Source: Sediminibacterium sp. (GTDB taxonomy: Bacteria > Bacteroidota > Bacteroidia > Chitinophagales > Chitinophagaceae). Taken from it: a stretch of 64,000 nucleotides of DNA. The notes beneath the pieces are model-generated. The model searched no databases and was not told the origin of the DNA. It saw only the letters and a program-made list of their open reading frames with translations. The first letter of the stretch is position 1. Each line of letters begins with the position of its first letter. Below, one piece after another: positions 1-64,000 of the stretch. Both the position numbers and the translations under genes were made by a program. The stretch lies in contig JANREK010000046.1 in the NCBI GenBank assembly GCA_030726065.1, positions 1 through 64,000 of the forward strand, given 5' to 3'.

Positions 1-343
1 TCCAGAAACCCTCACTCTTAGGTTGTTTTACCAATTGTACATCAGTATTCTTTTCAAAATTCAACTTAACCAAATGAGGAGTAGGAATACCACCCATTTC
101 AGTTATTTCGGTAATTACATCCTCTATTCTCTTTCTGATTGATGTAATGGTTCTATTGATGTTGGTATAATCAGGACACCTATTGGATACTTTACCTTCT
201 TTCCAATATTTTGGTTCAATATATATTTTAGTGGGAAATCTCTTATACTCACCATTACTTGAGTATTTCAAATGGATGGGACAAACCTTCTTTCCATCCG
301 TAACCTTTATATCGGTTTTTACTAAGATTAATGATAAACCCAT
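1..343 (-). CDS. Tyrosine recombinase/integrase-like protein, N-terminal part (runs off left edge)
   Basis: My minus-strand translation from the ATG at 343 stays open for 114 codons to the window edge; a stop codon (TAG at 347-349) lies just upstream in frame. The protein has the layout of the arm-type DNA-binding domain of Bacteroidota site-specific integrases: a short beta region with CPIHLKYSSNGEYKRF, then TKIYIEPKYWKEGKV, then a helical stretch (NINRTITSIRKRIEDVI) leading to the core-binding domain. The catalytic domain with its R-H-R-Y residues would lie outside the window, so activity cannot be judged. The family call rests on recognised architecture. A tRNA 3'-end-like fragment 130 bp upstream fits an integrative element. 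It could also be a decayed remnant. Confidence 0.65.
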   Translation of the reverse strand, partial: MGLSLILVKTDIKVTDGKKVCPIHLKYSSNGEYKRFPTKIYIEPKYWKEGKVSNRCPDYTNINRTITSIRKRIEDVITEITEMGGIPTPHLVKLNFEKNTDVQLVKQPKSEGFW

Positions 344-427
344 ACACTATGATTTTGTATATCTAAAACTACAAAAGAAACCCGAAAAAGGTATGGTATG
401 AGGTATGTTTTGATATTAAAGAAAAAA

Positions 428-466
428 CCCCTACAAGATTCATTGATTATCAATTACTTGTAGAGG
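428..466 (-). terminator. Stem-loop followed by T-tract on minus strand
   Basis: CTACAAG (431-437) pairs with CTTGTAG (457-463), and the stem extends to CC/GG after one mismatch. Read on the minus strand the stem is followed by GGGGTTTTTTC, so it looks like a rho-independent terminator for transcription coming from the right, such as from a former tRNA gene. The loop contains the palindrome ATTGATTATCAAT. Confidence 0.4.
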
Positions 467-478
467 TCTTTTTCGTGT

Positions 479-501
479 TGGTCGGGAAGACAGTACTCGA
501 A
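479..501 (-). repeat. tRNA 3'-end fragment, possible attachment-site remnant
   Basis: On the minus strand the bases read T-loop TTCGAGT, 3' T-stem ACTGT, acceptor CTTCCCG, discriminator A and CCA. This is the exact 3' end of a tRNA whose 5' acceptor would be CGGGAAG, as in many Bacteroidota tRNA-Pro genes (recalled, not searched). The match stops at the T-loop: the next bases (AGTAG) do not pair with ACTGT and no 5' acceptor CGGGAAG follows. T-loop-to-CCA fragments are common core sites of tyrosine recombinases, and a recombinase-like gene lies 130 bp away. It could be chance or a tRNA pseudogene. Confidence 0.4.
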
Positions 502-527
502 CTACTACTGATGCATTTTGCACTGAG

Positions 528-569
528 GCTATTAGGATGCTGGAGCGAAGCGACGGCCATCCTAATAGC
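528..569. repeat. 12-bp perfect inverted repeat with GC-rich loop
   Basis: GCTATTAGGATG (528-539) and CATCCTAATAGC (558-569) are perfect reverse complements separated by 18 bases containing GAGCGAAGCGACGG. No T-tract follows on either strand, so it is not a typical terminator. It sits between the tRNA-like fragment and uxaA; its role is unknown. Confidence 0.6.
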
Positions 570-597
570 AACTAAAAGGAGTTATCTTTTACAAATA

Positions 598-631
598 TTG
601 TTCACATACTACCTTGCCTCTACTAGTTTTG
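598..631 (+). promoter_or_regulatory. Possible uxaA promoter (TTG-N23-TAGTTTTG)
   Basis: TAGTTTTG at 624-631 fits the Bacteroidota -7 consensus TAnnTTTG and lies 26 bases before the chosen uxaA start. The TTG at 598-600 is at the long end of usual spacing, so the -33 element is uncertain. Confidence 0.35.
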
Positions 632-657
632 TAGTATTTTTAAGCAATAATAAAATT

Positions 658-2304
658 ATGGGCGCAAATAAAGTAATCAAAATTCATCCTAAGGATAATG
701 TATTAGTCGCTTTAACTAATTTGAGTAAAGGGGATAGCATTCAATACCATGATGCAACCTATATATTAAAGGAAGATATTGAAGAGAAACATAAGTTTTT
801 CATTCAGGATTTATCCAAAGGAGCCATCGTTGTAATGTATGGTATTACTGTTGGAAAAATTATAGTGGATCAAGTTTTATTGGGTGAACGCATGTCAGTC
901 GAAAATACCAAGCATGAAGCGGATCCTTATGCTTATCGTGGGAATGATTATGCTTGGCAAGCACCTAATATTGAAAAGTATGCGAATAAAACGTTTAATG
1001 GTTATCACAGAGCAGATGGAAAAGTGGGAACTGCTAATTATTGGTTATTTATTCCAACTGTTTTTTGTGAAAATAGAAACTTGGATGTGATCAAAGAATC
1101 ATTACACCATGCACTAGGCTATACTATTACTGATAAGTACAAAGAGTTTACAGAACAATTGGTTGCTACCTACCAACAAACAGGTGCCATGGGTATTGAG
1201 GAGCATACTGCTTTGGCTCCAATTTCTCATCAACGCGTATTTAAAAATATAGATGGGATTAAATTTTTAAATCACCAAGGGGGTTGTGGGGGAACCAGGC
1301 AAGATGCTTCTACCTTAAGTAATTTACTTGCTGCATATGCAGATCATCCTAATGTGGCTGGCATTACTTTATTGAGTTTGGGTTGTCAGCATTTACAAGT
1401 GTCTGTATTTAAAAATGATTTGAAAAAAAGAAATCCAAATTTTAATAAGCCACTGATCACTTTTGAACAACAACAATCACAAAGTGAGGAGCAATTAATT
1501 AAATCAGCGATTCAACAAACTTTGGTTCATTTGGTGGAAGTAAATAAAATTGAACGCCAACCTGCACCATTAAGTAAGTTATGTATTGGCGTTAAATGCG
1601 GTGGAAGTGATGGCTTTAGTGGAATTTCTGCAAATCCTGCAGTGGGGCACACGGCTGATTTACTCGTTGCATTAGGGGGACAGGTTTTACTTGCTGAATT
1701 CCCAGAACTATGTGGTGCGGAGCAGGAATTAATTGATAGATGTGTTGATGAAACAACAGCGAACAAGTTTGTGACATTAATGGAGGAATATAATAAAATG
1801 GCGCACGCGGTGGGTAGTGGATTTCATATGAATCCTTCGCCAGGTAATATAAAAGATGGTTTAATTACGGATGCAATAAAAAGTGCAGGCGCTTGTAAAA
1901 AAGGAGGAACAGCACCAGTGGTAGCAGTTTTGGATTACACAGAGCCTGCTGAAATACCTGGTTTACATTTAGTATGTACTCCTGGAAATGATGTGGAAGC
2001 AACAACTGGTAAAGCTGCAAGTGGTGCCACATTGATTTTATTTACAACTGGTTTAGGTACACCTACGGGTAATCCAGTTTGTCCTGTGATTAAAGTGGCA
2101 ACCAATTCCAAGTTAGCAAAACGCATGTCTGATATTATTGATATTAATACAGGAGATATCATTGATGGCTTAGCTACAATCGAACAAATGGGAGAAAATA
2201 TTTTAGATTATTGTATCAAAGCTGCAAGTGGAGAAATTATTCCGAAAGCAGTGCAGTTGCAACAAGATGATTTTATTCCTTGGAAACGAGGGGTGTCATT
2301 GTAA
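658..2304 (+). CDS. uxaA: Altronate dehydratase (UxaA)
   Basis: Dehydrates D-altronate to 2-keto-3-deoxygluconate in galacturonate catabolism; cytoplasmic. The 548-residue protein has an N-terminal SAF-type domain (about 1-75) and a long C-terminal UxaA catalytic domain, the fused layout of E. coli UxaA. Visible family blocks include NYWLFIPTVFCENRN, HQGGCGGTRQDAS (about 205), GCQHLQVSVF, KCGGSDGFSGISANP (about 313) and GNIKDGLITDAIKSAGACK near the C-terminus, with several conserved cysteines typical of the metal-binding site. I chose ATG 658 because the open frame upstream runs through a tRNA-like fragment and hairpin and lacks family sequence. No other hexuronate genes lie nearby, so the pathway partners must be elsewhere. 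Its 3' end faces the phosphodiesterase gene. Confidence 0.9.
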   Translation: MGANKVIKIHPKDNVLVALTNLSKGDSIQYHDATYILKEDIEEKHKFFIQDLSKGAIVVMYGITVGKIIVDQVLLGERMSVENTKHEADPYAYRGNDYAWQAPNIEKYANKTFNGYHRADGKVGTANYWLFIPTVFCENRNLDVIKESLHHALGYTITDKYKEFTEQLVATYQQTGAMGIEEHTALAPISHQRVFKNIDGIKFLNHQGGCGGTRQDASTLSNLLAAYADHPNVAGITLLSLGCQHLQVSVFKNDLKKRNPNFNKPLITFEQQQSQSEEQLIKSAIQQTLVHLVEVNKIERQPAPLSKLCIGVKCGGSDGFSGISANPAVGHTADLLVALGGQVLLAEFPELCGAEQELIDRCVDETTANKFVTLMEEYNKMAHAVGSGFHMNPSPGNIKDGLITDAIKSAGACKKGGTAPVVAVLDYTEPAEIPGLHLVCTPGNDVEATTGKAASGATLILFTTGLGTPTGNPVCPVIKVATNSKLAKRMSDIIDINTGDIIDGLATIEQMGENILDYCIKAASGEIIPKAVQLQQDDFIPWKRGVSL

Positions 2305-2364
2305 AATATTAATATGAAACGGCGGATTTTTGATTAAATGTATTCACAATTAGCGACCTATGTA

Positions 2365-3678
2365 CTATTTTTTCAAAATAGGTTTTAGTACATTCAACTT
2401 TCCATCAATTTTGCTTTCATCAAATTCCAAACCTAAAACATGGGTAATGATTGGATAAATATTTACATTTTCAAAACCTTCAATTACTTTTCCTTTTTTA
2501 AATGCGGGGCCCCATGCCATAAAGCTAGCGCGCATATCTATTAGATGATTATCGAATCCATGTTTACCTTTGGTTGTTTTGTAGGGAGACAGATTAAATA
2601 TTTTAGGTACATGGGGTATTAATAATAAATCTCCTAAACGGTTATTCCAGTCATCTGATTTTTTATAATGCCAATAATCAGGAGTTTCATCTAATTTATA
2701 AACAGTGATATTAGTGTCTTTTTTTAATTCCTTATATGTAGATTCAATTTTTGAAGCATCTTTTGCATACAAATGTAATTGTGCATCACCCCATGGCACT
2801 TTAAAGAAAGCGGTATCTACTGCTTTTGGTAAACCCAAGGTATTTACATTATCCACTGTAGTCATCCCATGATCAGATACGAATATATAGCTGATTGGAA
2901 GATTTAGTGTTGCAAGTGCTAATTGTAAAGCATAAATGCTACTATCTACAAATTGAACAGATTTATTTACTCTAGGATCTTCTGGCCCAAAGTCATGGGC
3001 ATCATGATCAACATCTGGAAAATAAAAAGTGATAAAGTGCGGGCGATTTTCTTCTGGAAGCGTTAACCAATCTTTCACCGCTTTGATCCTAGTTCCAATA
3101 GGTATTTTTTCACTATAATTATAATAATAGGTAGGACGAATGCCTTGAATTGCTGCTTCAGAAGCAACCCAATAAAAACTTGCAGTAATCATTTGTTGTT
3201 TTTCAGCTAATACCCATAGTGGTGTACCGCCATACCATTTCCCTTCGGCAACCATTTTTTTATTTCCCATATTGTAAAATGCGCCAGTAGGAACATCAAT
3301 ATAACTATTGTCAACCAATCCATGATGTGAAGGATATAAACCAGTTACAATACTATAATGATTTGGAAAAGTAACTGAAGGGTAGGAAGGCGTCATGAAT
3401 TTTGCACGAATCCCATTATTAGATAAATTTTGTAAATTCTTAGCCGCATATTTTTCTGCAAAATCAGCCCTAAATCCGTCCGCTGATATTAAAATAATAT
3501 AGGGCTTCACTTGTTGTGCGGGACTATTTTTTCTGCCAGGAACAATTTGCTGTGTTAAATCAATTATATTTTTTTCAGCAACAGTGTAATTGTGGTTGTT
3601 TACTTTTGAGGTATCCTGCGCTGCTAATTGCCCAATGAAACTTAGCCCAAAAATGAAACTAACTATTTTGTATTTCAT
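2365..3678 (-). CDS. Secreted nucleotide pyrophosphatase/phosphodiesterase family (alkaline-phosphatase-like)
   Basis: A 437-residue protein with a signal peptide (MKYKIVSFIFGLSFIGQLAAQ). It carries the two-zinc alkaline-phosphatase-fold motifs of the type I phosphodiesterase/NPP family: ISADGFRADF (metal Asp, about residue 65), SYPSVTFPNHYSIVTG (nucleophile Thr), FPDVDHDAHDFGP (Asp and His ligands), VSDHGMTTV (Asp-His) and GKHGFDNH (final His). It should hydrolyse phosphodiester or pyrophosphate bonds in the periplasm; the natural substrate is not predictable from sequence. It lies 11 bp downstream of the PAP2 gene on the same strand, so the two probably form an operon of envelope phosphatases. 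Confidence 0.85.
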   Translation of the reverse strand: MKYKIVSFIFGLSFIGQLAAQDTSKVNNHNYTVAEKNIIDLTQQIVPGRKNSPAQQVKPYIILISADGFRADFAEKYAAKNLQNLSNNGIRAKFMTPSYPSVTFPNHYSIVTGLYPSHHGLVDNSYIDVPTGAFYNMGNKKMVAEGKWYGGTPLWVLAEKQQMITASFYWVASEAAIQGIRPTYYYNYSEKIPIGTRIKAVKDWLTLPEENRPHFITFYFPDVDHDAHDFGPEDPRVNKSVQFVDSSIYALQLALATLNLPISYIFVSDHGMTTVDNVNTLGLPKAVDTAFFKVPWGDAQLHLYAKDASKIESTYKELKKDTNITVYKLDETPDYWHYKKSDDWNNRLGDLLLIPHVPKIFNLSPYKTTKGKHGFDNHLIDMRASFMAWGPAFKKGKVIEGFENVNIYPIITHVLGLEFDESKIDGKLNVLKPILKK

Positions 3679-3689
3679 AGGATGTAATA

Positions 3690-4328
3690 TTAAAAAGGCT
3701 TTTTAAATACCTTTTTTCTTATTTGTATGCTTAATGCAACACTCAATAATGCTGCAATTATTCCTCCAGCAATGTCTAAAGGAAAATGTTGCCCGAGGTA
3801 GATTCTAGAATAACCACAAATTAAAGCATACATAAAACCAACCAGTAAAACTTTTTTATTTGGGAAAATATAGATGGTAACTAAAAACAGCGTGAAGGCA
3901 ATTGCGGTATGACCCGAGGGAAAACTATTAAAAGAATGCACCTCCACGCCAGCTACAGTATGAATTTTTGATAAGTCAATTCCACTTGCCAATGGGCGAT
4001 TTGCATGGGGCCAAATTAATTGTTTTGGTATTTGAGTGAGTAGGGTTGAAATAATACTATTTATAATAATAAATAGGGCATCTTTTTTAAAAATCCCAAC
4101 TACTAATATCAAATATGGAATCAAAATCCAGCCCTCTGCCAAATACGTAAAATAAGAAAAAAAGGTATCTGCAAAAACGCCGAGATTGGTGTTAAACCAT
4201 AAAAACAGGTCGTCCCTTCCAAAAATATAGCTTAGAAGGAACAATATAATGGCTATGATTAATGCAGAAGCCTGCGCCAATTTGTAACTAACATTTAAGG
4301 GCATTTTTGTGCTATTTAAAATAGACAT
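3690..4328 (-). CDS. PAP2-superfamily membrane phosphatase
   Basis: A 212-residue integral membrane protein with about five or six hydrophobic segments. The three PAP2 signature blocks are present: KQLIWPHANRP, SFPSGHTA and SRIYLGQHFPLDIAGG, the last two carrying the catalytic histidines. Such proteins dephosphorylate lipid phosphates (undecaprenyl-pyrophosphate, phosphatidic acid or phosphatidylglycerophosphate) at the membrane; the exact substrate is not determinable. It is the first gene of a likely two-gene unit with the NPP-type phosphodiesterase and is transcribed divergently from uvrA. Confidence 0.85.
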   Translation of the reverse strand: MSILNSTKMPLNVSYKLAQASALIIAIILFLLSYIFGRDDLFLWFNTNLGVFADTFFSYFTYLAEGWILIPYLILVVGIFKKDALFIIINSIISTLLTQIPKQLIWPHANRPLASGIDLSKIHTVAGVEVHSFNSFPSGHTAIAFTLFLVTIYIFPNKKVLLVGFMYALICGYSRIYLGQHFPLDIAGGIIAALLSVALSIQIRKKVFKKPF

Positions 4329-4350
4329 GGTTTTAATAGGCTTATTTATG

Positions 4351-4358
4351 CAAAATTA
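4351..4358 (-). promoter_or_regulatory. Promoter -7 element TAATTTTG for the PAP2-NPP unit
   Basis: On the minus strand TAATTTTG matches TAnnTTTG, with a TTG 22 bases further upstream. It lies 22 bases before the PAP2 start codon and inside the divergent region shared with uvrA. Confidence 0.5.
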
Positions 4359-4422
4359 CTAAATGTTTGTGCTTGTGAGTCAACTATTTATTTGATGGGT
4401 TGTTATAACTTTACCAAATCTC

Positions 4423-7260
4423 ATGAATAAACAAAAAGAATATATATCGGTCATTGGCGCTAGGGAGCATAACTTGAAAAACTTTGATATTGTCATCCCT
4501 AAAAATGAATTGGTGGTGTTTACCGGTGTGAGTGGAAGCGGAAAATCATCCCTGGCTTTTGATACCCTTTATAACGAGGGACAGCGACGTTATATGGAAA
4601 GTTTTAGTGCTTATGCAAGACAGTTTATGGGGGATATAGAAAGGCCTGATGTAGATCAAATTACTGGATTGTCGCCTGTGATTGCCATTGAGCAAAAAAC
4701 GACCAATAAAAACCCCAGGTCAACAGTTGGAACGGTTACTGAATTATATGATTTTTTGCGCTTGTTGTATGCAAGAATTGGGAAGGCCTATAGTTACAAT
4801 ACTGGAAATCCCATGGTTAAGTTTTCCGAAGCAGAAATCATTCAAAATATTGCCACACAGTTCAAGGATAAAAAAATTAATTTATTGGCGCCAGTAGTGC
4901 GTGGACGGAAGGGGCATTATCGCGAGTTATTTGAAGAAATTAGAAAGAAAGGATTTTTAAAAGCAAGGGTAGATGGTGAGATTGTTGAATTAAGGCCAAA
5001 GTATCAAGTGGACCGTTACAAAATACATGATATTGAAGTAGTCTTGGATCGTATCCCGGTGAATACTGCTATGAAAATCAGGTTGGGTGAAAGTGTTTCC
5101 CAATGTTTAAAAATGGGTAAGGATTTGTTATTCGTTTTAGAAGAAGGAAAAACAAAAGCGGTTCAATATTCAAAACAACTAATGTGTGAAACCACCGGAC
5201 TTAGTTATGAGGAGCCTTCACCGAATAGCTTTTCATTTAACTCACCTTATGGTGCTTGCCCAAATTGTAAGGGATTGGGAAATGTGTATGCTATAAATAT
5301 GGACTTACTCATTCCAGACAAATCATTTAGTATCAAGGAAGGAGGGGTTACGCCGTTGGGGGAAGAAAGAGAAGCCAGCGTTTATAATCAAGTAAAGCAG
5401 TTTGCAAGAAAACATAAAATAAGTTTAGACAAAGCCATCAATGAATTAAGCAAGGAGCAATTGGATTTAATATTATTTGGAGACAAAAACATTTCATCCA
5501 ACTTAGATTTGGATTTGAACGATGAAAATATTCCTGACACCTATACTGGAAGTTATGAAGGTATTGTGCCTATGTTGAAAAGATGGTTTACTTCCTCACA
5601 AAGTACCGATGTATTAAAAGCATGGGTCGAGCAGTTTATGGAATTGAATACTTGCCCAACTTGCGAAGGTGCTAGATTAAGAAAAGAAAGTTTGTGGTTT
5701 AAGGTGAATGAAAAAAATATTGCATTTTTAAATGAAATGCATTTAGATGATTTACAAGAGTGGTTTAAAAAACTACCTGCAAATTTGGATAAAAAAGATA
5801 CGCTAATTGCAAGTGGGATATTAAAAGAAATTGATGATCGTATTTCATTTTTAATGAATGTGGGGTTATCCTATTTGTCCTTAAGTCGACCTTCTAAATC
5901 TATGAGTGGTGGGGAGTCGCAACGTATTCGATTGGCAACACAAATTGGATCTCAATTACAAGGGATTACTTATATATTGGATGAGCCTTCAATTGGACTT
6001 CATCAAAGAGATAACCAAAGATTAATCACTGCATTAAAACAATTACGCGATATAGGTAATACTGTTTTAGTGGTAGAACATGACAAGGATATCATGATGG
6101 CAGCAGATTACTTAGTGGATATTGGTCCAAGGGCAGGAATTCATGGCGGTCATATTGTAGCGCAAGGAACACCGCAGGAAATTATCAAATTAAAATCAGA
6201 TACTGCGCTCTATCTAGCTGGGAAAAAGAAAATTGAGATACCGTCGGAACGCAGAAAGGGGAATGGTCAAATCATAAGCATCAAAGGAGCTACTGGTAAT
6301 ACTTTACAAAAAGTGAATTGTGATTTCCCCTTAGGAACATTTACTGTTGTGACGGGAGTGAGTGGAAGTGGAAAGTCCACATTGATTAATGAAACTTTGT
6401 ATCCAATTTTATCTCAGTATTGTTATCATAGTAAAACCAAGCCCATGCCATATGCAAAAGTGGTGGGGATAGAAAATATTGATAAAGTTATTGAGATCGA
6501 TCAATCACCTATTGGTCGAACGCCTCGAAGTAACCCTGCAACTTATTGCGGCTTTTTTACTGATATTAGAACCTTGTTTGCATCTGTACCTGAAGCAAAA
6601 ATTAGGGGCTATCAAGCGGGTCGTTTTTCATTTAATGTTAAAAATGGGCGTTGCGAAGTTTGTGAAGGAGGCGGGATGCGTGTAATTGAAATGAATTTTT
6701 TACCAGATGTATATGTGCATTGTGAAAAATGTGGCGGTAAAAGATATAATAGAGAAACATTGGAAATTAGGTATAAGGGTAAATCCATCAGCGATGTCTT
6801 GAACATGACGGTGGAAGAGGCTTGTGAATTTTTTCAAGCAGTTCCTTTTATTTATCGCAAATTAAAAGTGTTGTTGGAGGTTGGATTAGGATATATCACT
6901 TTAGGACAATCAGCGGTTACCTTAAGTGGGGGTGAGGCGCAGCGTGTTAAATTGGCAACGGAATTAGGTAAGAAGGATACGGGTAAAACATTTTATATAT
7001 TGGATGAACCCACTACGGGTTTGCATTTTCAGGACATACAATTATTGATTGGTGTATTGAATAGACTGGTGGATAGAGGCAATACCTTATTAGTCATTGA
7101 ACACAATATGGATGTAATCAAAGTAGCCGATCATATTATAGACCTAGGTCCCGAAGGTGGAAGTGGCGGCGGACTCATTCAGTTTGCAGGCACACCGGAA
7201 GAAATGATTAAAAAATCAAAAACACATACCGCTAAATATTTAACTTTAGAAATGAAGTAG
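4423..7260 (+). CDS. uvrA: Excinuclease ABC subunit A
   Basis: Damage-recognition ATPase of nucleotide excision repair, acting with UvrB. The 945-residue protein has the full UvrA layout: first ABC Walker A GVSGSGKSS (about 35), zinc-binding CPNC (about 278) and CPTC (about 411), ABC signature SGGESQRIRLATQ (about 493), second Walker A GVSGSGKST (about 645), a C-terminal zinc module CEVC...CEKC (about 744-770) and second signature LSGGEAQRVKLATE (about 834). All key residues are intact and the length is normal. It is transcribed alone and divergently from the PAP2 gene. A near-consensus -7 element (TAACTTTA, 4406-4413) lies just upstream. Confidence 0.97.
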   Translation: MNKQKEYISVIGAREHNLKNFDIVIPKNELVVFTGVSGSGKSSLAFDTLYNEGQRRYMESFSAYARQFMGDIERPDVDQITGLSPVIAIEQKTTNKNPRSTVGTVTELYDFLRLLYARIGKAYSYNTGNPMVKFSEAEIIQNIATQFKDKKINLLAPVVRGRKGHYRELFEEIRKKGFLKARVDGEIVELRPKYQVDRYKIHDIEVVLDRIPVNTAMKIRLGESVSQCLKMGKDLLFVLEEGKTKAVQYSKQLMCETTGLSYEEPSPNSFSFNSPYGACPNCKGLGNVYAINMDLLIPDKSFSIKEGGVTPLGEEREASVYNQVKQFARKHKISLDKAINELSKEQLDLILFGDKNISSNLDLDLNDENIPDTYTGSYEGIVPMLKRWFTSSQSTDVLKAWVEQFMELNTCPTCEGARLRKESLWFKVNEKNIAFLNEMHLDDLQEWFKKLPANLDKKDTLIASGILKEIDDRISFLMNVGLSYLSLSRPSKSMSGGESQRIRLATQIGSQLQGITYILDEPSIGLHQRDNQRLITALKQLRDIGNTVLVVEHDKDIMMAADYLVDIGPRAGIHGGHIVAQGTPQEIIKLKSDTALYLAGKKKIEIPSERRKGNGQIISIKGATGNTLQKVNCDFPLGTFTVVTGVSGSGKSTLINETLYPILSQYCYHSKTKPMPYAKVVGIENIDKVIEIDQSPIGRTPRSNPATYCGFFTDIRTLFASVPEAKIRGYQAGRFSFNVKNGRCEVCEGGGMRVIEMNFLPDVYVHCEKCGGKRYNRETLEIRYKGKSISDVLNMTVEEACEFFQAVPFIYRKLKVLLEVGLGYITLGQSAVTLSGGEAQRVKLATELGKKDTGKTFYILDEPTTGLHFQDIQLLIGVLNRLVDRGNTLLVIEHNMDVIKVADHIIDLGPEGGSGGGLIQFAGTPEEMIKKSKTHTAKYLTLEMK

Positions 7261-7329
7261 CTACGAGTATGATTTTTGTAACAAATTTCACCCTTAAGCG
7301 TTCTACTATTTAAATTATACAATACCATT

Positions 7330-9780
7330 TTGAAAACTACTTTTTTATATCGTTCTTGTTTATTGATCATAGCTATCCTGTTTCATTCAGTAGTATTAAA
7401 GGCGGGTACTTTACAAGGAACTGTAAAGGATATGAAGGGTAAGGAAATTCCATTTGCTTCAATTACTATCAAAAAAATAACCAAGGGAACAACTGCAAAT
7501 AGTAAGGGGCAGTATGCTTTGCAATTAGGTAAAGGAGAATATATAATTGTATGCCAAAATATTGGATTTAAGACCAATGAGAAAAAGATTAAAATTGAAG
7601 ATAATGTCACCACTTTAAATTTTGTTTTAGAGGAACAAGAATATGAACTGAAAGAAGTTGTTGTGTCAAATAAGGCGGAGGATCCGGCATATGAGATTAT
7701 CAGAAATGCGATTAAGCAAAGACCCATCTATTTAAAGGAGTTCAATAATTTTAAATGTCAAGTATATTTAAAGGGTCAAATAAAATTGAGGGACTACCCC
7801 AGTAAGTTTTTAGGGGATACGGTCGATTTTGAGGATGGCGATACCAGTAAAGCGAAGCTGTTGTATTTGTCAGAAACTTTTGCAGATTATTCCATTAAAG
7901 ACAATCAAAAAAAAGTCGAAATAACTTCTACCAAAGTGAGTGGGCGTAGTAATGGGTTTGGATTTGGAAATCCATCGATTATCTCATTTTACGAAAACAA
8001 TATTGTGGTAAGTAATGCCTTTAATCCACGTGGATTTATTTCACCTATCGCAGATAATGCACTTAATTATTACAAGTATAAATACTTAGGATCATTTTAT
8101 GAAAACGGGCTTGAAATTTGTAGAATTAAAGTAACACCTAAGCGTAAGCAGGAACCTTTGTTTACTGGGTTCATCACCATCATTGATGGTCGTTGGTGCA
8201 TTCATAGTGTCCAGTTGAATTTGTTAAAGGAACAGCAGTTGCAATTAGTGGATACGGTGAGCTATGAGCAAATTTATACACCCATTAATAATCAATGGGT
8301 GGTAAAGCAACAAGTGAGTAATATTGCTGGTAGTTTTTTGGGTTTCAAGTTTTATGGTAGCTTTTTGCAGGTGTATAACCAATATGAAATCAATAAAAAT
8401 TTTGGTCCAAAGTATTTTAGCAACATTGTCATCAAGTACCTAGATAGTTCTAATAAAAAATCATTGCAATTTTGGGATAGTGCGCGCCCTGTTTCGTTGC
8501 TTCCTAGTGAGGCTTTGGATTTTATTAAAAAGGACAGTCTTGAAAAATTGCGATCTACATCTGCTTATATGGATAGCGTGGATAAGGTCAGGAATAAGCC
8601 AAAGTTTTTAAATGTGTTTTTAAGAGGGTATAATTATAGTATACAAACTAAAAAAACTTTCCTGCGATTTGATCCTTTACTCACCACCTTTCCTACTTAC
8701 TTTAATCCTGCGGAAGGAAGGGTGATGAATTTCAGAATGTCCTATTCAAAACAATTCAAAAGATATAATAACCTTCAAGTTAATCCAGCTTTAAGGTACG
8801 GGTTAAGTAAGCAAAAATTATATGGCGAGGTTATTGCCAACTACTCATTCCCTACAAAATCAAGGTCAGCTATGAATGTTGGTTTTGGAAATAACGTTTT
8901 TCAGTTTAATAACAATAATCCAATTACAGAATTATACAACTCCGTGGGTGGATATATTTGGGGTAGAAATGATATGAAAACATATTCCGCCGCATTTTTT
9001 AAAATTGGATACGGCCGAAATTTTGGACAAGGTATCAATGCATCTGTGAATTTGCAATATCAAAATCGGAAACCAATGGATAATGTGATTGACATTTTCA
9101 GAGGTAAAACTTTTGATCCAAATTATCCTACAACTTTAATGACTGCTAATTTAGTTCCGCATAAATCATTGGTAGTTAGCTTCAACGTTACTTTGAGGCC
9201 ATTCTCCAAATACCTTGAACTCCCTGAGCGTATGATTAATTTGGGTTCAAAATATCCTACACTTAATTTTAATATGGCGAGTGGTTTAAAATCAATAGCC
9301 GGAAGCGATGTTGATTTTGTAAAGTGGCGGTTAACTGCATCGCAAAATTTGAATTTGAAACTATATGGTAAACTAGATGCAAAAGTTATTATAGGCGGCT
9401 TCTCTAATGCAAATAAAGTGTTCACGCCCGATTATCAACATTATTTAGGTAATGAAATTGCCGTGAATAACAACTATATGAATGGATTTCAGTTATTGCC
9501 TTATTATACGTTTAGCAACACAGCATCCCTTTATACCGAATCCCATTTCGAATATCATTTGAATGGATTCATTTCTAATAAAATTCCAGTATTTAAAAAA
9601 TTAAATTGGTTTTTTGTGCTAGGGGCAAATACATTGAATGTAAGCGGTAAGCCTAATTACTTTGAAACCTTCGTATCAGTGGAGAAAATATTTAAATTAA
9701 TACGGGTTGATTTCGTAAAAGGGTATTTACAAAATAGTCCAAATACAAAAGGGGTTAAATTTTCGTATAAATTATTCTAG
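7330..9780 (+). CDS. DUF5686 outer-membrane protein with carboxypeptidase-regulatory-like domain
   Basis: An 816-residue protein with a signal peptide (about 1-25), then a CarboxypepD_reg-like beta domain (TLQGTVKDMKGKEIPFASI to about residue 110) and a long DUF5686 region ending in a predicted beta-barrel (GVKFSYKLF terminus with aromatic last residue). The start is TTG at 7330: it is the only start that keeps the signal peptide, and no in-frame ATG lies upstream. The family is common in Bacteroidota and resembles TonB-dependent receptors in its N-terminal domain, but no plug domain is visible; its function is not established. The gene shares its last four bases (CTAG) with the convergent acetyltransferase. 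Confidence 0.85.
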   Translation: MKTTFLYRSCLLIIAILFHSVVLKAGTLQGTVKDMKGKEIPFASITIKKITKGTTANSKGQYALQLGKGEYIIVCQNIGFKTNEKKIKIEDNVTTLNFVLEEQEYELKEVVVSNKAEDPAYEIIRNAIKQRPIYLKEFNNFKCQVYLKGQIKLRDYPSKFLGDTVDFEDGDTSKAKLLYLSETFADYSIKDNQKKVEITSTKVSGRSNGFGFGNPSIISFYENNIVVSNAFNPRGFISPIADNALNYYKYKYLGSFYENGLEICRIKVTPKRKQEPLFTGFITIIDGRWCIHSVQLNLLKEQQLQLVDTVSYEQIYTPINNQWVVKQQVSNIAGSFLGFKFYGSFLQVYNQYEINKNFGPKYFSNIVIKYLDSSNKKSLQFWDSARPVSLLPSEALDFIKKDSLEKLRSTSAYMDSVDKVRNKPKFLNVFLRGYNYSIQTKKTFLRFDPLLTTFPTYFNPAEGRVMNFRMSYSKQFKRYNNLQVNPALRYGLSKQKLYGEVIANYSFPTKSRSAMNVGFGNNVFQFNNNNPITELYNSVGGYIWGRNDMKTYSAAFFKIGYGRNFGQGINASVNLQYQNRKPMDNVIDIFRGKTFDPNYPTTLMTANLVPHKSLVVSFNVTLRPFSKYLELPERMINLGSKYPTLNFNMASGLKSIAGSDVDFVKWRLTASQNLNLKLYGKLDAKVIIGGFSNANKVFTPDYQHYLGNEIAVNNNYMNGFQLLPYYTFSNTASLYTESHFEYHLNGFISNKIPVFKKLNWFFVLGANTLNVSGKPNYFETFVSVEKIFKLIRVDFVKGYLQNSPNTKGVKFSYKLF

Positions 9781-10238
9781 CGACGAATCATCGGGATATG
9801 ATCAATTTCATCCTCCAGGTAAATTTCGCCGGCCTGTTCAAAGCCTTGTTCGTTGTAAAACTTTTTTAAATAAAGTTGGGCGCCAATTTTGATAGGACCT
9901 TTTCCAAAAAGTTGTTCGCATTGTTCAATGGAATATTGCATTAATTTCTTTCCAATACCCATACCTCTATATTTTGCTGCATTTGCAACGCGTCCAATAC
10001 TTTGATAGCCCTTGTAAATAATGTCTTTATCAAATAAGCGTGTTGTTGCAATTAATGTTCCATCAACATAACCAAGCACATGATAAGCTTTTTGGTCATT
10101 GTTGTCCGCATCTAAAAATATGCAGTGCTGCTCCACAACAAATACATCACTTCTTAATCGCAACATTTCATATACTTCAGCTACAGATAAATCTGAAAAA
10201 TGTTTGGTGACCCAAGTGGTATTATTAAGTTGACTCAT
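9777..10238 (-). CDS. elaA: GNAT-family N-acetyltransferase, ElaA-like
   Basis: A 153-residue protein matching the ElaA subgroup of the GNAT fold: MLRLRSDVFVVEQHC near the N-terminus, then GRVANAAKYRGMGIGKKL (acetyl-CoA binding R-G-x-G-I-G motif, about 85-102) and GAQLYLKKFYNEQGFEQAG near the C-terminus. The acceptor substrate is unknown for this group. A possible -7 element (TACATTTG on the minus strand, 10243-10250) sits so close to the ATG that the mRNA may be nearly leaderless. It converges on the DUF5686 gene with a 4-bp overlap. Confidence 0.85.
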   Translation of the reverse strand: MSQLNNTTWVTKHFSDLSVAEVYEMLRLRSDVFVVEQHCIFLDADNNDQKAYHVLGYVDGTLIATTRLFDKDIIYKGYQSIGRVANAAKYRGMGIGKKLMQYSIEQCEQLFGKGPIKIGAQLYLKKFYNEQGFEQAGEIYLEDEIDHIPMIRR

Positions 10239-10277
10239 ACAACAAATGTAATTAAAAATTGATTTAAGGTAAATTGA

Positions 10278-11558
10278 CTAGTAGCCATATTTTCCTTTCC
10301 ATCTTTCATTTAAAAACTTTTTTATTTCTTGCTCTCTTGTATTTTTTTGAGGCTGATATAAGGCGGTGTTTTTAATATTGTCAGGCAAGTATTCTTGCTC
10401 AAGGAAGTTATTTTCACCCAAATGTGAATATTGGTAATTTTTACCATAGGATAAGTCCTTCATTAATTTAGTAGGGGCATTTCTTAAATGTAAGGGTACC
10501 GGTAAGTTCCCTGTTTTGTCCACTAAGGCAAGTCCATGATTGATGGCTTCGTAGGATGCATTGCTTTTTGGGGAGCTGGCTAAATATATGGCACATTGTG
10601 ACAGAATAATTCTGCTTTCCGGGTAACCGATCTTGGTTACCGCATCAAAACATGCATTGGCCAATAAAAATGCATTTGGATTGGCATTGCCAATATCTTC
10701 ACTTGAAAAAATAAGCATACGACGTGCGATGAATTTTACATCTTCTCCACCTGCTATCATTCTGGATAGCCAATACACTGCAGCATTAGGATCGGATCCG
10801 CGCATGCTTTTGATAAATGCGGAAAATATATCATAATGTTGTTCGCCATTTTTATCATAGAGTGCAATATTGCTTTGCGCTACTTCCATCACCCAATCAT
10901 TAGTCAATACCAAGGGTGATCCTGATTTTTCAATATCAATTAACGCTTCAACGGATAACTCTAATAAGTTTAACAACTTTCGTCCATCGCCACCGGATAG
11001 TTGAAACAAAGCTTCTGTTTCTTTTATCTCAATATTTTGGCCTTGAAACATTTCGTCTTTTTCAATGGCTTGATGAATTAATTTATGCAACGCCTTTTCA
11101 TCCAAGGCTTTTAATATAAATACCTGACATCTGCTGAGTAAGGCACTGTTTACTTCAAAGCTGGGGTTTTCGGTGGTTGCTCCAATTAATGTAATAATGC
11201 CTTTTTCTACAGCTCCCAAAAGTGCATCCTGTTGGCCTTTATTAAATCGATGAATCTCATCTATAAATAATATCGCGCCTGGTTTTGATTTAGCTTCTTC
11301 AATAACTTCTCTTAATTCCTTTACACCGCTACTAATGGCACTGAGTTGATAATACGCGCTATTAAATGTGGTGGATATAATATTAGCTAAAGTTGTTTTA
11401 CCAACCCCTGGTGGCCCCCATAATATCATAGAGGGGACTTTTCCTTTTGTAATTGCTTTTTGTAAAACACTATCCGGACTAGAAAGATGTTCCTGTCCAA
11501 CCAAATCGGTAAGCGTTTTGGGGCGTAATCTTTCAGCTAAAGGGATGGCATTGTTCAT
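10278..11558 (-). CDS. rarA: Replication-associated recombination protein A (RarA/MgsA AAA+ ATPase)
   Basis: A 426-residue AAA+ protein of the RarA/MgsA/WRNIP1 family, which acts at stalled replication forks. It opens with [21 protein letters not shown] and has Walker [14 protein letters not shown] (about 47), Walker [19 protein letters not shown], sensor 1 [12 protein letters not shown], and the C-terminal tetramerisation region with [20 protein letters not shown] and [15 protein letters not shown]. Length and motifs are normal. A TAATTTTG -7 element (11572-11579, minus strand) lies 13 bases before the ATG, suggesting its own promoter. Confidence 0.95.
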
Positions 11559-11683
11559 TTGTATAAAGGTACAAAATTAGCAATACAAAATTTGACGCGG
11601 GTGAACCCAATATTTCAGGATAAAATCAAGTCATTGCTTACGTACAGATAAAGTGAGACAAGCCTTGCCTGACTTAAAAAATA

Positions 11684-12187
11684 CTATTCAAACAAATAGT
11701 CATAACGCTTAACCAATCTAAGGGTGGTTCTGATGTGCACGATTCCAATAATTCCAGTGACCAATAAAAATACGGATACGCCTCTTAATATTGAAAGAAT
11801 CATTTTACTAGTAATTTCCGCAGGGAATCCAGCTTGTTGTTCTAAAAATTCGTTGATGAAGCCGCTTAATACTTCGTTGGTAGAGATAAGTATACTAATT
11901 GAATTAATAAAAAACAAACTACATAAAAATAAACTTACATAGGCATTGACTTTGATCCAATCCTTTGATTTTTTTGTTTGCGTTTGTTCACGTTCTACGC
12001 CATTTTTTAAAAATTTAAAACTTGTATAGGTATATATAACCAAACATGCTACGATAAATACCATAATTAGGGCACTTGGATTTGCCAATGAAGTGGCTAA
12101 AATAATGATATCTAAAAAGGCAAAAAATAAAGCTATTGGAATTAAGCAATAGGAGAGTACTGTATACAATTTCATTTCATTCGACAT
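11684..12187 (-). CDS. Unknown four-helix membrane protein
   Basis: I do not recognise this protein. It is about 167 residues with four clear hydrophobic segments in two pairs separated by a charged loop (EREQTQTKKSKDW) and no signal peptide. The frame extends to a TTG at 12211, but ATG 12187 (MSNEMKLYTVLSY) is the more credible start. It lies 28 bases after aspS on the same strand and probably shares its transcript. Nothing in the sequence suggests a catalytic function. Confidence 0.7.
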   Translation of the reverse strand: MSNEMKLYTVLSYCLIPIALFFAFLDIIILATSLANPSALIMVFIVACLVIYTYTSFKFLKNGVEREQTQTKKSKDWIKVNAYVSLFLCSLFFINSISILISTNEVLSGFINEFLEQQAGFPAEITSKMILSILRGVSVFLLVTGIIGIVHIRTTLRLVKRYDYLFE

Positions 12188-12215
12188 AAGGACTGCTGCG
12201 TTTAATTTCAATAAT

Positions 12216-14042
12216 TTATTTCAAATTCAACTTTATGTGAAGCTCTTCAAATTGTTTATCGTCAATACTACTTGGCGCATCTAACATTATATCACGACCA
12301 CTGTTATTTTTAGGGAATGCAATAAAGTCACGAATACTTTCACTGCCACCTAATAAAGCACATAAGCGATCAAAGCCAAAAGCAATACCGCCATGTGGTG
12401 GTGCACCATATTCAAAGGCACCAAGTAAAAATCCAAATTTATGTTGTGCTTCCTTGGAGCTCATGCCTAGGGCTGCAAACATTTTTTCTTGTAAAGCGCG
12501 TTGGAAAATACGAATTGAGCCACCCCCAATTTCATTACCATTTAAGACCATATCATAAGCGTTTGCTTTGATACCAGCATAAGGATGTTCTAAATATTTT
12601 ACAGCGTCACTAATTTCAGGTGCATTGTTAATCATAATCTCAATATGATCAAGCTTAGGTGATGTAAATGGATGGTGTCTAGCTACCCAACGGTTACCTT
12701 CCTCGTCATATTCAAATAATGGGAAATCTAAAACCCACAATAATTTAAATTCATCTTCTTTTCTAAAGCCTAATTGTTTACCTAATTCCAAACGAAGCTC
12801 GCTGATTGCTTTTCTGGTTCTTTCTTCCGCACCCGCTAATATTAATATTAAATCCCCTGCTTTTGCATTTGAAGCAGCTGCAATCGCTTTTAATTTATCT
12901 TCCGAATAAAATTTATCAACACTGCTTTTGAAAGTGCCGTCGGCATTGCATTTAATGAATACCAATCCTTTCATTCCAATTTGTGGACGCTTAACCCATT
13001 CTGTTAATTCGTCAGTTTGCTTGCGGGAGTATTCGCTACATCCTGGTACTGCTATGGCAATCACTGTTTCAGCTTCGTCAAATACTTTAAAGTCAACACC
13101 GTTAATGAGTGCTGCTTGATCTGCTTTGTCTGAAAATACATGCGTAGGCTTTTTTAAATTACACAATTGGATGCCAAAACGAATATCTGGCTTATCGTTA
13201 CCGAACTGCCACATGGCATCTTCCCAGGTCATACGTTGCACCGTTTCGGTGTAATCAATATTTTTCACCTGTTTAAAAATGCTTTTAATTAAACCTTCAA
13301 ACATTTTTAAAATATCTTCCTGCTCCACAAAACTCATTTCGCAGTCAATTTGTGTAAACTCTGGTTGTCTGTCAGCTCTTAAATCCTCATCTCTGAAACA
13401 TTTTACTATTTGGTAGTATCGATCATATCCACTCACCATTAAAAGTTGCTTAAAGGTTTGTGGTGATTGTGGTAATGCATAAAATTCACCTGCGTTCATT
13501 CTGCTAGGCACCACAAAATCACGTGCACCTTCGGGCGTAGATTTAATTAAAAATGGGGTTTCAATATCCATGAAGCCTTTTTCATGTAAATAATTTCTGG
13601 TTGCACGATTTACATCATAGCGTAATCCTAAATTCTTTTTTACAGCGTTTCTTCTTAAGTCCAAGAAACGGTATTTCATACGAATGTCATCGCCGCCATC
13701 CGTATCATCTTGAATGGTGAATGGCGGAACAGCTGATGCGTTTAATATTTTAAATTCTGTTACTTTAATTTCAATATCTCCTGTAGGAATATTTGCATTT
13801 TTACTAGAGCGCTCAATGACTGTTCCTTTCACTTGAATAACGAATTCTCTTCCTAAAGGATTTTTATCCAATTCGTTTTGAAGCTCTTCTCCAATTAAAA
13901 GTTGCGTGATTCCATACCTATCTCTTAAATCCACGAATGTGATAGCGCCAAATTTGCGAATGGTTTGTACCCAACCGGCAAGGGTCACATTTTGAGTAAC
14001 AAATTGACTATTTAATTCTCCACAATGGTGCGTACGATACAT
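12216..14042 (-). CDS. aspS: Aspartyl-tRNA synthetase
   Basis: Charges tRNA-Asp with aspartate. The 608-residue class II synthetase has the N-terminal OB-fold ([21 protein letters not shown]), motif 2 [18 protein letters not shown] (about 213-230), the bacterial-type GAD insertion in the middle, and motif 3 [15 protein letters not shown] (about 555). I chose ATG 14042 ([11 protein letters not shown]) rather than the upstream in-frame ATG, because a -7 element TATATTTG lies at 14071-14078 and the extra 20 residues have no family counterpart. Whether it also charges tRNA-Asn depends on the genome having AsnRS or GatCAB. It is divergent from the MFS gene. Confidence 0.96.
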
Positions 14043-14070
14043 AAAAAAATATTGAAATAGGTTTGGACTG

Positions 14071-14078
14071 CAAATATA
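14071..14078 (-). promoter_or_regulatory. aspS promoter -7 element TATATTTG
   Basis: On the minus strand TATATTTG fits TAnnTTTG. It ends 28 bases before the chosen aspS start and overlaps the longer open frame, which supports the shorter protein. No clear TTG was found at the -33 position. Confidence 0.5.
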
Positions 14079-14111
14079 CTTCAATTCCCATAAATTCATC
14101 ATATTTGCGCC

Positions 14112-15266
14112 ATGACCGATTTCCTTATCTCCAACCGAACCAGGCGCATTGTTTTGTCCGGTTTTTTCTTTTTTACTGGTATTTGTTTTGCCAGTTGGGC
14201 AAGCAGGATTCCTGATATTAAAATGCAGTTGGGGTTAAATGATGCAGAATTGGGTGCGATGCTGTTATTTTTGCCTGTAGGTTTGTTTTTAGGCATCCCT
14301 ATTTCAGGTAGTTTAACTTCCATTTATGGCAGTAACAGAATGCTCAAAATTGCAGCTGTTTTATATCCGCTTTCCTTGATTTTAATTGGGACAATTACAC
14401 AAACATGGCAATTAGGAATTTGCTTATTTATTTTTGGCATGGCTGGTAATTTTTACAATGTAGCGGTGAATACACAAGCAGTGGTATTATCTAAATTATT
14501 TGAGAAAAGTATCATATCCACCTTTCATGGTTTTTGGAGTTTGGCTGGTTTTGTGGGTGGTTTGGTAGGGGGGCTTTTTGTTGCAAAACAAATTTCTCCC
14601 TTATATCAATTTGTTTTTGTTGCATTGGTTTCAATTATTTATTTGGTTTTTGCGCATCCCTATTTAATGCCTTCTGAAAAAAATAAGCAACCACTTAATA
14701 AAATGTGGAATAAGCCAAGTGCACTTATGTTGCAATTTGGATTTATTGCTTTAGGAAATATGATTTGCGAAGGAATGATGTTTGACTGGAGTGGTATTTA
14801 TTTTCAAAAAGTAGTATTGGTGCCTAATGAATATCGTACCATGGGATATATCAGTTTTATGGCATGTATGACCATTGGTCGAATGTTTGCAGATATATTA
14901 ATTAATTATTGGGGGGCAAGAAAACAATTAATGTTAAGTGGCTTATTGGTTACCATTGGATTAATTATAGCGTTAATGCTACCGGGTATTATAATTAGTA
15001 CTTTTGGGTTTATGTTGGTAGGTTTTGGTGTATCATCAGTCATTCCCACCATTTATGGATCTGTTGGTAGGAGTGCAGCACCTGGGCAAGCGAGTATTGC
15101 GTTAGCTTCAGTTTCCTCTATTGGATTTTTCGGATTTTTGATTGGCCCACCCATCATTGAATTCTTATCCCAAGCTATAGGTTTACGATGGGCGTTCTTA
15201 ACTGTTTCCTTATTGGGGCTAGCTACATTTTTTCAATCTTACCGATTGAAAAAGCATTTGAATTAA
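14112..15266 (+). CDS. MFS transporter, YbjJ/FucP-like
   Basis: A 384-residue membrane protein with about twelve hydrophobic segments and the N-terminal [21 protein letters not shown] typical of the YbjJ-like branch of the major facilitator superfamily. A charged inter-repeat loop ([16 protein letters not shown]) separates two six-helix halves, and [18 protein letters not shown] lies in the second half. Substrate is unknown; sugars are plausible for relatives. The gene is divergent from aspS, with only 69 bases between start codons, and converges on a small membrane-protein gene 1 base past its stop. Confidence 0.8.
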
Positions 15267-15267
15267 A

Positions 15268-15672
15268 TTATAAAGTCGAATTTTCTTCTTTGTGCGATGG
15301 CTTATAAATAAGATAATAATAGCCTAAAATCAAGATGCCTGTGACAAATGGGATCATTGCTAAATGCTTCATCGTGATATTGCCATATACGATAACATGA
15401 TCTACACCAAAAAATTCAGTACACATCCAAAATGAGTTGGCCGTAATCCAAACGGTGATAGCGAGGTTATGCGCTAATTCAGAAAAAATATTTCGCGTTC
15501 TATAGGCGATAATTATGGAGATGGTTAAAGTTGGAATAATCATCACAACGCCTAAAAGCGTCAAAGACAAACACCAGGCAACATCTTTAAACAACCAAAA
15601 TACGATATGTAAGTTTTCCATTTTACGGTACTTATATGGAATATTATATTTGTCGTTCGTTTTATTGTTCAT
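15268..15672 (-). CDS. Unknown small membrane protein
   Basis: I do not recognise this 134-residue protein. It has three or four hydrophobic segments (around LSLTLLGVVMIIPTLTISII, then NLAITVWITANSFWMC, then MIPFVTGILILGYYYLIY) and polar ends. An alternative start lies at the internal Met of KMENLHIVFW. It stands alone on the minus strand between the MFS gene and the FAD oxidoreductase unit, 76 bases after the latter's stop side. The coherent hydrophobic pattern supports a real gene, but no function can be proposed. Confidence 0.65.
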   Translation of the reverse strand: MNNKTNDKYNIPYKYRKMENLHIVFWLFKDVAWCLSLTLLGVVMIIPTLTISIIIAYRTRNIFSELAHNLAITVWITANSFWMCTEFFGVDHVIVYGNITMKHLAMIPFVTGILILGYYYLIYKPSHKEENSTL

Positions 15673-15748
15673 TGTGATTATTTGGAGATTATTGCTAACC
15701 AGTTTTTAATGTAGAATAAAAATATTCTTTTTTTTATTTATTCTTTAA

Positions 15749-16801
15749 TTAATCCGATAAAATTGAGGTAAATCTTTTTATGTCAGCTTCTGGTTCTATG
15801 ATACTTCCTTGTTCAATATGATCTATAAGTTGTTTCGCAAAATAGGGGGCAAGTGAGCAGCCCTTTGTACCCATGCCATTACAGATACCCAATTGCGGAT
15901 ATTTCGGGTGAAGTCCTACAAATGGGCGCCTTTCTGTATTGGCGGGTCTTATGCCAACCAAATGATCAACTACTTCATAGGGTAGTTTTAAAACTGCATT
16001 CAGTGCTGTAATCATTTTTTCCTTAAAGCCTTGACTTGGAAGCGCATCACTAAAACTCCATTCATAACTTGATCCTACCCAAAATAAATCATCTTTCCAA
16101 GGGACAATTGTAATATTGGTTTTGTAAATATTTGTTGGCGCAAGCCCTTTTATTTTTACTATTAATGCTTCTCCTTTATTGGGTACAAATGGTAGGGATT
16201 TAAAATAGGGATTGTTCATGGCATTAATACCATCGCAGAATATTATTTTTTCAGCAATTATATTTTTCCATTGAACGCCTTGCTCATTTAAAATCATGTC
16301 TGAAACATCAAAATAATCTTCAATAAAATGGTTACTTATTTTCTGTTGGCCGGCTTTTAAAAATTGTATTAAATCAATCCAATAACATTGGTCAATTTCG
16401 CCTGTGCCAAATGGGATATTAAAGTATTCTCCTAAAGATGAATGATCATTTTCCTTTAAATATCTATTATCATGTGTAAGGCGGTAGTCAAAGCTTTCCT
16501 TCATTTGCAGGGAAGGGTGGATTGATAAAATCGGTGCTTCTTTAATTATAGAGACATTTTCATCCCGTTGGAAAGCTTTATAAGCGTCAATAGCAAAAGG
16601 CAGTAGGGTATCAATCATCCATGTTTGCACAATCCTACGTCCGGTGACTGGGTTGATTACACCACTTGCTACACTAGTTGCGGAAAAAGTTTTTGGATCA
16701 TTTATAATTTTAAACGAGATACCTTGTTTGTGTAAAAAATAACTTAACCAAGTGCCAGTTAATCCTTGGCCAACAATTAAATATTTTACTCTTTCCTGCA
16801 A
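15749..16801 (-). CDS. FAD-dependent oxidoreductase, DAO family
   Basis: A 350-residue flavoprotein of the D-amino-acid-oxidase (DAO) superfamily. The N-terminal dinucleotide-binding motif is YLIVGQGLTGTWLSYFL, followed by SATSVASGVINPVTGRR, which resembles the glycine-oxidase/MnmC-type arrangement; a C-terminal FAD contact block is GIRPANTERRPFVGLHP and GICNGMGTKGCSLAPYFA. No signal peptide is present. The substrate is unknown. It follows the secreted 140-residue protein gene by one base, so the two are probably co-transcribed. Confidence 0.8.
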   Translation of the reverse strand: MQERVKYLIVGQGLTGTWLSYFLHKQGISFKIINDPKTFSATSVASGVINPVTGRRIVQTWMIDTLLPFAIDAYKAFQRDENVSIIKEAPILSIHPSLQMKESFDYRLTHDNRYLKENDHSSLGEYFNIPFGTGEIDQCYWIDLIQFLKAGQQKISNHFIEDYFDVSDMILNEQGVQWKNIIAEKIIFCDGINAMNNPYFKSLPFVPNKGEALIVKIKGLAPTNIYKTNITIVPWKDDLFWVGSSYEWSFSDALPSQGFKEKMITALNAVLKLPYEVVDHLVGIRPANTERRPFVGLHPKYPQLGICNGMGTKGCSLAPYFAKQLIDHIEQGSIIEPEADIKRFTSILSD

Positions 16802-16802
16802 T

Positions 16803-17225
16803 TTATTTTCCTTTTTTTGTTGGAATAGTTATGTGGAGGCTGTCCTTGATTTCATTGACCCTTGCTACAATTTCCATATCAAAGTTTCCAATGTAATCAA
16901 AGGGAACTGTAAAAGGAAATTCTGTTTCAAATGTTTCGTTTTTAATTGTCGTAAAATATTGAAATGGAAAAATGTTTACAAACCAGCCGTCCACTGACTT
17001 TTTTGTTTTATGATTGATCAAAGCCAAAGTAAGCTGTCCTGTTTTTTCTTGCGGAAAATGATGACTAACCTTTACTTTTAGTTTAAAGGATTGCCCTAAT
17101 GATAAAACAGCGGGAGTAGCACATTCAATTTTAAGGCTGGATTTTATATTTACGCCGCTTAAATTTTGCGCCTGTGTATAAATACAAATTGACAAAAATA
17201 AAAATAAAGTTATGGCGCGTTTCAT
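16803..17225 (-). CDS. Secreted protein with an Ig-like, macroglobulin-type fold (tentative)
   Basis: A 140-residue protein with a signal peptide (MKRAITLFLFLSICIYTQAQ). The rest is a single beta-rich domain; segments such as SLGQSFKLKVKVSHHFP, KSVDGWFVNIFPFQYFT and ETEFPFTVPFDYIGNFDMEI recall the immunoglobulin-like macroglobulin domains of bacterial alpha-2-macroglobulins, but the resemblance is by eye and weak. No bait region or thioester is present. It precedes the FAD oxidoreductase gene by one base. A TAAGTTTG -7 element (17230-17237, minus strand) is almost at the start codon. Confidence 0.6.
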   Translation of the reverse strand: MKRAITLFLFLSICIYTQAQNLSGVNIKSSLKIECATPAVLSLGQSFKLKVKVSHHFPQEKTGQLTLALINHKTKKSVDGWFVNIFPFQYFTTIKNETFETEFPFTVPFDYIGNFDMEIVARVNEIKDSLHITIPTKKGK

Positions 17226-17244
17226 AGAACAAACTTACAATAAA

Positions 17245-17275
17245 AAATCCCTTATCGTTTTAGGATAAGGGATTT
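17245..17275 (-). terminator. sucD terminator
   Basis: AAATCCCTTATC (17245-17256) and GATAAGGGATTT (17264-17275) form a 12-bp perfect stem with a 7-base loop. On the minus strand the stem runs into TTTTTTA, so it terminates sucD transcription. Confidence 0.85.
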
Positions 17276-17296
17276 CAGTATGCTTTATTTTAATAA

Positions 17297-18169
17297 TTAT
17301 TTTTTTAGTGCATTTGCCATTGTAATTCCAATGTCTGCAGGACTAGCGCAAACGTGAATCCCACATTCCTCCATGATTTTCATTTTAGCAGCTGCAGTAT
17401 CGTCTGCGCCGCCAACAATCGCGCCAGCGTGACCCATGCGTCGGCCTGGAGGCGCTGTTTGACCTGCAATAAATCCGACTACCGGTTTTTTCAAATTATC
17501 TTTGATCCAATTTGCAGCATCTGCCTCCATGCTTCCACCAATTTCACCAATCATGATAATACCCTCAGTTGCTGGATCATTCATTAATAATTCTACTGCT
17601 TCTTTAGTTGTAGTTCCAATAATTGGATCACCTCCAATTCCAATGGCTGTTGAAACACCCAAGCCAGCTTTAACTGCTTGATCAGCTGCTTCATAGGTAA
17701 GCGTTCCACTTTTTGAAACAATGCCAATAGTTCCTTTCTTAAAAATAAATCCTGGCATGATACCCACTTTACATTCTTCTGCGGTAATGATACCTGGACA
17801 ATTGGGTCCTATTAAACGAGTAGTTTTACCTAATAAATAGTTTTTTGCTTTAATCATATCCTGCACAGGAATACCTTCCGTAATACATACAACTAAAGCA
17901 ATATTTGCATCCGCCGCTTCCATGATTGCATCCGCAGCAAAAGCAGGAGGTACAAAAATGATACTCACATCAGCACCTGTATTTTTTACGGCATCTGCAA
18001 CGGTGTTAAATACGGGTCTATCTAAATGGGTAGTTCCACCTTTATCTGGAGTTACGCCGCCCACTAATTGGGTTCCATATTCGATCATTTGACTTGCATG
18101 AAAACTACCTTCAGTTCCGGTAAAACCTTGAACGATGACCTTTGAGTTTTTATTAACTAATACTGACAT
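17297..18169 (-). CDS. sucD: Succinyl-CoA ligase alpha subunit
   Basis: Works with SucC in the TCA cycle to convert succinyl-CoA to succinate with nucleotide triphosphate formation. The 290-residue protein has the CoA-binding Rossmann domain ([28 protein letters not shown]), the IGPNCPG block, and the phospho-histidine segment [11 protein letters not shown] near residue 245. Length is standard. sucC is not adjacent here, so the two subunits are encoded apart. The promoter candidate TATTTTTG lies at 18196-18203 and a strong terminator follows the gene. Confidence 0.96.
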
Positions 18170-18195
18170 TATGCGGGAATTTGTTATTTGTGGCG

Positions 18196-18203
18196 CAAAA
18201 ATA
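18196..18203 (-). promoter_or_regulatory. sucD promoter -7 element TATTTTTG
   Basis: Minus-strand TATTTTTG fits TAnnTTTG and lies 26 bases before the sucD start codon. No clear -33 TTG was assigned. Confidence 0.4.
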
Positions 18204-18276
18204 GGCTAAACCCAGTTTTTTTGCCCTTATTTCTCAACAAAAATTCTATGTTTTTTTATAAATGGCTTTCATGTAG

Positions 18277-18284
18277 TACTTTTG
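18277..18284 (+). promoter_or_regulatory. efp promoter -7 element TACTTTTG
   Basis: TACTTTTG fits TAnnTTTG and lies 30 bases before the efp ATG. It overlaps an alternative upstream start in the same frame (18282), which argues that ATG 18315 is the real one. Confidence 0.5.
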
Positions 18285-18314
18285 TCCCTCGTCAGACAAA
18301 TAAAAATTAAAATT

Positions 18315-18878
18315 ATGGCAACAACATCAGACATTAGTCGTGGAATGATTCTAAAATTGGACAATAATTTATATACTGTAGTGGAGTTTGGAGAAAACAA
18401 AACTGCTAGAGCGGCTGCTAAAATTTGGGCTAAGCTTAAAGGAGTAGATAACAAAAGATCAATTGAAAAGACTTGGAATAGTGGTGAAAACATTTTCCCT
18501 GTGCGTGTTGAAAAAAAGACCTATCAATTCCTTTATAAAGATGACAGTGGCTATAACCTTATGAATAATGAGACTTTTGAGCAAATCGCAATGGCTGAGG
18601 AAATGATTGATGCCCCGCAATACTTGATTGAAGGTGCTGAAGTATTTGTATTTATGAATACCGAAACCGAAATGCCTATTGGTGCTGAGTTGGCTGAAAA
18701 AATCGAAGTGTTGATTACCTATTGCGAAAATGGGGTGAAAGGGGATACTGCAACGCGTGCTTTGAAAGCAGCAACGATTGAATCAGGCGCAACCGTGATG
18801 GTGCCTTTATTTGTAAATGAAGGAGAAAGAATCAGAATTAATACTAAGAATGGGGAATATGTAGAGCGCGTTAAATAA
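18315..18878 (+). CDS. efp: Elongation factor P, with Arg at the tip position
   Basis: Relieves ribosome stalling at proline runs. The 187-residue protein has the three EF-P domains: KOW-like N-terminal domain, central OB domain (TYQFLYKDDSGYNLMNNETFEQ) and C-terminal OB domain ending NTKNGEYVERVK. The tip loop that normally reads KPGKG is replaced: after VVEF the sequence is GENKTARAAAKIWAKLKG, putting Arg (residue 32) where E. coli has modified Lys34. It resembles, by eye, the NKSGRNAA loop of rhamnosylated proteobacterial EF-P. The start at 18315 gives the usual MATTSDI beginning. It is transcribed alone, followed by two tandem terminators. Confidence 0.93.
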   Translation: MATTSDISRGMILKLDNNLYTVVEFGENKTARAAAKIWAKLKGVDNKRSIEKTWNSGENIFPVRVEKKTYQFLYKDDSGYNLMNNETFEQIAMAEEMIDAPQYLIEGAEVFVFMNTETEMPIGAELAEKIEVLITYCENGVKGDTATRALKAATIESGATVMVPLFVNEGERIRINTKNGEYVERVK

Positions 18879-18883
18879 TTTTA

Positions 18884-18920
18884 AAAATGTCCCGAAGCTT
18901 CGGGACATTTTTGTTTTTTA
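18884..18920 (+). terminator. efp terminator 1
   Basis: AAATGTCCCGAAG pairs with CTTCGGGACATTT directly after the efp stop, followed by TTTGTTTTTT. A perfect stem plus T-tract supports a strong rho-independent terminator. Confidence 0.9.
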
Positions 18921-18946
18921 GCCTTTAAATAGGCCTAAAATAGCTT

Positions 18947-18977
18947 AAAATACCCCGAATTCTCGGGGTATTTTTTT
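18947..18977 (+). terminator. efp terminator 2 (tandem)
   Basis: AAAATACCCCGA (18947-18958) and TCGGGGTATTTT (18963-18974) form a 12-bp stem with loop ATTC, and the T-run continues to 18977. It is a second complete terminator about 30 bases after the first, isolating accB from efp. Confidence 0.85.
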
Positions 18978-19065
18978 GGCAAAAAATGGCCATTTTTAAT
19001 AAAAAAAGCCACTTTTTTTATGGTTTATACCAAAAAAACACCAATTTTACCCAAAATTGCCAAAT

Positions 19066-19536
19066 ATGGACTTGAAACAAATTCATGATTTAATTAAAGT
19101 AGTTAACAAGAGTAATATCGGTGAAATTAGCATCGAAGATAAGGATGGTAAAGTAACCATTAAGCAAAAGGAAGAAAAGGTAACTGTTACTAAAGCTCCT
19201 GCGCAAATGTATACTTCAGGTCCTGCAGCTCCAGTTGCACAAGCAGCCCCTGCGGCATCAACATCAGTTGCTCCTGCAGCTCCTGTTGCAAGCAACTTGA
19301 TTACCATTAAAAGTCCAATGATTGGAACATTTTATCGTCGCGCTTCTCCAGATAAGCCATTGATGGCTGAGGAAGGAACAGAAGTGAGCCCAGGTAAAGT
19401 GGTATGTATCATTGAAGCCATGAAATTATTTAACGAAATTGAAAGTGAGGTAAAAGGTACCATCGTTAAAATATTGGTGGAAGATGCTAGCCCAGTGGAA
19501 TATGACCAGCCTTTGTTCTTAGTTGAACCCGCATAG
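19066..19536 (+). CDS. accB: Biotin carboxyl carrier protein of acetyl-CoA carboxylase
   Basis: Carries biotin between the carboxylase and carboxyltransferase steps of malonyl-CoA synthesis. The 156-residue protein has an N-terminal docking segment (MDLKQIHDLIKVVNKSN), an Ala/Pro-rich linker (about 50-80) and a biotinyl domain with the biotinylation motif EAMKL (Lys about 120). I chose ATG 19066; a TTG nine bases upstream is in frame but unnecessary. It is followed after 33 bases by accC, the usual pair. Confidence 0.95.
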   Translation: MDLKQIHDLIKVVNKSNIGEISIEDKDGKVTIKQKEEKVTVTKAPAQMYTSGPAAPVAQAAPAASTSVAPAAPVASNLITIKSPMIGTFYRRASPDKPLMAEEGTEVSPGKVVCIIEAMKLFNEIESEVKGTIVKILVEDASPVEYDQPLFLVEPA

Positions 19537-19569
19537 GCTTGATCCCATTTTCTAATTTAAATTAAAAAA

Positions 19570-20907
19570 ATGTTTAAAAAGATATTGATAGCCAATCGTG
19601 GCGAAATTGCTTTGCGTATTATCAGAACCTGTCGCGAGATGGGTATTAAAACAGTAGCAGTTTATTCTACTGCTGATAAAGATAGTTTACATGTAAAGTT
19701 TGCAGATGAGGCGGTTTGTGTTGGAGGTCCTAAAGGACAAGAGTCCTATTTGAATATTCCACATATCATGGCGGCTTGTGAAATTACCAACGCCGATGCA
19801 GTTCATCCTGGATATGGATTTTTAGCAGAGAATGCAAAGTTCGCGCAAATATGTGCGGACCATGGTATTAAATTTATTGGCCCCACACTAGATATGATTA
19901 ATAAAATGGGGGACAAGATTACTGCGAAAGAAACCATGATTAAAGCGGGTGTCCCTGTGGTTCCGGGTGGAGAAGGTTTATTAGAGAGTGTAGATGCTGC
20001 AAAAAAATTAGCCAAAGAAATAGTTTATCCAGTGATCATTAAAGCAACTGCTGGTGGTGGCGGAAAGGGTATGCGTGTAGTTTGGAAAGAAGAAGATATT
20101 GAAAAAGCATATAATGATGCAAAAATGGAAGCAGGTGCAAGTTTTAAAAATGATGGCTTGTATATGGAAAAATTTGTGGAGGAACCAAGGCATATCGAAA
20201 TTCAAGTAGCGGGTGATCAATATGGAAATGTTTGTCATTTAAGTGAGCGTGATTGTTCTATTCAACGCAGACACCAAAAATTAGTCGAAGAATCTCCTTC
20301 TCCATTTATGACCCCTGAATTAAGACAACGTATGGGTGATGCTGCTATTAAAGCTGCTTCTGCCATTAATTATGAAAGCGTTGGTACGGTGGAGTTTTTA
20401 GTGGATAAGCATCGCAATTTTTATTTCATGGAAATGAATACGCGTATTCAAGTGGAACATTGCGTTACAGAGGAAGTGGTAAGTTATGATTTAATCAAGG
20501 AGCAAATAAAGATAGCAGCGGGTGAAAAAATTTCCGGTCGTAATTACGAACCACAATTACACGCTATCGAATGTCGTATCAATGCTGAAGATCCTTACAA
20601 TGATTTCAGACCTTCCCCAGGAAAGATTACTGTTTTACATACACCCGGCGGACACGGTGTGCGTGTAGATAGTCATGTTTATGCAGGTTATGTGATTCCG
20701 CCATATTACGATTCAATGATTGGTAAATTAATCACAGTTGCACAAACACGTGAGGAAGCGATCAATACTATGTATCGTGCCTTAAGTGAATACGTAATTG
20801 AAGGCGTACACACAACCATTCCTTTTCATTTACAATTAATGCAAAATGAAGATTTTAGAAAAGGAAACTTCACGACCAAATTTTTAGAAACATTTAAGTT
20901 GAAGTAA
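19570..20907 (+). CDS. accC: Acetyl-CoA carboxylase, biotin carboxylase subunit
   Basis: ATP-dependent carboxylation of the biotin on AccB, first step of fatty acid synthesis. The 445-residue ATP-grasp enzyme shows [20 protein letters not shown] at the N-terminus, the glycine-rich ATP loop [12 protein letters not shown] (about 157-168), the [20 protein letters not shown] block, and the active-site segment [14 protein letters not shown]. Length is normal. It forms an operon with accB and ends at strong hairpins shared with the converging glutamine synthetase gene. Confidence 0.97.
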
Positions 20908-20952
20908 TTTTTATGTAGCTTTTAAGAGAAATAAAAAAGCTACATAAAAATT
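20906..20952. terminator. accC terminator hairpin
   Basis: AATTTTTATGTAGCTTTT and AAAAGCTACATAAAAATT flank a loop of roughly ten bases. The long A/T-flanked stem right after the accC stop can act on either strand between the converging genes. Confidence 0.75.
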
Positions 20953-20965
20953 CTCTGGTAAAATT

Positions 20966-20998
20966 AAAAAGGGAGCCCCATAAAGGAGCTCCCTTTTT
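20966..20998. terminator. Bidirectional terminator between accC and GSIII gene
   Basis: AAAAAGGGAGC (20966-20976) pairs with GCTCCCTTTTT (20988-20998), flanked by A and T runs, so it can terminate in both directions. It lies 28 bases from the stop of the minus-strand glutamine synthetase. Confidence 0.8.
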
Positions 20999-21026
20999 GT
21001 TGGGATATTATCTTTCAAAAATATTG

Positions 21027-23219
21027 TTATCTTAAAAACAACATTTCTCTGTACTTAGGTAAGGTCCATAATTCGTCATCAACCAATTGCTCTAATTTAT
21101 CAACGTGGTAACGGATTTTATCAAAGTATTGCGCCTTCACTTTTGCTTCATAAGCAATTGCTTTTTCTCTTGAATCAGTAAGGTTATTGGTTACTTTTCT
21201 TTCTTCCACCATCGCGTAAGTATTTTCATACACTTGTTGGATATGCGTACTTACATCCTTTAATAAAGTTAGTTGGCCTTTGTATAATTTTTCAGGTAAT
21301 GCAGCTTCGCGTAGTAAGCTTACATTTTTTAATAAATCATTTTGGTATTTAATTGCCGCTGGAATAATATGGTTGGTGGCTAAGTCACCCATCACGCGCG
21401 CTTCAATTTGTACTTTTTTAATATAAGTTTCTAATTCAATTTCATAACGCGCTTCTAACTCCGCATGTGTGAAAATACCATTGTCCTTAAATAATTTCTT
21501 GGATTTTTCAGTCACCATTGCATCTAATGCAACAGGGGTCGTTTTTAAATTAGGTAAGCCTCTTTTTTCTGCTTCCTTATGCCACTCTTCGCTATAGCCA
21601 TCGCCTTCAAATAAAATCTTTTTACTAGATACAATGTACTTTTGAATCACTTGCATGATCGCGATTTCCTTTTTATCCCCTTTCTCTATTAAAGTGTCGA
21701 CTTCTGCGGCAAATTTTACTAAGGTATCAGCAATAATGGTATTTAAAACTGTCATTGGATGTCCGCAGTTAGCAGTGGATCCTACCGCACGGAATTCAAA
21801 TTTATTTCCAGTGAATGCAAAAGGGGAAGTCCTGTTACGATCGGTGTTGTCAATCATTAACTCAGGAATACTTCTATGTAAATCTAATTTTAAAATCGCT
21901 TCATCTTGTTCATCAAATTTTCCACCTACTCTTGTTTCCACATCGTTCAATACTTTGGTTAAGTATTCCCCAATAAATACGGAAATGATTGCAGGGGGAG
22001 CTTCGTTGGCACCTAATCTAAAATCATTAGAAGCGGATGCAATCGATGCTCTTAATATATCAGCATAATCATGCACTGCTTTAATAGTGTTTACAAAAAA
22101 GGTTAAAAACATCAAATTGGTCTTTGGCGTTTTACCTGGTGCTAATAAATTAATGCCAGTATCAGTCGCCATACTCCAGTTATTGTGTTTACCACTTCCG
22201 TTAATACCAGCAAATGGTTTTTCATGTAACAATACCACCAAGCGGTGACGTTTTGCAACGCGTGTCATTACATCCATTAATAAAATGTTATGATCCACAG
22301 CGATATTACATTCTTCAAAAATAGGGGCACACTCAAATTGTGCAGGTGCTACTTCATTATGTCTTGTTCTTAAAGGGATACCTAATTTGTATGCTTCATT
22401 TTCATAGTCGCGCATGAATGCATAAATTCTTTCAGGGATAGATCCAAAATAATGATCTTCTAATTGTTGGCCTTTTGCAGGGGCTGAACCAAATACAGTC
22501 CGACCGCATTGTACTAAATCGGGACGTGCATTAACCAATGCTTCATCAATCACAAAATATTCTTGCTCCCAACCTAAAGTAGGAACCACCTTTGAAATAT
22601 TTTTATCAAAATAGTTACAAACAGTAACCGCTGCTTTGTTGACTGCTTCTACTGCTTTCATCAATGGTGCTTTATAGTCCAATGATTCACCGGTGTAGGC
22701 AATAAATATTGTCGGGATACATAATGTTTTACCACTTCCTATTTCAATAATGAATGCAGGGGAGGATGGATCCCATGCAGAATATCCTCTAGCTTCAAAA
22801 GTGGCTCTTAATCCACCATTTGGAAAGGAAGATGCATCTGGTTCTTGTTGTATTAAAGCAGCACCATCAAATTCTTCAATAGCAGTGCCATCCGATTTTA
22901 ATGTAAAAAATGAATCATGTTTTTCAGCAGTCGCGCCACTCAATGGTTGAAACCAGTGGGTAAAGTGTGTTACGCCTTTACTCTCTGCCCATGATCTTAA
23001 TCCTGTTGCAATTTGGTTAGCTACAGCACGATCAATTTTTTTTGCGACCTTATTACTATTAACTAAGCTTTTATAAGCTTCATCACTTAAAAATTCTCTT
23101 GCTGTATTTAAAGTAAAAACGCTTTCATTAAAAATGGTCGTGATTTTATGTGCATTAACATTGGGTGTGGGTGTTACAACATGACTTACATGTTTAACGG
23201 CCTCGGTTCTAAGTGACAT
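21027..23219 (-). CDS. glnN: Glutamine synthetase type III
   Basis: Makes glutamine from glutamate and ammonia with ATP. At 730 residues it is far longer than GSI or GSII and matches the GSIII family of Bacteroidota and cyanobacteria: N-terminal TIFNESVFTLNTAREFL, GVTHFTHWFQPLSGATAEKHD, the catalytic segments WEQEYFVID, RTRHNEVAPAQFECAP, INGSGKHNNWS and FRLGANEAPPAIISVFIG, and a long C-terminal helical region (about 560-730). It lies 149 bases downstream of a GSII gene on the same strand, but a terminator and a TACCTTTG promoter between them suggest separate transcription. Confidence 0.95.
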   Translation of the reverse strand: MSLRTEAVKHVSHVVTPTPNVNAHKITTIFNESVFTLNTAREFLSDEAYKSLVNSNKVAKKIDRAVANQIATGLRSWAESKGVTHFTHWFQPLSGATAEKHDSFFTLKSDGTAIEEFDGAALIQQEPDASSFPNGGLRATFEARGYSAWDPSSPAFIIEIGSGKTLCIPTIFIAYTGESLDYKAPLMKAVEAVNKAAVTVCNYFDKNISKVVPTLGWEQEYFVIDEALVNARPDLVQCGRTVFGSAPAKGQQLEDHYFGSIPERIYAFMRDYENEAYKLGIPLRTRHNEVAPAQFECAPIFEECNIAVDHNILLMDVMTRVAKRHRLVVLLHEKPFAGINGSGKHNNWSMATDTGINLLAPGKTPKTNLMFLTFFVNTIKAVHDYADILRASIASASNDFRLGANEAPPAIISVFIGEYLTKVLNDVETRVGGKFDEQDEAILKLDLHRSIPELMIDNTDRNRTSPFAFTGNKFEFRAVGSTANCGHPMTVLNTIIADTLVKFAAEVDTLIEKGDKKEIAIMQVIQKYIVSSKKILFEGDGYSEEWHKEAEKRGLPNLKTTPVALDAMVTEKSKKLFKDNGIFTHAELEARYEIELETYIKKVQIEARVMGDLATNHIIPAAIKYQNDLLKNVSLLREAALPEKLYKGQLTLLKDVSTHIQQVYENTYAMVEERKVTNNLTDSREKAIAYEAKVKAQYFDKIRYHVDKLEQLVDDELWTLPKYREMLFLR

Positions 23220-23249
23220 ATTCGATTAAATTTTATATTAGCAATTGAA

Positions 23250-23257
23250 CAAAGGTA
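23250..23257 (-). promoter_or_regulatory. GSIII promoter -7 element TACCTTTG
   Basis: Minus-strand TACCTTTG is a perfect Bacteroidota -7 box, with a TTG 22 bases upstream, and lies about 30 bases before the GSIII start codon. It gives GSIII its own promoter downstream of the GSII terminator. Confidence 0.6.
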
Positions 23258-23284
23258 GGGGCAATAAGCTAGGAGTAATCAACA

Positions 23285-23314
23285 AAAAATCCCCCAAATT
23301 GGGAGATTTTGATC
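23285..23314 (-). terminator. GSII terminator
   Basis: On the minus strand AAAATCTCCCAA pairs with TTGGGGGATTTT (one G-U) followed by a T-run. It lies between the GSII stop and the GSIII promoter. Confidence 0.75.
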
Positions 23315-23368
23315 AAAAACCTTGTACGATTGAGAACTTAAGTCAATTTTAAACCTAATTATTGAACC

Positions 23369-24382
23369 TTAAACTTTTGAAGTTTTTACTGTTTTGATAA
23401 TTCTTGCAGCTACTTTATAAGGGTCAGCAGCAGAATTTGGACGACGATCTTCCAACCATCCTTTCCAACCTTTTTCTACCGCACCAATTGGGATACGGAT
23501 ACTAGCACCTCTGTCTGAAACCCCGAAAGAGAAATCATGGATACTTGCTGTTTCATGTTTACCCGTTAAACGTAAATGGTTATCTGCACCATAAACATCA
23601 ATATGCTCTTTTACAAATGGACGGAATGCTTCACAAATTGTATCATAAGTTTCTTTCTTACCACAAGTTCTTAAAGTGGTGTTAGAGAAATTCGCATGCA
23701 TCCCTGATCCGTTCCAATCTAAGGTACCTAATGGTTTGCAATGCCAGTTAATGGATACACCATAAGTCTCACCAATTCTTTCTAATAAGTAACGTGCAAT
23801 CCAAATTTGATCACCTGCTTCTTTTGCACCTTTTGAAAATATTTGGAATTCCCATTGTCCTGCAGCAACTTCTGCATTAATTCCCTCAATGTTCAAACCC
23901 GCGTCAATACAAGCGTCTAGATGTTCTTCAACAATATTTCTTCCGTATGCATTTTTAGCACCTACTGAACAATAGTAAGGTCCTTGTGGTCCAGGATATC
24001 CTCCTTCTGGAAAACCTAATGGTTTATCAGTAGCTGGATTCCATAAAAAATATTCTTGCTCAAAGCCAAACCAAAAATCATTATCATCATCTTCAATGGT
24101 TGCTCTTCCGTTAGTAGGATGAGGTGTACCATCTGAACTTAAAACTTCACACATTACTAAGTAGGCATTTTTGCGTTGTGGATCCTTGCAAATAAAAACA
24201 GGTTTTAATAAACAGTCACTTGAACCTCCTGGGGCTTGCTCCGTTGATGATCCATCAAAACACCAAACATCGCAGTCAGCTAATTTGCCACTGAAATCTT
24301 TTTCAACTTTTGTCTTACTTCTTAATGACTGTGTTGGTTTGTAACCATCTAGCCAAATGTACTCTAATTTAGAAACTGCCAT
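23369..24382 (-). CDS. glnII: Glutamine synthetase type II (eukaryote-like)
   Basis: A second, unrelated-size glutamine synthetase of 337 residues. It has the short GSII form: beta-grasp N-terminal domain (LEYIWLDGYKPTQSLRSKTK, then WCFDGSSTEQAPGGSSDC), catalytic WFGFEQEYFLW, GINAEVAAGQWEFQI, LDWNGSGMHANFS, and RLTGKHETASIHDFSFGVSDRGASIRI. No GSI-type adenylylation loop is apparent, as expected for the family. It sits upstream of GSIII on the same strand, with a terminator between, so the cell encodes at least two GS classes at one locus. The upstream region is very AT-rich, with a near -7 box TACCTTTT. Confidence 0.95.
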   Translation of the reverse strand: MAVSKLEYIWLDGYKPTQSLRSKTKVEKDFSGKLADCDVWCFDGSSTEQAPGGSSDCLLKPVFICKDPQRKNAYLVMCEVLSSDGTPHPTNGRATIEDDDNDFWFGFEQEYFLWNPATDKPLGFPEGGYPGPQGPYYCSVGAKNAYGRNIVEEHLDACIDAGLNIEGINAEVAAGQWEFQIFSKGAKEAGDQIWIARYLLERIGETYGVSINWHCKPLGTLDWNGSGMHANFSNTTLRTCGKKETYDTICEAFRPFVKEHIDVYGADNHLRLTGKHETASIHDFSFGVSDRGASIRIPIGAVEKGWKGWLEDRRPNSAADPYKVAARIIKTVKTSKV

Positions 24383-24695
24383 AGGGTAGGAAATTTAATA
24401 TTAATAAATAAAATATATGTTTAAAAAGGTATTTTTTACACGGTTTTGAGCGAAAATATATAAGAATATTATAAAAGTAAAATTTAAAACTTAAAAATTT
24501 TAATTTTTTTCCATAATATATTAACATTAAAATAATTAATAATATAATAACGCGTACAAAAGATTGATTATCAATAAATGCATATTCATTGAAGTGGATA
24601 CACATTTTAGTTGGGTATATGTTGGTAAATCAAGCAAATGCTTAAGGGGTCATTTTGTACCTTCGCGTCATCATAAAACGAATAATCCCATCCGA
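24383..24695. other. AT-rich divergent intergenic region, GSII to purL
   Basis: These 313 bases hold no credible gene. A frame leading into purL from 24564 is open but lacks family sequence. The region is strongly AT-rich and contains the palindrome ATTGATTATCAAT at 24563-24575 and a near-consensus purL -7 box TACCTTCG at 24658-24665. It must carry the divergent promoters of GSII and purL. Confidence 0.6.
24658..24665 (+). promoter_or_regulatory. purL promoter -7 element TACCTTCG
   Basis: One mismatch from TAnnTTTG, located 30 bases before the chosen purL ATG. It overlaps the longer open frame and so supports the start at 24696. No convincing -33 element was seen. Confidence 0.4.
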
Positions 24696-26906
24696 ATGGA
24701 AATTACAGTCAAAACCGCGCAACAACTTAGATTAACACCTGATGAATTTGAAAGCATCAAACAAAAATTAGGACGTACACCCAATTTTACAGAGCTATGT
24801 GCTTTTAGTGGTATGTGGAGTGAGCATTGTAGTTATAAAAATTCTATTAAGTGGTTAAAAACTTTACCACGCGATGGTGGAAGAATGTTAGTAGCTGCTG
24901 GTGAGGAAAACGCGGGATTAATGGATATCGGAAATGATTATGGGGTGGTATTTAAAATTGAAAGTCATAATCACCCAAGTGCGTTGGAGCCATTTCAAGG
25001 TGCTGCAACAGGTGTGGGTGGAATTCAAAGAGATATTTTTACGATGGGTGCGCGTCCCATTGCTTCCTTAAATAGTTTACGTTTTGGAAAATTGACCGAT
25101 GCGAAAACAAAAAGATTATTAGCCGGCGTAGTACACGGTATTGGACATTATGGAAACTGTTTTGGTGTTCCAACGGTGGGTGGTGAATTATATTTTGAAC
25201 AATGTTATCATACCAATCCATTGGTGAATGCAATGAGTGTGGGAATTGTGAAAGCAGGTAAAACTGTTAGCGCCATTGCACTTGGAACAGGTAATCCCGT
25301 ATTTTTTGTCGGAAGTGCTACAGGTAAAGATGGCATCGGTGGTGCAAGTTTTGCATCGGCCGAAATTACTGCAGACAGTGTGGAAGAATTACCAGCAGTG
25401 CAAGTGGGTGATCCATTTCAAGAAAAAAAATTATTAGAAGCATGTTTGGAAGTGATTGAAACAGGGGGTGTAGTGGGTATGCAAGATATGGGTGCAGCAG
25501 GAATTATTTGTTCCACTGCGGAGATGAGTGCAAAGGGTCAAGTAGGTATGCGCATTGATTTGGATAAAGTGCCAACGCGTCAACAAAATATGAAAGCTTG
25601 GGAATTATTATTAAGTGAAAGCCAAGAGCGTATGTTGATGGTGGTTGAAAAAGGGAAGGAAGCGCAAGTGTTAGCGGTATTTGAAAAATGGGATTTATCA
25701 TCTAGCAATATTGGTGAAGTGACTGATGATGGTTTGCTTAATTTTTATATGCATGGTGAATTAGAAGCTTCGCTTCCTGCGTACGAATTAGTATTAGGTG
25801 GTGGTGCGCCAGTGTATACGCGTGAATATTCGGCGCCTGCTTATTTAGCAAAAGTGAATGCATTTGATATGAATACGGTTGCTGATACAACGGATTTAAA
25901 AGCGACTGTAAAAGAATTAATACAAATACCCAACATTGCTTCAAAGCGTTGGGTGTATACACAATATGATAGTATGGTGGGTGCTGCAAATACTTCTACC
26001 AATGCGCCTAGTGATGCCTCTATCGTAATTGCAAAAGGAACTGGCAAGGCATTAGCCATGACAGTGGATTGTAATAGTAAGTATGTATATGCAAATCCTG
26101 AACGTGGCGCAATGATTGCAGTAGCTGAGGCTGCACGTAATATTGTTTGCTCTGGTGGCGAACCCATTGGCGTAACCAACTGTTTAAACTTTGGTAATCC
26201 CTATGATCCTGAAGTGTATTATCAGTTTGTAAAATCGGTAGAAGGGATGGGTGCTGCTTGTCGAAAATTTAATACACCCGTTACTGGTGGTAACGTAAGT
26301 TTTTATAATCAAAATCCGGATGGTCCAGTATTTCCAACACCCACCATTGGGATGGTCGGTATTGTGGAGGATATGAAAAATAGAATGACCTTGGATTTCA
26401 AAAAAGTGGGGGATGTGATTGTATTATTGGGAGAACAAAGAAATGATATTGGTTCTTCCGAATATGTAAATAAAATTAGAGGGGTTGAATTTTCTCAGGC
26501 ACCTTATTTTGATTTGGAAGAAGAATATAATTTGCAACAATTAGTTGCGGGATTAATTAAAGCAGGAAATGTAAAAAGCGCACACGATATTAGTGAAGGC
26601 GGTTTAATTGTTACTTTATTAGAATCAGCGTTTACGAATAACAAAGGATTTGAGGTAAACACAGTAGGAACTAAATTAAGAACAGATGCCTATTGGATGG
26701 GCGAAGCGCAAAGCAGGGTGGTAGTTTCCTGTGATGCAGCAACTGTTGCAACCATTGAAGCTATGGCAGCTAAATTTGGAATTGCTGTATCGATCCTAGG
26801 TAAAGTAAGTTCAAGCGATGTAGTTGTGAATGGAGAAAATTGGGGTGGTATTACGGATTGGAAAAATAATTATGATACTGCGATAGAGAAACAATTAGCT
26901 AAATAA
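24696..26906 (+). CDS. purL: Phosphoribosylformylglycinamidine synthase, short form (PurL)
   Basis: Fourth step of purine synthesis: converts FGAR to FGAM with ATP, using ammonia supplied by PurQ and stabilised by PurS. The 736-residue protein is the small PurL type: N-terminal RTPNFTELCAFSGMWSEHCSYKNS with the catalytic His region, then FKIESHNHPSALEPFQGAATG with the ATP/metal-binding segment, and a second half with a repeat of the AIR-synthase fold (SAHDISEGGLIVTLLESAF). It lacks the glutaminase domain of the long PurL, so purQ and purS must lie elsewhere. ATG 24696 (MEITVKTAQQL) was chosen over the frame start. hldD follows after 9 bases. Confidence 0.95.
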   Translation: MEITVKTAQQLRLTPDEFESIKQKLGRTPNFTELCAFSGMWSEHCSYKNSIKWLKTLPRDGGRMLVAAGEENAGLMDIGNDYGVVFKIESHNHPSALEPFQGAATGVGGIQRDIFTMGARPIASLNSLRFGKLTDAKTKRLLAGVVHGIGHYGNCFGVPTVGGELYFEQCYHTNPLVNAMSVGIVKAGKTVSAIALGTGNPVFFVGSATGKDGIGGASFASAEITADSVEELPAVQVGDPFQEKKLLEACLEVIETGGVVGMQDMGAAGIICSTAEMSAKGQVGMRIDLDKVPTRQQNMKAWELLLSESQERMLMVVEKGKEAQVLAVFEKWDLSSSNIGEVTDDGLLNFYMHGELEASLPAYELVLGGGAPVYTREYSAPAYLAKVNAFDMNTVADTTDLKATVKELIQIPNIASKRWVYTQYDSMVGAANTSTNAPSDASIVIAKGTGKALAMTVDCNSKYVYANPERGAMIAVAEAARNIVCSGGEPIGVTNCLNFGNPYDPEVYYQFVKSVEGMGAACRKFNTPVTGGNVSFYNQNPDGPVFPTPTIGMVGIVEDMKNRMTLDFKKVGDVIVLLGEQRNDIGSSEYVNKIRGVEFSQAPYFDLEEEYNLQQLVAGLIKAGNVKSAHDISEGGLIVTLLESAFTNNKGFEVNTVGTKLRTDAYWMGEAQSRVVVSCDAATVATIEAMAAKFGIAVSILGKVSSSDVVVNGENWGGITDWKNNYDTAIEKQLAK

Positions 26907-26915
26907 ATTCAATCA

Positions 26916-27917
26916 ATGTCAAAACAACCCACTTTAGTTGTTACAGGTACAGCTGGATTTATTGGTTCTGTTTTTGTTCAATATTTAAATGAACAAGGAT
27001 TTAATCAATTAATATTAGTGGATGATTTTGGCTTGGAAGCAAAGAGAAATAATTGGGAGCAAAAGCAATTTTTAAAAGTAATTGAGCGGCAAGCTTTTTT
27101 AGAACAACTTCCTCAATTGGATTTCACCATTGATGCTATTATACATTTAGGTGCAAGGACGGATACCACTGAATTTGATTACGCAGTGCATGAGGAATTG
27201 AACGTGAAATATTCAAAAGCATTGTGGTTGTATGCAACTGAAAAACAAATCCCATTGATTTACGCGTCATCAGCAGCTACTTATGGAAGTGGGGAGCAAG
27301 GATATACTGATAGCCATGAAATACTAGATCAATTGGTTCCATTGAATCCCTATGGCGTTAGTAAAAATGAATTTGACAAATGGGCGATTGCGCAAACGAA
27401 TCAACCACCTGTTTGGACAGGTTTGAAATTCTTTAATGTGTATGGTCCAAATGAAGGACACAAAGGCCGTATGGCAAGTGTTATTTTTCATGCGTTCAAT
27501 CAAATTAAAGCAACTGGATTAGTCAAATTATTTAAAAGTCACCGACCTGATTTTAACGACGGAGAACAATTACGTGATTTTGTATATGTGAAAGATGTCG
27601 TAAAAGTAATTGGCTGGATGTTGCATGAAATGTTTGCGCAACATTGGAGCAAAGAAAAAAATGGCTTGTATAATTTAGGTACAGGTCAAGCGCGTAGCTT
27701 TTATGATTTGGCTGCGAATACTTTTACTGCACAAGGGTTACAACCTAATATTGAATTCATTGATATGCCACTAGATATCAGAGACAAATACCAATACTTT
27801 ACCGAAGCCAATATGAATAAGCTTCGCGCAGCAGGATATACTGCACCCTTTTCAAGTTTAGAGGAAGGTGTTGGGGATTATGTTAAAAATTATCTGTTTC
27901 CCGGAAAGGGATATTAA
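26916..27917 (+). CDS. hldD: ADP-L-glycero-D-manno-heptose 6-epimerase
   Basis: Epimerises ADP-D,D-heptose to ADP-L,D-heptose for the lipopolysaccharide core. The 333-residue extended short-chain dehydrogenase has the NADP-binding motif VVTGTAGFIGSVF at the N-terminus, IDAIIHLGARTDTTE, the active-site ASSAATYGSG and PYGVSKNEFD (Y-x-x-x-K), and the HldD-type block FFNVYGPNEGHKGRMASVI. It begins 9 bases after purL and is likely co-transcribed, although the functions are unrelated. A long nested inverted repeat follows the gene. Confidence 0.93.
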   Translation: MSKQPTLVVTGTAGFIGSVFVQYLNEQGFNQLILVDDFGLEAKRNNWEQKQFLKVIERQAFLEQLPQLDFTIDAIIHLGARTDTTEFDYAVHEELNVKYSKALWLYATEKQIPLIYASSAATYGSGEQGYTDSHEILDQLVPLNPYGVSKNEFDKWAIAQTNQPPVWTGLKFFNVYGPNEGHKGRMASVIFHAFNQIKATGLVKLFKSHRPDFNDGEQLRDFVYVKDVVKVIGWMLHEMFAQHWSKEKNGLYNLGTGQARSFYDLAANTFTAQGLQPNIEFIDMPLDIRDKYQYFTEANMNKLRAAGYTAPFSSLEEGVGDYVKNYLFPGKGY

Positions 27918-27948
27918 TTTTTTCTTTCACACAGAACGTTTTAAAGAA

Positions 27949-28023
27949 GCCCTTCAAAATAGTTTCATGTAGCCGACTTCCGCTGCGTGCCGCGGAGGCA
28001 AATAAAATTCTATTTTGAAGGGC
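27949..28023. repeat. 14-bp inverted repeat with nested GC-rich hairpin between convergent genes
   Basis: GCCCTTCAAAATAG (27949-27962) and CTATTTTGAAGGGC (28010-28023) are perfect reverse complements. The 47-base loop holds a GC-rich inner hairpin (TCCGC...GCGGA). It lies between hldD and the converging hydrolase gene and could terminate both, but has no clear T-tract on either side and is much larger than the other terminators here. Confidence 0.65.
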
Positions 28024-28054
28024 GCTTTATTTATTTAAATAATCGTTATTTGGA

Positions 28055-28930
28055 TTAATGCGCTTTTAAAAACGCAATCGCTTTCGCATAAGCATCTTCG
28101 GTTGCAGCAGCATTAAAACTTGGATTACTTGGATTGGCAAAACCATGGCCTGCTTCATATCTATTTACAGATAAATTTTTACCCGCCTCTTTCATATTCT
28201 TTTCAAAATCATTCACTAATGCAGGAGAAGGGCTTTGGTCCTTGTTGCCAAAGAAGCCAATGATATCACATTGGATGGATTTTAATTTATCCATATTCGT
28301 TTCAGGGCGGCCATAATACATCACAGATCCTTTTGCTTGTGGTCCAGCAAGGATGGCTGTTTGTAAACTCCACATACCGCCAAAACACCAACCCACACTA
28401 TATATGGCAGCTTTACTGCCGGCATATTTAATAGTACCTTGAACAATAGCAGTCATTCTTTCCATATTGGCGCCGCGCATTAATTTCATGGCACTGTCTG
28501 GTGTTGCAGCAACTTTTCCATCATACATATCTACTGCAATTACATTCACATTACCAAGGTCGGTATAATATTTATCTGATTCTATTTTTACATTGTCATT
28601 CAATCCCCACCATTCTTGAATTACAATTAAATATTTATTGGTTTTCTTTTTAGCAGGGATAAAATAAGCAAAAGCTTGTTTGCCGTCGGCTGCATCAAAT
28701 TCAATCATTTTGCCCAATAAGTTTTCTGGATTTACCACCATAGGGTTCGGGTGCATTGCTGCAAAAGCGGGGGTGCTAGCCTCCAGTTGATAGGCTTGTT
28801 GTGTTTCCATATTGAGGCATTCTATGACTTCTTTTTTATCCATGGAAGGATATTGGTTTTTGGACCATTGCCAGCTCAATAAACTTGCGGCAAAAAGAAG
28901 GGCTAAAGTAGAATAAATTAGTTTTTTCAT
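28055..28930 (-). CDS. Secreted dienelactone-hydrolase-family protein
   Basis: A 291-residue alpha/beta hydrolase with an N-terminal signal segment (MKKLIYSTLALLFAASLLSW). The catalytic triad pattern of the dienelactone hydrolase family is visible: VIQEWWGLNDNVK, nucleophile Cys in VGWCFGGMW, Asp in FFGNKDQSPSP, and His in EAGHGFANPS. An extra N-terminal segment of about 60 residues precedes the core. The substrate is unknown; relatives act on lactones and esters. It stands alone on the minus strand, and the hairpin array at 27949-28023 lies after its stop. Confidence 0.85.
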   Translation of the reverse strand: MKKLIYSTLALLFAASLLSWQWSKNQYPSMDKKEVIECLNMETQQAYQLEASTPAFAAMHPNPMVVNPENLLGKMIEFDAADGKQAFAYFIPAKKKTNKYLIVIQEWWGLNDNVKIESDKYYTDLGNVNVIAVDMYDGKVAATPDSAMKLMRGANMERMTAIVQGTIKYAGSKAAIYSVGWCFGGMWSLQTAILAGPQAKGSVMYYGRPETNMDKLKSIQCDIIGFFGNKDQSPSPALVNDFEKNMKEAGKNLSVNRYEAGHGFANPSNPSFNAAATEDAYAKAIAFLKAH

Positions 28931-29103
28931 ATTATTTTAGTTGTTTTTTGTAAAGATGTTCACTTTTTAATAACACTTATAAACATTTTTTGTTGGGCCT
29001 ATAGGATCATTTTTTTCCACCCTTTTTTTGATGTAGGTTTGTTTGACCTCTAAGAATTTTTCAAAATAAAGATAGGTCCTAATAAGTAAATTAACCATTT
29101 TGA

Positions 29104-30780
<1,677 letters not shown>

Positions 30781-30822
30781 TTCCTAGCTTGTTATATTGC
30801 TAACATTTGTTAGCTTTAGGGT

Positions 30823-33800
30823 ATGAATAATATTCGTATTCTCACTTCCACGAGTCTGTTTGATGGTCATGATGCATCTATCAATATTATGCGTCGTGTT
30901 TTGCAAGAACAGGGCGTTGAAATTATCCATTTTGGACATAATCGATCGGCACTTGAAATTGCAACCGCGGCGATTGAGGAAGATGTGCAAGGAATCGCGA
31001 TTACCTCATATCAAGGAGGGCATATTGAATTTTTCACTTACGTAAGAAAGTTACTGAATGATGCAGGGTACAAGCACATTATCATTGTGGGCGGTGGTGG
31101 GGGAACTATCTTACCCAAAGAAGCAGCTGCATTAGAAAAGATAGGAATTTCAAAAATATTTTTACCAGCGGATGGTTTGCGATTGGGTATTGAAGGAATG
31201 ATTAAAGAGGTAGTTCGATTTTGTAATTATGAATTAAAAAGTTTTTCAAAAAATAAATTACCCAAATTAAATTTCCCCAAAAAAATTGATCCACGTTATT
31301 TAAGTAGGGCCATTACTTTATTGCAAAATGGGCCCATTAAAAAAGGGGTTAAAAAAAGTAAGAAGAACATTCCCATTATTGGACTTACGGGAACAGGTGG
31401 TGCAGGGAAATCAACTGTTTGTGATCGCATAGTACAATATTTCTTATTAGCCAATCCACAAAAAACCATTGCGGTCATTTCAGTGGATCCTACCAAACGA
31501 AAAACAGGAGGCGCTTTATTAGGTGATCGTATTCGTATGAATGCCATTGATCATCCCAATGTATATATGCGTTCTTTAGCCACTAGGTCGGATAAAAATT
31601 CTATCGCAAATTCAATGGATGCAGTCATAGAACTTTGTATTGCCGCGGGTTTTGATAGTATTATTATTGAGACTGCAGGGGTGGGTCAAAATGATGCAAC
31701 GATTGTTGATTTTGTTAGTATTCCCATGTATGTAATGACGCCCGAGTTTGGCGCACCCACCCAATTGGAAAAAATCAACATGATTGATTATGCAAAAATT
31801 ATTGCCATTAATAAATTTGATCGAACAGGTGGTTTAGATGCAGTAAGAGATGTACGCAAACAATATCGACGTTCACATCATCAGTGGTCTGATGAGATAA
31901 GTAGTATGCCAATTTTTGGAACCATTGCTTCGCATTTTAATGATCCTGGTATGCAAGCAATGTATAATTGTTTGGCAGCGGTGGTATTTCAAACTCATCA
32001 ACTAAAGTGGCAGACCCTTCCGTGGGAGACGAATTATAATGAAAATGTGGTCAAAGCGCCCACCATTCCAAATAAACGAAATAATTATTTAGGTGAAATT
32101 GTGGAAGTGGTTCAAAAAAATAATCATTGGATTGAAGATCAAAAAAATTTGGCATCAAAATGGTATTGTTTTCAGCAGGTATTAAAAGTAGCTTCATTAA
32201 AAGAGGATAAGAAAATTTTAAAAGAGAATACACTTATTGAACAAAAAATTGCGCCTGAGGTAAAGCAGCTTATATCGCAATGGCCCGAAAAGGCGGCTAG
32301 TTATCAGCAACCTTTTTTAGAAACGGACCTCAAAGGAAAAAAAGTAAAACATGCTTTAAGTTTTGAAACGCAATCAGGAACAGTTATTCAAAAAACTCAA
32401 TTACCTAAGTATAAGGATTGGGGAGATATTGCTGAATGGCATCTGAAGGAAAACTTGCCAGGTTATTTCCCATTCACTGCCGGTGTATTTAAGTTGAAGC
32501 AAACAGCGGAGGATCCCACCAGAATGTTTGCAGGAGAAGGCAGCCCTGAAAGAACCAATAGTCGATTTCATTTTTTAAGTAAGGGGCAAAGTTCTATTCG
32601 ACTTTCAACCGCCTTTGATAGTGTTACTTTATATGGCCATGATCCAGAAAAAAGGTTGGATGTTTTTGGAAAAATTGGGAATGCGGGCGTGAGTGTGGCC
32701 ACCATTGATGATGCAAAAAAATTATACAGTGGCATAGATTTAAATAGTGCTAGTACTTCGGTGAGTATGACCATCAATGGCCCTGCACCCATTCTCATGG
32801 CGCAATTTTTTAACACCGCGATTGATCAAGCCTGCGAAAAGTATATTACGGCAAACAAATTATGGCCAACAGTTAATAAAAAAATAAAAATACTTTTTAA
32901 AGGGGGAGCGCTGCCTGCCTATTCCAATGTAAACAAATCATTAAATTTTAATGAATGGCATAATGGGTTGGGCTTAAAATTATTGGGGGTATCTGGTGAT
33001 CAAGTACTGGCCCCTGCTATTTATGAAAGCATTAAAAAGGAAGTGCTCCATAATATTAGAGGCACTTTACAAGCAGATATTTTAAAAGAAGATCAAGCAC
33101 AAAATACTTGTATTTTTTCAACCGATTTTGCCTTAAGATTAATGGGGGATGTACAAGCTTATTTTGCCGAAAATAAAATCAAACATTTTTATAGTATCTC
33201 CATTTCTGGATATCATATTGCAGAAGCAGGCGCCAATCCAATTACACAGCTTGCATTTACTTTGGCCAATGGTTTTACCTATGTTGAATATTTTATGAAT
33301 CGGGGTATTGCTATTGATGATTTTATTCCCAACCTAAGTTTTTTCTTTAGCAATGGAATGGATCCGGAATATGCGGTTATAGGAAGAGTGGCGCGACGAA
33401 TTTGGGCCAACGCTATGAAACATAGGTATCATGCCAATGAGCGTTCACAAAAATTAAAATACCATATACAGACCAGTGGTCGAAGTTTGCATGCGCAGGA
33501 AATTGATTTTAATGATATCAGAACCACGCTGCAAGCCTTGTATGCGATATACGATCAGTGCAATAGCTTACACACCAATGCTTATGATGAAGCGATTACC
33601 ACACCTACGGAAGAAAGTGTAAGGCGCGCACTAGCGATTCAATTAATTATTAATAAAGAATTAGGCACTACTAAAGTTGAAAATTTCCAACAAGGAAGTT
33701 TTTTAATTACAGAATTAACGGATTTAGTAGAAGAGGCAGTCATGCGCGAGTTTGAAAGAATAAATAATAGGGGTGGTGTTTTGGGTGCTATGGAAAGAAT

Positions 33801-34158
33801 GTATCAGCGAACAAAAATTCAAGAGGAGAGTTTGTTATATGAAACAAAAAAACACGCGGGTGAAATTCCTATTATTGGGGTAAATGCTTTTGTGAATCAG
33901 GAACAAAAACACAATGCCGATCAACAACCCATTTTCAGGTCCTCCACAGCTGAACAAAATGGGCAAATACTGCATGTGGACGCCTTTAAAAAAAGAAACC
34001 AATCTGTGGCCGAAATTCATCTGAAAAAGCTCCAAAAAGCAGCTATAAATAATGAAAACATTTTCACCCTATTAATGGAAGCCGTCAAATATTGCAGTTT
34101 AGGCCAAATTTCCAATGCCTTGTACCAGGTGGGGGGTAAATACAGCCGAAATTTGTAA
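30823..34158 (+). CDS. icmF: Fused isobutyryl-CoA mutase (IcmF)
   Basis: Coenzyme-B12-dependent carbon-skeleton mutase fused to its own G-protein chaperone. The 1111-residue protein has three parts in order: B12-binding domain (FDGHDASINIMRRVLQ at about 13-28, with the base-on His), MeaB-like GTPase (GLTGTGGAGKST at about 188 and INKFDR), and a methylmalonyl-CoA-mutase-type catalytic domain starting about 549 (FPFTAGVFKLKQTAEDPTRM, then FAGEGSPERTN). These blocks match IcmF rather than classical MutA/MutB. It should interconvert isobutyryl-CoA and n-butyryl-CoA or a related pair; exact substrate is inferred. It follows pyrG by 42 bases. Confidence 0.92.
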   Translation: MNNIRILTSTSLFDGHDASINIMRRVLQEQGVEIIHFGHNRSALEIATAAIEEDVQGIAITSYQGGHIEFFTYVRKLLNDAGYKHIIIVGGGGGTILPKEAAALEKIGISKIFLPADGLRLGIEGMIKEVVRFCNYELKSFSKNKLPKLNFPKKIDPRYLSRAITLLQNGPIKKGVKKSKKNIPIIGLTGTGGAGKSTVCDRIVQYFLLANPQKTIAVISVDPTKRKTGGALLGDRIRMNAIDHPNVYMRSLATRSDKNSIANSMDAVIELCIAAGFDSIIIETAGVGQNDATIVDFVSIPMYVMTPEFGAPTQLEKINMIDYAKIIAINKFDRTGGLDAVRDVRKQYRRSHHQWSDEISSMPIFGTIASHFNDPGMQAMYNCLAAVVFQTHQLKWQTLPWETNYNENVVKAPTIPNKRNNYLGEIVEVVQKNNHWIEDQKNLASKWYCFQQVLKVASLKEDKKILKENTLIEQKIAPEVKQLISQWPEKAASYQQPFLETDLKGKKVKHALSFETQSGTVIQKTQLPKYKDWGDIAEWHLKENLPGYFPFTAGVFKLKQTAEDPTRMFAGEGSPERTNSRFHFLSKGQSSIRLSTAFDSVTLYGHDPEKRLDVFGKIGNAGVSVATIDDAKKLYSGIDLNSASTSVSMTINGPAPILMAQFFNTAIDQACEKYITANKLWPTVNKKIKILFKGGALPAYSNVNKSLNFNEWHNGLGLKLLGVSGDQVLAPAIYESIKKEVLHNIRGTLQADILKEDQAQNTCIFSTDFALRLMGDVQAYFAENKIKHFYSISISGYHIAEAGANPITQLAFTLANGFTYVEYFMNRGIAIDDFIPNLSFFFSNGMDPEYAVIGRVARRIWANAMKHRYHANERSQKLKYHIQTSGRSLHAQEIDFNDIRTTLQALYAIYDQCNSLHTNAYDEAITTPTEESVRRALAIQLIINKELGTTKVENFQQGSFLITELTDLVEEAVMREFERINNRGGVLGAMERMYQRTKIQEESLLYETKKHAGEIPIIGVNAFVNQEQKHNADQQPIFRSSTAEQNGQILHVDAFKKRNQSVAEIHLKKLQKAAINNENIFTLLMEAVKYCSLGQISNALYQVGGKYSRNL

Positions 34159-34166
34159 AAAAACGA

Positions 34167-34174
34167 TACCTTTG
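34167..34174 (+). promoter_or_regulatory. yidC promoter -7 element TACCTTTG
   Basis: Perfect Bacteroidota -7 box 31 bases before the yidC ATG, in the 47-base gap after icmF. No convincing -33 TTG at the usual distance was seen. Confidence 0.5.
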
Positions 34175-34205
34175 GCCCTCGTTAAATACGGTTAAAATTT
34201 CACAA

Positions 34206-36026
34206 ATGAACACAGATAAAAATACGATCATTGGGTTTATATTGTTAGCAGGTTTGTTTTTTACTTATTTCTGGTACACCAACAAGCAGCAAACTGAATT
34301 GACTGAGTACAAAAAGCATTTCGATGACTCTGTTATGATGTTAAAAGCGGAAGCGGCTAAGGCGGCGGCGGCAAAAAATCCCATCATCTCTGATACTACA
34401 AAAATTGGTGGCGCAACTGCTGCTATAATAGCAGATTCTGTTCAAGAGCAATTCACTGAATTGGAAAACGATTTAGTGAAAGTGAAATTCAGTAACAAAG
34501 GAGGGCAAGTAGTTGGCGTTACATTAAAAAAGTATAGCAATAATCAAAAGCAATTGGTACAATTGGGGGATAGTAGTTCCTTGAACTATGCAGTTAATAT
34601 AGGGGAGAATAAAACTGCGCAAGTTAATAAAGTTTTATTTCCAACGGTGAATGTATTACCTACAAAAGAGGGTATACAAAAATTGGAGTATGTATGGACA
34701 ACGCCTAATGGCAAGGTGATTCGTCACTTATTTACATTATCGCCAAATAAGTACAATGTAGATTGGTCCATTCAATTACAGGGTGCGTCAAGTTTGTTTA
34801 CGAACCAACAAGTTAATTTTTTGTGGGATGTTCATTCTTATCAACAAGAAAGTACATCAGTGTATGAGCGTCAAATGTCAAATATTTGTTTTTCTGAAGG
34901 CAATGAGTTTGATTATATTTCAAGTAATACTACACATACATTCGAAAAACCAGTGCAATGGATTGGATTGGTGCAGCAATTTTTCGCTACTTCCCTTATT
35001 TACAAACAAGGCTTTGTTTCAGGTAAGGTAGATTGGCAACGTAAAATAGATAGCAGCAATGGCTTAGCTACCATGCAATCGCAATTGCAAACAAAGTTGA
35101 CTGGTGATAATGCGAACATTGATTTTTCATTGTATTATGGGCCTAATGATTTTCAAATATTAAAATCACAGGCGCCTGAAATGGAGAAAATAGTAAACTT
35201 AGGAAGAGACCTCTATTCCTTTGTTCGCCCTATTAATAAATATATTTTAATGCCTGTATTCGATTTTTTTGCAGGCTTTGTTAAAAACTTTGGTTGGGTT
35301 ATTTTTTTACTTACCATTTTCATTAGATTAGTTACTTCTCCTTTGACGTATTCAAGTTTTTTGAGTAGTGCTAAAATGAAAGTATTAAAGCCTGAACTTG
35401 ATGAGATCAAGAAAAAATTGGGGGATGACCAACAAGGTTTTGCGATGGAGCAAATGAAGTTGTTTAGAGAAGCAGGTGTAAACCCTTTAGGGGGTTGTAT
35501 TCCAGCTTTGTTACAAATTCCAATTTTCTTTGCGTTATACAGTTTCTTTAATTCAGCTATTGCCTTAAGGGGACAATCTTTTTTATGGAGTCATGATTTA
35601 TCGAGCTATGATTCAATTTTCACACTGCCATTTACCATTCCCTTGGGCTTTGGTAATCATATTAGTTTGTTTACCTTATTGGCGGTATTTACAAGTTTCT
35701 TGATGTCGATTTATAATATGGCAATGACACCTACACAGGATAATCCTGCATTAAAGTACATGCCCTATATATTCCCATTCATGTTACTTTTCATTTTTAA
35801 TGGATTGCCATCTGCCTTAACCTGGTATTATACTGTATCAAACGTCATTACTTTATTAATGCAATTAGTGATTCAAAAAGTAATTATTAATCATGATAAA
35901 ATATTGGCTGATATTGATGTGAAAAGAAAAACGCCAAAGAAAAAAAGTAATTGGCAAAGCAAATACGAACAAATGGTAGATGCGCAAAAAAAGGTACAAA
36001 CCTTAAAAGATAAGACTAAAAAATAA
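34206..36026 (+). CDS. yidC: Membrane protein insertase YidC
   Basis: Inserts and folds inner-membrane proteins, alone or with SecYEG. The 606-residue protein has the Gram-negative form: N-terminal anchor (TIIGFILLAGLFFTYFWYT), a large periplasmic beta domain (about 60-350), and the conserved C-terminal insertase domain with SPLTYSSFLSSAKMKVLKPEL, VNPLGGCIPALLQIPIFFAL and further hydrophobic segments, ending in a lysine-rich tail (KRKTPKKKSNW). It has its own -7 box and a following terminator. No rnpA or rpmH neighbours are present. Confidence 0.96.
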   Translation: MNTDKNTIIGFILLAGLFFTYFWYTNKQQTELTEYKKHFDDSVMMLKAEAAKAAAAKNPIISDTTKIGGATAAIIADSVQEQFTELENDLVKVKFSNKGGQVVGVTLKKYSNNQKQLVQLGDSSSLNYAVNIGENKTAQVNKVLFPTVNVLPTKEGIQKLEYVWTTPNGKVIRHLFTLSPNKYNVDWSIQLQGASSLFTNQQVNFLWDVHSYQQESTSVYERQMSNICFSEGNEFDYISSNTTHTFEKPVQWIGLVQQFFATSLIYKQGFVSGKVDWQRKIDSSNGLATMQSQLQTKLTGDNANIDFSLYYGPNDFQILKSQAPEMEKIVNLGRDLYSFVRPINKYILMPVFDFFAGFVKNFGWVIFLLTIFIRLVTSPLTYSSFLSSAKMKVLKPELDEIKKKLGDDQQGFAMEQMKLFREAGVNPLGGCIPALLQIPIFFALYSFFNSAIALRGQSFLWSHDLSSYDSIFTLPFTIPLGFGNHISLFTLLAVFTSFLMSIYNMAMTPTQDNPALKYMPYIFPFMLLFIFNGLPSALTWYYTVSNVITLLMQLVIQKVIINHDKILADIDVKRKTPKKKSNWQSKYEQMVDAQKKVQTLKDKTKK

Positions 36027-36038
36027 TTTTTTACTTAC

Positions 36039-36072
36039 AAAGAGACCTTCTAAAGCAGGGTCTCTTTTTTTA
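36039..36072 (+). terminator. yidC terminator
   Basis: AAAGAGACC (36039-36047) and GGTCTCTTT (36059-36067) form a 9-bp stem with an 11-base loop, followed by a run of T. It lies 12 bases after the yidC stop. Confidence 0.85.
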
Positions 36073-36081
36073 TACCAGTAA

Positions 36082-36693
36082 ATGAACTTTAAACATATCC
36101 TCCTTATAGTGTGCGTTTTATATGTAAGCACCTTTGCGCATGCACAAGCCAAAGTGCTAGGGGAGTGTACTATTCAATTTAATATTCAACAGCAACAAAA
36201 AAATGAATGGGTAGAAATTGGTTCAAAAAAAGTATGGATCAAAGGGAACCAATGTAAAACAACATTAACAACACCGCAGTTGGTGCAAACTTTAATTTTT
36301 AATATTCAACAGGATAAAGCGGTTGTTACAAAGGAGGTTGGTAATAATAAATATTTACAAGAAATAATTTATCCATCTGCTAACTTGGCCACTTTAATTT
36401 CAATGAAGGAAATCCCGACGGATACCATCACGTTGCTTGGCTATCCATGTAAAAAAGTGAAGCTACAATTGAGTGATGGCGTTGTTTATGAAGTGTATTA
36501 TACAACTGATTTAATACCTTCCGTGACTACTTTTGAATTTGCTTTTAAAGAAGTGCAAGGCCTGGTATTAGGCTACAACATTGTCAACAAAAATAACCCT
36601 CTTATTAAATACAGTGCAACCCTCTTGGATCTTAGTCCAATAACATTGAATCAATTTCAAATTAATAAATCGGAATTTCAAATACTTGACTAG
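36082..36693 (+). CDS. Secreted protein resembling DUF4412/GLPGLI-type proteins
   Basis: A 203-residue protein with a signal peptide (MNFKHILLIVCVLYVSTFAHAQ). The mature part is beta-rich; TLLGYPCKKVKLQL followed by VYEVYYTTDLIPS and FKEVQGLVLGYNIV is reminiscent of Bacteroidota GLPGLI and DUF4412 proteins, where a G-Y-x-C-K-K motif precedes a GL-type loop. This is recognition by eye and the function of those families is unknown. It starts just after the yidC terminator. Confidence 0.7.
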   Translation: MNFKHILLIVCVLYVSTFAHAQAKVLGECTIQFNIQQQQKNEWVEIGSKKVWIKGNQCKTTLTTPQLVQTLIFNIQQDKAVVTKEVGNNKYLQEIIYPSANLATLISMKEIPTDTITLLGYPCKKVKLQLSDGVVYEVYYTTDLIPSVTTFEFAFKEVQGLVLGYNIVNKNNPLIKYSATLLDLSPITLNQFQINKSEFQILD

Positions 36694-36803
36694 AGAAGGT
36701 AACAGGAACGGAAAAGTAAAATTGAAAATTAAGCAAGCCACAAAGTAAAGTACAAATATTGCGCTTCAATGTTGAGATACTAAATCTGAACTAAAATGGA
36801 ATA

Positions 36804-37139
36804 TTAAGGTTGTATGCGCGAAGGTGCTTTGAATCTTGGCAAGATCACTTTATAACGATAAGGAATTACATAAGAGATATTTCCTTTGTTATATTTTAAA
36901 TAAGCTGCATGGCTGCTATTGCTTATTGTACTAAGTCCTTTGAATTCTAAACTTGATTTTAAAGTAAAAAAGCTCGCTATTTTGCGTGCCATACTTCCTA
37001 AATTTTTTAATGAATACTTTTCTTCTACTTTTTTTGATTCCAAAGTAGTAGTTATTACCGTACTTGCATACGTGCTATCTGAAATAACTAAACCAGTTAT
37101 TAAACAAGTCACTAATAATATGTTTTTAAGAATACGCAT
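36804..37139 (-). CDS. Unknown small secreted protein
   Basis: I do not recognise this 111-residue protein. It has a plausible signal peptide (MRILKNILLVTCLITGLVISDSTYA) and a basic C-terminal half (SYVIPYRYKVILPRFKAPSR). A perfect -7 box TACCTTTG (minus strand, 37147-37154) lies directly before the start codon, which supports a real, nearly leaderless gene. It stands alone, facing the preceding secreted protein gene. Confidence 0.6.
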   Translation of the reverse strand: MRILKNILLVTCLITGLVISDSTYASTVITTTLESKKVEEKYSLKNLGSMARKIASFFTLKSSLEFKGLSTISNSSHAAYLKYNKGNISYVIPYRYKVILPRFKAPSRIQP

Positions 37140-37146
37140 TCGTCTA

Positions 37147-37154
37147 CAAAGGTA
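37147..37154 (-). promoter_or_regulatory. -7 element TACCTTTG for the small secreted protein
   Basis: Perfect match to TAnnTTTG on the minus strand, ending 8 bases before the ATG of the 111-residue protein. No clear -33 TTG upstream. Confidence 0.45.
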
Positions 37155-37330
37155 GTATTTTTTGAACTTTATAATAAAAAATATTTTTAACGATTAATTG
37201 GAGGTATGTGAACAATAAATTATTGATTATTAAGGGGTTGTTTGTATATTTATTTAAAGGGTAGTTGATGGTTCCTAAATTTTTAAAATATTGATAATCA
37301 ATACCTTACTAACCTGTAAATAATCATATT

Positions 37331-38755
37331 ATGTTTAATCCGCATGAAGAAGAGGAGGAAGCAAGGGATATTCAAGAGTTAATGCAACGTTACCAAAATT
37401 TAAAGTTTGGGAGGGCCAATGCCTACATCGAAGAGGATGACTTTGAAAAAATAATTGAGCATTTGGACGAGAAGGATGAGGTTGCTGAAGCCATCGAAGC
37501 AGCTAATTTAGCTTTAAACCAATACCCATTTTCTGCACTTTTAATGATCAAAAAAGCAGACCTACTTTTGGCGACCAGAAATTATAAAGAAGCACTTTCA
37601 TTATTAGATGCAGCATCCTTGTACGATCATAAGGATATGAATTTGTTTATTTTAAAAACAGATGCCTATATGGCGCTGGAACAAACTGGAATGGCGATTG
37701 AGTTATTACAAGAAGCATTACATTTATTTACTGGTCAAGAACGAACCGAACTTTTGTTAGAATTATCTGATGTATATGACGATCATGAGGCATTTGATAA
37801 AGTTTTTGATTGTTTGCAATTGGTATTAGAGGAGGATCCAAATAACGAAGAAGCCTTATACAAAATTTGTTTCTGGACCGATTTTACAGGACGCAATGAG
37901 GAAAGTATTCGATTGCATCAAAAGTTGATTGACGAACAACCCTACAATGCTTTGGCTTGGTTTAATTTAGCTGCAGCTTATCAGGGTTTAAAATTGCATG
38001 AGAAGGCTATTGACGCATATCAATTTGCAATTGTGATTGATGAAAAATTTGATTATGCCTATCGTAATATGGGGGATGCTTTTTTAAGATTACGAAAATA
38101 TAAGGAAGCGATTGAAGCATTAGAAAAAGTGTTAGAATTGTCGCGCCCCGAGGATGTGATCTACGAGGCGATTGGTCATTGCTATCACCGGATGAAGAAT
38201 TATGCCCAAGCAAGGTTCCATTATAAAAAAGCGGTGCATTTAAATGCCGAGGACAGTAGGTTGTATCAAAAAATTGCGATTACCTATATGTTGGAATCGA
38301 AATGGGAAATGGCCATCAAGCAATTAGAGCATGCCATTCGCATACATAAGCATATTAATGAGTATTACATTTTGATGGGGGAATGTTTTATGAATATGGA
38401 CCAACACAAGGAAGCTGCTCATTTTTTTGGCACTGTGGTAAAAAATAAACCAAAGCAAATTGCAGGGTGGGAGTATTTAATCAAATGTCTGGTATCCAGT
38501 GGACAATTACAAGTAGCACTTGAGCAAACCGAATTGGCCTATATATCTACTCAAGGAAAATTTTTATTTATCTATTACCGAAGTGCCATTTTGTTCATGA
38601 TGAAAAAATCGGCAGATGGCTTATTACAATTAGAAATGGCTTTGTCTAAATCAACCAAATGGTTAAAAAAGTTTTTAAAATTTTATCCAGAAATTATCCA
38701 GGACAATAAAGTCACTGAGTTAATAGGTCGATATAAGAAAGCAAAAAATGGGTAA
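37331..38755 (+). CDS. Tetratricopeptide repeat protein
   Basis: A 474-residue cytoplasmic protein without signal peptide or membrane segment. After an acidic N-terminus (MFNPHEEEEEARDIQ) it consists almost wholly of TPR units: for example AWFNLAAAYQGLKLHEKAIDAY, YRNMGDAFLRLRKYKEAIEALE, YEAIGHCYHRMKNYAQARFHY and YILMGECFMNMDQHKEAAHFF. About ten repeats can be drawn. It probably acts as a protein-interaction scaffold; no partner is evident. The region upstream holds a TTGATAATCAA palindrome at 37291-37301. Confidence 0.85.
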   Translation: MFNPHEEEEEARDIQELMQRYQNLKFGRANAYIEEDDFEKIIEHLDEKDEVAEAIEAANLALNQYPFSALLMIKKADLLLATRNYKEALSLLDAASLYDHKDMNLFILKTDAYMALEQTGMAIELLQEALHLFTGQERTELLLELSDVYDDHEAFDKVFDCLQLVLEEDPNNEEALYKICFWTDFTGRNEESIRLHQKLIDEQPYNALAWFNLAAAYQGLKLHEKAIDAYQFAIVIDEKFDYAYRNMGDAFLRLRKYKEAIEALEKVLELSRPEDVIYEAIGHCYHRMKNYAQARFHYKKAVHLNAEDSRLYQKIAITYMLESKWEMAIKQLEHAIRIHKHINEYYILMGECFMNMDQHKEAAHFFGTVVKNKPKQIAGWEYLIKCLVSSGQLQVALEQTELAYISTQGKFLFIYYRSAILFMMKKSADGLLQLEMALSKSTKWLKKFLKFYPEIIQDNKVTELIGRYKKAKNG

Positions 38756-38774
38756 CTAAAATTAGTTACCTTTG
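38751..38774 (+). promoter_or_regulatory. comA-type gene promoter -7 box overlapping an inverted repeat
   Basis: TACCTTTG at 38767-38774 is a perfect -7 box, 26 bases before the next start codon. Its first bases are the right arm of GGTAACT-aaaatt-AGTTACC (38751-38770), whose left arm covers the stop codon of the TPR gene. The repeat could be an operator or a short terminator. Confidence 0.45.
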
Positions 38775-38800
38775 TAGCTCAATATATTTTTTATACAATT

Positions 38801-39562
38801 ATGAATTTTAATTTATCACAAATCCCGGAACGTACTACTCAACCCCGCAAATATGGCTTAACAATGGTCATGGATAAGGGTTTAAGTTATGGGGAGGCCG
38901 AAAATTTTTTAAGTGTTGCCTTGCCGCATACGGATATAATTAAACTAGGGTTTGGAACTTCCTTTGTTACACCCAATCTTAGAAAAAAGATTGAATTGTA
39001 TCAGTCACATAATGTGCCAGTTTATTTTGGAGGTACTTTATTTGAAGCTTTTTTAATTCGCAATCAGTTGGATGATTATATCGCGATGTGCAAGGATTAT
39101 AAAATTGATGTCATTGAAGTAAGTGACGGATCTATTAATATTCCACACAGTGAAAAGTGCGGATACATTGAAAAAATTTCAAAGTTTGCAACTGTATATA
39201 GTGAGGTAGGAAGTAAGGATGCAGCACATATCATTCCGCCGTATAAATGGATTGAATTAATGAGCGCTGAACTAATTGCAGGTGCATCTTATGTTATTGC
39301 GGAAGCAAGAGAAGCCGGTAATGTGGGTATTTACAGAGGTAGTGGGGAAGTACGTGAAGGATTGGTGCAAGAAATATTAACTAAGATTCCTGCAGAGAAA
39401 ATATTATGGGAAGCACCACAAAAAGCACAACAATTATATTTTCTTGAATTGATTGGTTGTAATGTTAATCTAGGAAATATCGCACCTTCTGAAGTCATTC
39501 CTTTGGAAGCAATGCGTATTGGTTTGAGAGGAGATACTTTTGATTTATATTTAAATAAATAA
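38801..39562 (+). CDS. comA: Phosphosulfolactate synthase family protein (ComA-like)
   Basis: A 253-residue TIM-barrel protein of the ComA/HSA32 family; the archaeal enzyme adds sulfite to phosphoenolpyruvate to give phosphosulfolactate. Visible family blocks: RKYGLTMVMDKGLSYGEAE, IIKLGFGTSFVTP, VPVYFGGTLFEAF, VIEVSDGSINIP, YVIAEAREAGNVGIYRGSGE and NLGNIAPSEVIPLEAMRIGL. In Bacteroidota such genes may feed sulfonate or sulfonolipid metabolism, but this is inference. aroE begins two bases after its stop, so the two are co-transcribed. Family assignment is solid; the reaction in this organism is not proven. Confidence 0.82.
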   Translation: MNFNLSQIPERTTQPRKYGLTMVMDKGLSYGEAENFLSVALPHTDIIKLGFGTSFVTPNLRKKIELYQSHNVPVYFGGTLFEAFLIRNQLDDYIAMCKDYKIDVIEVSDGSINIPHSEKCGYIEKISKFATVYSEVGSKDAAHIIPPYKWIELMSAELIAGASYVIAEAREAGNVGIYRGSGEVREGLVQEILTKIPAEKILWEAPQKAQQLYFLELIGCNVNLGNIAPSEVIPLEAMRIGLRGDTFDLYLNK

Positions 39563-39564
39563 CC

Positions 39565-40344
39565 TTGCGTCAATTTGGATTAATTGGATACCCTTTATCG
39601 CATTCTTTTTCACAAGGTTATTTTACTGAAAAATTCCTACATGAAAATGAAAAGGGTTTGCAGTACACCAATTTCCCAATTGCTTCTATTAAGGACTTTG
39701 ATGATATTTGGATTAAGCAAGCAAATTTACAAGGGCTTAATGTTACCATTCCATATAAGAAAATAGTCATTCCTTTTTTGCATCACGTTTCAACTGTGGT
39801 CAAAAAAATAAATGCATGTAATTGTATTCGGAAATACAATAATGAATTGTATGGTTATAATACGGATGTTATTGGTTTTGAAAAATCATTAGCACCATTT
39901 CTACAACCACATCACACTCATGCTTTAATACTTGGAACAGGAGGCGCTGCAGTTGCAGTGGAATGGGTTTTGCAAAAATTAAATATCAACTATTTATTGG
40001 TATCACGCACAAATGCAAATGCAAATTCGTGGGAGTCGGGCAATGCCATTTCCTATGAGGCATTAACTACAGAACTGCTTAATCAATATACATTAATCAT
40101 TAATACCAGTCCAGTAGGTATGTATCCGAATGTAGATGAACTACCTAGCTTGCCTTATGATGCAATCACCGCACAACATCATTTGTATGATTTAATTTAC
40201 AACCCTGCCGAAACATTATTTATGAAAAAAGGATTATCGCAAGGGGCTACTGTGCAAAATGGCTTAGCTATGTTACATATACAAGCGGAGGAAAGTTGGC
40301 GAATTTGGAATACACCTACGCCGCCCTTGGAAAACGGAAATTAA
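39565..40344 (+). CDS. aroE: Shikimate dehydrogenase
   Basis: Reduces 3-dehydroshikimate to shikimate with NADPH in aromatic amino acid synthesis. The 259-residue protein begins RQFGLIGYPLSHSFSQGYF (shikimate-binding serines), has GLNVTIPYKK with the catalytic Lys, GYNTDVIGFEKSL with the catalytic Asp, the NADP loop LILGTGGAAVAVEWVL, and NTSPVGMYPN. The start is TTG at 39565, the only one that includes the first strand. It follows the comA-type gene by two bases and shares a TTAA stop overlap with rdgB on the other strand. Confidence 0.94.
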   Translation: MRQFGLIGYPLSHSFSQGYFTEKFLHENEKGLQYTNFPIASIKDFDDIWIKQANLQGLNVTIPYKKIVIPFLHHVSTVVKKINACNCIRKYNNELYGYNTDVIGFEKSLAPFLQPHHTHALILGTGGAAVAVEWVLQKLNINYLLVSRTNANANSWESGNAISYEALTTELLNQYTLIINTSPVGMYPNVDELPSLPYDAITAQHHLYDLIYNPAETLFMKKGLSQGATVQNGLAMLHIQAEESWRIWNTPTPPLENGN

Positions 40345-40931
40345 TTTACCTTATTGATGGATTGTAAAAAAGAAAAAAGTTGGGTGACTGCTTTTTGTCG
40401 GTGACTATAGCTATTTTTTTCATCCATCGTCATGGTGGCAAAACTTTTGGTTGCCCCTTCCGGAATAAAAATTGGATCATATCCAAAACCTGCAGTACCT
40501 GAATTTTGTTCGGCAATATGACCTCGGCAAACGCCTTCAAAATAATATTCCTTTTGTTCCCAGATCAAACAAATCACGGTTCTGAATTGGGCAGTTCTGT
40601 TTTCAATATTTTTTAAATTGGTTAATACCTTTTCAATATTCGCATTAAAATTTCGATCTTCGCTAGCGTATCTTGCGCTATGCACTCCAGGGGCACCATT
40701 TAGTGCGTCAATTTCAAGTCCAGTATCTTCACTAAAGCAATTTTGTTTTGTGATTTCGAAAATTGTTTTAGCTTTTGTATTTGCATTTTCCTGCAAGGTA
40801 TCATAGGGTTCAGGAATGTCAATATTTATTCCAGCTTGTTGTAAAGTGATTACATTAATATCCTTTGAAAGTAAGGATTGTATCTCTGAAACCTTATGTA
40901 CGTTATTCGTTGCAAAAATTAAAGTAGTCAT
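40341..40931 (-). CDS. rdgB: Non-canonical purine NTP pyrophosphatase (RdgB/HAM1)
   Basis: Removes ITP, dITP and XTP from the nucleotide pool. The 196-residue protein has the family blocks LIFATNNVHKVSEIQSLL (substrate loop near the N-terminus), CFSEDTGLEIDALNGAPGV with the catalytic Asp, SARYA, and GFGYDPIFIPEGATKSFA, ending SHRQKAV. Length is normal. It lies 3 bases downstream of the unknown 232-residue gene and probably shares its transcript. Confidence 0.95.
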   Translation of the reverse strand: MTTLIFATNNVHKVSEIQSLLSKDINVITLQQAGINIDIPEPYDTLQENANTKAKTIFEITKQNCFSEDTGLEIDALNGAPGVHSARYASEDRNFNANIEKVLTNLKNIENRTAQFRTVICLIWEQKEYYFEGVCRGHIAEQNSGTAGFGYDPIFIPEGATKSFATMTMDEKNSYSHRQKAVTQLFSFLQSINKVN

Positions 40932-40934
40932 TTG

Positions 40935-41633
40935 TTACAGTTGAAAAAGAGATTTAAGTATCGCCCATAATTTCCCCTTTTCTAATTTTGCTGATTGATC
41001 TCCACCTTGCATTAATGATAAGGAGTTGCTAAATAATAAATAAGTATCGCCTAATTGAATGGACTTATACAAAGTAGTCGGAAGTTTTATTTTTAATGTT
41101 ATACTACTGACATCAAATATCATCACCAATTTAGAGGGCAGTACATTTAGTATTTCGTGCAAACTTAATTTTTGTTGTGCCACATTGATTAAAGCGACAT
41201 CAGCTAAAGTTAATTTGCAGGCGCTTAATATGGAGGATAACAAAGTCAAATCGTTTTCATTTAAGTAAACGGCTAATTCATCTTTTACAATAATGGTCAC
41301 TTGTTTTAAATGTTCCCCTAAATATTTGATTTGACCTAACTCTTTAATGGGTTCGTTCGTTGTATTATTGTAATCCTTATCAGCTTCAATTTGAACATGC
41401 ATGCTCGCTGACGGAGCAGCTATAGTATTTGCTTCTTTGTCCACACTTGCTGCCGGCAGATCCATGGAAGTTTTTACAGCGGCAACTTTATTGCTAGAAG
41501 TTTGCGCAATGGGTGAAACCAACGGATTGGGAATAATTTCTGGTTTTTTTTTGGCTAATTCAGGCAGGACCAAAGTATCTTTGTACAAAGAAACTAATAC
41601 GGAATTAGGTAAGATGGTTTTTTCATTGCTCAT
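40935..41633 (-). CDS. Unknown protein, C-terminal domain possibly DNA polymerase III psi-like
   Basis: A 232-residue protein I cannot identify with confidence. The first 90 residues are low-complexity, Ala/Pro/Lys-rich and probably disordered. The C-terminal part (about 105-232) reads as an alpha/beta domain: VTIIVKDELAVYLNENDL, a helix SSILSACKLTLADVALIN, then VMIFDV, LLFSNSLSLM and LEKGKLWAILKSLFQL. The final strand plus helix recalls, weakly and by eye only, the psi subunit of DNA polymerase III. It is the first gene of a likely pair with rdgB. Confidence 0.65.
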   Translation of the reverse strand: MSNEKTILPNSVLVSLYKDTLVLPELAKKKPEIIPNPLVSPIAQTSSNKVAAVKTSMDLPAASVDKEANTIAAPSASMHVQIEADKDYNNTTNEPIKELGQIKYLGEHLKQVTIIVKDELAVYLNENDLTLLSSILSACKLTLADVALINVAQQKLSLHEILNVLPSKLVMIFDVSSITLKIKLPTTLYKSIQLGDTYLLFSNSLSLMQGGDQSAKLEKGKLWAILKSLFQL

Positions 41634-41734
41634 TCGGTTGGAAAATTAAATGAATTGACGCAAATGGAAAAATAACACTTGTAAGTTTTTGTTTTTTTCG
41701 TTTCTTTGTAATTCATTCTCTTAAAAAGTAGCAC

Positions 41735-42796
41735 ATGAGCGCGCAATCCATTCCAGTTATAGAAATTCCAGTAAAAGATTTAAACCATTTAGATCCCGAT
41801 AACCTTTCTTTTGGTAACAACTTTACCAATTATATGTTGGAGGCGGAATATAGTGATGGCGCTTGGAAAAATGCTGTCATTAAAAAGTTTCAAGCTTTGT
41901 CCTTGGATCCATCATCTGCAGCACTTCATTATGGACAAACTATTTTTGAAGGTATCAAAGCTTTCAAAAACGAAAAAGGCGAAGTGGCCATTTTCAGACC
42001 AGATCAAAATTTCAACCGCTTCAATACTTCTGCAGAAAGAATGCAAATGCCAAAAGTTCCGGATTGGTTATTTATGGATGGAATGAAACAATTGGTTGCA
42101 TTAGAAAAAGATTGGATTCCGAACATACCAGAAGCGTCCTTATATATTCGTCCATTCATGATTGCAACGGATCCTTTTTTAGGGGTGCGTCCTTCACTTA
42201 CTTATAAGTTCATGATTATTTTAGGCCCTAGCGGACCTTATTTTTCTGCACCCATGAAAATTTTAATTGAACAAAAGTATACACGTGCAACCCCTGGTGG
42301 TGTTGGTTTTGCGAAGAATGGCGGAAACTATGGTGGAAGTTTATATCCTGTTGCGTTAGCGCAAGAAAAAGGGTATGATCAAGTTTTATGGACCGACGCT
42401 ATTGAACATAAATTTGTAGAGGAAGTGGGTGTGATGAATGTAATGTTTGTGATTGATGGAAAAGTAATTACACCAAGTGTTGAAAGGGGTACTGTATTAA
42501 AAGGGGTAACGCGCAATAGTGTTATCATTTTATTGAGAGATATGGGCTATGTAGTGGAAGAGAGAAATTTAGCAGTTACAGAAATAATAGAAGCGCATAA
42601 AAAAGGGTTGTTTCAAGAAGTATTTGGGGTAGGAACTGCGGCAGTTGTTTCTTACATATCAAAATTGGCATATGAAGATTATGTTATGGATTTTGATGTT
42701 GCAGCTTTAAAAGTGGCACCGGCGCTTAAAAAACATTTGAATGATGTAAGAATGGGAAATATTCCTGATACCCATGGTTGGTTGACTAAATTGTAA
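41735..42796 (+). CDS. ilvE: Branched-chain amino acid aminotransferase
   Basis: Last step of Leu, Ile and Val synthesis, transferring an amino group from glutamate with pyridoxal phosphate. The 353-residue protein is the longer type II BCAT: ALHYGQTIFEGIKAFKNEKG, FNTSAERMQMP, SLYIRPFMIATDPFLGVRP, the PLP Lys in GFAKNGGNYGGSL (about 193), and VEEVGVMNVMFV. The terminator-like hairpin after it separates it from rpsL. Confidence 0.95.
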   Translation: MSAQSIPVIEIPVKDLNHLDPDNLSFGNNFTNYMLEAEYSDGAWKNAVIKKFQALSLDPSSAALHYGQTIFEGIKAFKNEKGEVAIFRPDQNFNRFNTSAERMQMPKVPDWLFMDGMKQLVALEKDWIPNIPEASLYIRPFMIATDPFLGVRPSLTYKFMIILGPSGPYFSAPMKILIEQKYTRATPGGVGFAKNGGNYGGSLYPVALAQEKGYDQVLWTDAIEHKFVEEVGVMNVMFVIDGKVITPSVERGTVLKGVTRNSVIILLRDMGYVVEERNLAVTEIIEAHKKGLFQEVFGVGTAAVVSYISKLAYEDYVMDFDVAALKVAPALKKHLNDVRMGNIPDTHGWLTKL

Positions 42797-42824
42797 ATAA
42801 ATAACTGAAAATCAGCCTATTTTG

Positions 42825-42877
42825 AAAGACCAAAAGGAGAATTTTGCCTCTTTTAAGGCGATTTGGGGTCTTTTTTT
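42825..42877 (+). terminator. ilvE terminator
   Basis: AAAGACC (42825-42831) pairs with GGTCTTT (about 42867-42873) and a run of T continues to 42877. A small inner hairpin (GCCT...AGGC) sits in the loop. It lies about 30 bases after the ilvE stop and upstream of the rpsL promoter. Confidence 0.7.
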
Positions 42878-42897
42878 AAAATTAGCAAATAAACATT

Positions 42898-42927
42898 TTG
42901 GTATTTGGTTAACGAACATTACCTTTG
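42898..42927 (+). promoter_or_regulatory. rpsL promoter, TTG-N19-TACCTTTG
   Basis: TTG at 42898-42900 and TACCTTTG at 42920-42927 with 19 bases between is a textbook Bacteroidota housekeeping promoter. It leaves a leader of about 40 bases before rpsL. Confidence 0.8.
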
Positions 42928-42974
42928 CCGTCCGAATTTTTTATAAACCGAAATTGAACAAAACAGCATAATAA

Positions 42975-43355
42975 ATGCCTACCATTCAGCAATTAGTGAG
43001 AAAAGGCCGTGAGATCATCAGGGCTAAAAGTAAATCAAGAGCTTTGGACGCATGTCCTCAGCGTCGTGGCGTTTGTACTAGAGTGTATACAACTACACCT
43101 AAAAAACCGAACTCTGCGTTACGTAAAGTAGCCAAAGTGCGTTTGACAAACAAGATTGAAGTTATCGCATACATACCAGGTGAGGGTCACAACTTACAAG
43201 AACACAGTATCGTTTTAATCCGTGGTGGTCGTGTTAAGGATTTACCAGGGGTACGTTATCATATTGTTCGTGGTAGTTTAGATACTGCAGGTGTTAAAGA
43301 CCGTAAGCAGTCTCGTTCTAAATATGGTACTAAGAAAGAAAAAGCAAAAAAATAA
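42975..43355 (+). CDS. rpsL: Ribosomal protein S12
   Basis: Decoding-centre protein of the 30S subunit, 126 residues. It starts [18 protein letters not shown] and has [18 protein letters not shown] with the Lys pair at the streptomycin site in wild-type form, and the second site in [15 protein letters not shown]. First gene of a two-gene unit with rpsG (31-base gap). Confidence 0.98.
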
Positions 43356-43386
43356 TTACAACTAACAAACTAATTAATACTTCGAC

Positions 43387-43854
43387 ATGCGTAAAGCACA
43401 ACCTAAAAAAATTCCATTAGCACCAGATCCTCGTTTCAACGATGTATTGGTTACTCGTTTCATCAACAATATTATGTTGGATGGCAAAAAAACTACTGCT
43501 TATAAAATATTTTATGATGCTTTAGAAAAAGTTGCAAAATTCACAAACGAAGATGGTTATGAAATGTGGAAGAGAGCTGTTGCGAATGTAACACCTGCGG
43601 TTGAAGTTCGTAGCCGTCGTATTGGTGGTGCAACTTTCCAAATTCCAGCAGAGGTTCGTGGCGATCGTAAAATTTCATTGAGCATGAAGTGGTTGGTTCG
43701 TTTTAGCCGTGAGCGTAATGGTAAAACAATGGCTGACAAATTAGCAAATGAAATCGTTGCAGCTACAAAAGGCGAAGGCGGAGCATTCAAAAAGAAAGAA
43801 GATACACATCGTATGGCAGAAGCCAATAAGGCGTTCTCTCACTTTAAAGTGTAA
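43387..43854 (+). CDS. rpsG: Ribosomal protein S7
   Basis: Primary 16S rRNA-binding protein that nucleates the 30S head; 155 residues, normal length. It begins [19 protein letters not shown] and has the [20 protein letters not shown] block. A strong terminator 20 bases after it separates it from fusA, unlike the continuous str operon of E. coli. Confidence 0.98.
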
Positions 43855-43873
43855 TCCCTGCGGTCAAATAATA

Positions 43874-43905
43874 AAAAAACCCCAACAATTTGTTGGGGTT
43901 TTTTT
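43874..43905 (+). terminator. rpsL-rpsG terminator
   Basis: AAAAAACCCCAACA and TGTTGGGGTTTTTT form a long perfect stem with a 3-base loop and terminal T-run. It marks the end of the rpsL-rpsG unit. Confidence 0.92.
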
Positions 43906-44011
43906 ATGCCCAATACCCAGGATTCTGCGCTAAATTCTGGCCTAAATTGCCTTCGAAAATTAGTTTATGGAAAAATATGCCAAGATTGATTCATTCAATT
44001 ACTAATATCAT

Positions 44012-44019
44012 TAACTTTG
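44012..44019 (+). promoter_or_regulatory. fusA promoter -7 element TAACTTTG
   Basis: Fits TAnnTTTG, with TTG 23 bases upstream at 43986-43988. It overlaps the upstream TTG that would extend the fusA frame, so the true start is the ATG at 44086, leaving a leader of roughly 60 bases. Confidence 0.6.
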
Positions 44020-44085
44020 CGCCTCGGAAAAATAGGCTTTTTTGGAAGCTGTTTTTCCGAAAATTTAAAAATAAACAACCATAAT

Positions 44086-46236
44086 ATGGCGGATTTAAAA
44101 TTACAAAGGAACTTTGGTATTGCTGCGCACATTGATGCAGGTAAAACAACTACCACAGAACGTATCTTGCGTTACACTGGTATGATTCACAAAATTGGTG
44201 AAGTACATGATGGTGCTGCAACAACGGATTGGATGGAGCAAGAAAAAGAAAGAGGTATTACTATTACTTCTGCAGCGGTAAGTTGCCAATGGCAGTTTCC
44301 GACTACCTTAGGAAAAAAAGATGCGAATACAAAAGATTATTATTTCAATATCATTGATACTCCAGGTCACGTTGACTTTACTGTAGAGGTAGAGCGTTCC
44401 ATGCGTGTATTGGATGGTTTGATTGCATTGTTTTCAGCGGTGGATGGTGTTGAGCCACAATCTGAAACAGTTTGGCGTCAAGCGAATCGTTATAAGGTAC
44501 CACGTATTGGATTTGTAAACAAAATGGATCGTGCAGGTGCTGATTTCTTAATGGTGGTAACACAAGTAAGAGAAATGTTAGGTGCGAAAGCCGTGCCATT
44601 ACAATTACCAATTGGTGCAGAAGATCATTTCACTGGAGTAGTTGATTTGATCAGAATGAAAGCAATTATTTGGGATGATGCTACAGAAGGTATGACGTAT
44701 GTAGAAAATCCTATTCCTGATGATATGAAAGAAGATGTGGATTATTGGAGAGCACAATTAATTGAAGCCGTAGCAGAATACGATGATAAATTAATGGAGA
44801 AGTTTTTTGAAAATCCGGATTCTATTTCTGAAGATGAAGTACATGAAGCCATTCGTAAAGCGACGATCGATTTAAGTATCGTTCCAATGATGTGCGGATC
44901 TTCATTTAAAAATAAAGGCGTACAAACTGCATTAGATGCTGTTTGTCGTTACTTGCCTTCACCAGTGGATGTAGATGATACGGAAGGAACCAATCCTGAT
45001 ACTGGAGAAAAAGTTTATCGTAAACCAAATGCAAAAGAACCATTTGCTGCATTGGCATTTAAAATTATGACCGATCCTTTTGTTGGACGTTTGGCGTTCT
45101 TCAGATGTTATTCAGGTCATTTGGATGCAGGTTCTTATGTTAAGAATATGCGTAGCGGTAAGAACGAGCGTATTTCTCGTATCATGAAAATGTTTGCGAA
45201 CAAACAAAACCCAATCGATTTTATCGAAGCAGGTGATATCGCAGCAGCGGTAGGGTTTAAAGAAATTAAAACTGGAGATACATTGTGTGATGAAAATCAT
45301 CCAATTGTACTTGAGAATATGTTTATACCAGAACCCGTTATCTCGGTAGCTGTTGAGCCTAAGACGCAAGCTGACGTTGATAAGATGGGTATGGCGATTG
45401 CTAAGTTAGTAGAGGAAGATCCTACTTTACGTGTTAAAACAGACGAAGATACTGGTCAAACAATTTTATCAGGAATGGGTGAGTTACACCTTGAGATTAT
45501 TGTAGATCGTATGCGTCGTGAATTTAAAGTAGAAATTAACCAAGGTAATCCGCAGGTGGCATACAAAGAGTCATTCGGTAAAATGATCGAGCACCGTGAA
45601 GTGTTGAAAAAGCAATCAGGTGGTCGTGGTAAGTTTGCGGATATTGAATTTGAAATTGGACCAGCAGATGTAGAATGGTTAACTGAAAATAAAGACAAGC
45701 ATTTCCAATTTGTGAATGATATTTTCGGAGGATCTATTCCAAAAGAATTTATTCCTGCAATTAATAAAGGATTTGAAACTTCAATGACACAGGGTGTTTT
45801 AGCTGGTTATCCGGTGAACAACATGAAAGTGCGTGTTACGGATGGTAGTTATCATGATGTGGATTCTGATTCAATGTCATTTGAATTGTGTGCGAAAGCA
45901 GCCTTCAGAAATGCAGGTAAAAAAGCGAAGCCAACTTTATTAGAGCCAATCATGAAAGTGGAAGTGGTTACTCCAGACCAATACATGGGAGATGTTACCG
46001 GTGACTTAAACCGTCGTCGTGGCATGTTAGAAGGTATGGATAGCCGAGGTAACTTACAAGTTATCAAAGCGAAAGTACCTTTGAGCGAAATGTTTGGATA
46101 TGTAACGCAATTACGTTCCTTAAGTTCTGGTCGTGCAACTTCAACTATGGAGTTTAGTCACTACAACCCAGCACCGAACAATATCGCGGAAGAGGTGATG
46201 GCGAAGAACAAAGGCAAGGTGAAAGATGACGAATAG
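44086..46236 (+). CDS. fusA: Elongation factor G
   Basis: GTPase that drives ribosomal translocation. The 716-residue protein has G1 [13 protein letters not shown] (about 14-26), switch I with GITITSAA, G3 DTPGHVDF, G4 NKMD, and the domain IV and V segments [14 protein letters not shown] and [19 protein letters not shown] chose ATG 44086 ([11 protein letters not shown]) because the longer frame starts inside the promoter. It forms a single-gene unit between two terminators, and no tuf gene follows it. Confidence 0.97.
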
Positions 46237-46271
46237 TTTTTCAAAGACTTTAAATCGTTGATAATCAATAT

Positions 46272-46298
46272 AAAAAAGCCCCTTTTTGGGGCTTTTTT
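46272..46298 (+). terminator. fusA terminator
   Basis: AAAAAAGCCCC (46272-46282) and GGGGCTTTTTT (46288-46298) form an 11-bp stem with a 5-base loop. A TTGATAATCAA palindrome (46258-46268) sits immediately before it. Confidence 0.92.
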
Positions 46299-46347
46299 AG
46301 TGCCTGCATCATTTTTTAAAAATATTTCAAAAAAAGGGCAATATTTC

Positions 46348-46378
46348 TTGAATGTGTCGGCACAACCCATTACCTTTG
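46348..46378 (+). promoter_or_regulatory. rpsJ promoter, TTG-N20-TACCTTTG
   Basis: TTG at 46348-46350 and TACCTTTG at 46371-46378 are spaced by 20 bases, a strong Bacteroidota promoter that starts the S10-spc unit. It leaves a leader of about 25 bases before the rpsJ ATG. Confidence 0.8.
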
Positions 46379-46408
46379 CAACCCCAAGATAATTTGGGAA
46401 AAATAGCT

Positions 46409-46714
46409 ATGTCTCAAAGAATTAGAATAAAATTACAATCTTACGATCACAACTTGGTAGACAAGTCTGCTGAGAAAATCGTAAAAACCGTACGCAGTAC
46501 TGGTGCAGTAGTAACAGGTCCTATTCCTTTACCTACACACAATCGCATTTTTACTGTATTACGTTCACCGCATGCGAATAAGAAAAGTCGTGAACAGTTC
46601 CAATTAGCAACGCACAAGCGTTTATTGGATATCTACACTTCTTCTTCTAAAACAGTAGACGCCCTAAGTAAGTTAGACTTACCATCAGGTGTTGAGGTGG
46701 AAATCAAAGCATAA
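46409..46714 (+). CDS. rpsJ: Ribosomal protein S10
   Basis: 30S head protein, 101 residues. It begins [20 protein letters not shown] and contains [23 protein letters not shown] 46409 is chosen; the open frame begins earlier but inside the promoter. It is followed by an unusually long 259-bp gap before rplC that can fold into structured RNA. Confidence 0.98.
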
Positions 46715-46973
46715 GTATTTATAAATACCATCTCCCAATCACTGCCCATTATGCAGTAGTCGAGAAAGGAGCGCTGGTTGAATAAGTAAAATATAAACAG
46801 GCCCTTCGAGGTTTGTTTACTTCCGGTACTTCCCCTCTCTTCATTGAGAAACAAAGGAAAAGGTCGGCAGCAAACAGGGATTGAATCCGAGCTACTAAAA
46901 ATCGCAAGGTAATAGTGTAGCATCATCATCGGATGTCCTCAGAACCAAGCGCGGGGCATAAACCGCAAAACAG
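46715..46973 (+). promoter_or_regulatory. Candidate structured RNA leader of rplC (S10-operon internal)
   Basis: This 259-bp gap lies between rpsJ and rplC, where other gaps in the operon are 15-91 bases. GCGCTGGTT (46771-46779) can pair with AACCAAGCGC (46943-46952) through nine base pairs with one bulged A, closing a domain that holds hairpins at 46795-46818, 46830-46859 (TTCC/GGAA and TCTC/GAGA), 46878-46888 (GGAT-tga-ATCC), 46891-46921 (GCTAC/GTAGC) and 46921-46935 (CATC/GATG). The 3' arm overlaps GCGG...CCGC (46951-46966), a hairpin ending 7 bases before the rplC ATG, so the two pairings exclude each other. All pairings were found by eye. No promoter, T-tract or coding frame of merit is present. 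Confidence 0.5.
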
Positions 46974-47591
46974 ATGAAAGGTATTATTGGAAAAAAAATT
47001 GGTATGACCAGCATCTTTGGTGAAGATGGTAAGCAAATTGCTTGTACCATTATCGAAGCTGGTCCTTGTACTGTGACTCAGGTTAAAACAACCGAAACAG
47101 ATGGTTACAGCGCCGTGCAGTTAGCATTGGGCGACAAAAAAGAAAAACATTCTACAAAATCAGAAGTAAATCACTTCGCTAAAGCACAAACTGCTCCAAA
47201 GCGTTTTGTAAAAGAATTCCGCAACTATTCTATCAAAAAAGCATTAGGTGAATCAGTAATGATTGACATTTTTGCTGAAGGCGATGCAGTAGAAGTGGTA
47301 GGAACTACAAAAGGTAAAGGTTTTCAAGGTGTTGTAAAGCGTCATGGATTTAGTGGTGTGGGTGAAGCAACGCATGGTCAACATGATCGTTCTCGTGCAC
47401 CAGGTTCTATTGGTGGATCATCTTACCCAGCAAGAGTATTCAAAGGTATGCGTATGGCAGGCCGTATGGGTACTGATCGCGTTAAAACAAAGGGATTGAA
47501 AGTGTTAAAATTATTCCCAGAGAAAAATTATATTTTAATCAGTGGTTCTGTACCGGGTAACAACGGTTCAATTGTTTTAATCCAAAAGTAA
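46974..47591 (+). CDS. rplC: Ribosomal protein L3
   Basis: Early 50S assembly protein near the peptidyl-transferase centre; 205 residues. It begins [19 protein letters not shown] and has the extended loop [17 protein letters not shown] followed by [20 protein letters not shown]. Its start lies directly after the candidate structured leader, so its translation may be the regulated step of this operon. Confidence 0.98.
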
Positions 47592-47611
47592 TCACACATT
47601 AATCGACAATC

Positions 47612-48244
47612 ATGCAATTAGAAGTATTAAATATAAAGGGCAAAAAAACAGGCAGACAGGTTGAATTACCTGCTGAAATATTTGGCGCAACACCGAATGA
47701 CCATGTTATTTATTTAGCCGTTAAACAATATTTAGCTGCGCGCCGTTCAGGAACGCATAAAGTTAAAACGCGTGCAGAAGTGCAAGGAGCTAGCCGCAAA
47801 TTACATAAGCAAAAAGGTACTGGTGGTGCTCGTAAGGGTAATATCCGTAACCCATTATATAAGGGTGGTGGTACGATCTTTGGACCAAAACCACATTCTT
47901 ATGACTTTAAATTAAATCGTAAAGTAAAAGATCTTGCAAAAATTTCTGCATTATCTCACAAAGCAATCGATCAAGCAATTTTAGTTTTAGAGGACATCAT
48001 CTTAGATGCACCAAAAACTTCAGCAATTGCTGCAATCATGGCTGGATTAAGTTTAGAGAATAAGAAAACTTTGGTGATTTTACCTGAGTACAACGATAAC
48101 ATTTATTTGAGTACACGTAACATTCCAAATGTAGCAAGTTCTTTATTAGCTGACATCAACACGTATGACATTATGAATGCAGATGTGTTAGTGATCACTG
48201 AAGGTGCTGCTAAAATTTTTAACGAAGAGGAAGCAGTAGCTTAA
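47612..48244 (+). CDS. rplD: Ribosomal protein L4
   Basis: 50S exit-tunnel protein, 210 residues. The tunnel loop is RKLHKQKGTGGARKGNIRNP followed by KGGGTIFGPKPHSYDF. In proteobacteria L4 represses its own operon through the S10 leader; here it would be the first candidate ligand for the leader before rplC (inference). Confidence 0.97.
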   Translation: MQLEVLNIKGKKTGRQVELPAEIFGATPNDHVIYLAVKQYLAARRSGTHKVKTRAEVQGASRKLHKQKGTGGARKGNIRNPLYKGGGTIFGPKPHSYDFKLNRKVKDLAKISALSHKAIDQAILVLEDIILDAPKTSAIAAIMAGLSLENKKTLVILPEYNDNIYLSTRNIPNVASSLLADINTYDIMNADVLVITEGAAKIFNEEEAVA

Positions 48245-48272
48245 TCTTTACAGGACTTTAAAAACTACAATT

Positions 48273-48572
48273 ATGAAATTATCAGAAATACTAATCAAGC
48301 CGATATTAACAGAGAAAGCAAATGGTCAACAAGAAAAGTTGAGAAGATATGCATTCAAAGTAAATCGTCGTGCAAACAAATTAGAAATTAAAACTGCAGT
48401 GGAAAAATTCTATGGCGTTAGCGTTTTAGAAGTTAACACTTTGGTTGTTCCAGGAAAAAATAAAACTCGTTCTACAAAGTCGGGTGTTATTTCAGGTGTA
48501 AAATCTGGTTACAAAAAAGCATTAGTTACCGTTGCGGAAGGGGAATCAATTGATCTTTACGCTAGTATTTAA
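48273..48572 (+). CDS. rplW: Ribosomal protein L23
   Basis: Exit-tunnel rim protein that docks trigger factor and SRP; 99 residues. It has ILIKPILTEKANGQQ at the N-terminus, FKVNRRANKLEIKTAVEKFY and the VNTLVVPGKNKTRS loop. A 73-base gap with a small GNRA-capped hairpin follows. Confidence 0.97.
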   Translation: MKLSEILIKPILTEKANGQQEKLRRYAFKVNRRANKLEIKTAVEKFYGVSVLEVNTLVVPGKNKTRSTKSGVISGVKSGYKKALVTVAEGESIDLYASI

Positions 48573-48608
48573 AATATTAATTATAGCCCGCGAAGCTGAA
48601 AAATTCGT

Positions 48609-48624
48609 AAGACTGCAAAGTCTT
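48609..48624 (+). other. Small GNRA-tetraloop hairpin in the rplW-rplB gap
   Basis: AAGACT-gcaa-AGTCTT is a perfect 6-bp stem closed by a GCAA tetraloop, about 20 bases before the rplB start. It has no long T-tract, so it is unlikely to be a strong terminator; it may be a processing or protein-binding site. Confidence 0.4.
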
Positions 48625-48645
48625 TAAAAAGAAAAAAGAAACAAA

Positions 48646-49485
48646 ATGGCATTAAGAAAGTACAAACCAATTACCGCAGGAACCCGATGGAGAATTGGGA
48701 ACGCCTACGAGGAAATCACTACTAATAAACCTGAGAAGAGTTTATTAGAGCCACAGAAAAAAACAGCAGGACGTAACTTCCAAGGTCGTCGTGCAATGCG
48801 TTACATGGGTGGTGGACACAGACAACATTACCGTATTATCGATTTCAAAAGAGATAAAACTGGAATGGAAGCAACTGTTGTTTCTATTGAATATGATCCA
48901 AATCGTACACCGTTTATTGCTTTAGTGCAATATGCTGATGGTGAAAAAAGATATATCATTGCGCCACAAGGTTTACAAGTGGGTGCAAAAGTTTCTTCTG
49001 GTGAAAATGTTGCTCCTGAAGTAGGAAATGCATTACCAATGAAATTTATGCCATTAGGTACAATGATTCACAACATTGAAATGCAACCAGGTCAAGGCGG
49101 AAAACTAGTTCGTAGTGCAGGAACTTCTGCGCAATTAGCGAACAAGGAAGAAAGCTATGCAGTTTTAAAAATGCCTTCTGGTGAATTAAGAAAACTATTA
49201 ATTAACTGTTATGCAACTGTAGGTGTGGTTTCGAATAGCGATCACAACTTAGAAACAGCTGGTAAAGCAGGTAGAAATCGTTGGAAAGGTGTTCGTCCTC
49301 GCGTAAGAGGTGTTGCGATGAACCCTGTAGATCACCCGATGGGTGGTGGTGAAGGTAGAGCGTCTGGTGGACATCCAAGAAGCAGAACTGGTAAGTATGC
49401 TAAAGGAGAAAAAACTAGAACAAGAGGAAAAGGTAGCGATAAGTTGATCATTCAACGTCGTGATGGAAAAAAATTGACAAAATAA
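48646..49485 (+). CDS. rplB: Ribosomal protein L2
   Basis: Peptidyl-transferase-centre protein, 279 residues. It begins [19 protein letters not shown], contains [17 protein letters not shown], and the conserved [20 protein letters not shown] block with the essential His. Length and motifs are normal. Confidence 0.98.
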
Positions 49486-49511
49486 TTAATTATATAAATT
49501 AATTCATAACT

Positions 49512-49781
49512 ATGGGTCGTTCGATTAAAAAAGGTCCTTATATAGATCATAACCTTGAAGTAAAAGTAGAGGGTATGAACGGAGGCAAAACTAAGAAAGC
49601 AGTAATCAAAACTTGGAGTCGTCGTAGCACGATCTCTCCAGAATTTGTTGGACATACTTTCGCAGTTCATAACGGAAATAAATTTATCCCTGTGTATGTT
49701 ACCGAATTCATGGTAGGACACAAATTGGGTGAATTCTCTCCAACAAGAAACTTCAGAGGTCACGCTGGAACTAAGAAATAA
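49512..49781 (+). CDS. rpsS: Ribosomal protein S19
   Basis: 30S head protein, 89 residues. [18 protein letters not shown] starts the protein and the typical [20 protein letters not shown] and [14 protein letters not shown] blocks end it. Gap of 26 bases on each side. Confidence 0.98.
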
Positions 49782-49807
49782 ACAAGTAGTAATAAACACA
49801 TTAAGAA

Positions 49808-50164
49808 ATGGAAGCAGTAGCTAAACTAAACAATTATCCCACCGGCCCGCGTAAGATGCGTCTGATTGCAGATGTTATCCGTGGCATGGAAGTGGAAAAA
49901 GCATTGGCAATTTTGGAATTCCATCCACAACACAATGCGGTTCCTTTGGCTAAGTTGTTGAAAAGTGCAATCAATAACTGGGAACAAAAAAACAGCGGCG
50001 AAAGCGCAGCTGATAGCAACTTAGTAGTAAAAACGGTTTTTGTTGACGGAGGTCGTACGTTAAAGCGTATGCGTCCAGCACCACAAGGTCGCGGCTACAG
50101 AGTTAGAAAGCGCAGTAACCATGTAACATTGATTGTAGATACGAAACCAGATTTAAAAAACTAA
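49808..50164 (+). CDS. rplV: Ribosomal protein L22
   Basis: 50S exit-tunnel protein, 118 residues, with [20 protein letters not shown] near the N-terminus and the long beta hairpin [20 protein letters not shown], the site where macrolide-resistance changes occur in other species. Confidence 0.97.
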
Positions 50165-50182
50165 ATATTCTAAACCATCATT

Positions 50183-50971
50183 ATGGGTCAGAAAGCAAAT
50201 CCAATAGGTAACAGATTAGGCATCATTCGCGGATGGGAAAGCAACTGGTATGGTAATAAAAAAGATTACGCTACTAAGTTAATCGAAGATCAAAAAATCC
50301 GTAAATATCTAATGGCACGTATCAATAAGGGCGGTATTGCTCGTATTGTTATCGAACGTACATTAGGTAAGTTAATTATTACAATTCATACTTCTAAGCC
50401 AGGTATCATCATTGGTAAAGGCGGTGGAGAGGTGGATCGTATCAAAGAAGAGTTAAAAAAATTAACTGGTAAGGATGATGTTCAAATTAACATTTTAGAA
50501 ATTCGTCGTCCAGAATTAGATGCAACAATAGTAGCTGATACTATTGCGCGTCAAATTGAAAACCGTATCAACTATAAGCGTGCTATTAAAATGGCAATCG
50601 CTTCTACTTTAAGAATGGGTGCAGAAGGAATTAAAGTGAAAGTAGGTGGTCGTATCGGTGGTGCTGAGATAGCGCGTTCTGAAGAAATCAAACAAGGTCG
50701 TGTTCCATTACATACTTTCAGAATGGATATTGATTATGCGAATGTATTTGCATTAACAGTATATGGTAAAATTGGTATCAAGGTATGGATTTGTAAAGGA
50801 GAAGTTTTAGGAAAGCGTGAATTGAATCCAAATTTCATCGGCGGTAAAGAAGGCGGCGAAAGAGCAGATCGTGGAGATCGTCGTGATGACCGTGGCGGAG
50901 ATCGTGGAGGATTTGATCGTGGAAATGATCGTCGTCCAGGTGGTGGCGGTGGAGCACCAAGAAAAAGATAA
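50183..50971 (+). CDS. rpsC: Ribosomal protein S3, with Gly/Arg/Asp-rich C-terminal tail
   Basis: mRNA-entry protein of the 30S subunit. The core has [20 protein letters not shown], the KH domain with [20 protein letters not shown], and a C-terminal domain ending about GKRELNPNF. At 262 residues it is about 30 longer than E. coli S3; the extra tail (about 220-262) is low-complexity, with repeated DRGD/RGG-like units and a run of glycines ending APRKR. Such tails are plausible RNA-binding extensions and may be usual in this lineage. Confidence 0.97.
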
Positions 50972-51016
50972 TTCACAGTAAGACATTAATTAAAAAAAGA
51001 GATTAACAATAACAAT

Positions 51017-51430
51017 ATGTTACAGCCAAAAAGAAGTAAACATAGAAAACAACAGAAAGGCCGCATTCGCGAAGTAGCGAAGCGTGGAACTTCTATTGCA
51101 TTTGGTTCTTTTGCATTAAAATCATTAGATCCAATTTGGTTAACCAACAGACAATTAGAGTCTGCTCGTCAAGCCATGACACGTGCAATGAAAAGAGAAG
51201 GAAATGTATGGATTCGTGTTTTCCCAGATAAAATTATTACTCGTAAGCCTGCAGAGGTGAGAATGGGTAAAGGTAAAGGAAACCCTGAATTTTGGGCAGC
51301 AGTAGTTGAACCAGGTCGTATCATCTTTGAAATTGATGGTGTCACACCAGAAGTTGCAAAAGAGGCAATGGGTTTAGCGGCTCAAAAATTACCAATCAGA
51401 ACTAAATTCGTAACAAGAAGAGACTTGTAA
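51017..51430 (+). CDS. rplP: Ribosomal protein L16
   Basis: 50S protein at the A-site region, 137 residues. It opens [19 protein letters not shown], then [36 protein letters not shown] and [14 protein letters not shown]. Confidence 0.98.
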
Positions 51431-51464
51431 TTAATTTAAGCGTAAACAAAAAAAAGCATTTGCT

Positions 51465-51677
51465 ATGGCAAACAAAAAATACGATTTTAATAAAAGCTTA
51501 AAAAGTTTGAGCATCGTTGATATCAAAGCACGCATCGATGAAGATCAATTAAGACTTAAAAAACTAGAGTTCGCTCACACGATTTCTCCTTTAGAGAATC
51601 CAATGAGTATTCGTGGACTTCGTCAAGACATTGCCCGTTTAAAAACGGAATTAAAGAAAAAAGAGTTAGGTATCTAA
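51465..51677 (+). CDS. rpmC: Ribosomal protein L29
   Basis: Small helical 50S protein near the exit tunnel, 70 residues. LKSLSIVDIKARIDEDQLRL and IRGLRQDIARLKTELKKKEL match the family; the N-terminus has a short lysine-rich extension (MANKKYDFNKS). Confidence 0.92.
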   Translation: MANKKYDFNKSLKSLSIVDIKARIDEDQLRLKKLEFAHTISPLENPMSIRGLRQDIARLKTELKKKELGI

Positions 51678-51710
51678 TTAACCAGATAAGCTAACCAAAA
51701 ATTGAAAACA

Positions 51711-51968
51711 ATGGTAGAAAGAAATTTACGTAAAATTAGAGTTGGTGTTGTTACTAGCGACAAAATGGATAAAACCATCACTGTAGCTGTTGAAAGAAAA
51801 GTAAAGCATCCGATTTATGGAAAGTTCGTGAAAAAAACGACAAAGTTCCATGCACACGATGAGAAACAAGAGTGTACAATTGGCGATGTAGTTAAAATCA
51901 TGGAAACGCGTCCATTAAGTAAAACAAAGCGTTGGAGATTAGTGGAAGTCGTTGAAAAAGCGAAATAA
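51711..51968 (+). CDS. rpsQ: Ribosomal protein S17
   Basis: Primary 16S-binding protein, 85 residues from ATG 51711 ([14 protein letters not shown]). An in-frame TTG nine bases upstream is possible but not family-like. The blocks [20 protein letters not shown] and [15 protein letters not shown] are intact. Confidence 0.96.
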
Positions 51969-52046
51969 ACTAAAACCCGAAAACAGTAATAAACAGTATT
52001 CACCCAACCTTGTAAAAGGAAGGATAAAAGCTAAAAGCTAAAAAAA

Positions 52047-52415
52047 ATGATTCAGCAAGAAAGTAGGCTCAATGTAGCTGATAATAGTGGCGCCAAGGAA
52101 GTACTTTGTATCAAAGTATTAGGTAATAGCGGCCAAGACTATGCAAAAATCGGTGATAGAATTGTTGTCACTGTAAAAGATGCAATTCCTGCAGGCGGTA
52201 TCAAAAAAGGTACCGTATCTAAAGCAGTAATTGTACGTACAAAAAACAAATTACGTCGTAAGGACGGATCTTACATCCGTTTTGATGACAATGCAGTTGT
52301 ATTATTAAACACTTTAGACGAGCTAAGAGGTACCCGTATTTTTGGGCCAGTGGCACGTGAATTGCGTGATAAAGGATACATGAAAATTGTTTCATTAGCA
52401 CCAGAGGTGTTATAA
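52047..52415 (+). CDS. rplN: Ribosomal protein L14
   Basis: 50S protein at the subunit interface, 122 residues: [39 protein letters not shown] and [21 protein letters not shown] 78-base A-rich gap precedes it with a small CCTT-gtaa-AAGG hairpin. Confidence 0.98.
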
Positions 52416-52430
52416 ATTATAAATTAAGTT

Positions 52431-52769
52431 ATGAGTAACAGATTCAAACCCAAATTCAACATCAAGAAAGGCGATACTGTAGTAGTGATTGCTGGTGATG
52501 ACAAGGACTTGAAAAAGCCTCGCACCGTGTTGGAAGTAATTGTAGATAAAGGTCGTGTAATAGTTGAAGGTGTAGCCATCGCAACTAAGCACACTAAACC
52601 ATCTGCTTCTAATACAAAAGGTGGTATCGTAAAAGTAGAAGCTGCTATTAATATTAGTAATGTAATGTTATGGGATGCTAAAACTGGCGCAGCTACAAAA
52701 GTGAAGCGTTCAAGAGAAGAAGGAAAATTAGTAAGAATTTCAAAAAAATCAGGGGAGGTAATTAAATAA
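52431..52769 (+). CDS. rplX: Ribosomal protein L24
   Basis: 50S assembly initiator, 112 residues with a KOW motif ([20 protein letters not shown]) and [19 protein letters not shown]. Its stop overlaps the rplE start by one base (TAATG), indicating translational coupling. Confidence 0.96.
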
Positions 52770-53344
52770 TGAGCACAGTAAAATATACTCCAAGATTAGC
52801 AGACAAGTACACTAAAGAAGTGATCCCTGCTTTATCAAAAAAGTTTGGTTACAAGTCTGTAATGCAAACTCCTAAGTTGGAAAAAATTTGCATCAACCGT
52901 GGTGTAAATGGCGCAGTAAATGACAAGAAATTAGTGGACATCGCTTTAGATGAGTTAACCACAATTACTGGTCAAAAAGCAGTTCCAACGATGTCTAAAA
53001 AAGATATTTCAAACTTCAAGTTGCGTAAGGGTATGCCGATTGGTGCTCGTGTAACTTTAAGAGGCGTAAGAATGTATGAATTTTTAGATCGTCTAGTATC
53101 TGTTGCGTTACCACGTGTGCGTGACTTTAAAGGAATTAGTGATAAGGCTTTTGATGGCCGCGGTAACTTCACATTGGGTGTTACTGAACAAATCATTTTC
53201 CCAGAAATTGATATCGATAAAGTAAATAAAATTACTGGATTGGATATCACTTTCGTAACATCTGCACAATCAAATGAAGAAGCATACGAATTATTAAAAG
53301 AATTAGGTATGCCATTTAAAAGCAACAAAAAAGAAAATAACTAA
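52769..53344 (+). CDS. rplE: Ribosomal protein L5
   Basis: 5S rRNA-binding protein, 191 residues: [60 protein letters not shown] and [18 protein letters not shown]. Start overlaps rplX by one base. Confidence 0.97.
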
Positions 53345-53360
53345 TTAATAAAATAGAATT

Positions 53361-53630
53361 ATGGCAAGAGTATCCGTCAAAGCAAGACAAAAAAAGCGTG
53401 AGGTAACTGTCAAAAAATTTGCAGAAAAACGCACCGCTTTAAAAGCTGCTGGTGATTATGCAGGATTAGACAAATTACCTAAAAATGCATCACCTGTCCG
53501 CCTAAAAAATCGTTGTCAATTAACAGGTCGTCCTAAAGGGTATATCCGTTACTTCGGAATCTCAAGGATTATGTTCCGCGACATGGCTTTGAATGGTTTG
53601 ATACCAGGTGTTAAAAAAGCAAGCTGGTAA
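53361..53630 (+). CDS. rpsN: Ribosomal protein S14, zinc-free form
   Basis: 30S head protein, 89 residues. It is the longer, zinc-independent type: the CxxC pairs of the short form are absent, while [20 protein letters not shown] is conserved. An 85-base gap follows. Confidence 0.96.
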
Positions 53631-53715
53631 TACTTTTAAAAAAGTAAGATTGATTTAAGTTCATTCATTTGAATACTGAAACAAAACAAAATTTAGAACT
53701 GATTAAAATACGAAT

Positions 53716-54114
53716 ATGGTAACAGATCCAATAGCAGACTACTTAACAAGAATACGTAATGCCCAAATGGCACAACACCGTATCGTTGAAATACCTGCGT
53801 CCAACTTGAAAAAGCGCATCACTGAAATTTTGTACGATCAAGGATATATCTTGAAATACAAATTTGAAGATGATAACAAACAAGGTTTAATTAAAATTGC
53901 CTTGAAATATGATGTTGCTACCAAACAACCAGCAATTCGCTCTTTAGATCGTATTAGCCGTCCAGGTTTGCGTCACTATGCAAAACCAGCTGATATTAAA
54001 AGAGTAAGTAATGGTTTAGGTATTGCTATCTTAAGTACATCAAAAGGTGTATTAACTGATAAGCAAGCAAAAGCAAATAATGTAGGTGGTGAGGTTTTAT
54101 GTGCCATCTCCTAA
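53716..54114 (+). CDS. rpsH: Ribosomal protein S8
   Basis: Primary 16S-binding protein, 132 residues: MVTDPIADYLTRIRNAQMAQ, ILYDQGYILKYKFEDD, and KRVSNGLGIAILSTSKGVLT with GGEVLCAIS at the end. In E. coli S8 represses the spc operon; whether it does so here is unknown. The 91-base gap after it holds a short AGCC...GGCT stem. Confidence 0.97.
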   Translation: MVTDPIADYLTRIRNAQMAQHRIVEIPASNLKKRITEILYDQGYILKYKFEDDNKQGLIKIALKYDVATKQPAIRSLDRISRPGLRHYAKPADIKRVSNGLGIAILSTSKGVLTDKQAKANNVGGEVLCAIS

Positions 54115-54205
54115 TAAAGAAAAATAAATTCATTGCTTAGAATGCATTTAAGCCTTTTAGTCGGGGCTGAAAACAACTAAGTAAAACAAATAAAAAAGAA
54201 CGACT

Positions 54206-54757
54206 ATGTCAAGAATTGGAAAAAAGCCAGTAAGTATCCCAAAAGGGGTAACGATTACTGTTAAAGATTCAGTGGTTACTGTAAAAGGACCAAAAGGTGA
54301 ATTATCTCAAGAAATTGATCGCGATATTACTATCGAGATTACTGAAACTGAGTTAACAGTGGTTCGTCCTACTGAACAAATCCGTCACAGAGCAATGCAT
54401 GGTTTATACCGTTCATTAATTTCTAATTTAGTGAAAGGGGTAACTGAAGGATATAAGAAGGATTTAGAATTAGTGGGTGTGGGTTTCAAAGCAGTGAACG
54501 CTGGTAATATATTAGACCTTGCTTTAGGATATTCTCACAACATTATTTTTGAAGTTCCGAAAGAATTAAAAGTAACTACTACTACAGAAAAAGGACAAAA
54601 TCCTAAAATTTTCTTAGAAGGTAGCGACAAACAATTAATAGGTCAAGTAGCTGCAAAAATCAGAGGATTACGTAAGCCAGAACCATACAAAGGAAAAGGG
54701 GTTCGTTATTCTGATGAGGTGGTAAGAAGAAAAGCAGGTAAAGCAGCAGGTAAATAG
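54206..54757 (+). CDS. rplF: Ribosomal protein L6
   Basis: 50S protein near the GTPase centre, 183 residues: MSRIGKKPVSIPKGVTITVK, VKGPKGELSQEI, HGLYRSLISNLVKGVTEGY and KIRGLRKPEPYKGKGVRYSD. Confidence 0.98.
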   Translation: MSRIGKKPVSIPKGVTITVKDSVVTVKGPKGELSQEIDRDITIEITETELTVVRPTEQIRHRAMHGLYRSLISNLVKGVTEGYKKDLELVGVGFKAVNAGNILDLALGYSHNIIFEVPKELKVTTTTEKGQNPKIFLEGSDKQLIGQVAAKIRGLRKPEPYKGKGVRYSDEVVRRKAGKAAGK

Positions 54758-54809
54758 TAATTAAAAAAACAAGGGTCCCGGCAGCATCGGGAAACATAAA
54801 ATAAATAAT

Positions 54810-55160
54810 ATGAGTAAATTAGCTCAAAGACAAAAGATCAGATACAGAATTCGCAAAAAAGTACAAGGTACTGCGGCTAAACCTCGTTTATCTGTATTCA
54901 GAAGCAACGCTGACATTTATTGTCAATTAATTGACGACGTGAATGGCGTTACTTTAGCAGCATCATCTTCAAGAGAAGCAGATATTGCAGCACAAAAAGT
55001 TGCTAAAATTGACAAAGCTAAATTAGCAGGTCAATCAGTAGCTAAAAAAGCAGCAGCATTATCAATCACAACTTGTGTATTTGACAGAGGTGGTAATTTA
55101 TATCATGGTCGAATCAAAGCGGTGGCTGAAGGCGCTAGAGAAGGTGGACTTCAATTTTAA
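54810..55160 (+). CDS. rplR: Ribosomal protein L18
   Basis: 5S rRNA-binding protein, 116 residues: YRIRKKVQGTAAKPRLSVFR, YCQLIDDVNGVTLAASSS and GGNLYHGRIKAVAEGAREGG. A short CCCG...CGGG stem without T-tract precedes it at about 54777-54792. Confidence 0.97.
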   Translation: MSKLAQRQKIRYRIRKKVQGTAAKPRLSVFRSNADIYCQLIDDVNGVTLAASSSREADIAAQKVAKIDKAKLAGQSVAKKAAALSITTCVFDRGGNLYHGRIKAVAEGAREGGLQF

Positions 55161-55186
55161 TTTGATAAAAATACTAATAGAAAATC

Positions 55187-55708
55187 ATGTCTAAAGTAAA
55201 TGTAAATAAGGTTAAAGCAGGTGGTGATTTGGAACTAAAAGAAAAAGTAGTTTCTATCAACCGTGTAGTTAAAACAACAAAAGGTGGCCGTACTTTTAGC
55301 TTTTCAGCTTTAGTAGTAGTAGGTAACGAAAATGGCGTTGTAGGTCAAGGATTAGGAAAAGCCAAAGAAGTTCAAGAAGCTATTACAAAAGGAATCGAAG
55401 ATGCAAAAAAGAATTTGGTTAAAGTACCTGTAATGCACGGAACTATTCCTCATGAGCAATTAGCGAAGGATGGTGCTGCAAAAGTTTTAATCAAACCAGC
55501 TGCACACGGAGCGGGTGTAATTGCGGGTGGTAGCATGCGTGCGGTATTAGAAAGCGCTGGTATCACTGACGTATTAGCTAAAAGTTTAGGATCTGCAAAC
55601 CCACACAATGTGGTTAAAGCAACTATCAAAGCTTTGGGTTTATTACGTGAACCAATTCAAATAGCAAAAACAAGAAATATTAAATTATCTAAAGTGTTTA
55701 ACGGATAA
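55187..55708 (+). CDS. rpsE: Ribosomal protein S5
   Basis: 30S fidelity and helicase-region protein, 173 residues: [40 protein letters not shown] and the conserved [20 protein letters not shown] and [15 protein letters not shown] blocks. Confidence 0.98.
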
Positions 55709-55752
55709 TATATCCTTAAAACTTTTATTTAATACTCATAAATAATTCAATG

Positions 55753-55935
55753 ATGAAAAAGATAAAAATTACGCAAGTTAAAAGTGGTATTGACAGATCA
55801 GAGCGTCAAAAACAAACATTGATTGCGTTGGGTTTAAGAAAAATGCATGCTTCTAAAGAAGTGGAGGCGACTCCTCAAATTTTGGGTATGGTAAATAAAG
55901 TACAACACTTAATTAAAGTGGAAGAAATTGCGTAA
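55753..55935 (+). CDS. rpmD: Ribosomal protein L30
   Basis: Small 50S protein, 60 residues from ATG 55753; an ATG three bases earlier is equally possible. KKIKITQVKSGIDRSERQKQ and TLIALGLRKMHASKEVEATP match bacterial L30. Confidence 0.95.
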   Translation: MKKIKITQVKSGIDRSERQKQTLIALGLRKMHASKEVEATPQILGMVNKVQHLIKVEEIA

Positions 55936-55996
55936 TCAGCGTTTCTTAATTATTTAAATGCGAGGGGCGATACCCCGAAAGTACAAAATCAAAAAA

Positions 55997-56443
55997 ATGA
56001 AATTACACAATTTAAAACCTGCAGAAGGTTCGGTTCACAAAGCAATTAGAATTGGTCGTGGTGAGGCATCTGGTAAGGGTGGTACATCAACAAAAGGTAA
56101 CAAAGGTGGTCAAAGCCGTGCTGGTTATAAAAGCAAAATGGCACATGAAGGTGGTCAAATGCCTATCCAACGCCGTGTTCCAAAGCGTGGATTTAAAAAT
56201 ATCAATCGTATTGATTATAAAGTATTTAATTTAGGTCAATTGGATCAATTGATTGAGAAATACGGTTTCACAGAAATCACTCCAGAAAATTTATACATGA
56301 ATAGTTTAATTAGCCGTACTGATTTAGTAAAGGTTTTGGCTAATGGGGAATTAAAAACTAAAATCAATTTCAGGGTTAATGCTGCAAGCAAGAAAGCACA
56401 GGATGCAATTGTAGCTGCAGGGGGTACTATTGAAATAATTTAA
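55997..56443 (+). CDS. rplO: Ribosomal protein L15
   Basis: 50S assembly protein, 148 residues from ATG 55997 (MKLHNLKPAEGSVHK). The family's Gly-rich stretch RIGRGEASGKGGTSTKGNKG is present, followed by QMPIQRRVPKRGF. The frame extends 13 codons upstream without family sequence. Confidence 0.97.
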   Translation: MKLHNLKPAEGSVHKAIRIGRGEASGKGGTSTKGNKGGQSRAGYKSKMAHEGGQMPIQRRVPKRGFKNINRIDYKVFNLGQLDQLIEKYGFTEITPENLYMNSLISRTDLVKVLANGELKTKINFRVNAASKKAQDAIVAAGGTIEII

Positions 56444-56524
56444 TGTTTTTATTGTATATTGTGAGTAGCGTTTTAAAAGCGACTTATGATTTTAAAATTC
56501 CTTTAGGGAAATAATTAAACAAAG

Positions 56525-57871
56525 ATGAAAAAATTACTAGGGACCTTTAAAAATATTTGGGCAATAGACGAACTAAAAAATAAAATTTTAGTTACGCTTG
56601 CGCTTGTATTCGCTTATCGTCTTGGTGCGCAAATTACTTTGCCAGGTATTAATCCTTTAGCCATCGAAGCTGCACAAAAAGCAGGAGGCAATAATGGCTT
56701 ATTGGGCATTTTTGATATGTTTGCTGGTGGTGCATTTTCACAAGCATCCGTTTTGGCTTTAGGTATCATGCCTTATATCTCTGCTTCTATATTCATGCAA
56801 TTAATGACCATTTTAGTTCCTCAATTACAAAAGGTACAAAAAGAAGGAGAAAGTGGTCGTAATAAAATAAATCAATGGACACGTTATTTAACAGTGATCG
56901 TAACTGTTTTTCAAGCAGGTGCATATGTTGCTTATTTAAATAGTCCAGGATATGCAGATGCGTTAATTCCTGCATACAAACCATTCTTCTGGTTCTCTAC
57001 TGTTATTACATTAACTGCCGGTACATTATTTGTAATGTGGTTAGGCGAAAAAATTCAAGATAAAGGTTTGGGTAATGGAACTTCAATCATCATCATGGTA
57101 GGTATCTTAAGTAGATTACCACAATCATTGATTATGGAATTTGGTTCTAAAAGCCAAAAAGGCGGTGGCGGATTGTTAATTTTCTTAATTGAAATTGCAA
57201 TTTTAGTAACCATCATCATGGGTTTAATCATCTTGGTACAAGGGGTTAGAAAAATCCCTGTAACCTATGCTAAGCAAGTTATTGGAGGATCACAAGTAGG
57301 AGGTGCAAGACAATTTTTACCTGTAAAAGTGAATAGCGCTGGTGTTATGCCAATCATTTTTGCGCAAGCAATTATGTTCTTACCTACATTGGTTTCATTT
57401 ACAAATTTAGATTCCGCACAAGGCATTATTAGAATATTCAATGATCATAGTAATGCTTGGTATATGTTAATATACTTTGTAATGGTCATTGGTTTTACTT
57501 TCTTATATACTGCTTTGATATTTAATCCTAAGCAAATTTCTGAAGATTTAAAACGTAACAATGGTTTTATTCCTGGTGTTAAACCTGGACAACCAACCAC
57601 TGATTATATTGGAGCAGTCATGGATAGAATTACTTTACCTGGTGCTATATTTTTAGCATTGGTGGGTATTTTACCAGGATTTGCACAAAAATTAGGTGTT
57701 ACACAAGGATTCAGTACTTTCTTTGGAGGAACTTCATTATTAATCATGGTAGGTGTTGTATTAGATACTTTACAACAAATTGAAACCTATTTATTGATGC
57801 GTCAATATGATGGTTTAATGAATTCTGGACGTATTCAAGGTCGTAATCCAATGACCAATTCTCCTATTTAG
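56525..57871 (+). CDS. secY: Protein translocase subunit SecY
   Basis: Channel-forming subunit of the SecYEG translocon. The 448-residue protein has ten hydrophobic segments. ALVFAYRLGAQITLPGINP, IMPYISASIFMQLMTILVPQ, LGNGTSIIIMVGIL and IFNPKQISEDLKRNNGFIPG match the family. It is in the usual place after rplO, and a hairpin follows it before map. Confidence 0.98.
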   Translation: MKKLLGTFKNIWAIDELKNKILVTLALVFAYRLGAQITLPGINPLAIEAAQKAGGNNGLLGIFDMFAGGAFSQASVLALGIMPYISASIFMQLMTILVPQLQKVQKEGESGRNKINQWTRYLTVIVTVFQAGAYVAYLNSPGYADALIPAYKPFFWFSTVITLTAGTLFVMWLGEKIQDKGLGNGTSIIIMVGILSRLPQSLIMEFGSKSQKGGGGLLIFLIEIAILVTIIMGLIILVQGVRKIPVTYAKQVIGGSQVGGARQFLPVKVNSAGVMPIIFAQAIMFLPTLVSFTNLDSAQGIIRIFNDHSNAWYMLIYFVMVIGFTFLYTALIFNPKQISEDLKRNNGFIPGVKPGQPTTDYIGAVMDRITLPGAIFLALVGILPGFAQKLGVTQGFSTFFGGTSLLIMVGVVLDTLQQIETYLLMRQYDGLMNSGRIQGRNPMTNSPI

Positions 57872-57902
57872 GCTATTGGTTACTTTAAAAATATTTATCT
57901 TT

Positions 57903-57936
57903 ACAAACCTGTCCATTAAAGGCAGGTTTGTTTCGT
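57903..57936 (+). terminator. Hairpin between secY and map
   Basis: ACAAACCTG (57903-57911) pairs with CAGGTTTGT (57923-57931), followed by a broken T-run (TTTCGTTTT). It may partly terminate the long ribosomal transcript, with map read through. Confidence 0.6.
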
Positions 57937-57955
57937 TTTAAGACAAGCTCAATCT

Positions 57956-58759
57956 ATGGTGCATATAAAAACAGAGGATCAGGTAAAGTTAATGCAGGAG
58001 GCTGCGTTGTTGGTAAGTAAAACCTTAACACAGGTAGCTACTATATTAAAGCCTGGTATGTCTACATTGGATGTTGATCAGTTTTGTATGCAGGTCGTTA
58101 AAGATCACAATGCAACACTTTCATTTTATAATTACCATGGCTATCCGCATAATATATGCGCATCCGTAAATGATGTGGTGGTACATGGATTTCCAAATAA
58201 AACGCCATTGAAGGAGGGAGATATTGTATCGATTGATTTAGGTGTTGTATTAAATGGTTGGCATGGGGATCATGCATATACTTTTATACTAGGTGATGTA
58301 GGACCGGATATTTTACAATTAGTAAAAGTTACTAAGGAGTCCTTGTATAGAGGAATTGAAAAAGCAATTGTAAATAATCGAGTGGGTGATATTAGTTTTG
58401 CAATACAAGAACATACAGAAAAATTACATGGATATGGCGTTGTGCGAGAATTAGTAGGACATGGATTAGGGAAGTCATTACATGAGGATCCGCAAGTACC
58501 TAATTATGGCAAAAGAGGCACAGGATTAAAGATGAAAGAAAACTTGGTGTTGGCTATTGAGCCAATGATTAATATGGGCACGCATAAAGTGTTTACCGAG
58601 GAGGACGGTTGGACAGTGAAAACACAGGATGGTAAAATGTCGGTTCACTTTGAACATGATGTATGTGTGAAAGACAAAGAAGCATTGATTCTTTCTGATT
58701 TCAGTATGATTGAAGCTGCAGAAAAAAAGAATTCAAATTTGAATAGTTCTTATTATTAG
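57956..58759 (+). CDS. map: Methionine aminopeptidase type I
   Basis: Removes the initiator Met from nascent proteins. The 267-residue protein has the pita-bread metal site: Asp94 in VSIDLGVVLNGW, Asp105 in GWHGDHAYTF, His in VGHGLGKSLHEDPQ, Glu in AIEPMINMG and Glu in VHFEHDVCV. It follows secY after 84 bases, as in many bacteria, but the expected infA and following ribosomal genes do not come after it. Confidence 0.95.
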   Translation: MVHIKTEDQVKLMQEAALLVSKTLTQVATILKPGMSTLDVDQFCMQVVKDHNATLSFYNYHGYPHNICASVNDVVVHGFPNKTPLKEGDIVSIDLGVVLNGWHGDHAYTFILGDVGPDILQLVKVTKESLYRGIEKAIVNNRVGDISFAIQEHTEKLHGYGVVRELVGHGLGKSLHEDPQVPNYGKRGTGLKMKENLVLAIEPMINMGTHKVFTEEDGWTVKTQDGKMSVHFEHDVCVKDKEALILSDFSMIEAAEKKNSNLNSSYY

Positions 58760-58834
58760 TTGTAAATAATTAATAAAAGCGTTTCGTTAAGGAATCACTT
58801 TATTGAGCTACCCCATTTCCAAAATTATAATCAC

Positions 58835-60073
58835 ATGGAAAATAAAAAAATAGTCATTGTAGGTGGGGGTGCCGCAGGATTTTTTTGTGCCATCCATGTG
58901 GCAGAGCTTCACCCAGAATGGGAGATTAAAATTTTAGAAAAATCAACCAAGGTATTATCAAAGGTAAGGGTAAGTGGTGGTGGCCGTTGTAACGTAACGC
59001 ATGCCTGTCCTGATATTGAAATGCTTTTAAAAAAATATCCAAGAGGTCAAAGGTTTTTAAAAAAATCATTTTACCAATTTGCGACACAAAGTACCATTGA
59101 ATGGTTTGCCAAAAATGGGGTGGAGTTGCACACAGAGAAGGATGGTAGGATGTTTCCAATCACAAACAATTCAGAAACCATCATTGATTGTTTTTTAAGA
59201 AAAATTCAACAATATAATATTCAAGTATTAACCCAACATGAGGTGATTGATATTGTAAGTAATGCAAACAATACGCAACAATTTACGATTCATTTACAAG
59301 GCAAGCCGAATATGCAAGCGGATGCAATTTGCTTGGCAACGGGCGGTATGTTAAAGGCAGATAAATTACTATGGCTCACTAATTTTGGACATACGATTGT
59401 GGATCCAGTACCTTCCTTATTTACATTTAATATTGTCGATAAAAATATAACAACATTGATGGGTGTTGCAGTGGACAATGCAACCATACAATGGAAGGGT
59501 GTAAAAAATATTGAAAAGGGACCTTTGTTAATCACCCATTGGGGAATCAGCGGACCAGCAGCAATTAAATTATCTGCATGGTGTGCGCGCGAGTTAGCGA
59601 ATGATAACTATGAAGGTGAAATTATTATTAATTGGACACCTGAATATAATGAAGCAACATTAAAAATGGAGTGGATTAATTTAAGAATGGATTTAGGTCG
59701 TCGTGAAATAGGTACCAAAAATCCTTTTAATTTACCACAACGCTTGTGGCAATTTTTATTGCAACAAGCAGGTGTAACACTCAATACTAAATGGGCCGAT
59801 TTAAAAAGTGCAAACCAACAACAGCTTATACAATTACTTACTAGAACTAATTTGCAAGTGAAAGGTAAAACTACTTTTAAAGAAGAGTTTGTTACTTGTG
59901 GGGGGATTGATTTAGCAGAAATAGAAGCAATGACCATGGAAAGTAAAATGATACCTGGGCTACATTTTGCAGGCGAAATGATGGACGTGGATGGCATTAC
60001 TGGGGGATTTAATTTTCAACATGCTTGGACCTCCGGTTGGTTGGCCGCTGCGCATATGAGCGCAGGAGTATAA
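58835..60073 (+). CDS. HI0933/BaiN-family NAD(P)/FAD-dependent oxidoreductase
   Basis: A 412-residue flavoprotein. The N-terminal FAD loop is IVIVGGGAAGFFCAIHVAEL, followed by the family signature KVRVSGGGRCNVTHAC, LHTEKDGRMFPITNNS, GPLLITHWGISGPAAIKLSA and the C-terminal FAD contact HFAGEMMDVDGITGGFNFQH. Function of the HI0933/YhiN group is largely unknown; some gut relatives (BaiN) act on bile-acid intermediates, which is not implied here. It starts 75 bases after map. Confidence 0.9.
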   Translation: MENKKIVIVGGGAAGFFCAIHVAELHPEWEIKILEKSTKVLSKVRVSGGGRCNVTHACPDIEMLLKKYPRGQRFLKKSFYQFATQSTIEWFAKNGVELHTEKDGRMFPITNNSETIIDCFLRKIQQYNIQVLTQHEVIDIVSNANNTQQFTIHLQGKPNMQADAICLATGGMLKADKLLWLTNFGHTIVDPVPSLFTFNIVDKNITTLMGVAVDNATIQWKGVKNIEKGPLLITHWGISGPAAIKLSAWCARELANDNYEGEIIINWTPEYNEATLKMEWINLRMDLGRREIGTKNPFNLPQRLWQFLLQQAGVTLNTKWADLKSANQQQLIQLLTRTNLQVKGKTTFKEEFVTCGGIDLAEIEAMTMESKMIPGLHFAGEMMDVDGITGGFNFQHAWTSGWLAAAHMSAGV

Positions 60074-60187
60074 AGGGGCAAAAGTGGATCTGAAATTTCT
60101 GTTTTTTACTATTGATTATCAGCAAGTTATATTTTATCTACGGCTATTTTTTAGGCCAAATTCCATCTTTTTTTCCTTCTTTTCTCC

Positions 60188-60195
60188 TACCTTTG
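60188..60195 (+). promoter_or_regulatory. rpsA promoter -7 element TACCTTTG
   Basis: Perfect -7 box 28 bases before the rpsA ATG, in a pyrimidine-rich region. A near-copy of the TTGATTATCAA motif (TTGATTATCAG) lies about 70 bases upstream. No clear -33 TTG. Confidence 0.55.
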
Positions 60196-60223
60196 CCGTC
60201 CGGTTTAAAAACGCCGATTTTAT

Positions 60224-62110
60224 ATGAAATTTTTTATTAAAAACCTAAACGCAGACGCACAGGAATTCGACGGCGCTACAGCTGTTGAAGCAACTGCGAC
60301 ACCAAAAGCACCTGAACAAATTGTAACAGCCCATGATGATTTTGATTGGAGCGTTGACAAACGAAATGTTAGTCATTACGCTGAAGCTGAAAGACTAAAG
60401 TATGACAAAGTGTATGATAACACTTTCGTTCAAATTGATGATGGTCAAATTATGAATGGATTAGTAGTTGCTTTAACTAAAACTGATGTTGTTGTAAACA
60501 TTGGATTTAAAAGTGACGGATTAGTTTCATTGAATGAATTCCGTGACACCAATGGTGTTAAAACGGGTGATACCGTTGAAGTAATGGTAGTAGAAAAAGA
60601 AGACCGTGATGGTAATCTTCACTTAAGCCGTAAGTCAGCGCGTATTTATCGTGCTTGGGAAAGAATTATGGAAGTACATAAAACTGGTGAAGTTGTTACT
60701 GGTTTAGTTACAAGCAAAACAAAAGGTGGTTTGATTGTTGATGTATTTGGTATGGAAACTTTCTTACCAGGTTCTCAAATTGATGTGAAGCCAGTTACTG
60801 ATTATGATCAATATGTAGGAAAAACAATGGAGTTCAAAGTTGTTAAGATTAACGAATCAATTAAGAACGCAGTTGTATCACATAAAGCATTAATTGAAAG
60901 TGATATTGAAGCACAACGTGCTGAAATCATGAGTAAGTTAGAGAAAGGCCAGGTGTTAGAAGGTGTTGTTAAAAACATCACTGACTTTGGTGCATTCATG
61001 GACTTAGGTGGATTAGATGGTTTATTATACATCACTGATATTTCATGGGGTAGAATTTCTCATCCAAGTGAAGTGGTTAAATTGGATCAGAAAATTCAAG
61101 TGGTTGTATTAGATTTTGATGATGACAAAAAACGTATCAGCTTAGGTTTAAAACAATTAACTCCACACCCTTGGGATGTATTACCAGCTGATTTATCAGA
61201 AGGTAGTGTAGTGAAAGGTAAAGTAGTGAATATTGAAGATTACGGTGCATTCTTAGAAATTCAACCAGGTGTTGAAGGTTTAGTGCACGTATCTGAAATT
61301 ACTTGGGCGAATACACCAATCAATGCAAAAGAATTCTTCAAATTAGGAGATGAGCATGAAGCGAAGGCGGTAACATTAGACAAAGATTCACGCAAGATGA
61401 GCTTAAGTATTAAGCAAATGTCTCAAGATCCTTGGAGTGCAATTGATAATAAATTCCCTCAGAATAGTAAGCACAAAGGTTTGGTAAAAAATATCACTCC
61501 TTATGGTGTATTCATTGAATTAGAATCTGGTATTGGTGGAATGATTCACATCAGCGATTTAAGCTGGTTGAAGCGTTTCAATCACCCATCTGAGTATGTT
61601 AAAGTAGGTGAGCATATCGATATCATTATTTTGAACATTGATAAAGAAAACAGAAAATTACAATTAGGTCATAAGCAATTAGAAGAAGATCCTTGGAATG
61701 CATTGGAAGAAACATTTGCAATCGGGTCTATTCATGATGGTACTATTGTTCGTAAAGACGACAAAGGTGCTATTGTACAATTGCCTCATGGCTTAGAAGG
61801 CTTTGCGCCAAACCGTCACCTTGCAAAAGAAGATGGCAAACAAGTTCAAGCGGAAGAAACTGCAAAATTCATGGTGATCGAATTTGATCGTAATGAAAAG
61901 CGCATCGTTGTATCTCATGCAAGAATTTGGGAGCAAGCTGTAGTTGAAGAAAAAGAAGTAGCTAAGAAAGAAGCAAAAGCTGAAACAGAGAAAACTAAAA
62001 AAGCAGTGAAAACAATTCAAAGCAAGGTTGAAAAATCTACTTTGGGTGACTTAGGTGCTTTAGCTGAAATCAAAGCGAAAATGGACGACGACAACGCTAA
62101 TAAAGGATAG
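60224..62110 (+). CDS. rpsA: Ribosomal protein S1
   Basis: mRNA-binding protein of the 30S subunit. The 628-residue protein has an N-terminal Ala/Glu-rich region (about 1-70), then six S1 domains: 1 (DGQIMNGLVVALTKTDVVV), 2 (TGEVVTGLVTSKTKGGLIV), 3 (EGVVKNITDFGAFMDLGGLD), 4 (KGKVVNIEDYGAFLEIQPG), 5 (HKGLVKNITPYGVFIELESG), 6 (DGTIVRKDDKGAIVQLPHG), and a Lys/Glu-rich tail. Domains 1 and 2 are the most divergent, as usual for ribosome-docking repeats. It is a single-gene unit with its own promoter and a strong terminator. Confidence 0.96.
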   Translation: MKFFIKNLNADAQEFDGATAVEATATPKAPEQIVTAHDDFDWSVDKRNVSHYAEAERLKYDKVYDNTFVQIDDGQIMNGLVVALTKTDVVVNIGFKSDGLVSLNEFRDTNGVKTGDTVEVMVVEKEDRDGNLHLSRKSARIYRAWERIMEVHKTGEVVTGLVTSKTKGGLIVDVFGMETFLPGSQIDVKPVTDYDQYVGKTMEFKVVKINESIKNAVVSHKALIESDIEAQRAEIMSKLEKGQVLEGVVKNITDFGAFMDLGGLDGLLYITDISWGRISHPSEVVKLDQKIQVVVLDFDDDKKRISLGLKQLTPHPWDVLPADLSEGSVVKGKVVNIEDYGAFLEIQPGVEGLVHVSEITWANTPINAKEFFKLGDEHEAKAVTLDKDSRKMSLSIKQMSQDPWSAIDNKFPQNSKHKGLVKNITPYGVFIELESGIGGMIHISDLSWLKRFNHPSEYVKVGEHIDIIILNIDKENRKLQLGHKQLEEDPWNALEETFAIGSIHDGTIVRKDDKGAIVQLPHGLEGFAPNRHLAKEDGKQVQAEETAKFMVIEFDRNEKRIVVSHARIWEQAVVEEKEVAKKEAKAETEKTKKAVKTIQSKVEKSTLGDLGALAEIKAKMDDDNANKG

Positions 62111-62135
62111 TTTACGATCCTAGGTTATTGATATG

Positions 62136-62166
62136 GGCCATCCCGGAACACGGGATGGCCTTTTTT
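62136..62166 (+). terminator. rpsA terminator
   Basis: GGCCATCCCG (62136-62145) and CGGGATGGCC (62151-62160) form a perfect 10-bp stem with a 5-base loop, followed by TTTTTT. Confidence 0.93.
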
Positions 62167-62232
62167 ATGTAATTCTTAACGCTAAAGCCTCCAATTTGGA
62201 TTATTTTTAGTCATAAATTGGGGATTATTAGT

Positions 62233-62240
62233 TAATTTTG
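62233..62240 (+). promoter_or_regulatory. bamD promoter -7 element TAATTTTG
   Basis: Fits TAnnTTTG, 9 bases before ATG 62250. It overlaps the in-frame TTG at 62238, so the upstream start is unlikely. Confidence 0.5.
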
Positions 62241-62249
62241 CCTCCCTGT

Positions 62250-63044
62250 ATGAATAGAATAGTTGTCCTTTTTTGTATCGTTTTGGGTTTGAGTTCTTGC
62301 GCTTCAAAATTTCAGAAAATTTTGAAGAATAAGGATACGGACTTTAAAGTGAAAATGGCTGAAAAGTACTTTGAAGAAAAAAAGTATGGGAATGCACAAC
62401 AGCTCTTTGAATCTGTCATACCTTTTGTAAAAGGAACTGCTCGTTACGAGGAGTTGTATTTAAAATTTGCAAACTCGTATTATTTTGATAAAGATTACGA
62501 AAACGCAGAAAATTTATTTAAAACTTTCGTTGAGTATTTTCCGAATAGTGCGAAAAGGGAGGAAGTAGAATACATGAGAGCGTATACTTATTATAAGCGT
62601 TCTCCAAAAGCGGAGTTAGACCAAACAACAACGAATAGAACCATTCAATTAATGCAGTCTTTTATCAATGGATATCCAACGAGTCCAAAAGTGAAGGAAG
62701 CGACGGATGTGATTGATGTCTCTCGTGCAAAGTTGGAGTTGAAGGATTATAAAACTGCTACTTTGTATTTTAATTTGGCATTATATCGTTCCGCAGCCAT
62801 TTCATATGGCTTATTGTCCGATGGTTATCCAGATTCAAAAAGTGCAGATCAATATAAATTATTAACGATAAAGGCATATTATAAATTTGCCGAGAATAGT
62901 TTCGTTGATAAGCAAAAGGAAAGATTTGAAAAAGTAATAGCAGAATATAACGATTTCATGGATAGGTATAGTGATAGTCCATTATTACCTGAGGTTAAAA
63001 AAATTAAAACACAAACTGATAATTTATTAAATAATATAAAATGA
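62250..63044 (+). CDS. bamD: Outer membrane protein assembly factor BamD
   Basis: Lipoprotein of the BAM complex that inserts outer-membrane barrels. The 264-residue protein has a lipoprotein signal peptide (MNRIVVLFCIVLGLSSC, lipobox LSSC) and a series of TPR-like helix pairs (MAEKYFEEKKYGNAQQLFES, YYFDKDYENAENLFKTFVEY, LYRSAAISYGLLSDGYPDS). ATG 62250 is chosen because the -7 box overlaps the earlier TTG. Its last four bases (ATGA) contain the rpoZ start, so the two are translationally coupled. Confidence 0.92.
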   Translation: MNRIVVLFCIVLGLSSCASKFQKILKNKDTDFKVKMAEKYFEEKKYGNAQQLFESVIPFVKGTARYEELYLKFANSYYFDKDYENAENLFKTFVEYFPNSAKREEVEYMRAYTYYKRSPKAELDQTTTNRTIQLMQSFINGYPTSPKVKEATDVIDVSRAKLELKDYKTATLYFNLALYRSAAISYGLLSDGYPDSKSADQYKLLTIKAYYKFAENSFVDKQKERFEKVIAEYNDFMDRYSDSPLLPEVKKIKTQTDNLLNNIK

Positions 63045-63385
63045 GTAAATTAAGAAGACATATGGGTGCTAATGTTCCCTCTGTTGTAGAAACAAAAAGT
63101 TTAAAAGCATTAAAAGCTAAAACTGGTAATCTGTATGAGTCTATCTCAATCATCTCTAAAAGAGCGAATCAAATCAATATCTCTATCAGAGAGGAATTGC
63201 ATTCAAAATTAGAAGAGTTTGCAAGCCACACCGATAGCTTGGAGGAGATTCATGAGAACAAGGAGCAAATTGAAATTTCAAAGGCGTATGAGCGTATGCC
63301 AAACCCTGCGATTTTAGCAACTGCTGAGTTTATTGATGATAAGATTCATTATCGTAAGAATGAGGAGACGGATTTATTTCGTTAA
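63041..63385 (+). CDS. rpoZ: RNA polymerase omega subunit, Rpb6-like
   Basis: A 114-residue protein resembling the Bacteroidota omega/Rpb6-type subunit: TGNLYESISIISKRANQINI is the omega core, preceded by a short N-terminal region and followed by an acidic helix (EFASHTDSLEEIHENKEQIE) and NPAILATAEFIDDKIHY. It helps assemble RNA polymerase. It overlaps bamD by four bases, and a terminator follows. Confidence 0.85.
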   Translation: MSKLRRHMGANVPSVVETKSLKALKAKTGNLYESISIISKRANQINISIREELHSKLEEFASHTDSLEEIHENKEQIEISKAYERMPNPAILATAEFIDDKIHYRKNEETDLFR

Positions 63386-63407
63386 TTCAAATATATTAAT
63401 ATTAAAG

Positions 63408-63441
63408 CGTCCCGAAATGTGTAAACTATCGGGACGTTTTT
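63408..63441 (+). terminator. bamD-rpoZ terminator
   Basis: CGTCCCGA (63408-63415) and TCGGGACG (63429-63436) form an 8-bp stem with a 13-base loop, followed by TTTTT. It lies between rpoZ and the porD-type gene. Confidence 0.85.
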
Positions 63442-63484
63442 GTATTTTAGAGATATCCAATGGCATTAAAAATTAGGACGTATC

Positions 63485-64000
63485 ATGTATAGGCTCGTTC
63501 AAATATTTTGTTTCGTAGTTCTATTGCAATATTCAACTGTTGCACAGGAATTAAATGCGACCGTTACCTTGCAAACAAATAAGGTGGATAATCAAGTAGA
63601 TCCAAAAACTTTTGTTCAATTACAAAGTCAATTAAAGGATTTTTTAAATCAGCGCAAATGGACGTCTGATGCTTTTTCAAACGAAGAAAAAATTGATTGT
63701 AATTTTTATATTACTATTGAATCCATGGTTTCATTAGGCGTGTATGAAGCGAAATTAAGTATTGTATCCAATAGGCCTGTATATAATAGTGCGTATACGA
63801 CACCTTTACTCAATATGCAGGATGCAAATTTTACATTTAAATACCAATTGTCACAGCCCATTGAATTTAATGAAAATAGGGTGCAAGGGGCCGATCCATT
63901 AGCTGCTAACTTAACAGCAACTTTGGCTTATTATATCTATGTTATTCTTGGATTGGATTATGATTCTTATTCCTTACAAGGAGGAAAGCCTTATTTTAAT
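63485..64000 (+). CDS. porD: DUF4835/PorD-type protein (runs off right edge)
   Basis: I translated 172 codons from ATG 63485 to the window edge with no stop. The protein has a signal peptide (MYRLVQIFCFVVLLQYSTVAQ) and the DUF4835 pattern: ELNATVTLQTNKVD, FLNQRKWTSDAFSNEEKIDC, SIVSNRPVYNSAYTTPLLN, FKYQLSQPIEFNEN and YYIYVILGLDYDSYSLQGG. This family is annotated as PorD of the Bacteroidota type IX secretion or gliding apparatus; its role is only partly known. It follows the rpoZ terminator, and coaBC, often placed here in relatives (as I recall), is absent. The C-terminal part is outside the window. Confidence 0.85.
   Translation, partial: MYRLVQIFCFVVLLQYSTVAQELNATVTLQTNKVDNQVDPKTFVQLQSQLKDFLNQRKWTSDAFSNEEKIDCNFYITIESMVSLGVYEAKLSIVSNRPVYNSAYTTPLLNMQDANFTFKYQLSQPIEFNENRVQGADPLAANLTATLAYYIYVILGLDYDSYSLQGGKPYFN

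Follow-up and report, generated by a model that had tools for sequence, protein, structure and literature searches.

A conserved structured RNA between rpsJ and rplC in the S10 operon of Chitinophagaceae, a candidate internal ribosomal-protein leader

What occupies the long untranslated space that separates rpsJ from rplC inside the S10 operon of Sediminibacterium sp.? In the window, that is, the whole stretch of 64,000 nt of contig JANREK010000046.1 analysed here, the open reading frames and the sequence place the end of rpsJ at 46714 and the start of rplC at 46974, leaving a gap of 259 nt, in agreement with the length and coordinates (46715-46973) given by a sequence-only reading of this DNA. 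The gap measured 225-323 nt in all 14 loci of the same genome and genus in which both rpsJ and rplC were found, and 4-78 nt in all 11 loci from other families of the order; the long rpsJ-rplC gap is a trait of the family. A repeat or mobile element was ruled out, since the stretch is present once in its own genome. A simple scan for Rho-independent terminators found none on the + strand between 45500 and 48000, and Rfam 15 gave no match at or above gathering threshold either in the window or in the gap regions of eight relatives, so that the Rfam check proposed by the sequence-only reading left its suggestion of an undescribed motif standing so far. The sub-threshold matches to Mahella-1 (E = 0.53) and FuFi-1 (E = 2.9) look like chance. 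As a separate observation, a DUF805b RNA (46.1 bits, above gathering) was found by Rfam at 285-320 of L176, a Chitinophaga silvatica locus, outside the rpsJ-rplC gap. The minimum-energy fold of the window gap was itself unremarkable (z = -1.48; 16 of 200 shuffles as stable).

Comparison of 83 distinct aligned homologues (30 + 13 + 40 loci from separate searches) yielded a fold composed of P1, P4, P5 and P7, followed by a weaker P8 ahead of rplC (Table 1), and it indicates that the gap holds a real, conserved, structured RNA. A covariation test modelled on R-scape, in which substitutions were reshuffled along the tree in 60 simulations, detected significant covariation at three pairs of P1 and five of P7 across the 83 homologues; two more significant hits lay inside the hairpin loop of P4 and correspond to no helix, and the best pair of P5 reached just E = 0.13. 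Pair counts were obtained from alignment A1, which comprises those 56 homologues, out of 83, whose region does not exceed 255 nt, L033 being excluded by name. In A1, 95.5% of cells paired across P1, P4, P5, P7 and P8 together, with 214 double-change cells and both-side changes at 21 of the 39 pairs of the whole structure; no shuffle equalled the real structure on any measure, and pairing fell to 35-52% when the partners were displaced by 1-3 columns.

Table 1. Features of the rpsJ-rplC region, in window coordinates
Feature	Position	Strand	Details and basis
Putative -7 promoter box of rpsJ, TAccTTTG	46371..46378	+	38 nt before the rpsJ ATG
rpsJ, ribosomal protein S10 (also NusE)	46409..46714	+	ORF and translation
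Decayed boxA-like site	46715..46724	+	GTATTTATAA where relatives have AGTTCTTATAAA; intact in many relatives
P1, 5′ strand, CCA-U-CUCC	46728..46735	+	Covariation, pair counts
P1, 3′ strand, GGAG-CGC-UGG	46768..46777	+	CGC opposite U46731 in the internal loop; covariation, pair counts, fold
P2, variable hairpin within the P1 loop	46741..46757	+	Fold of the window sequence alone
P4 hairpin	46795..46818	+	AAACAGGCC / GGTTTGTTT; sequence strongly conserved
P5	46820..46870	+	Outer stem 46820-46825/46865-46870, inner stem 46830-46833/46856-46859
P7	46877..46939	+	46877-46880/46936-46939 and 46885-46889/46930-46934; five significant pairs
P8, hairpin before the rplC start	46951..46966	+	83.9% of cells paired (A1)
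rplC, ribosomal protein L3, presumed regulated gene	46974..47591	+	ORF

The individual parts are preserved in different manners. The P1 hairpin, spanning 46728-46777 overall, has a nearly invariant internal loop, and its outer pairs (46728-46777, 46729-46776 and 46730-46775) were paired in 244 of 249 cells, the first of them being U-A in 48 and C-G in 32 of the 83 homologues. Energy folding of three representatives, including the window, gave the same P1 hairpin in all, although in no case did the stability exceed that of shuffles by much (z -1.1 to -1.9). Large conserved patches lie in P4, P5 and P7. In A1, P4 was paired in 99.8% of cells, with a double change at one pair; the outer and inner stems of P5 were paired in 92.9% and 99.6% of cells, respectively, with double changes at 7 of 10 pairs, and the internal loop that they enclose, GUAC / AAGGU, varies little or not at all; P6, at the tip, is variable. 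P8 showed both-side changes at each of its four pairs in A1, and it was missing or remodelled in some relatives.

The sequence-only reading had interpreted the gap as a two-state switch, in which a long helix between GCGCTGGTT (46771-46779) and AACCAAGCGC (46943-46952) would alternate with a 3′ hairpin formed by GCGGGGCATAAACCGC (46951-46966). The three strings do stand at these places, both pairings are possible in the window sequence, and the long helix is present in its minimum-energy fold; across homologues, however, the helix did no better than chance, its nine pairs being paired in 53.1% of the cells of A1 against a shuffled mean of 54.8% (481 of 500 shuffles as high), with every covariation measure within the range of shuffles (n = 56). 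Moreover, its 3′ arm is altered in near relatives, reading AACCAAACGC in L034 and AACCAGACGC in L036 and being changed also in L037, and its 5′ arm belongs to P1, forming the 3′ strand of that hairpin, in which compensatory change is pronounced. The 3′ hairpin, which is P8, fared better, since it is 83.9% paired with both-side changes, a partial support that does not extend to all relatives. In the tree-aware test on the 83 homologues no long-range alternative pairing was significant, and therefore there is no evidence for two exclusive states: the switch is refuted across relatives by this comparison, and an alternation of the two pairings is regarded as extremely unlikely. The place and kind of element proposed at first were upheld, that is, a structured, conserved and probably regulatory RNA internal to the S10 operon, and the proposed covariation check among relatives brought out a conserved covarying structure in which the long helix has no share. 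The role of P1 as the family-wide core, the boxA-like site of the relatives and the P5 and P7 domains were absent from that reading.

The distribution of the element was assessed with R1, a covariance model built from A1, which matched 99 of 147 family genomes at E <= 0.001, 47 of these 99 having been in the model. There was one convincing match per genome, and the element lay between rpsJ and rplC in all matches with examined flanks. Among 298 genomes of the order, R1 gave matches at E <= 0.1 in eight that lie outside the family, all of them weaker than E = 0.001 and none convincing. Candidates for extra copies, namely weak second matches in G371 and G037 and a weak match in G318, were rejected, as they fall within or overlap predicted ORFs. 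A curious case was L166, whose record is titled Flavobacterium sp. isolate MAG17: it has the large element and stands among Sediminibacterium-like rows in the rplC tree, and it is probably misnamed. Among named sequences, the rplC of the window matched best those of Chitinophagaceae, Sediminibacterium included.

Searching for rplC in 32 family genomes, 29 of them missed by R1, located the locus in 29 of the 32 and revealed a much simpler form of the element. Two of those loci (L134 and L158) carry the large form and two (L137 and L146) reduced or divergent ones, and a relaxed search found, in 22 of the other 25, a hairpin with the architecture of P1, composed of an outer stem, an A-U pair, one nucleotide (mostly U) opposite CGC or CUC, and an inner stem. 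In P1 of the relatives the internal loop is mostly followed by a C-G pair. In L137 (G075) and L146 (G090), P5 is kept with altered stem letters (CCTTG/CAAGG and CTTCTAG/TTAGAAG) around a conserved GTAC / AAGGT loop; these reduced or strongly diverged forms are useful for defining the core. For counting, gaps were assigned to large, small and other groups by pattern and locus number, with identical gaps counted once and 14 loci without detectable upstream rpsJ excluded. This gave about 150 natural variants, 107 large and 50 small gaps, extending from a short hairpin up to an RNA of several domains, with L137, L146 and L190 counted as small, being actually reduced, divergent or large forms.

P1 was present in 105 of the 107 large and 44 of the 50 small distinct gaps, in a search that requires three pairs on each side of the loop, so that this pairing is there by construction and the variety of pair types is not; the stem letters vary with pairing kept, and the internal loop hardly varies. 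A strict P1 pattern was found in 89/107 large, 34/50 small and 3/73 other gaps (shuffled means of 1.95, 0.10 and 0.50), the other gaps being short (median 40 nt) and having a lower chance of containing any motif. The three strict matches outside the family (L050, L255 and L263) are all from f8, a single different family within the order. In small forms P1 stands by itself, and in 34 of 44 cases a distance of 13-15 nt separates its foot from the rplC AUG; in the large form there are 138-334 nt between the end of P1 and the start codon, and in one large clade that includes the window P4-P8 lie in between. The rplC tree placed several small-form lineages (with Flavipsychrobacter, Taibaiella and Chitinophaga) outside the large-form clade, and one clade held all 104 large forms used, plus a small-form clade with Ferruginibacter inside; the large-form clade has a support of no more than 80, and many of the forks stay open. 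The small form is apparently ancestral, and the distribution of forms on the tree makes it likely that P1 came first and that P4-P8 were added once and lost in Ferruginibacter.

Neither form of the gap appears to encode a peptide or to carry a promoter. The longest closed ATG open reading frame had a median of 9 aa (maximum 81) in large-form gaps and of 0 aa (maximum 45) in small-form gaps, no conserved reading frame was found, and the lengths of the large gaps were evenly distributed modulo 3. TAnnTTTG, which we take to be the Bacteroidota promoter consensus, occurred inside only 3/107 large and 0/50 small gaps. It could be thought that the large conserved patches of P4, P5 and P7 belong to a metabolite riboswitch or to a separate non-coding RNA nested in the operon, but the element sits between rpsJ and rplC wherever flanks were examined, the weak extra matches coincide with predicted ORFs, and the simple form consists of nothing more than a hairpin at the start of rplC, which makes such an identity very unlikely. 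An RNA-processing or stability element, with a cleavage site or barrier that splits the rpsJ mRNA off and sets different amounts of S10 and L3, would suit a long structured untranslated stretch positioned between two cistrons; two features, the specific internal loop and, in small forms, the fixed distance of 13-15 nt that separates P1 from the rplC AUG, suggest instead an action on rplC translation, and this role is held to be distinctly unlikely.

Upstream of rpsJ, TAnnTTTG was found within 150 nt of the gene in 100/102 large-type relatives (median distance 38 nt), 46/49 small-type relatives (median 47 nt) and 10/70 others. Since this promoter box stands close to rpsJ, there is little room for an E. 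coli-like leader before that gene. A terminator-like stem, GCCCCTTTTTGGGGC, with flanking A and T runs, is located directly after fusA at 46271-46299 of the window, listed on the - strand, and rpsJ therefore seems to begin its own transcription unit. Between the putative promoter and the rpsJ ATG, at 46383-46398 of the window, there is also a short hairpin, CCCAA...TTGGG, and similar CCCAAT...ATTGGG hairpins were seen upstream of rpsJ in several relatives.

In most relatives, the stretch from the rpsJ stop to P1 contains AGTTCTTATAAA or AGTTCTTTAANAAATTGA, sequences reminiscent of boxA, the consensus of which, GYTCTTTAANA, has been published for gammaproteobacteria (in the available part of PMC5725501). 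The shorter motif GYTCTTW was present in 87/107 large gaps (shuffled mean 9.8, maximum 17), 33/50 small gaps (mean 1.4, maximum 5) and 0/73 other gaps (mean 1.9, maximum 5), an earlier grouping having given 86/107, 31/49 and 3/74, and of the 84 large gaps in which the distance was measured, 83 had 4-24 nt between its end and P1. The full gammaproteobacterial consensus was exact in 15/50 small and 0/107 large gaps. GYTCTTWA is found across the window at chance frequency (11 sites against 11.5 expected), and the motif is therefore meaningful only by its conserved place. In the rRNA operons of four relatives, GYTCTTTGACATATTG preceded 23S in 4/4 and GTTCTTTGAAAG preceded 16S in 3/4, the fourth differing by one base; the gap site of the relatives resembles this rRNA-operon boxA of their own family, whereas the window copy does not. 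Additional boxA-like sites, beyond those adjoining 16S and 23S, were observed in the rRNA leader and 16S-23S spacer of L295, L296 and L297; behind them come a stem that contains a T-arm-like GGTTCAAAxCC and a closing CATCTGC or a related sequence, which together constitute a repeated element. S10 is the same protein as NusE, which joins NusB on boxA, according to the available parts of PMC5725501 and PMC10931766, and the motif of the relatives looks like a docking site for NusB:S10. The window clade carries GTATTTATAA or GTACTTTATAA at the boxA place, and GYTCTTW is absent from the gap of the window itself; because this site decayed with P1-P8 kept, boxA cannot be essential there.

These observations raise the alternative that Nus-factor feedback is the main function and that S10, not L4, is the sensor, so that free NusB:S10, on binding boxA, would lower rplC translation and alter Rho termination through the loop to RNA polymerase, as has been reported for E. 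coli suhB. The site lies directly behind the gene for S10/NusE, the exact published consensus occurs among small forms, the family's rRNA operons have the same motif, and there are precedents in the suhB and rpsJ of gammaproteobacteria (PMC5725501, available part). However, P1 persists where boxA decayed in the window clade and across large forms devoid of the exact consensus, GYTCTTW is absent from the three f8 gaps having P1, and the same motif is also present within 150 nt upstream of rpsJ in 9/102 large-type and 12/49 small-type relatives; on this evidence, Nus feedback as the main function is judged unlikely.

The reading that we favour, and regard as reasonably probable from the comparative data, is that the gap is a cis-acting ribosomal-protein leader inside the S10 operon, acting on rplC translation. 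P1, plus P5 and P7 where present, would be the binding site of a ribosomal protein encoded by the operon, most plausibly L3 or L4, which are candidates by gene order only. Excess protein would remain on the mRNA and block the entry of the 30S subunit at rplC, lowering the expression of rplC and later genes, with S10 made independently. Bacteroidota make little use of Shine-Dalgarno sequences. Where boxA is intact, it may recruit NusB:S10 as in rRNA operons, and this complex might shield the untranslated stretch, help it to fold, or make S10 a second input. In the simplest reading, the element would be a hairpin that binds a protein where the ribosome enters, elaborated later, with a Nus-factor site alongside. 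That NusB:S10 at boxA and a P1-bound protein jointly couple rplC and downstream genes to free S10, with control placed just behind the first gene, is a tentative proposal and somewhat unlikely.

Several features argue for a leader: the covarying predicted structure of the 83 homologues, its fixed place between rpsJ and rplC and single convincing copy per genome, the recurrence of P1 in large and small gaps with the 13-15 nt spacing of the small form, the boxA-like motif matching that of rRNA operons, the promoter box of rpsJ and the lack of a conserved ORF. A predicted RNA structure that is conserved, covaries and adjoins a ribosomal-protein gene is, moreover, the general mark of such leaders. 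Against this reading in the large form, P8 is not universal. With P1 138-334 nt from the start codon there, simple occlusion by P1 does not fit unless P8, or a higher fold that brings the two together, takes part. Mimicry of an rRNA site is frequent, not universal, among ribosomal-protein leaders; crude scans of one 23S gene (2,300 of 5,801 bases unmasked) and of E. coli rRNA revealed no convincing look-alike of P1.

In comparison with known systems, the L4-controlled S10 leader of gammaproteobacteria, described in the available part of PMC10931766 as a 5′ UTR before rpsJ that acts partly via a Rho-independent terminator, is likewise a structured RNA tied to the S10 operon, but the element studied here lies behind rpsJ and the scan of the + strand showed no terminator. 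The boxA of E. coli suhB, through which NusB:S10 mediates regulation of translation and Rho, and the rpsJ boxA of three gammaproteobacterial genera (both from the available part of PMC5725501, in which boxA was sought within 50 bp upstream of the start codon) also adjoin a Nus-factor gene; in contrast, the present site is behind nusE and before rplC, with a conserved hairpin next to it, the exact consensus is absent from large forms, and the window copy is decayed. The 20 candidate ribosomal leaders in the available part of PMC7247131, which include Bacteroidota leaders of L13, S4, S15 and S16, are likewise narrowly distributed, covarying and located at ribosomal-protein genes; the table seen there has no Bacteroidota rplC leader, and its L4 candidate at rplC is from Archaeoglobi. 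Similarly, the rpsJ motif of Peptostreptococcaceae (PMC11109978, available part) is a structured RNA linked to rpsJ, differing in that it is in the 5′ UTR of rpsJ and in another phylum. No rpsJ-rplC motif of Bacteroidota was named in the available parts of PMC7247131, PMC11109978, PMC6429828 and PMC2864571, and no description of S10-operon regulation in Bacteroidota was found in the literature searched, which was mostly open-access and taken without supplements. The element is thus found in no database or paper searched, its kind, the ribosomal-protein leader, being already known and its regulatory role being predicted.

For the biology of the family, these results indicate that the E. coli L4 leader does not fit this operon and that the gap probably holds an undescribed point at which ribosome production is controlled, unusual in its internal position, in its boxA companion and in the breadth of its forms, which run from a lone hairpin to an RNA of several domains. 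It offers a compact and testable control site, whose natural variants let the core be told from the additions. If boxA works, ribosomal-protein and rRNA synthesis would be tied to one Nus complex, and, should the proposed coupling be true, ribosomal-protein and rRNA operons would answer to that same complex, the clade of the window having kept P1-P8 and given up the boxA input.
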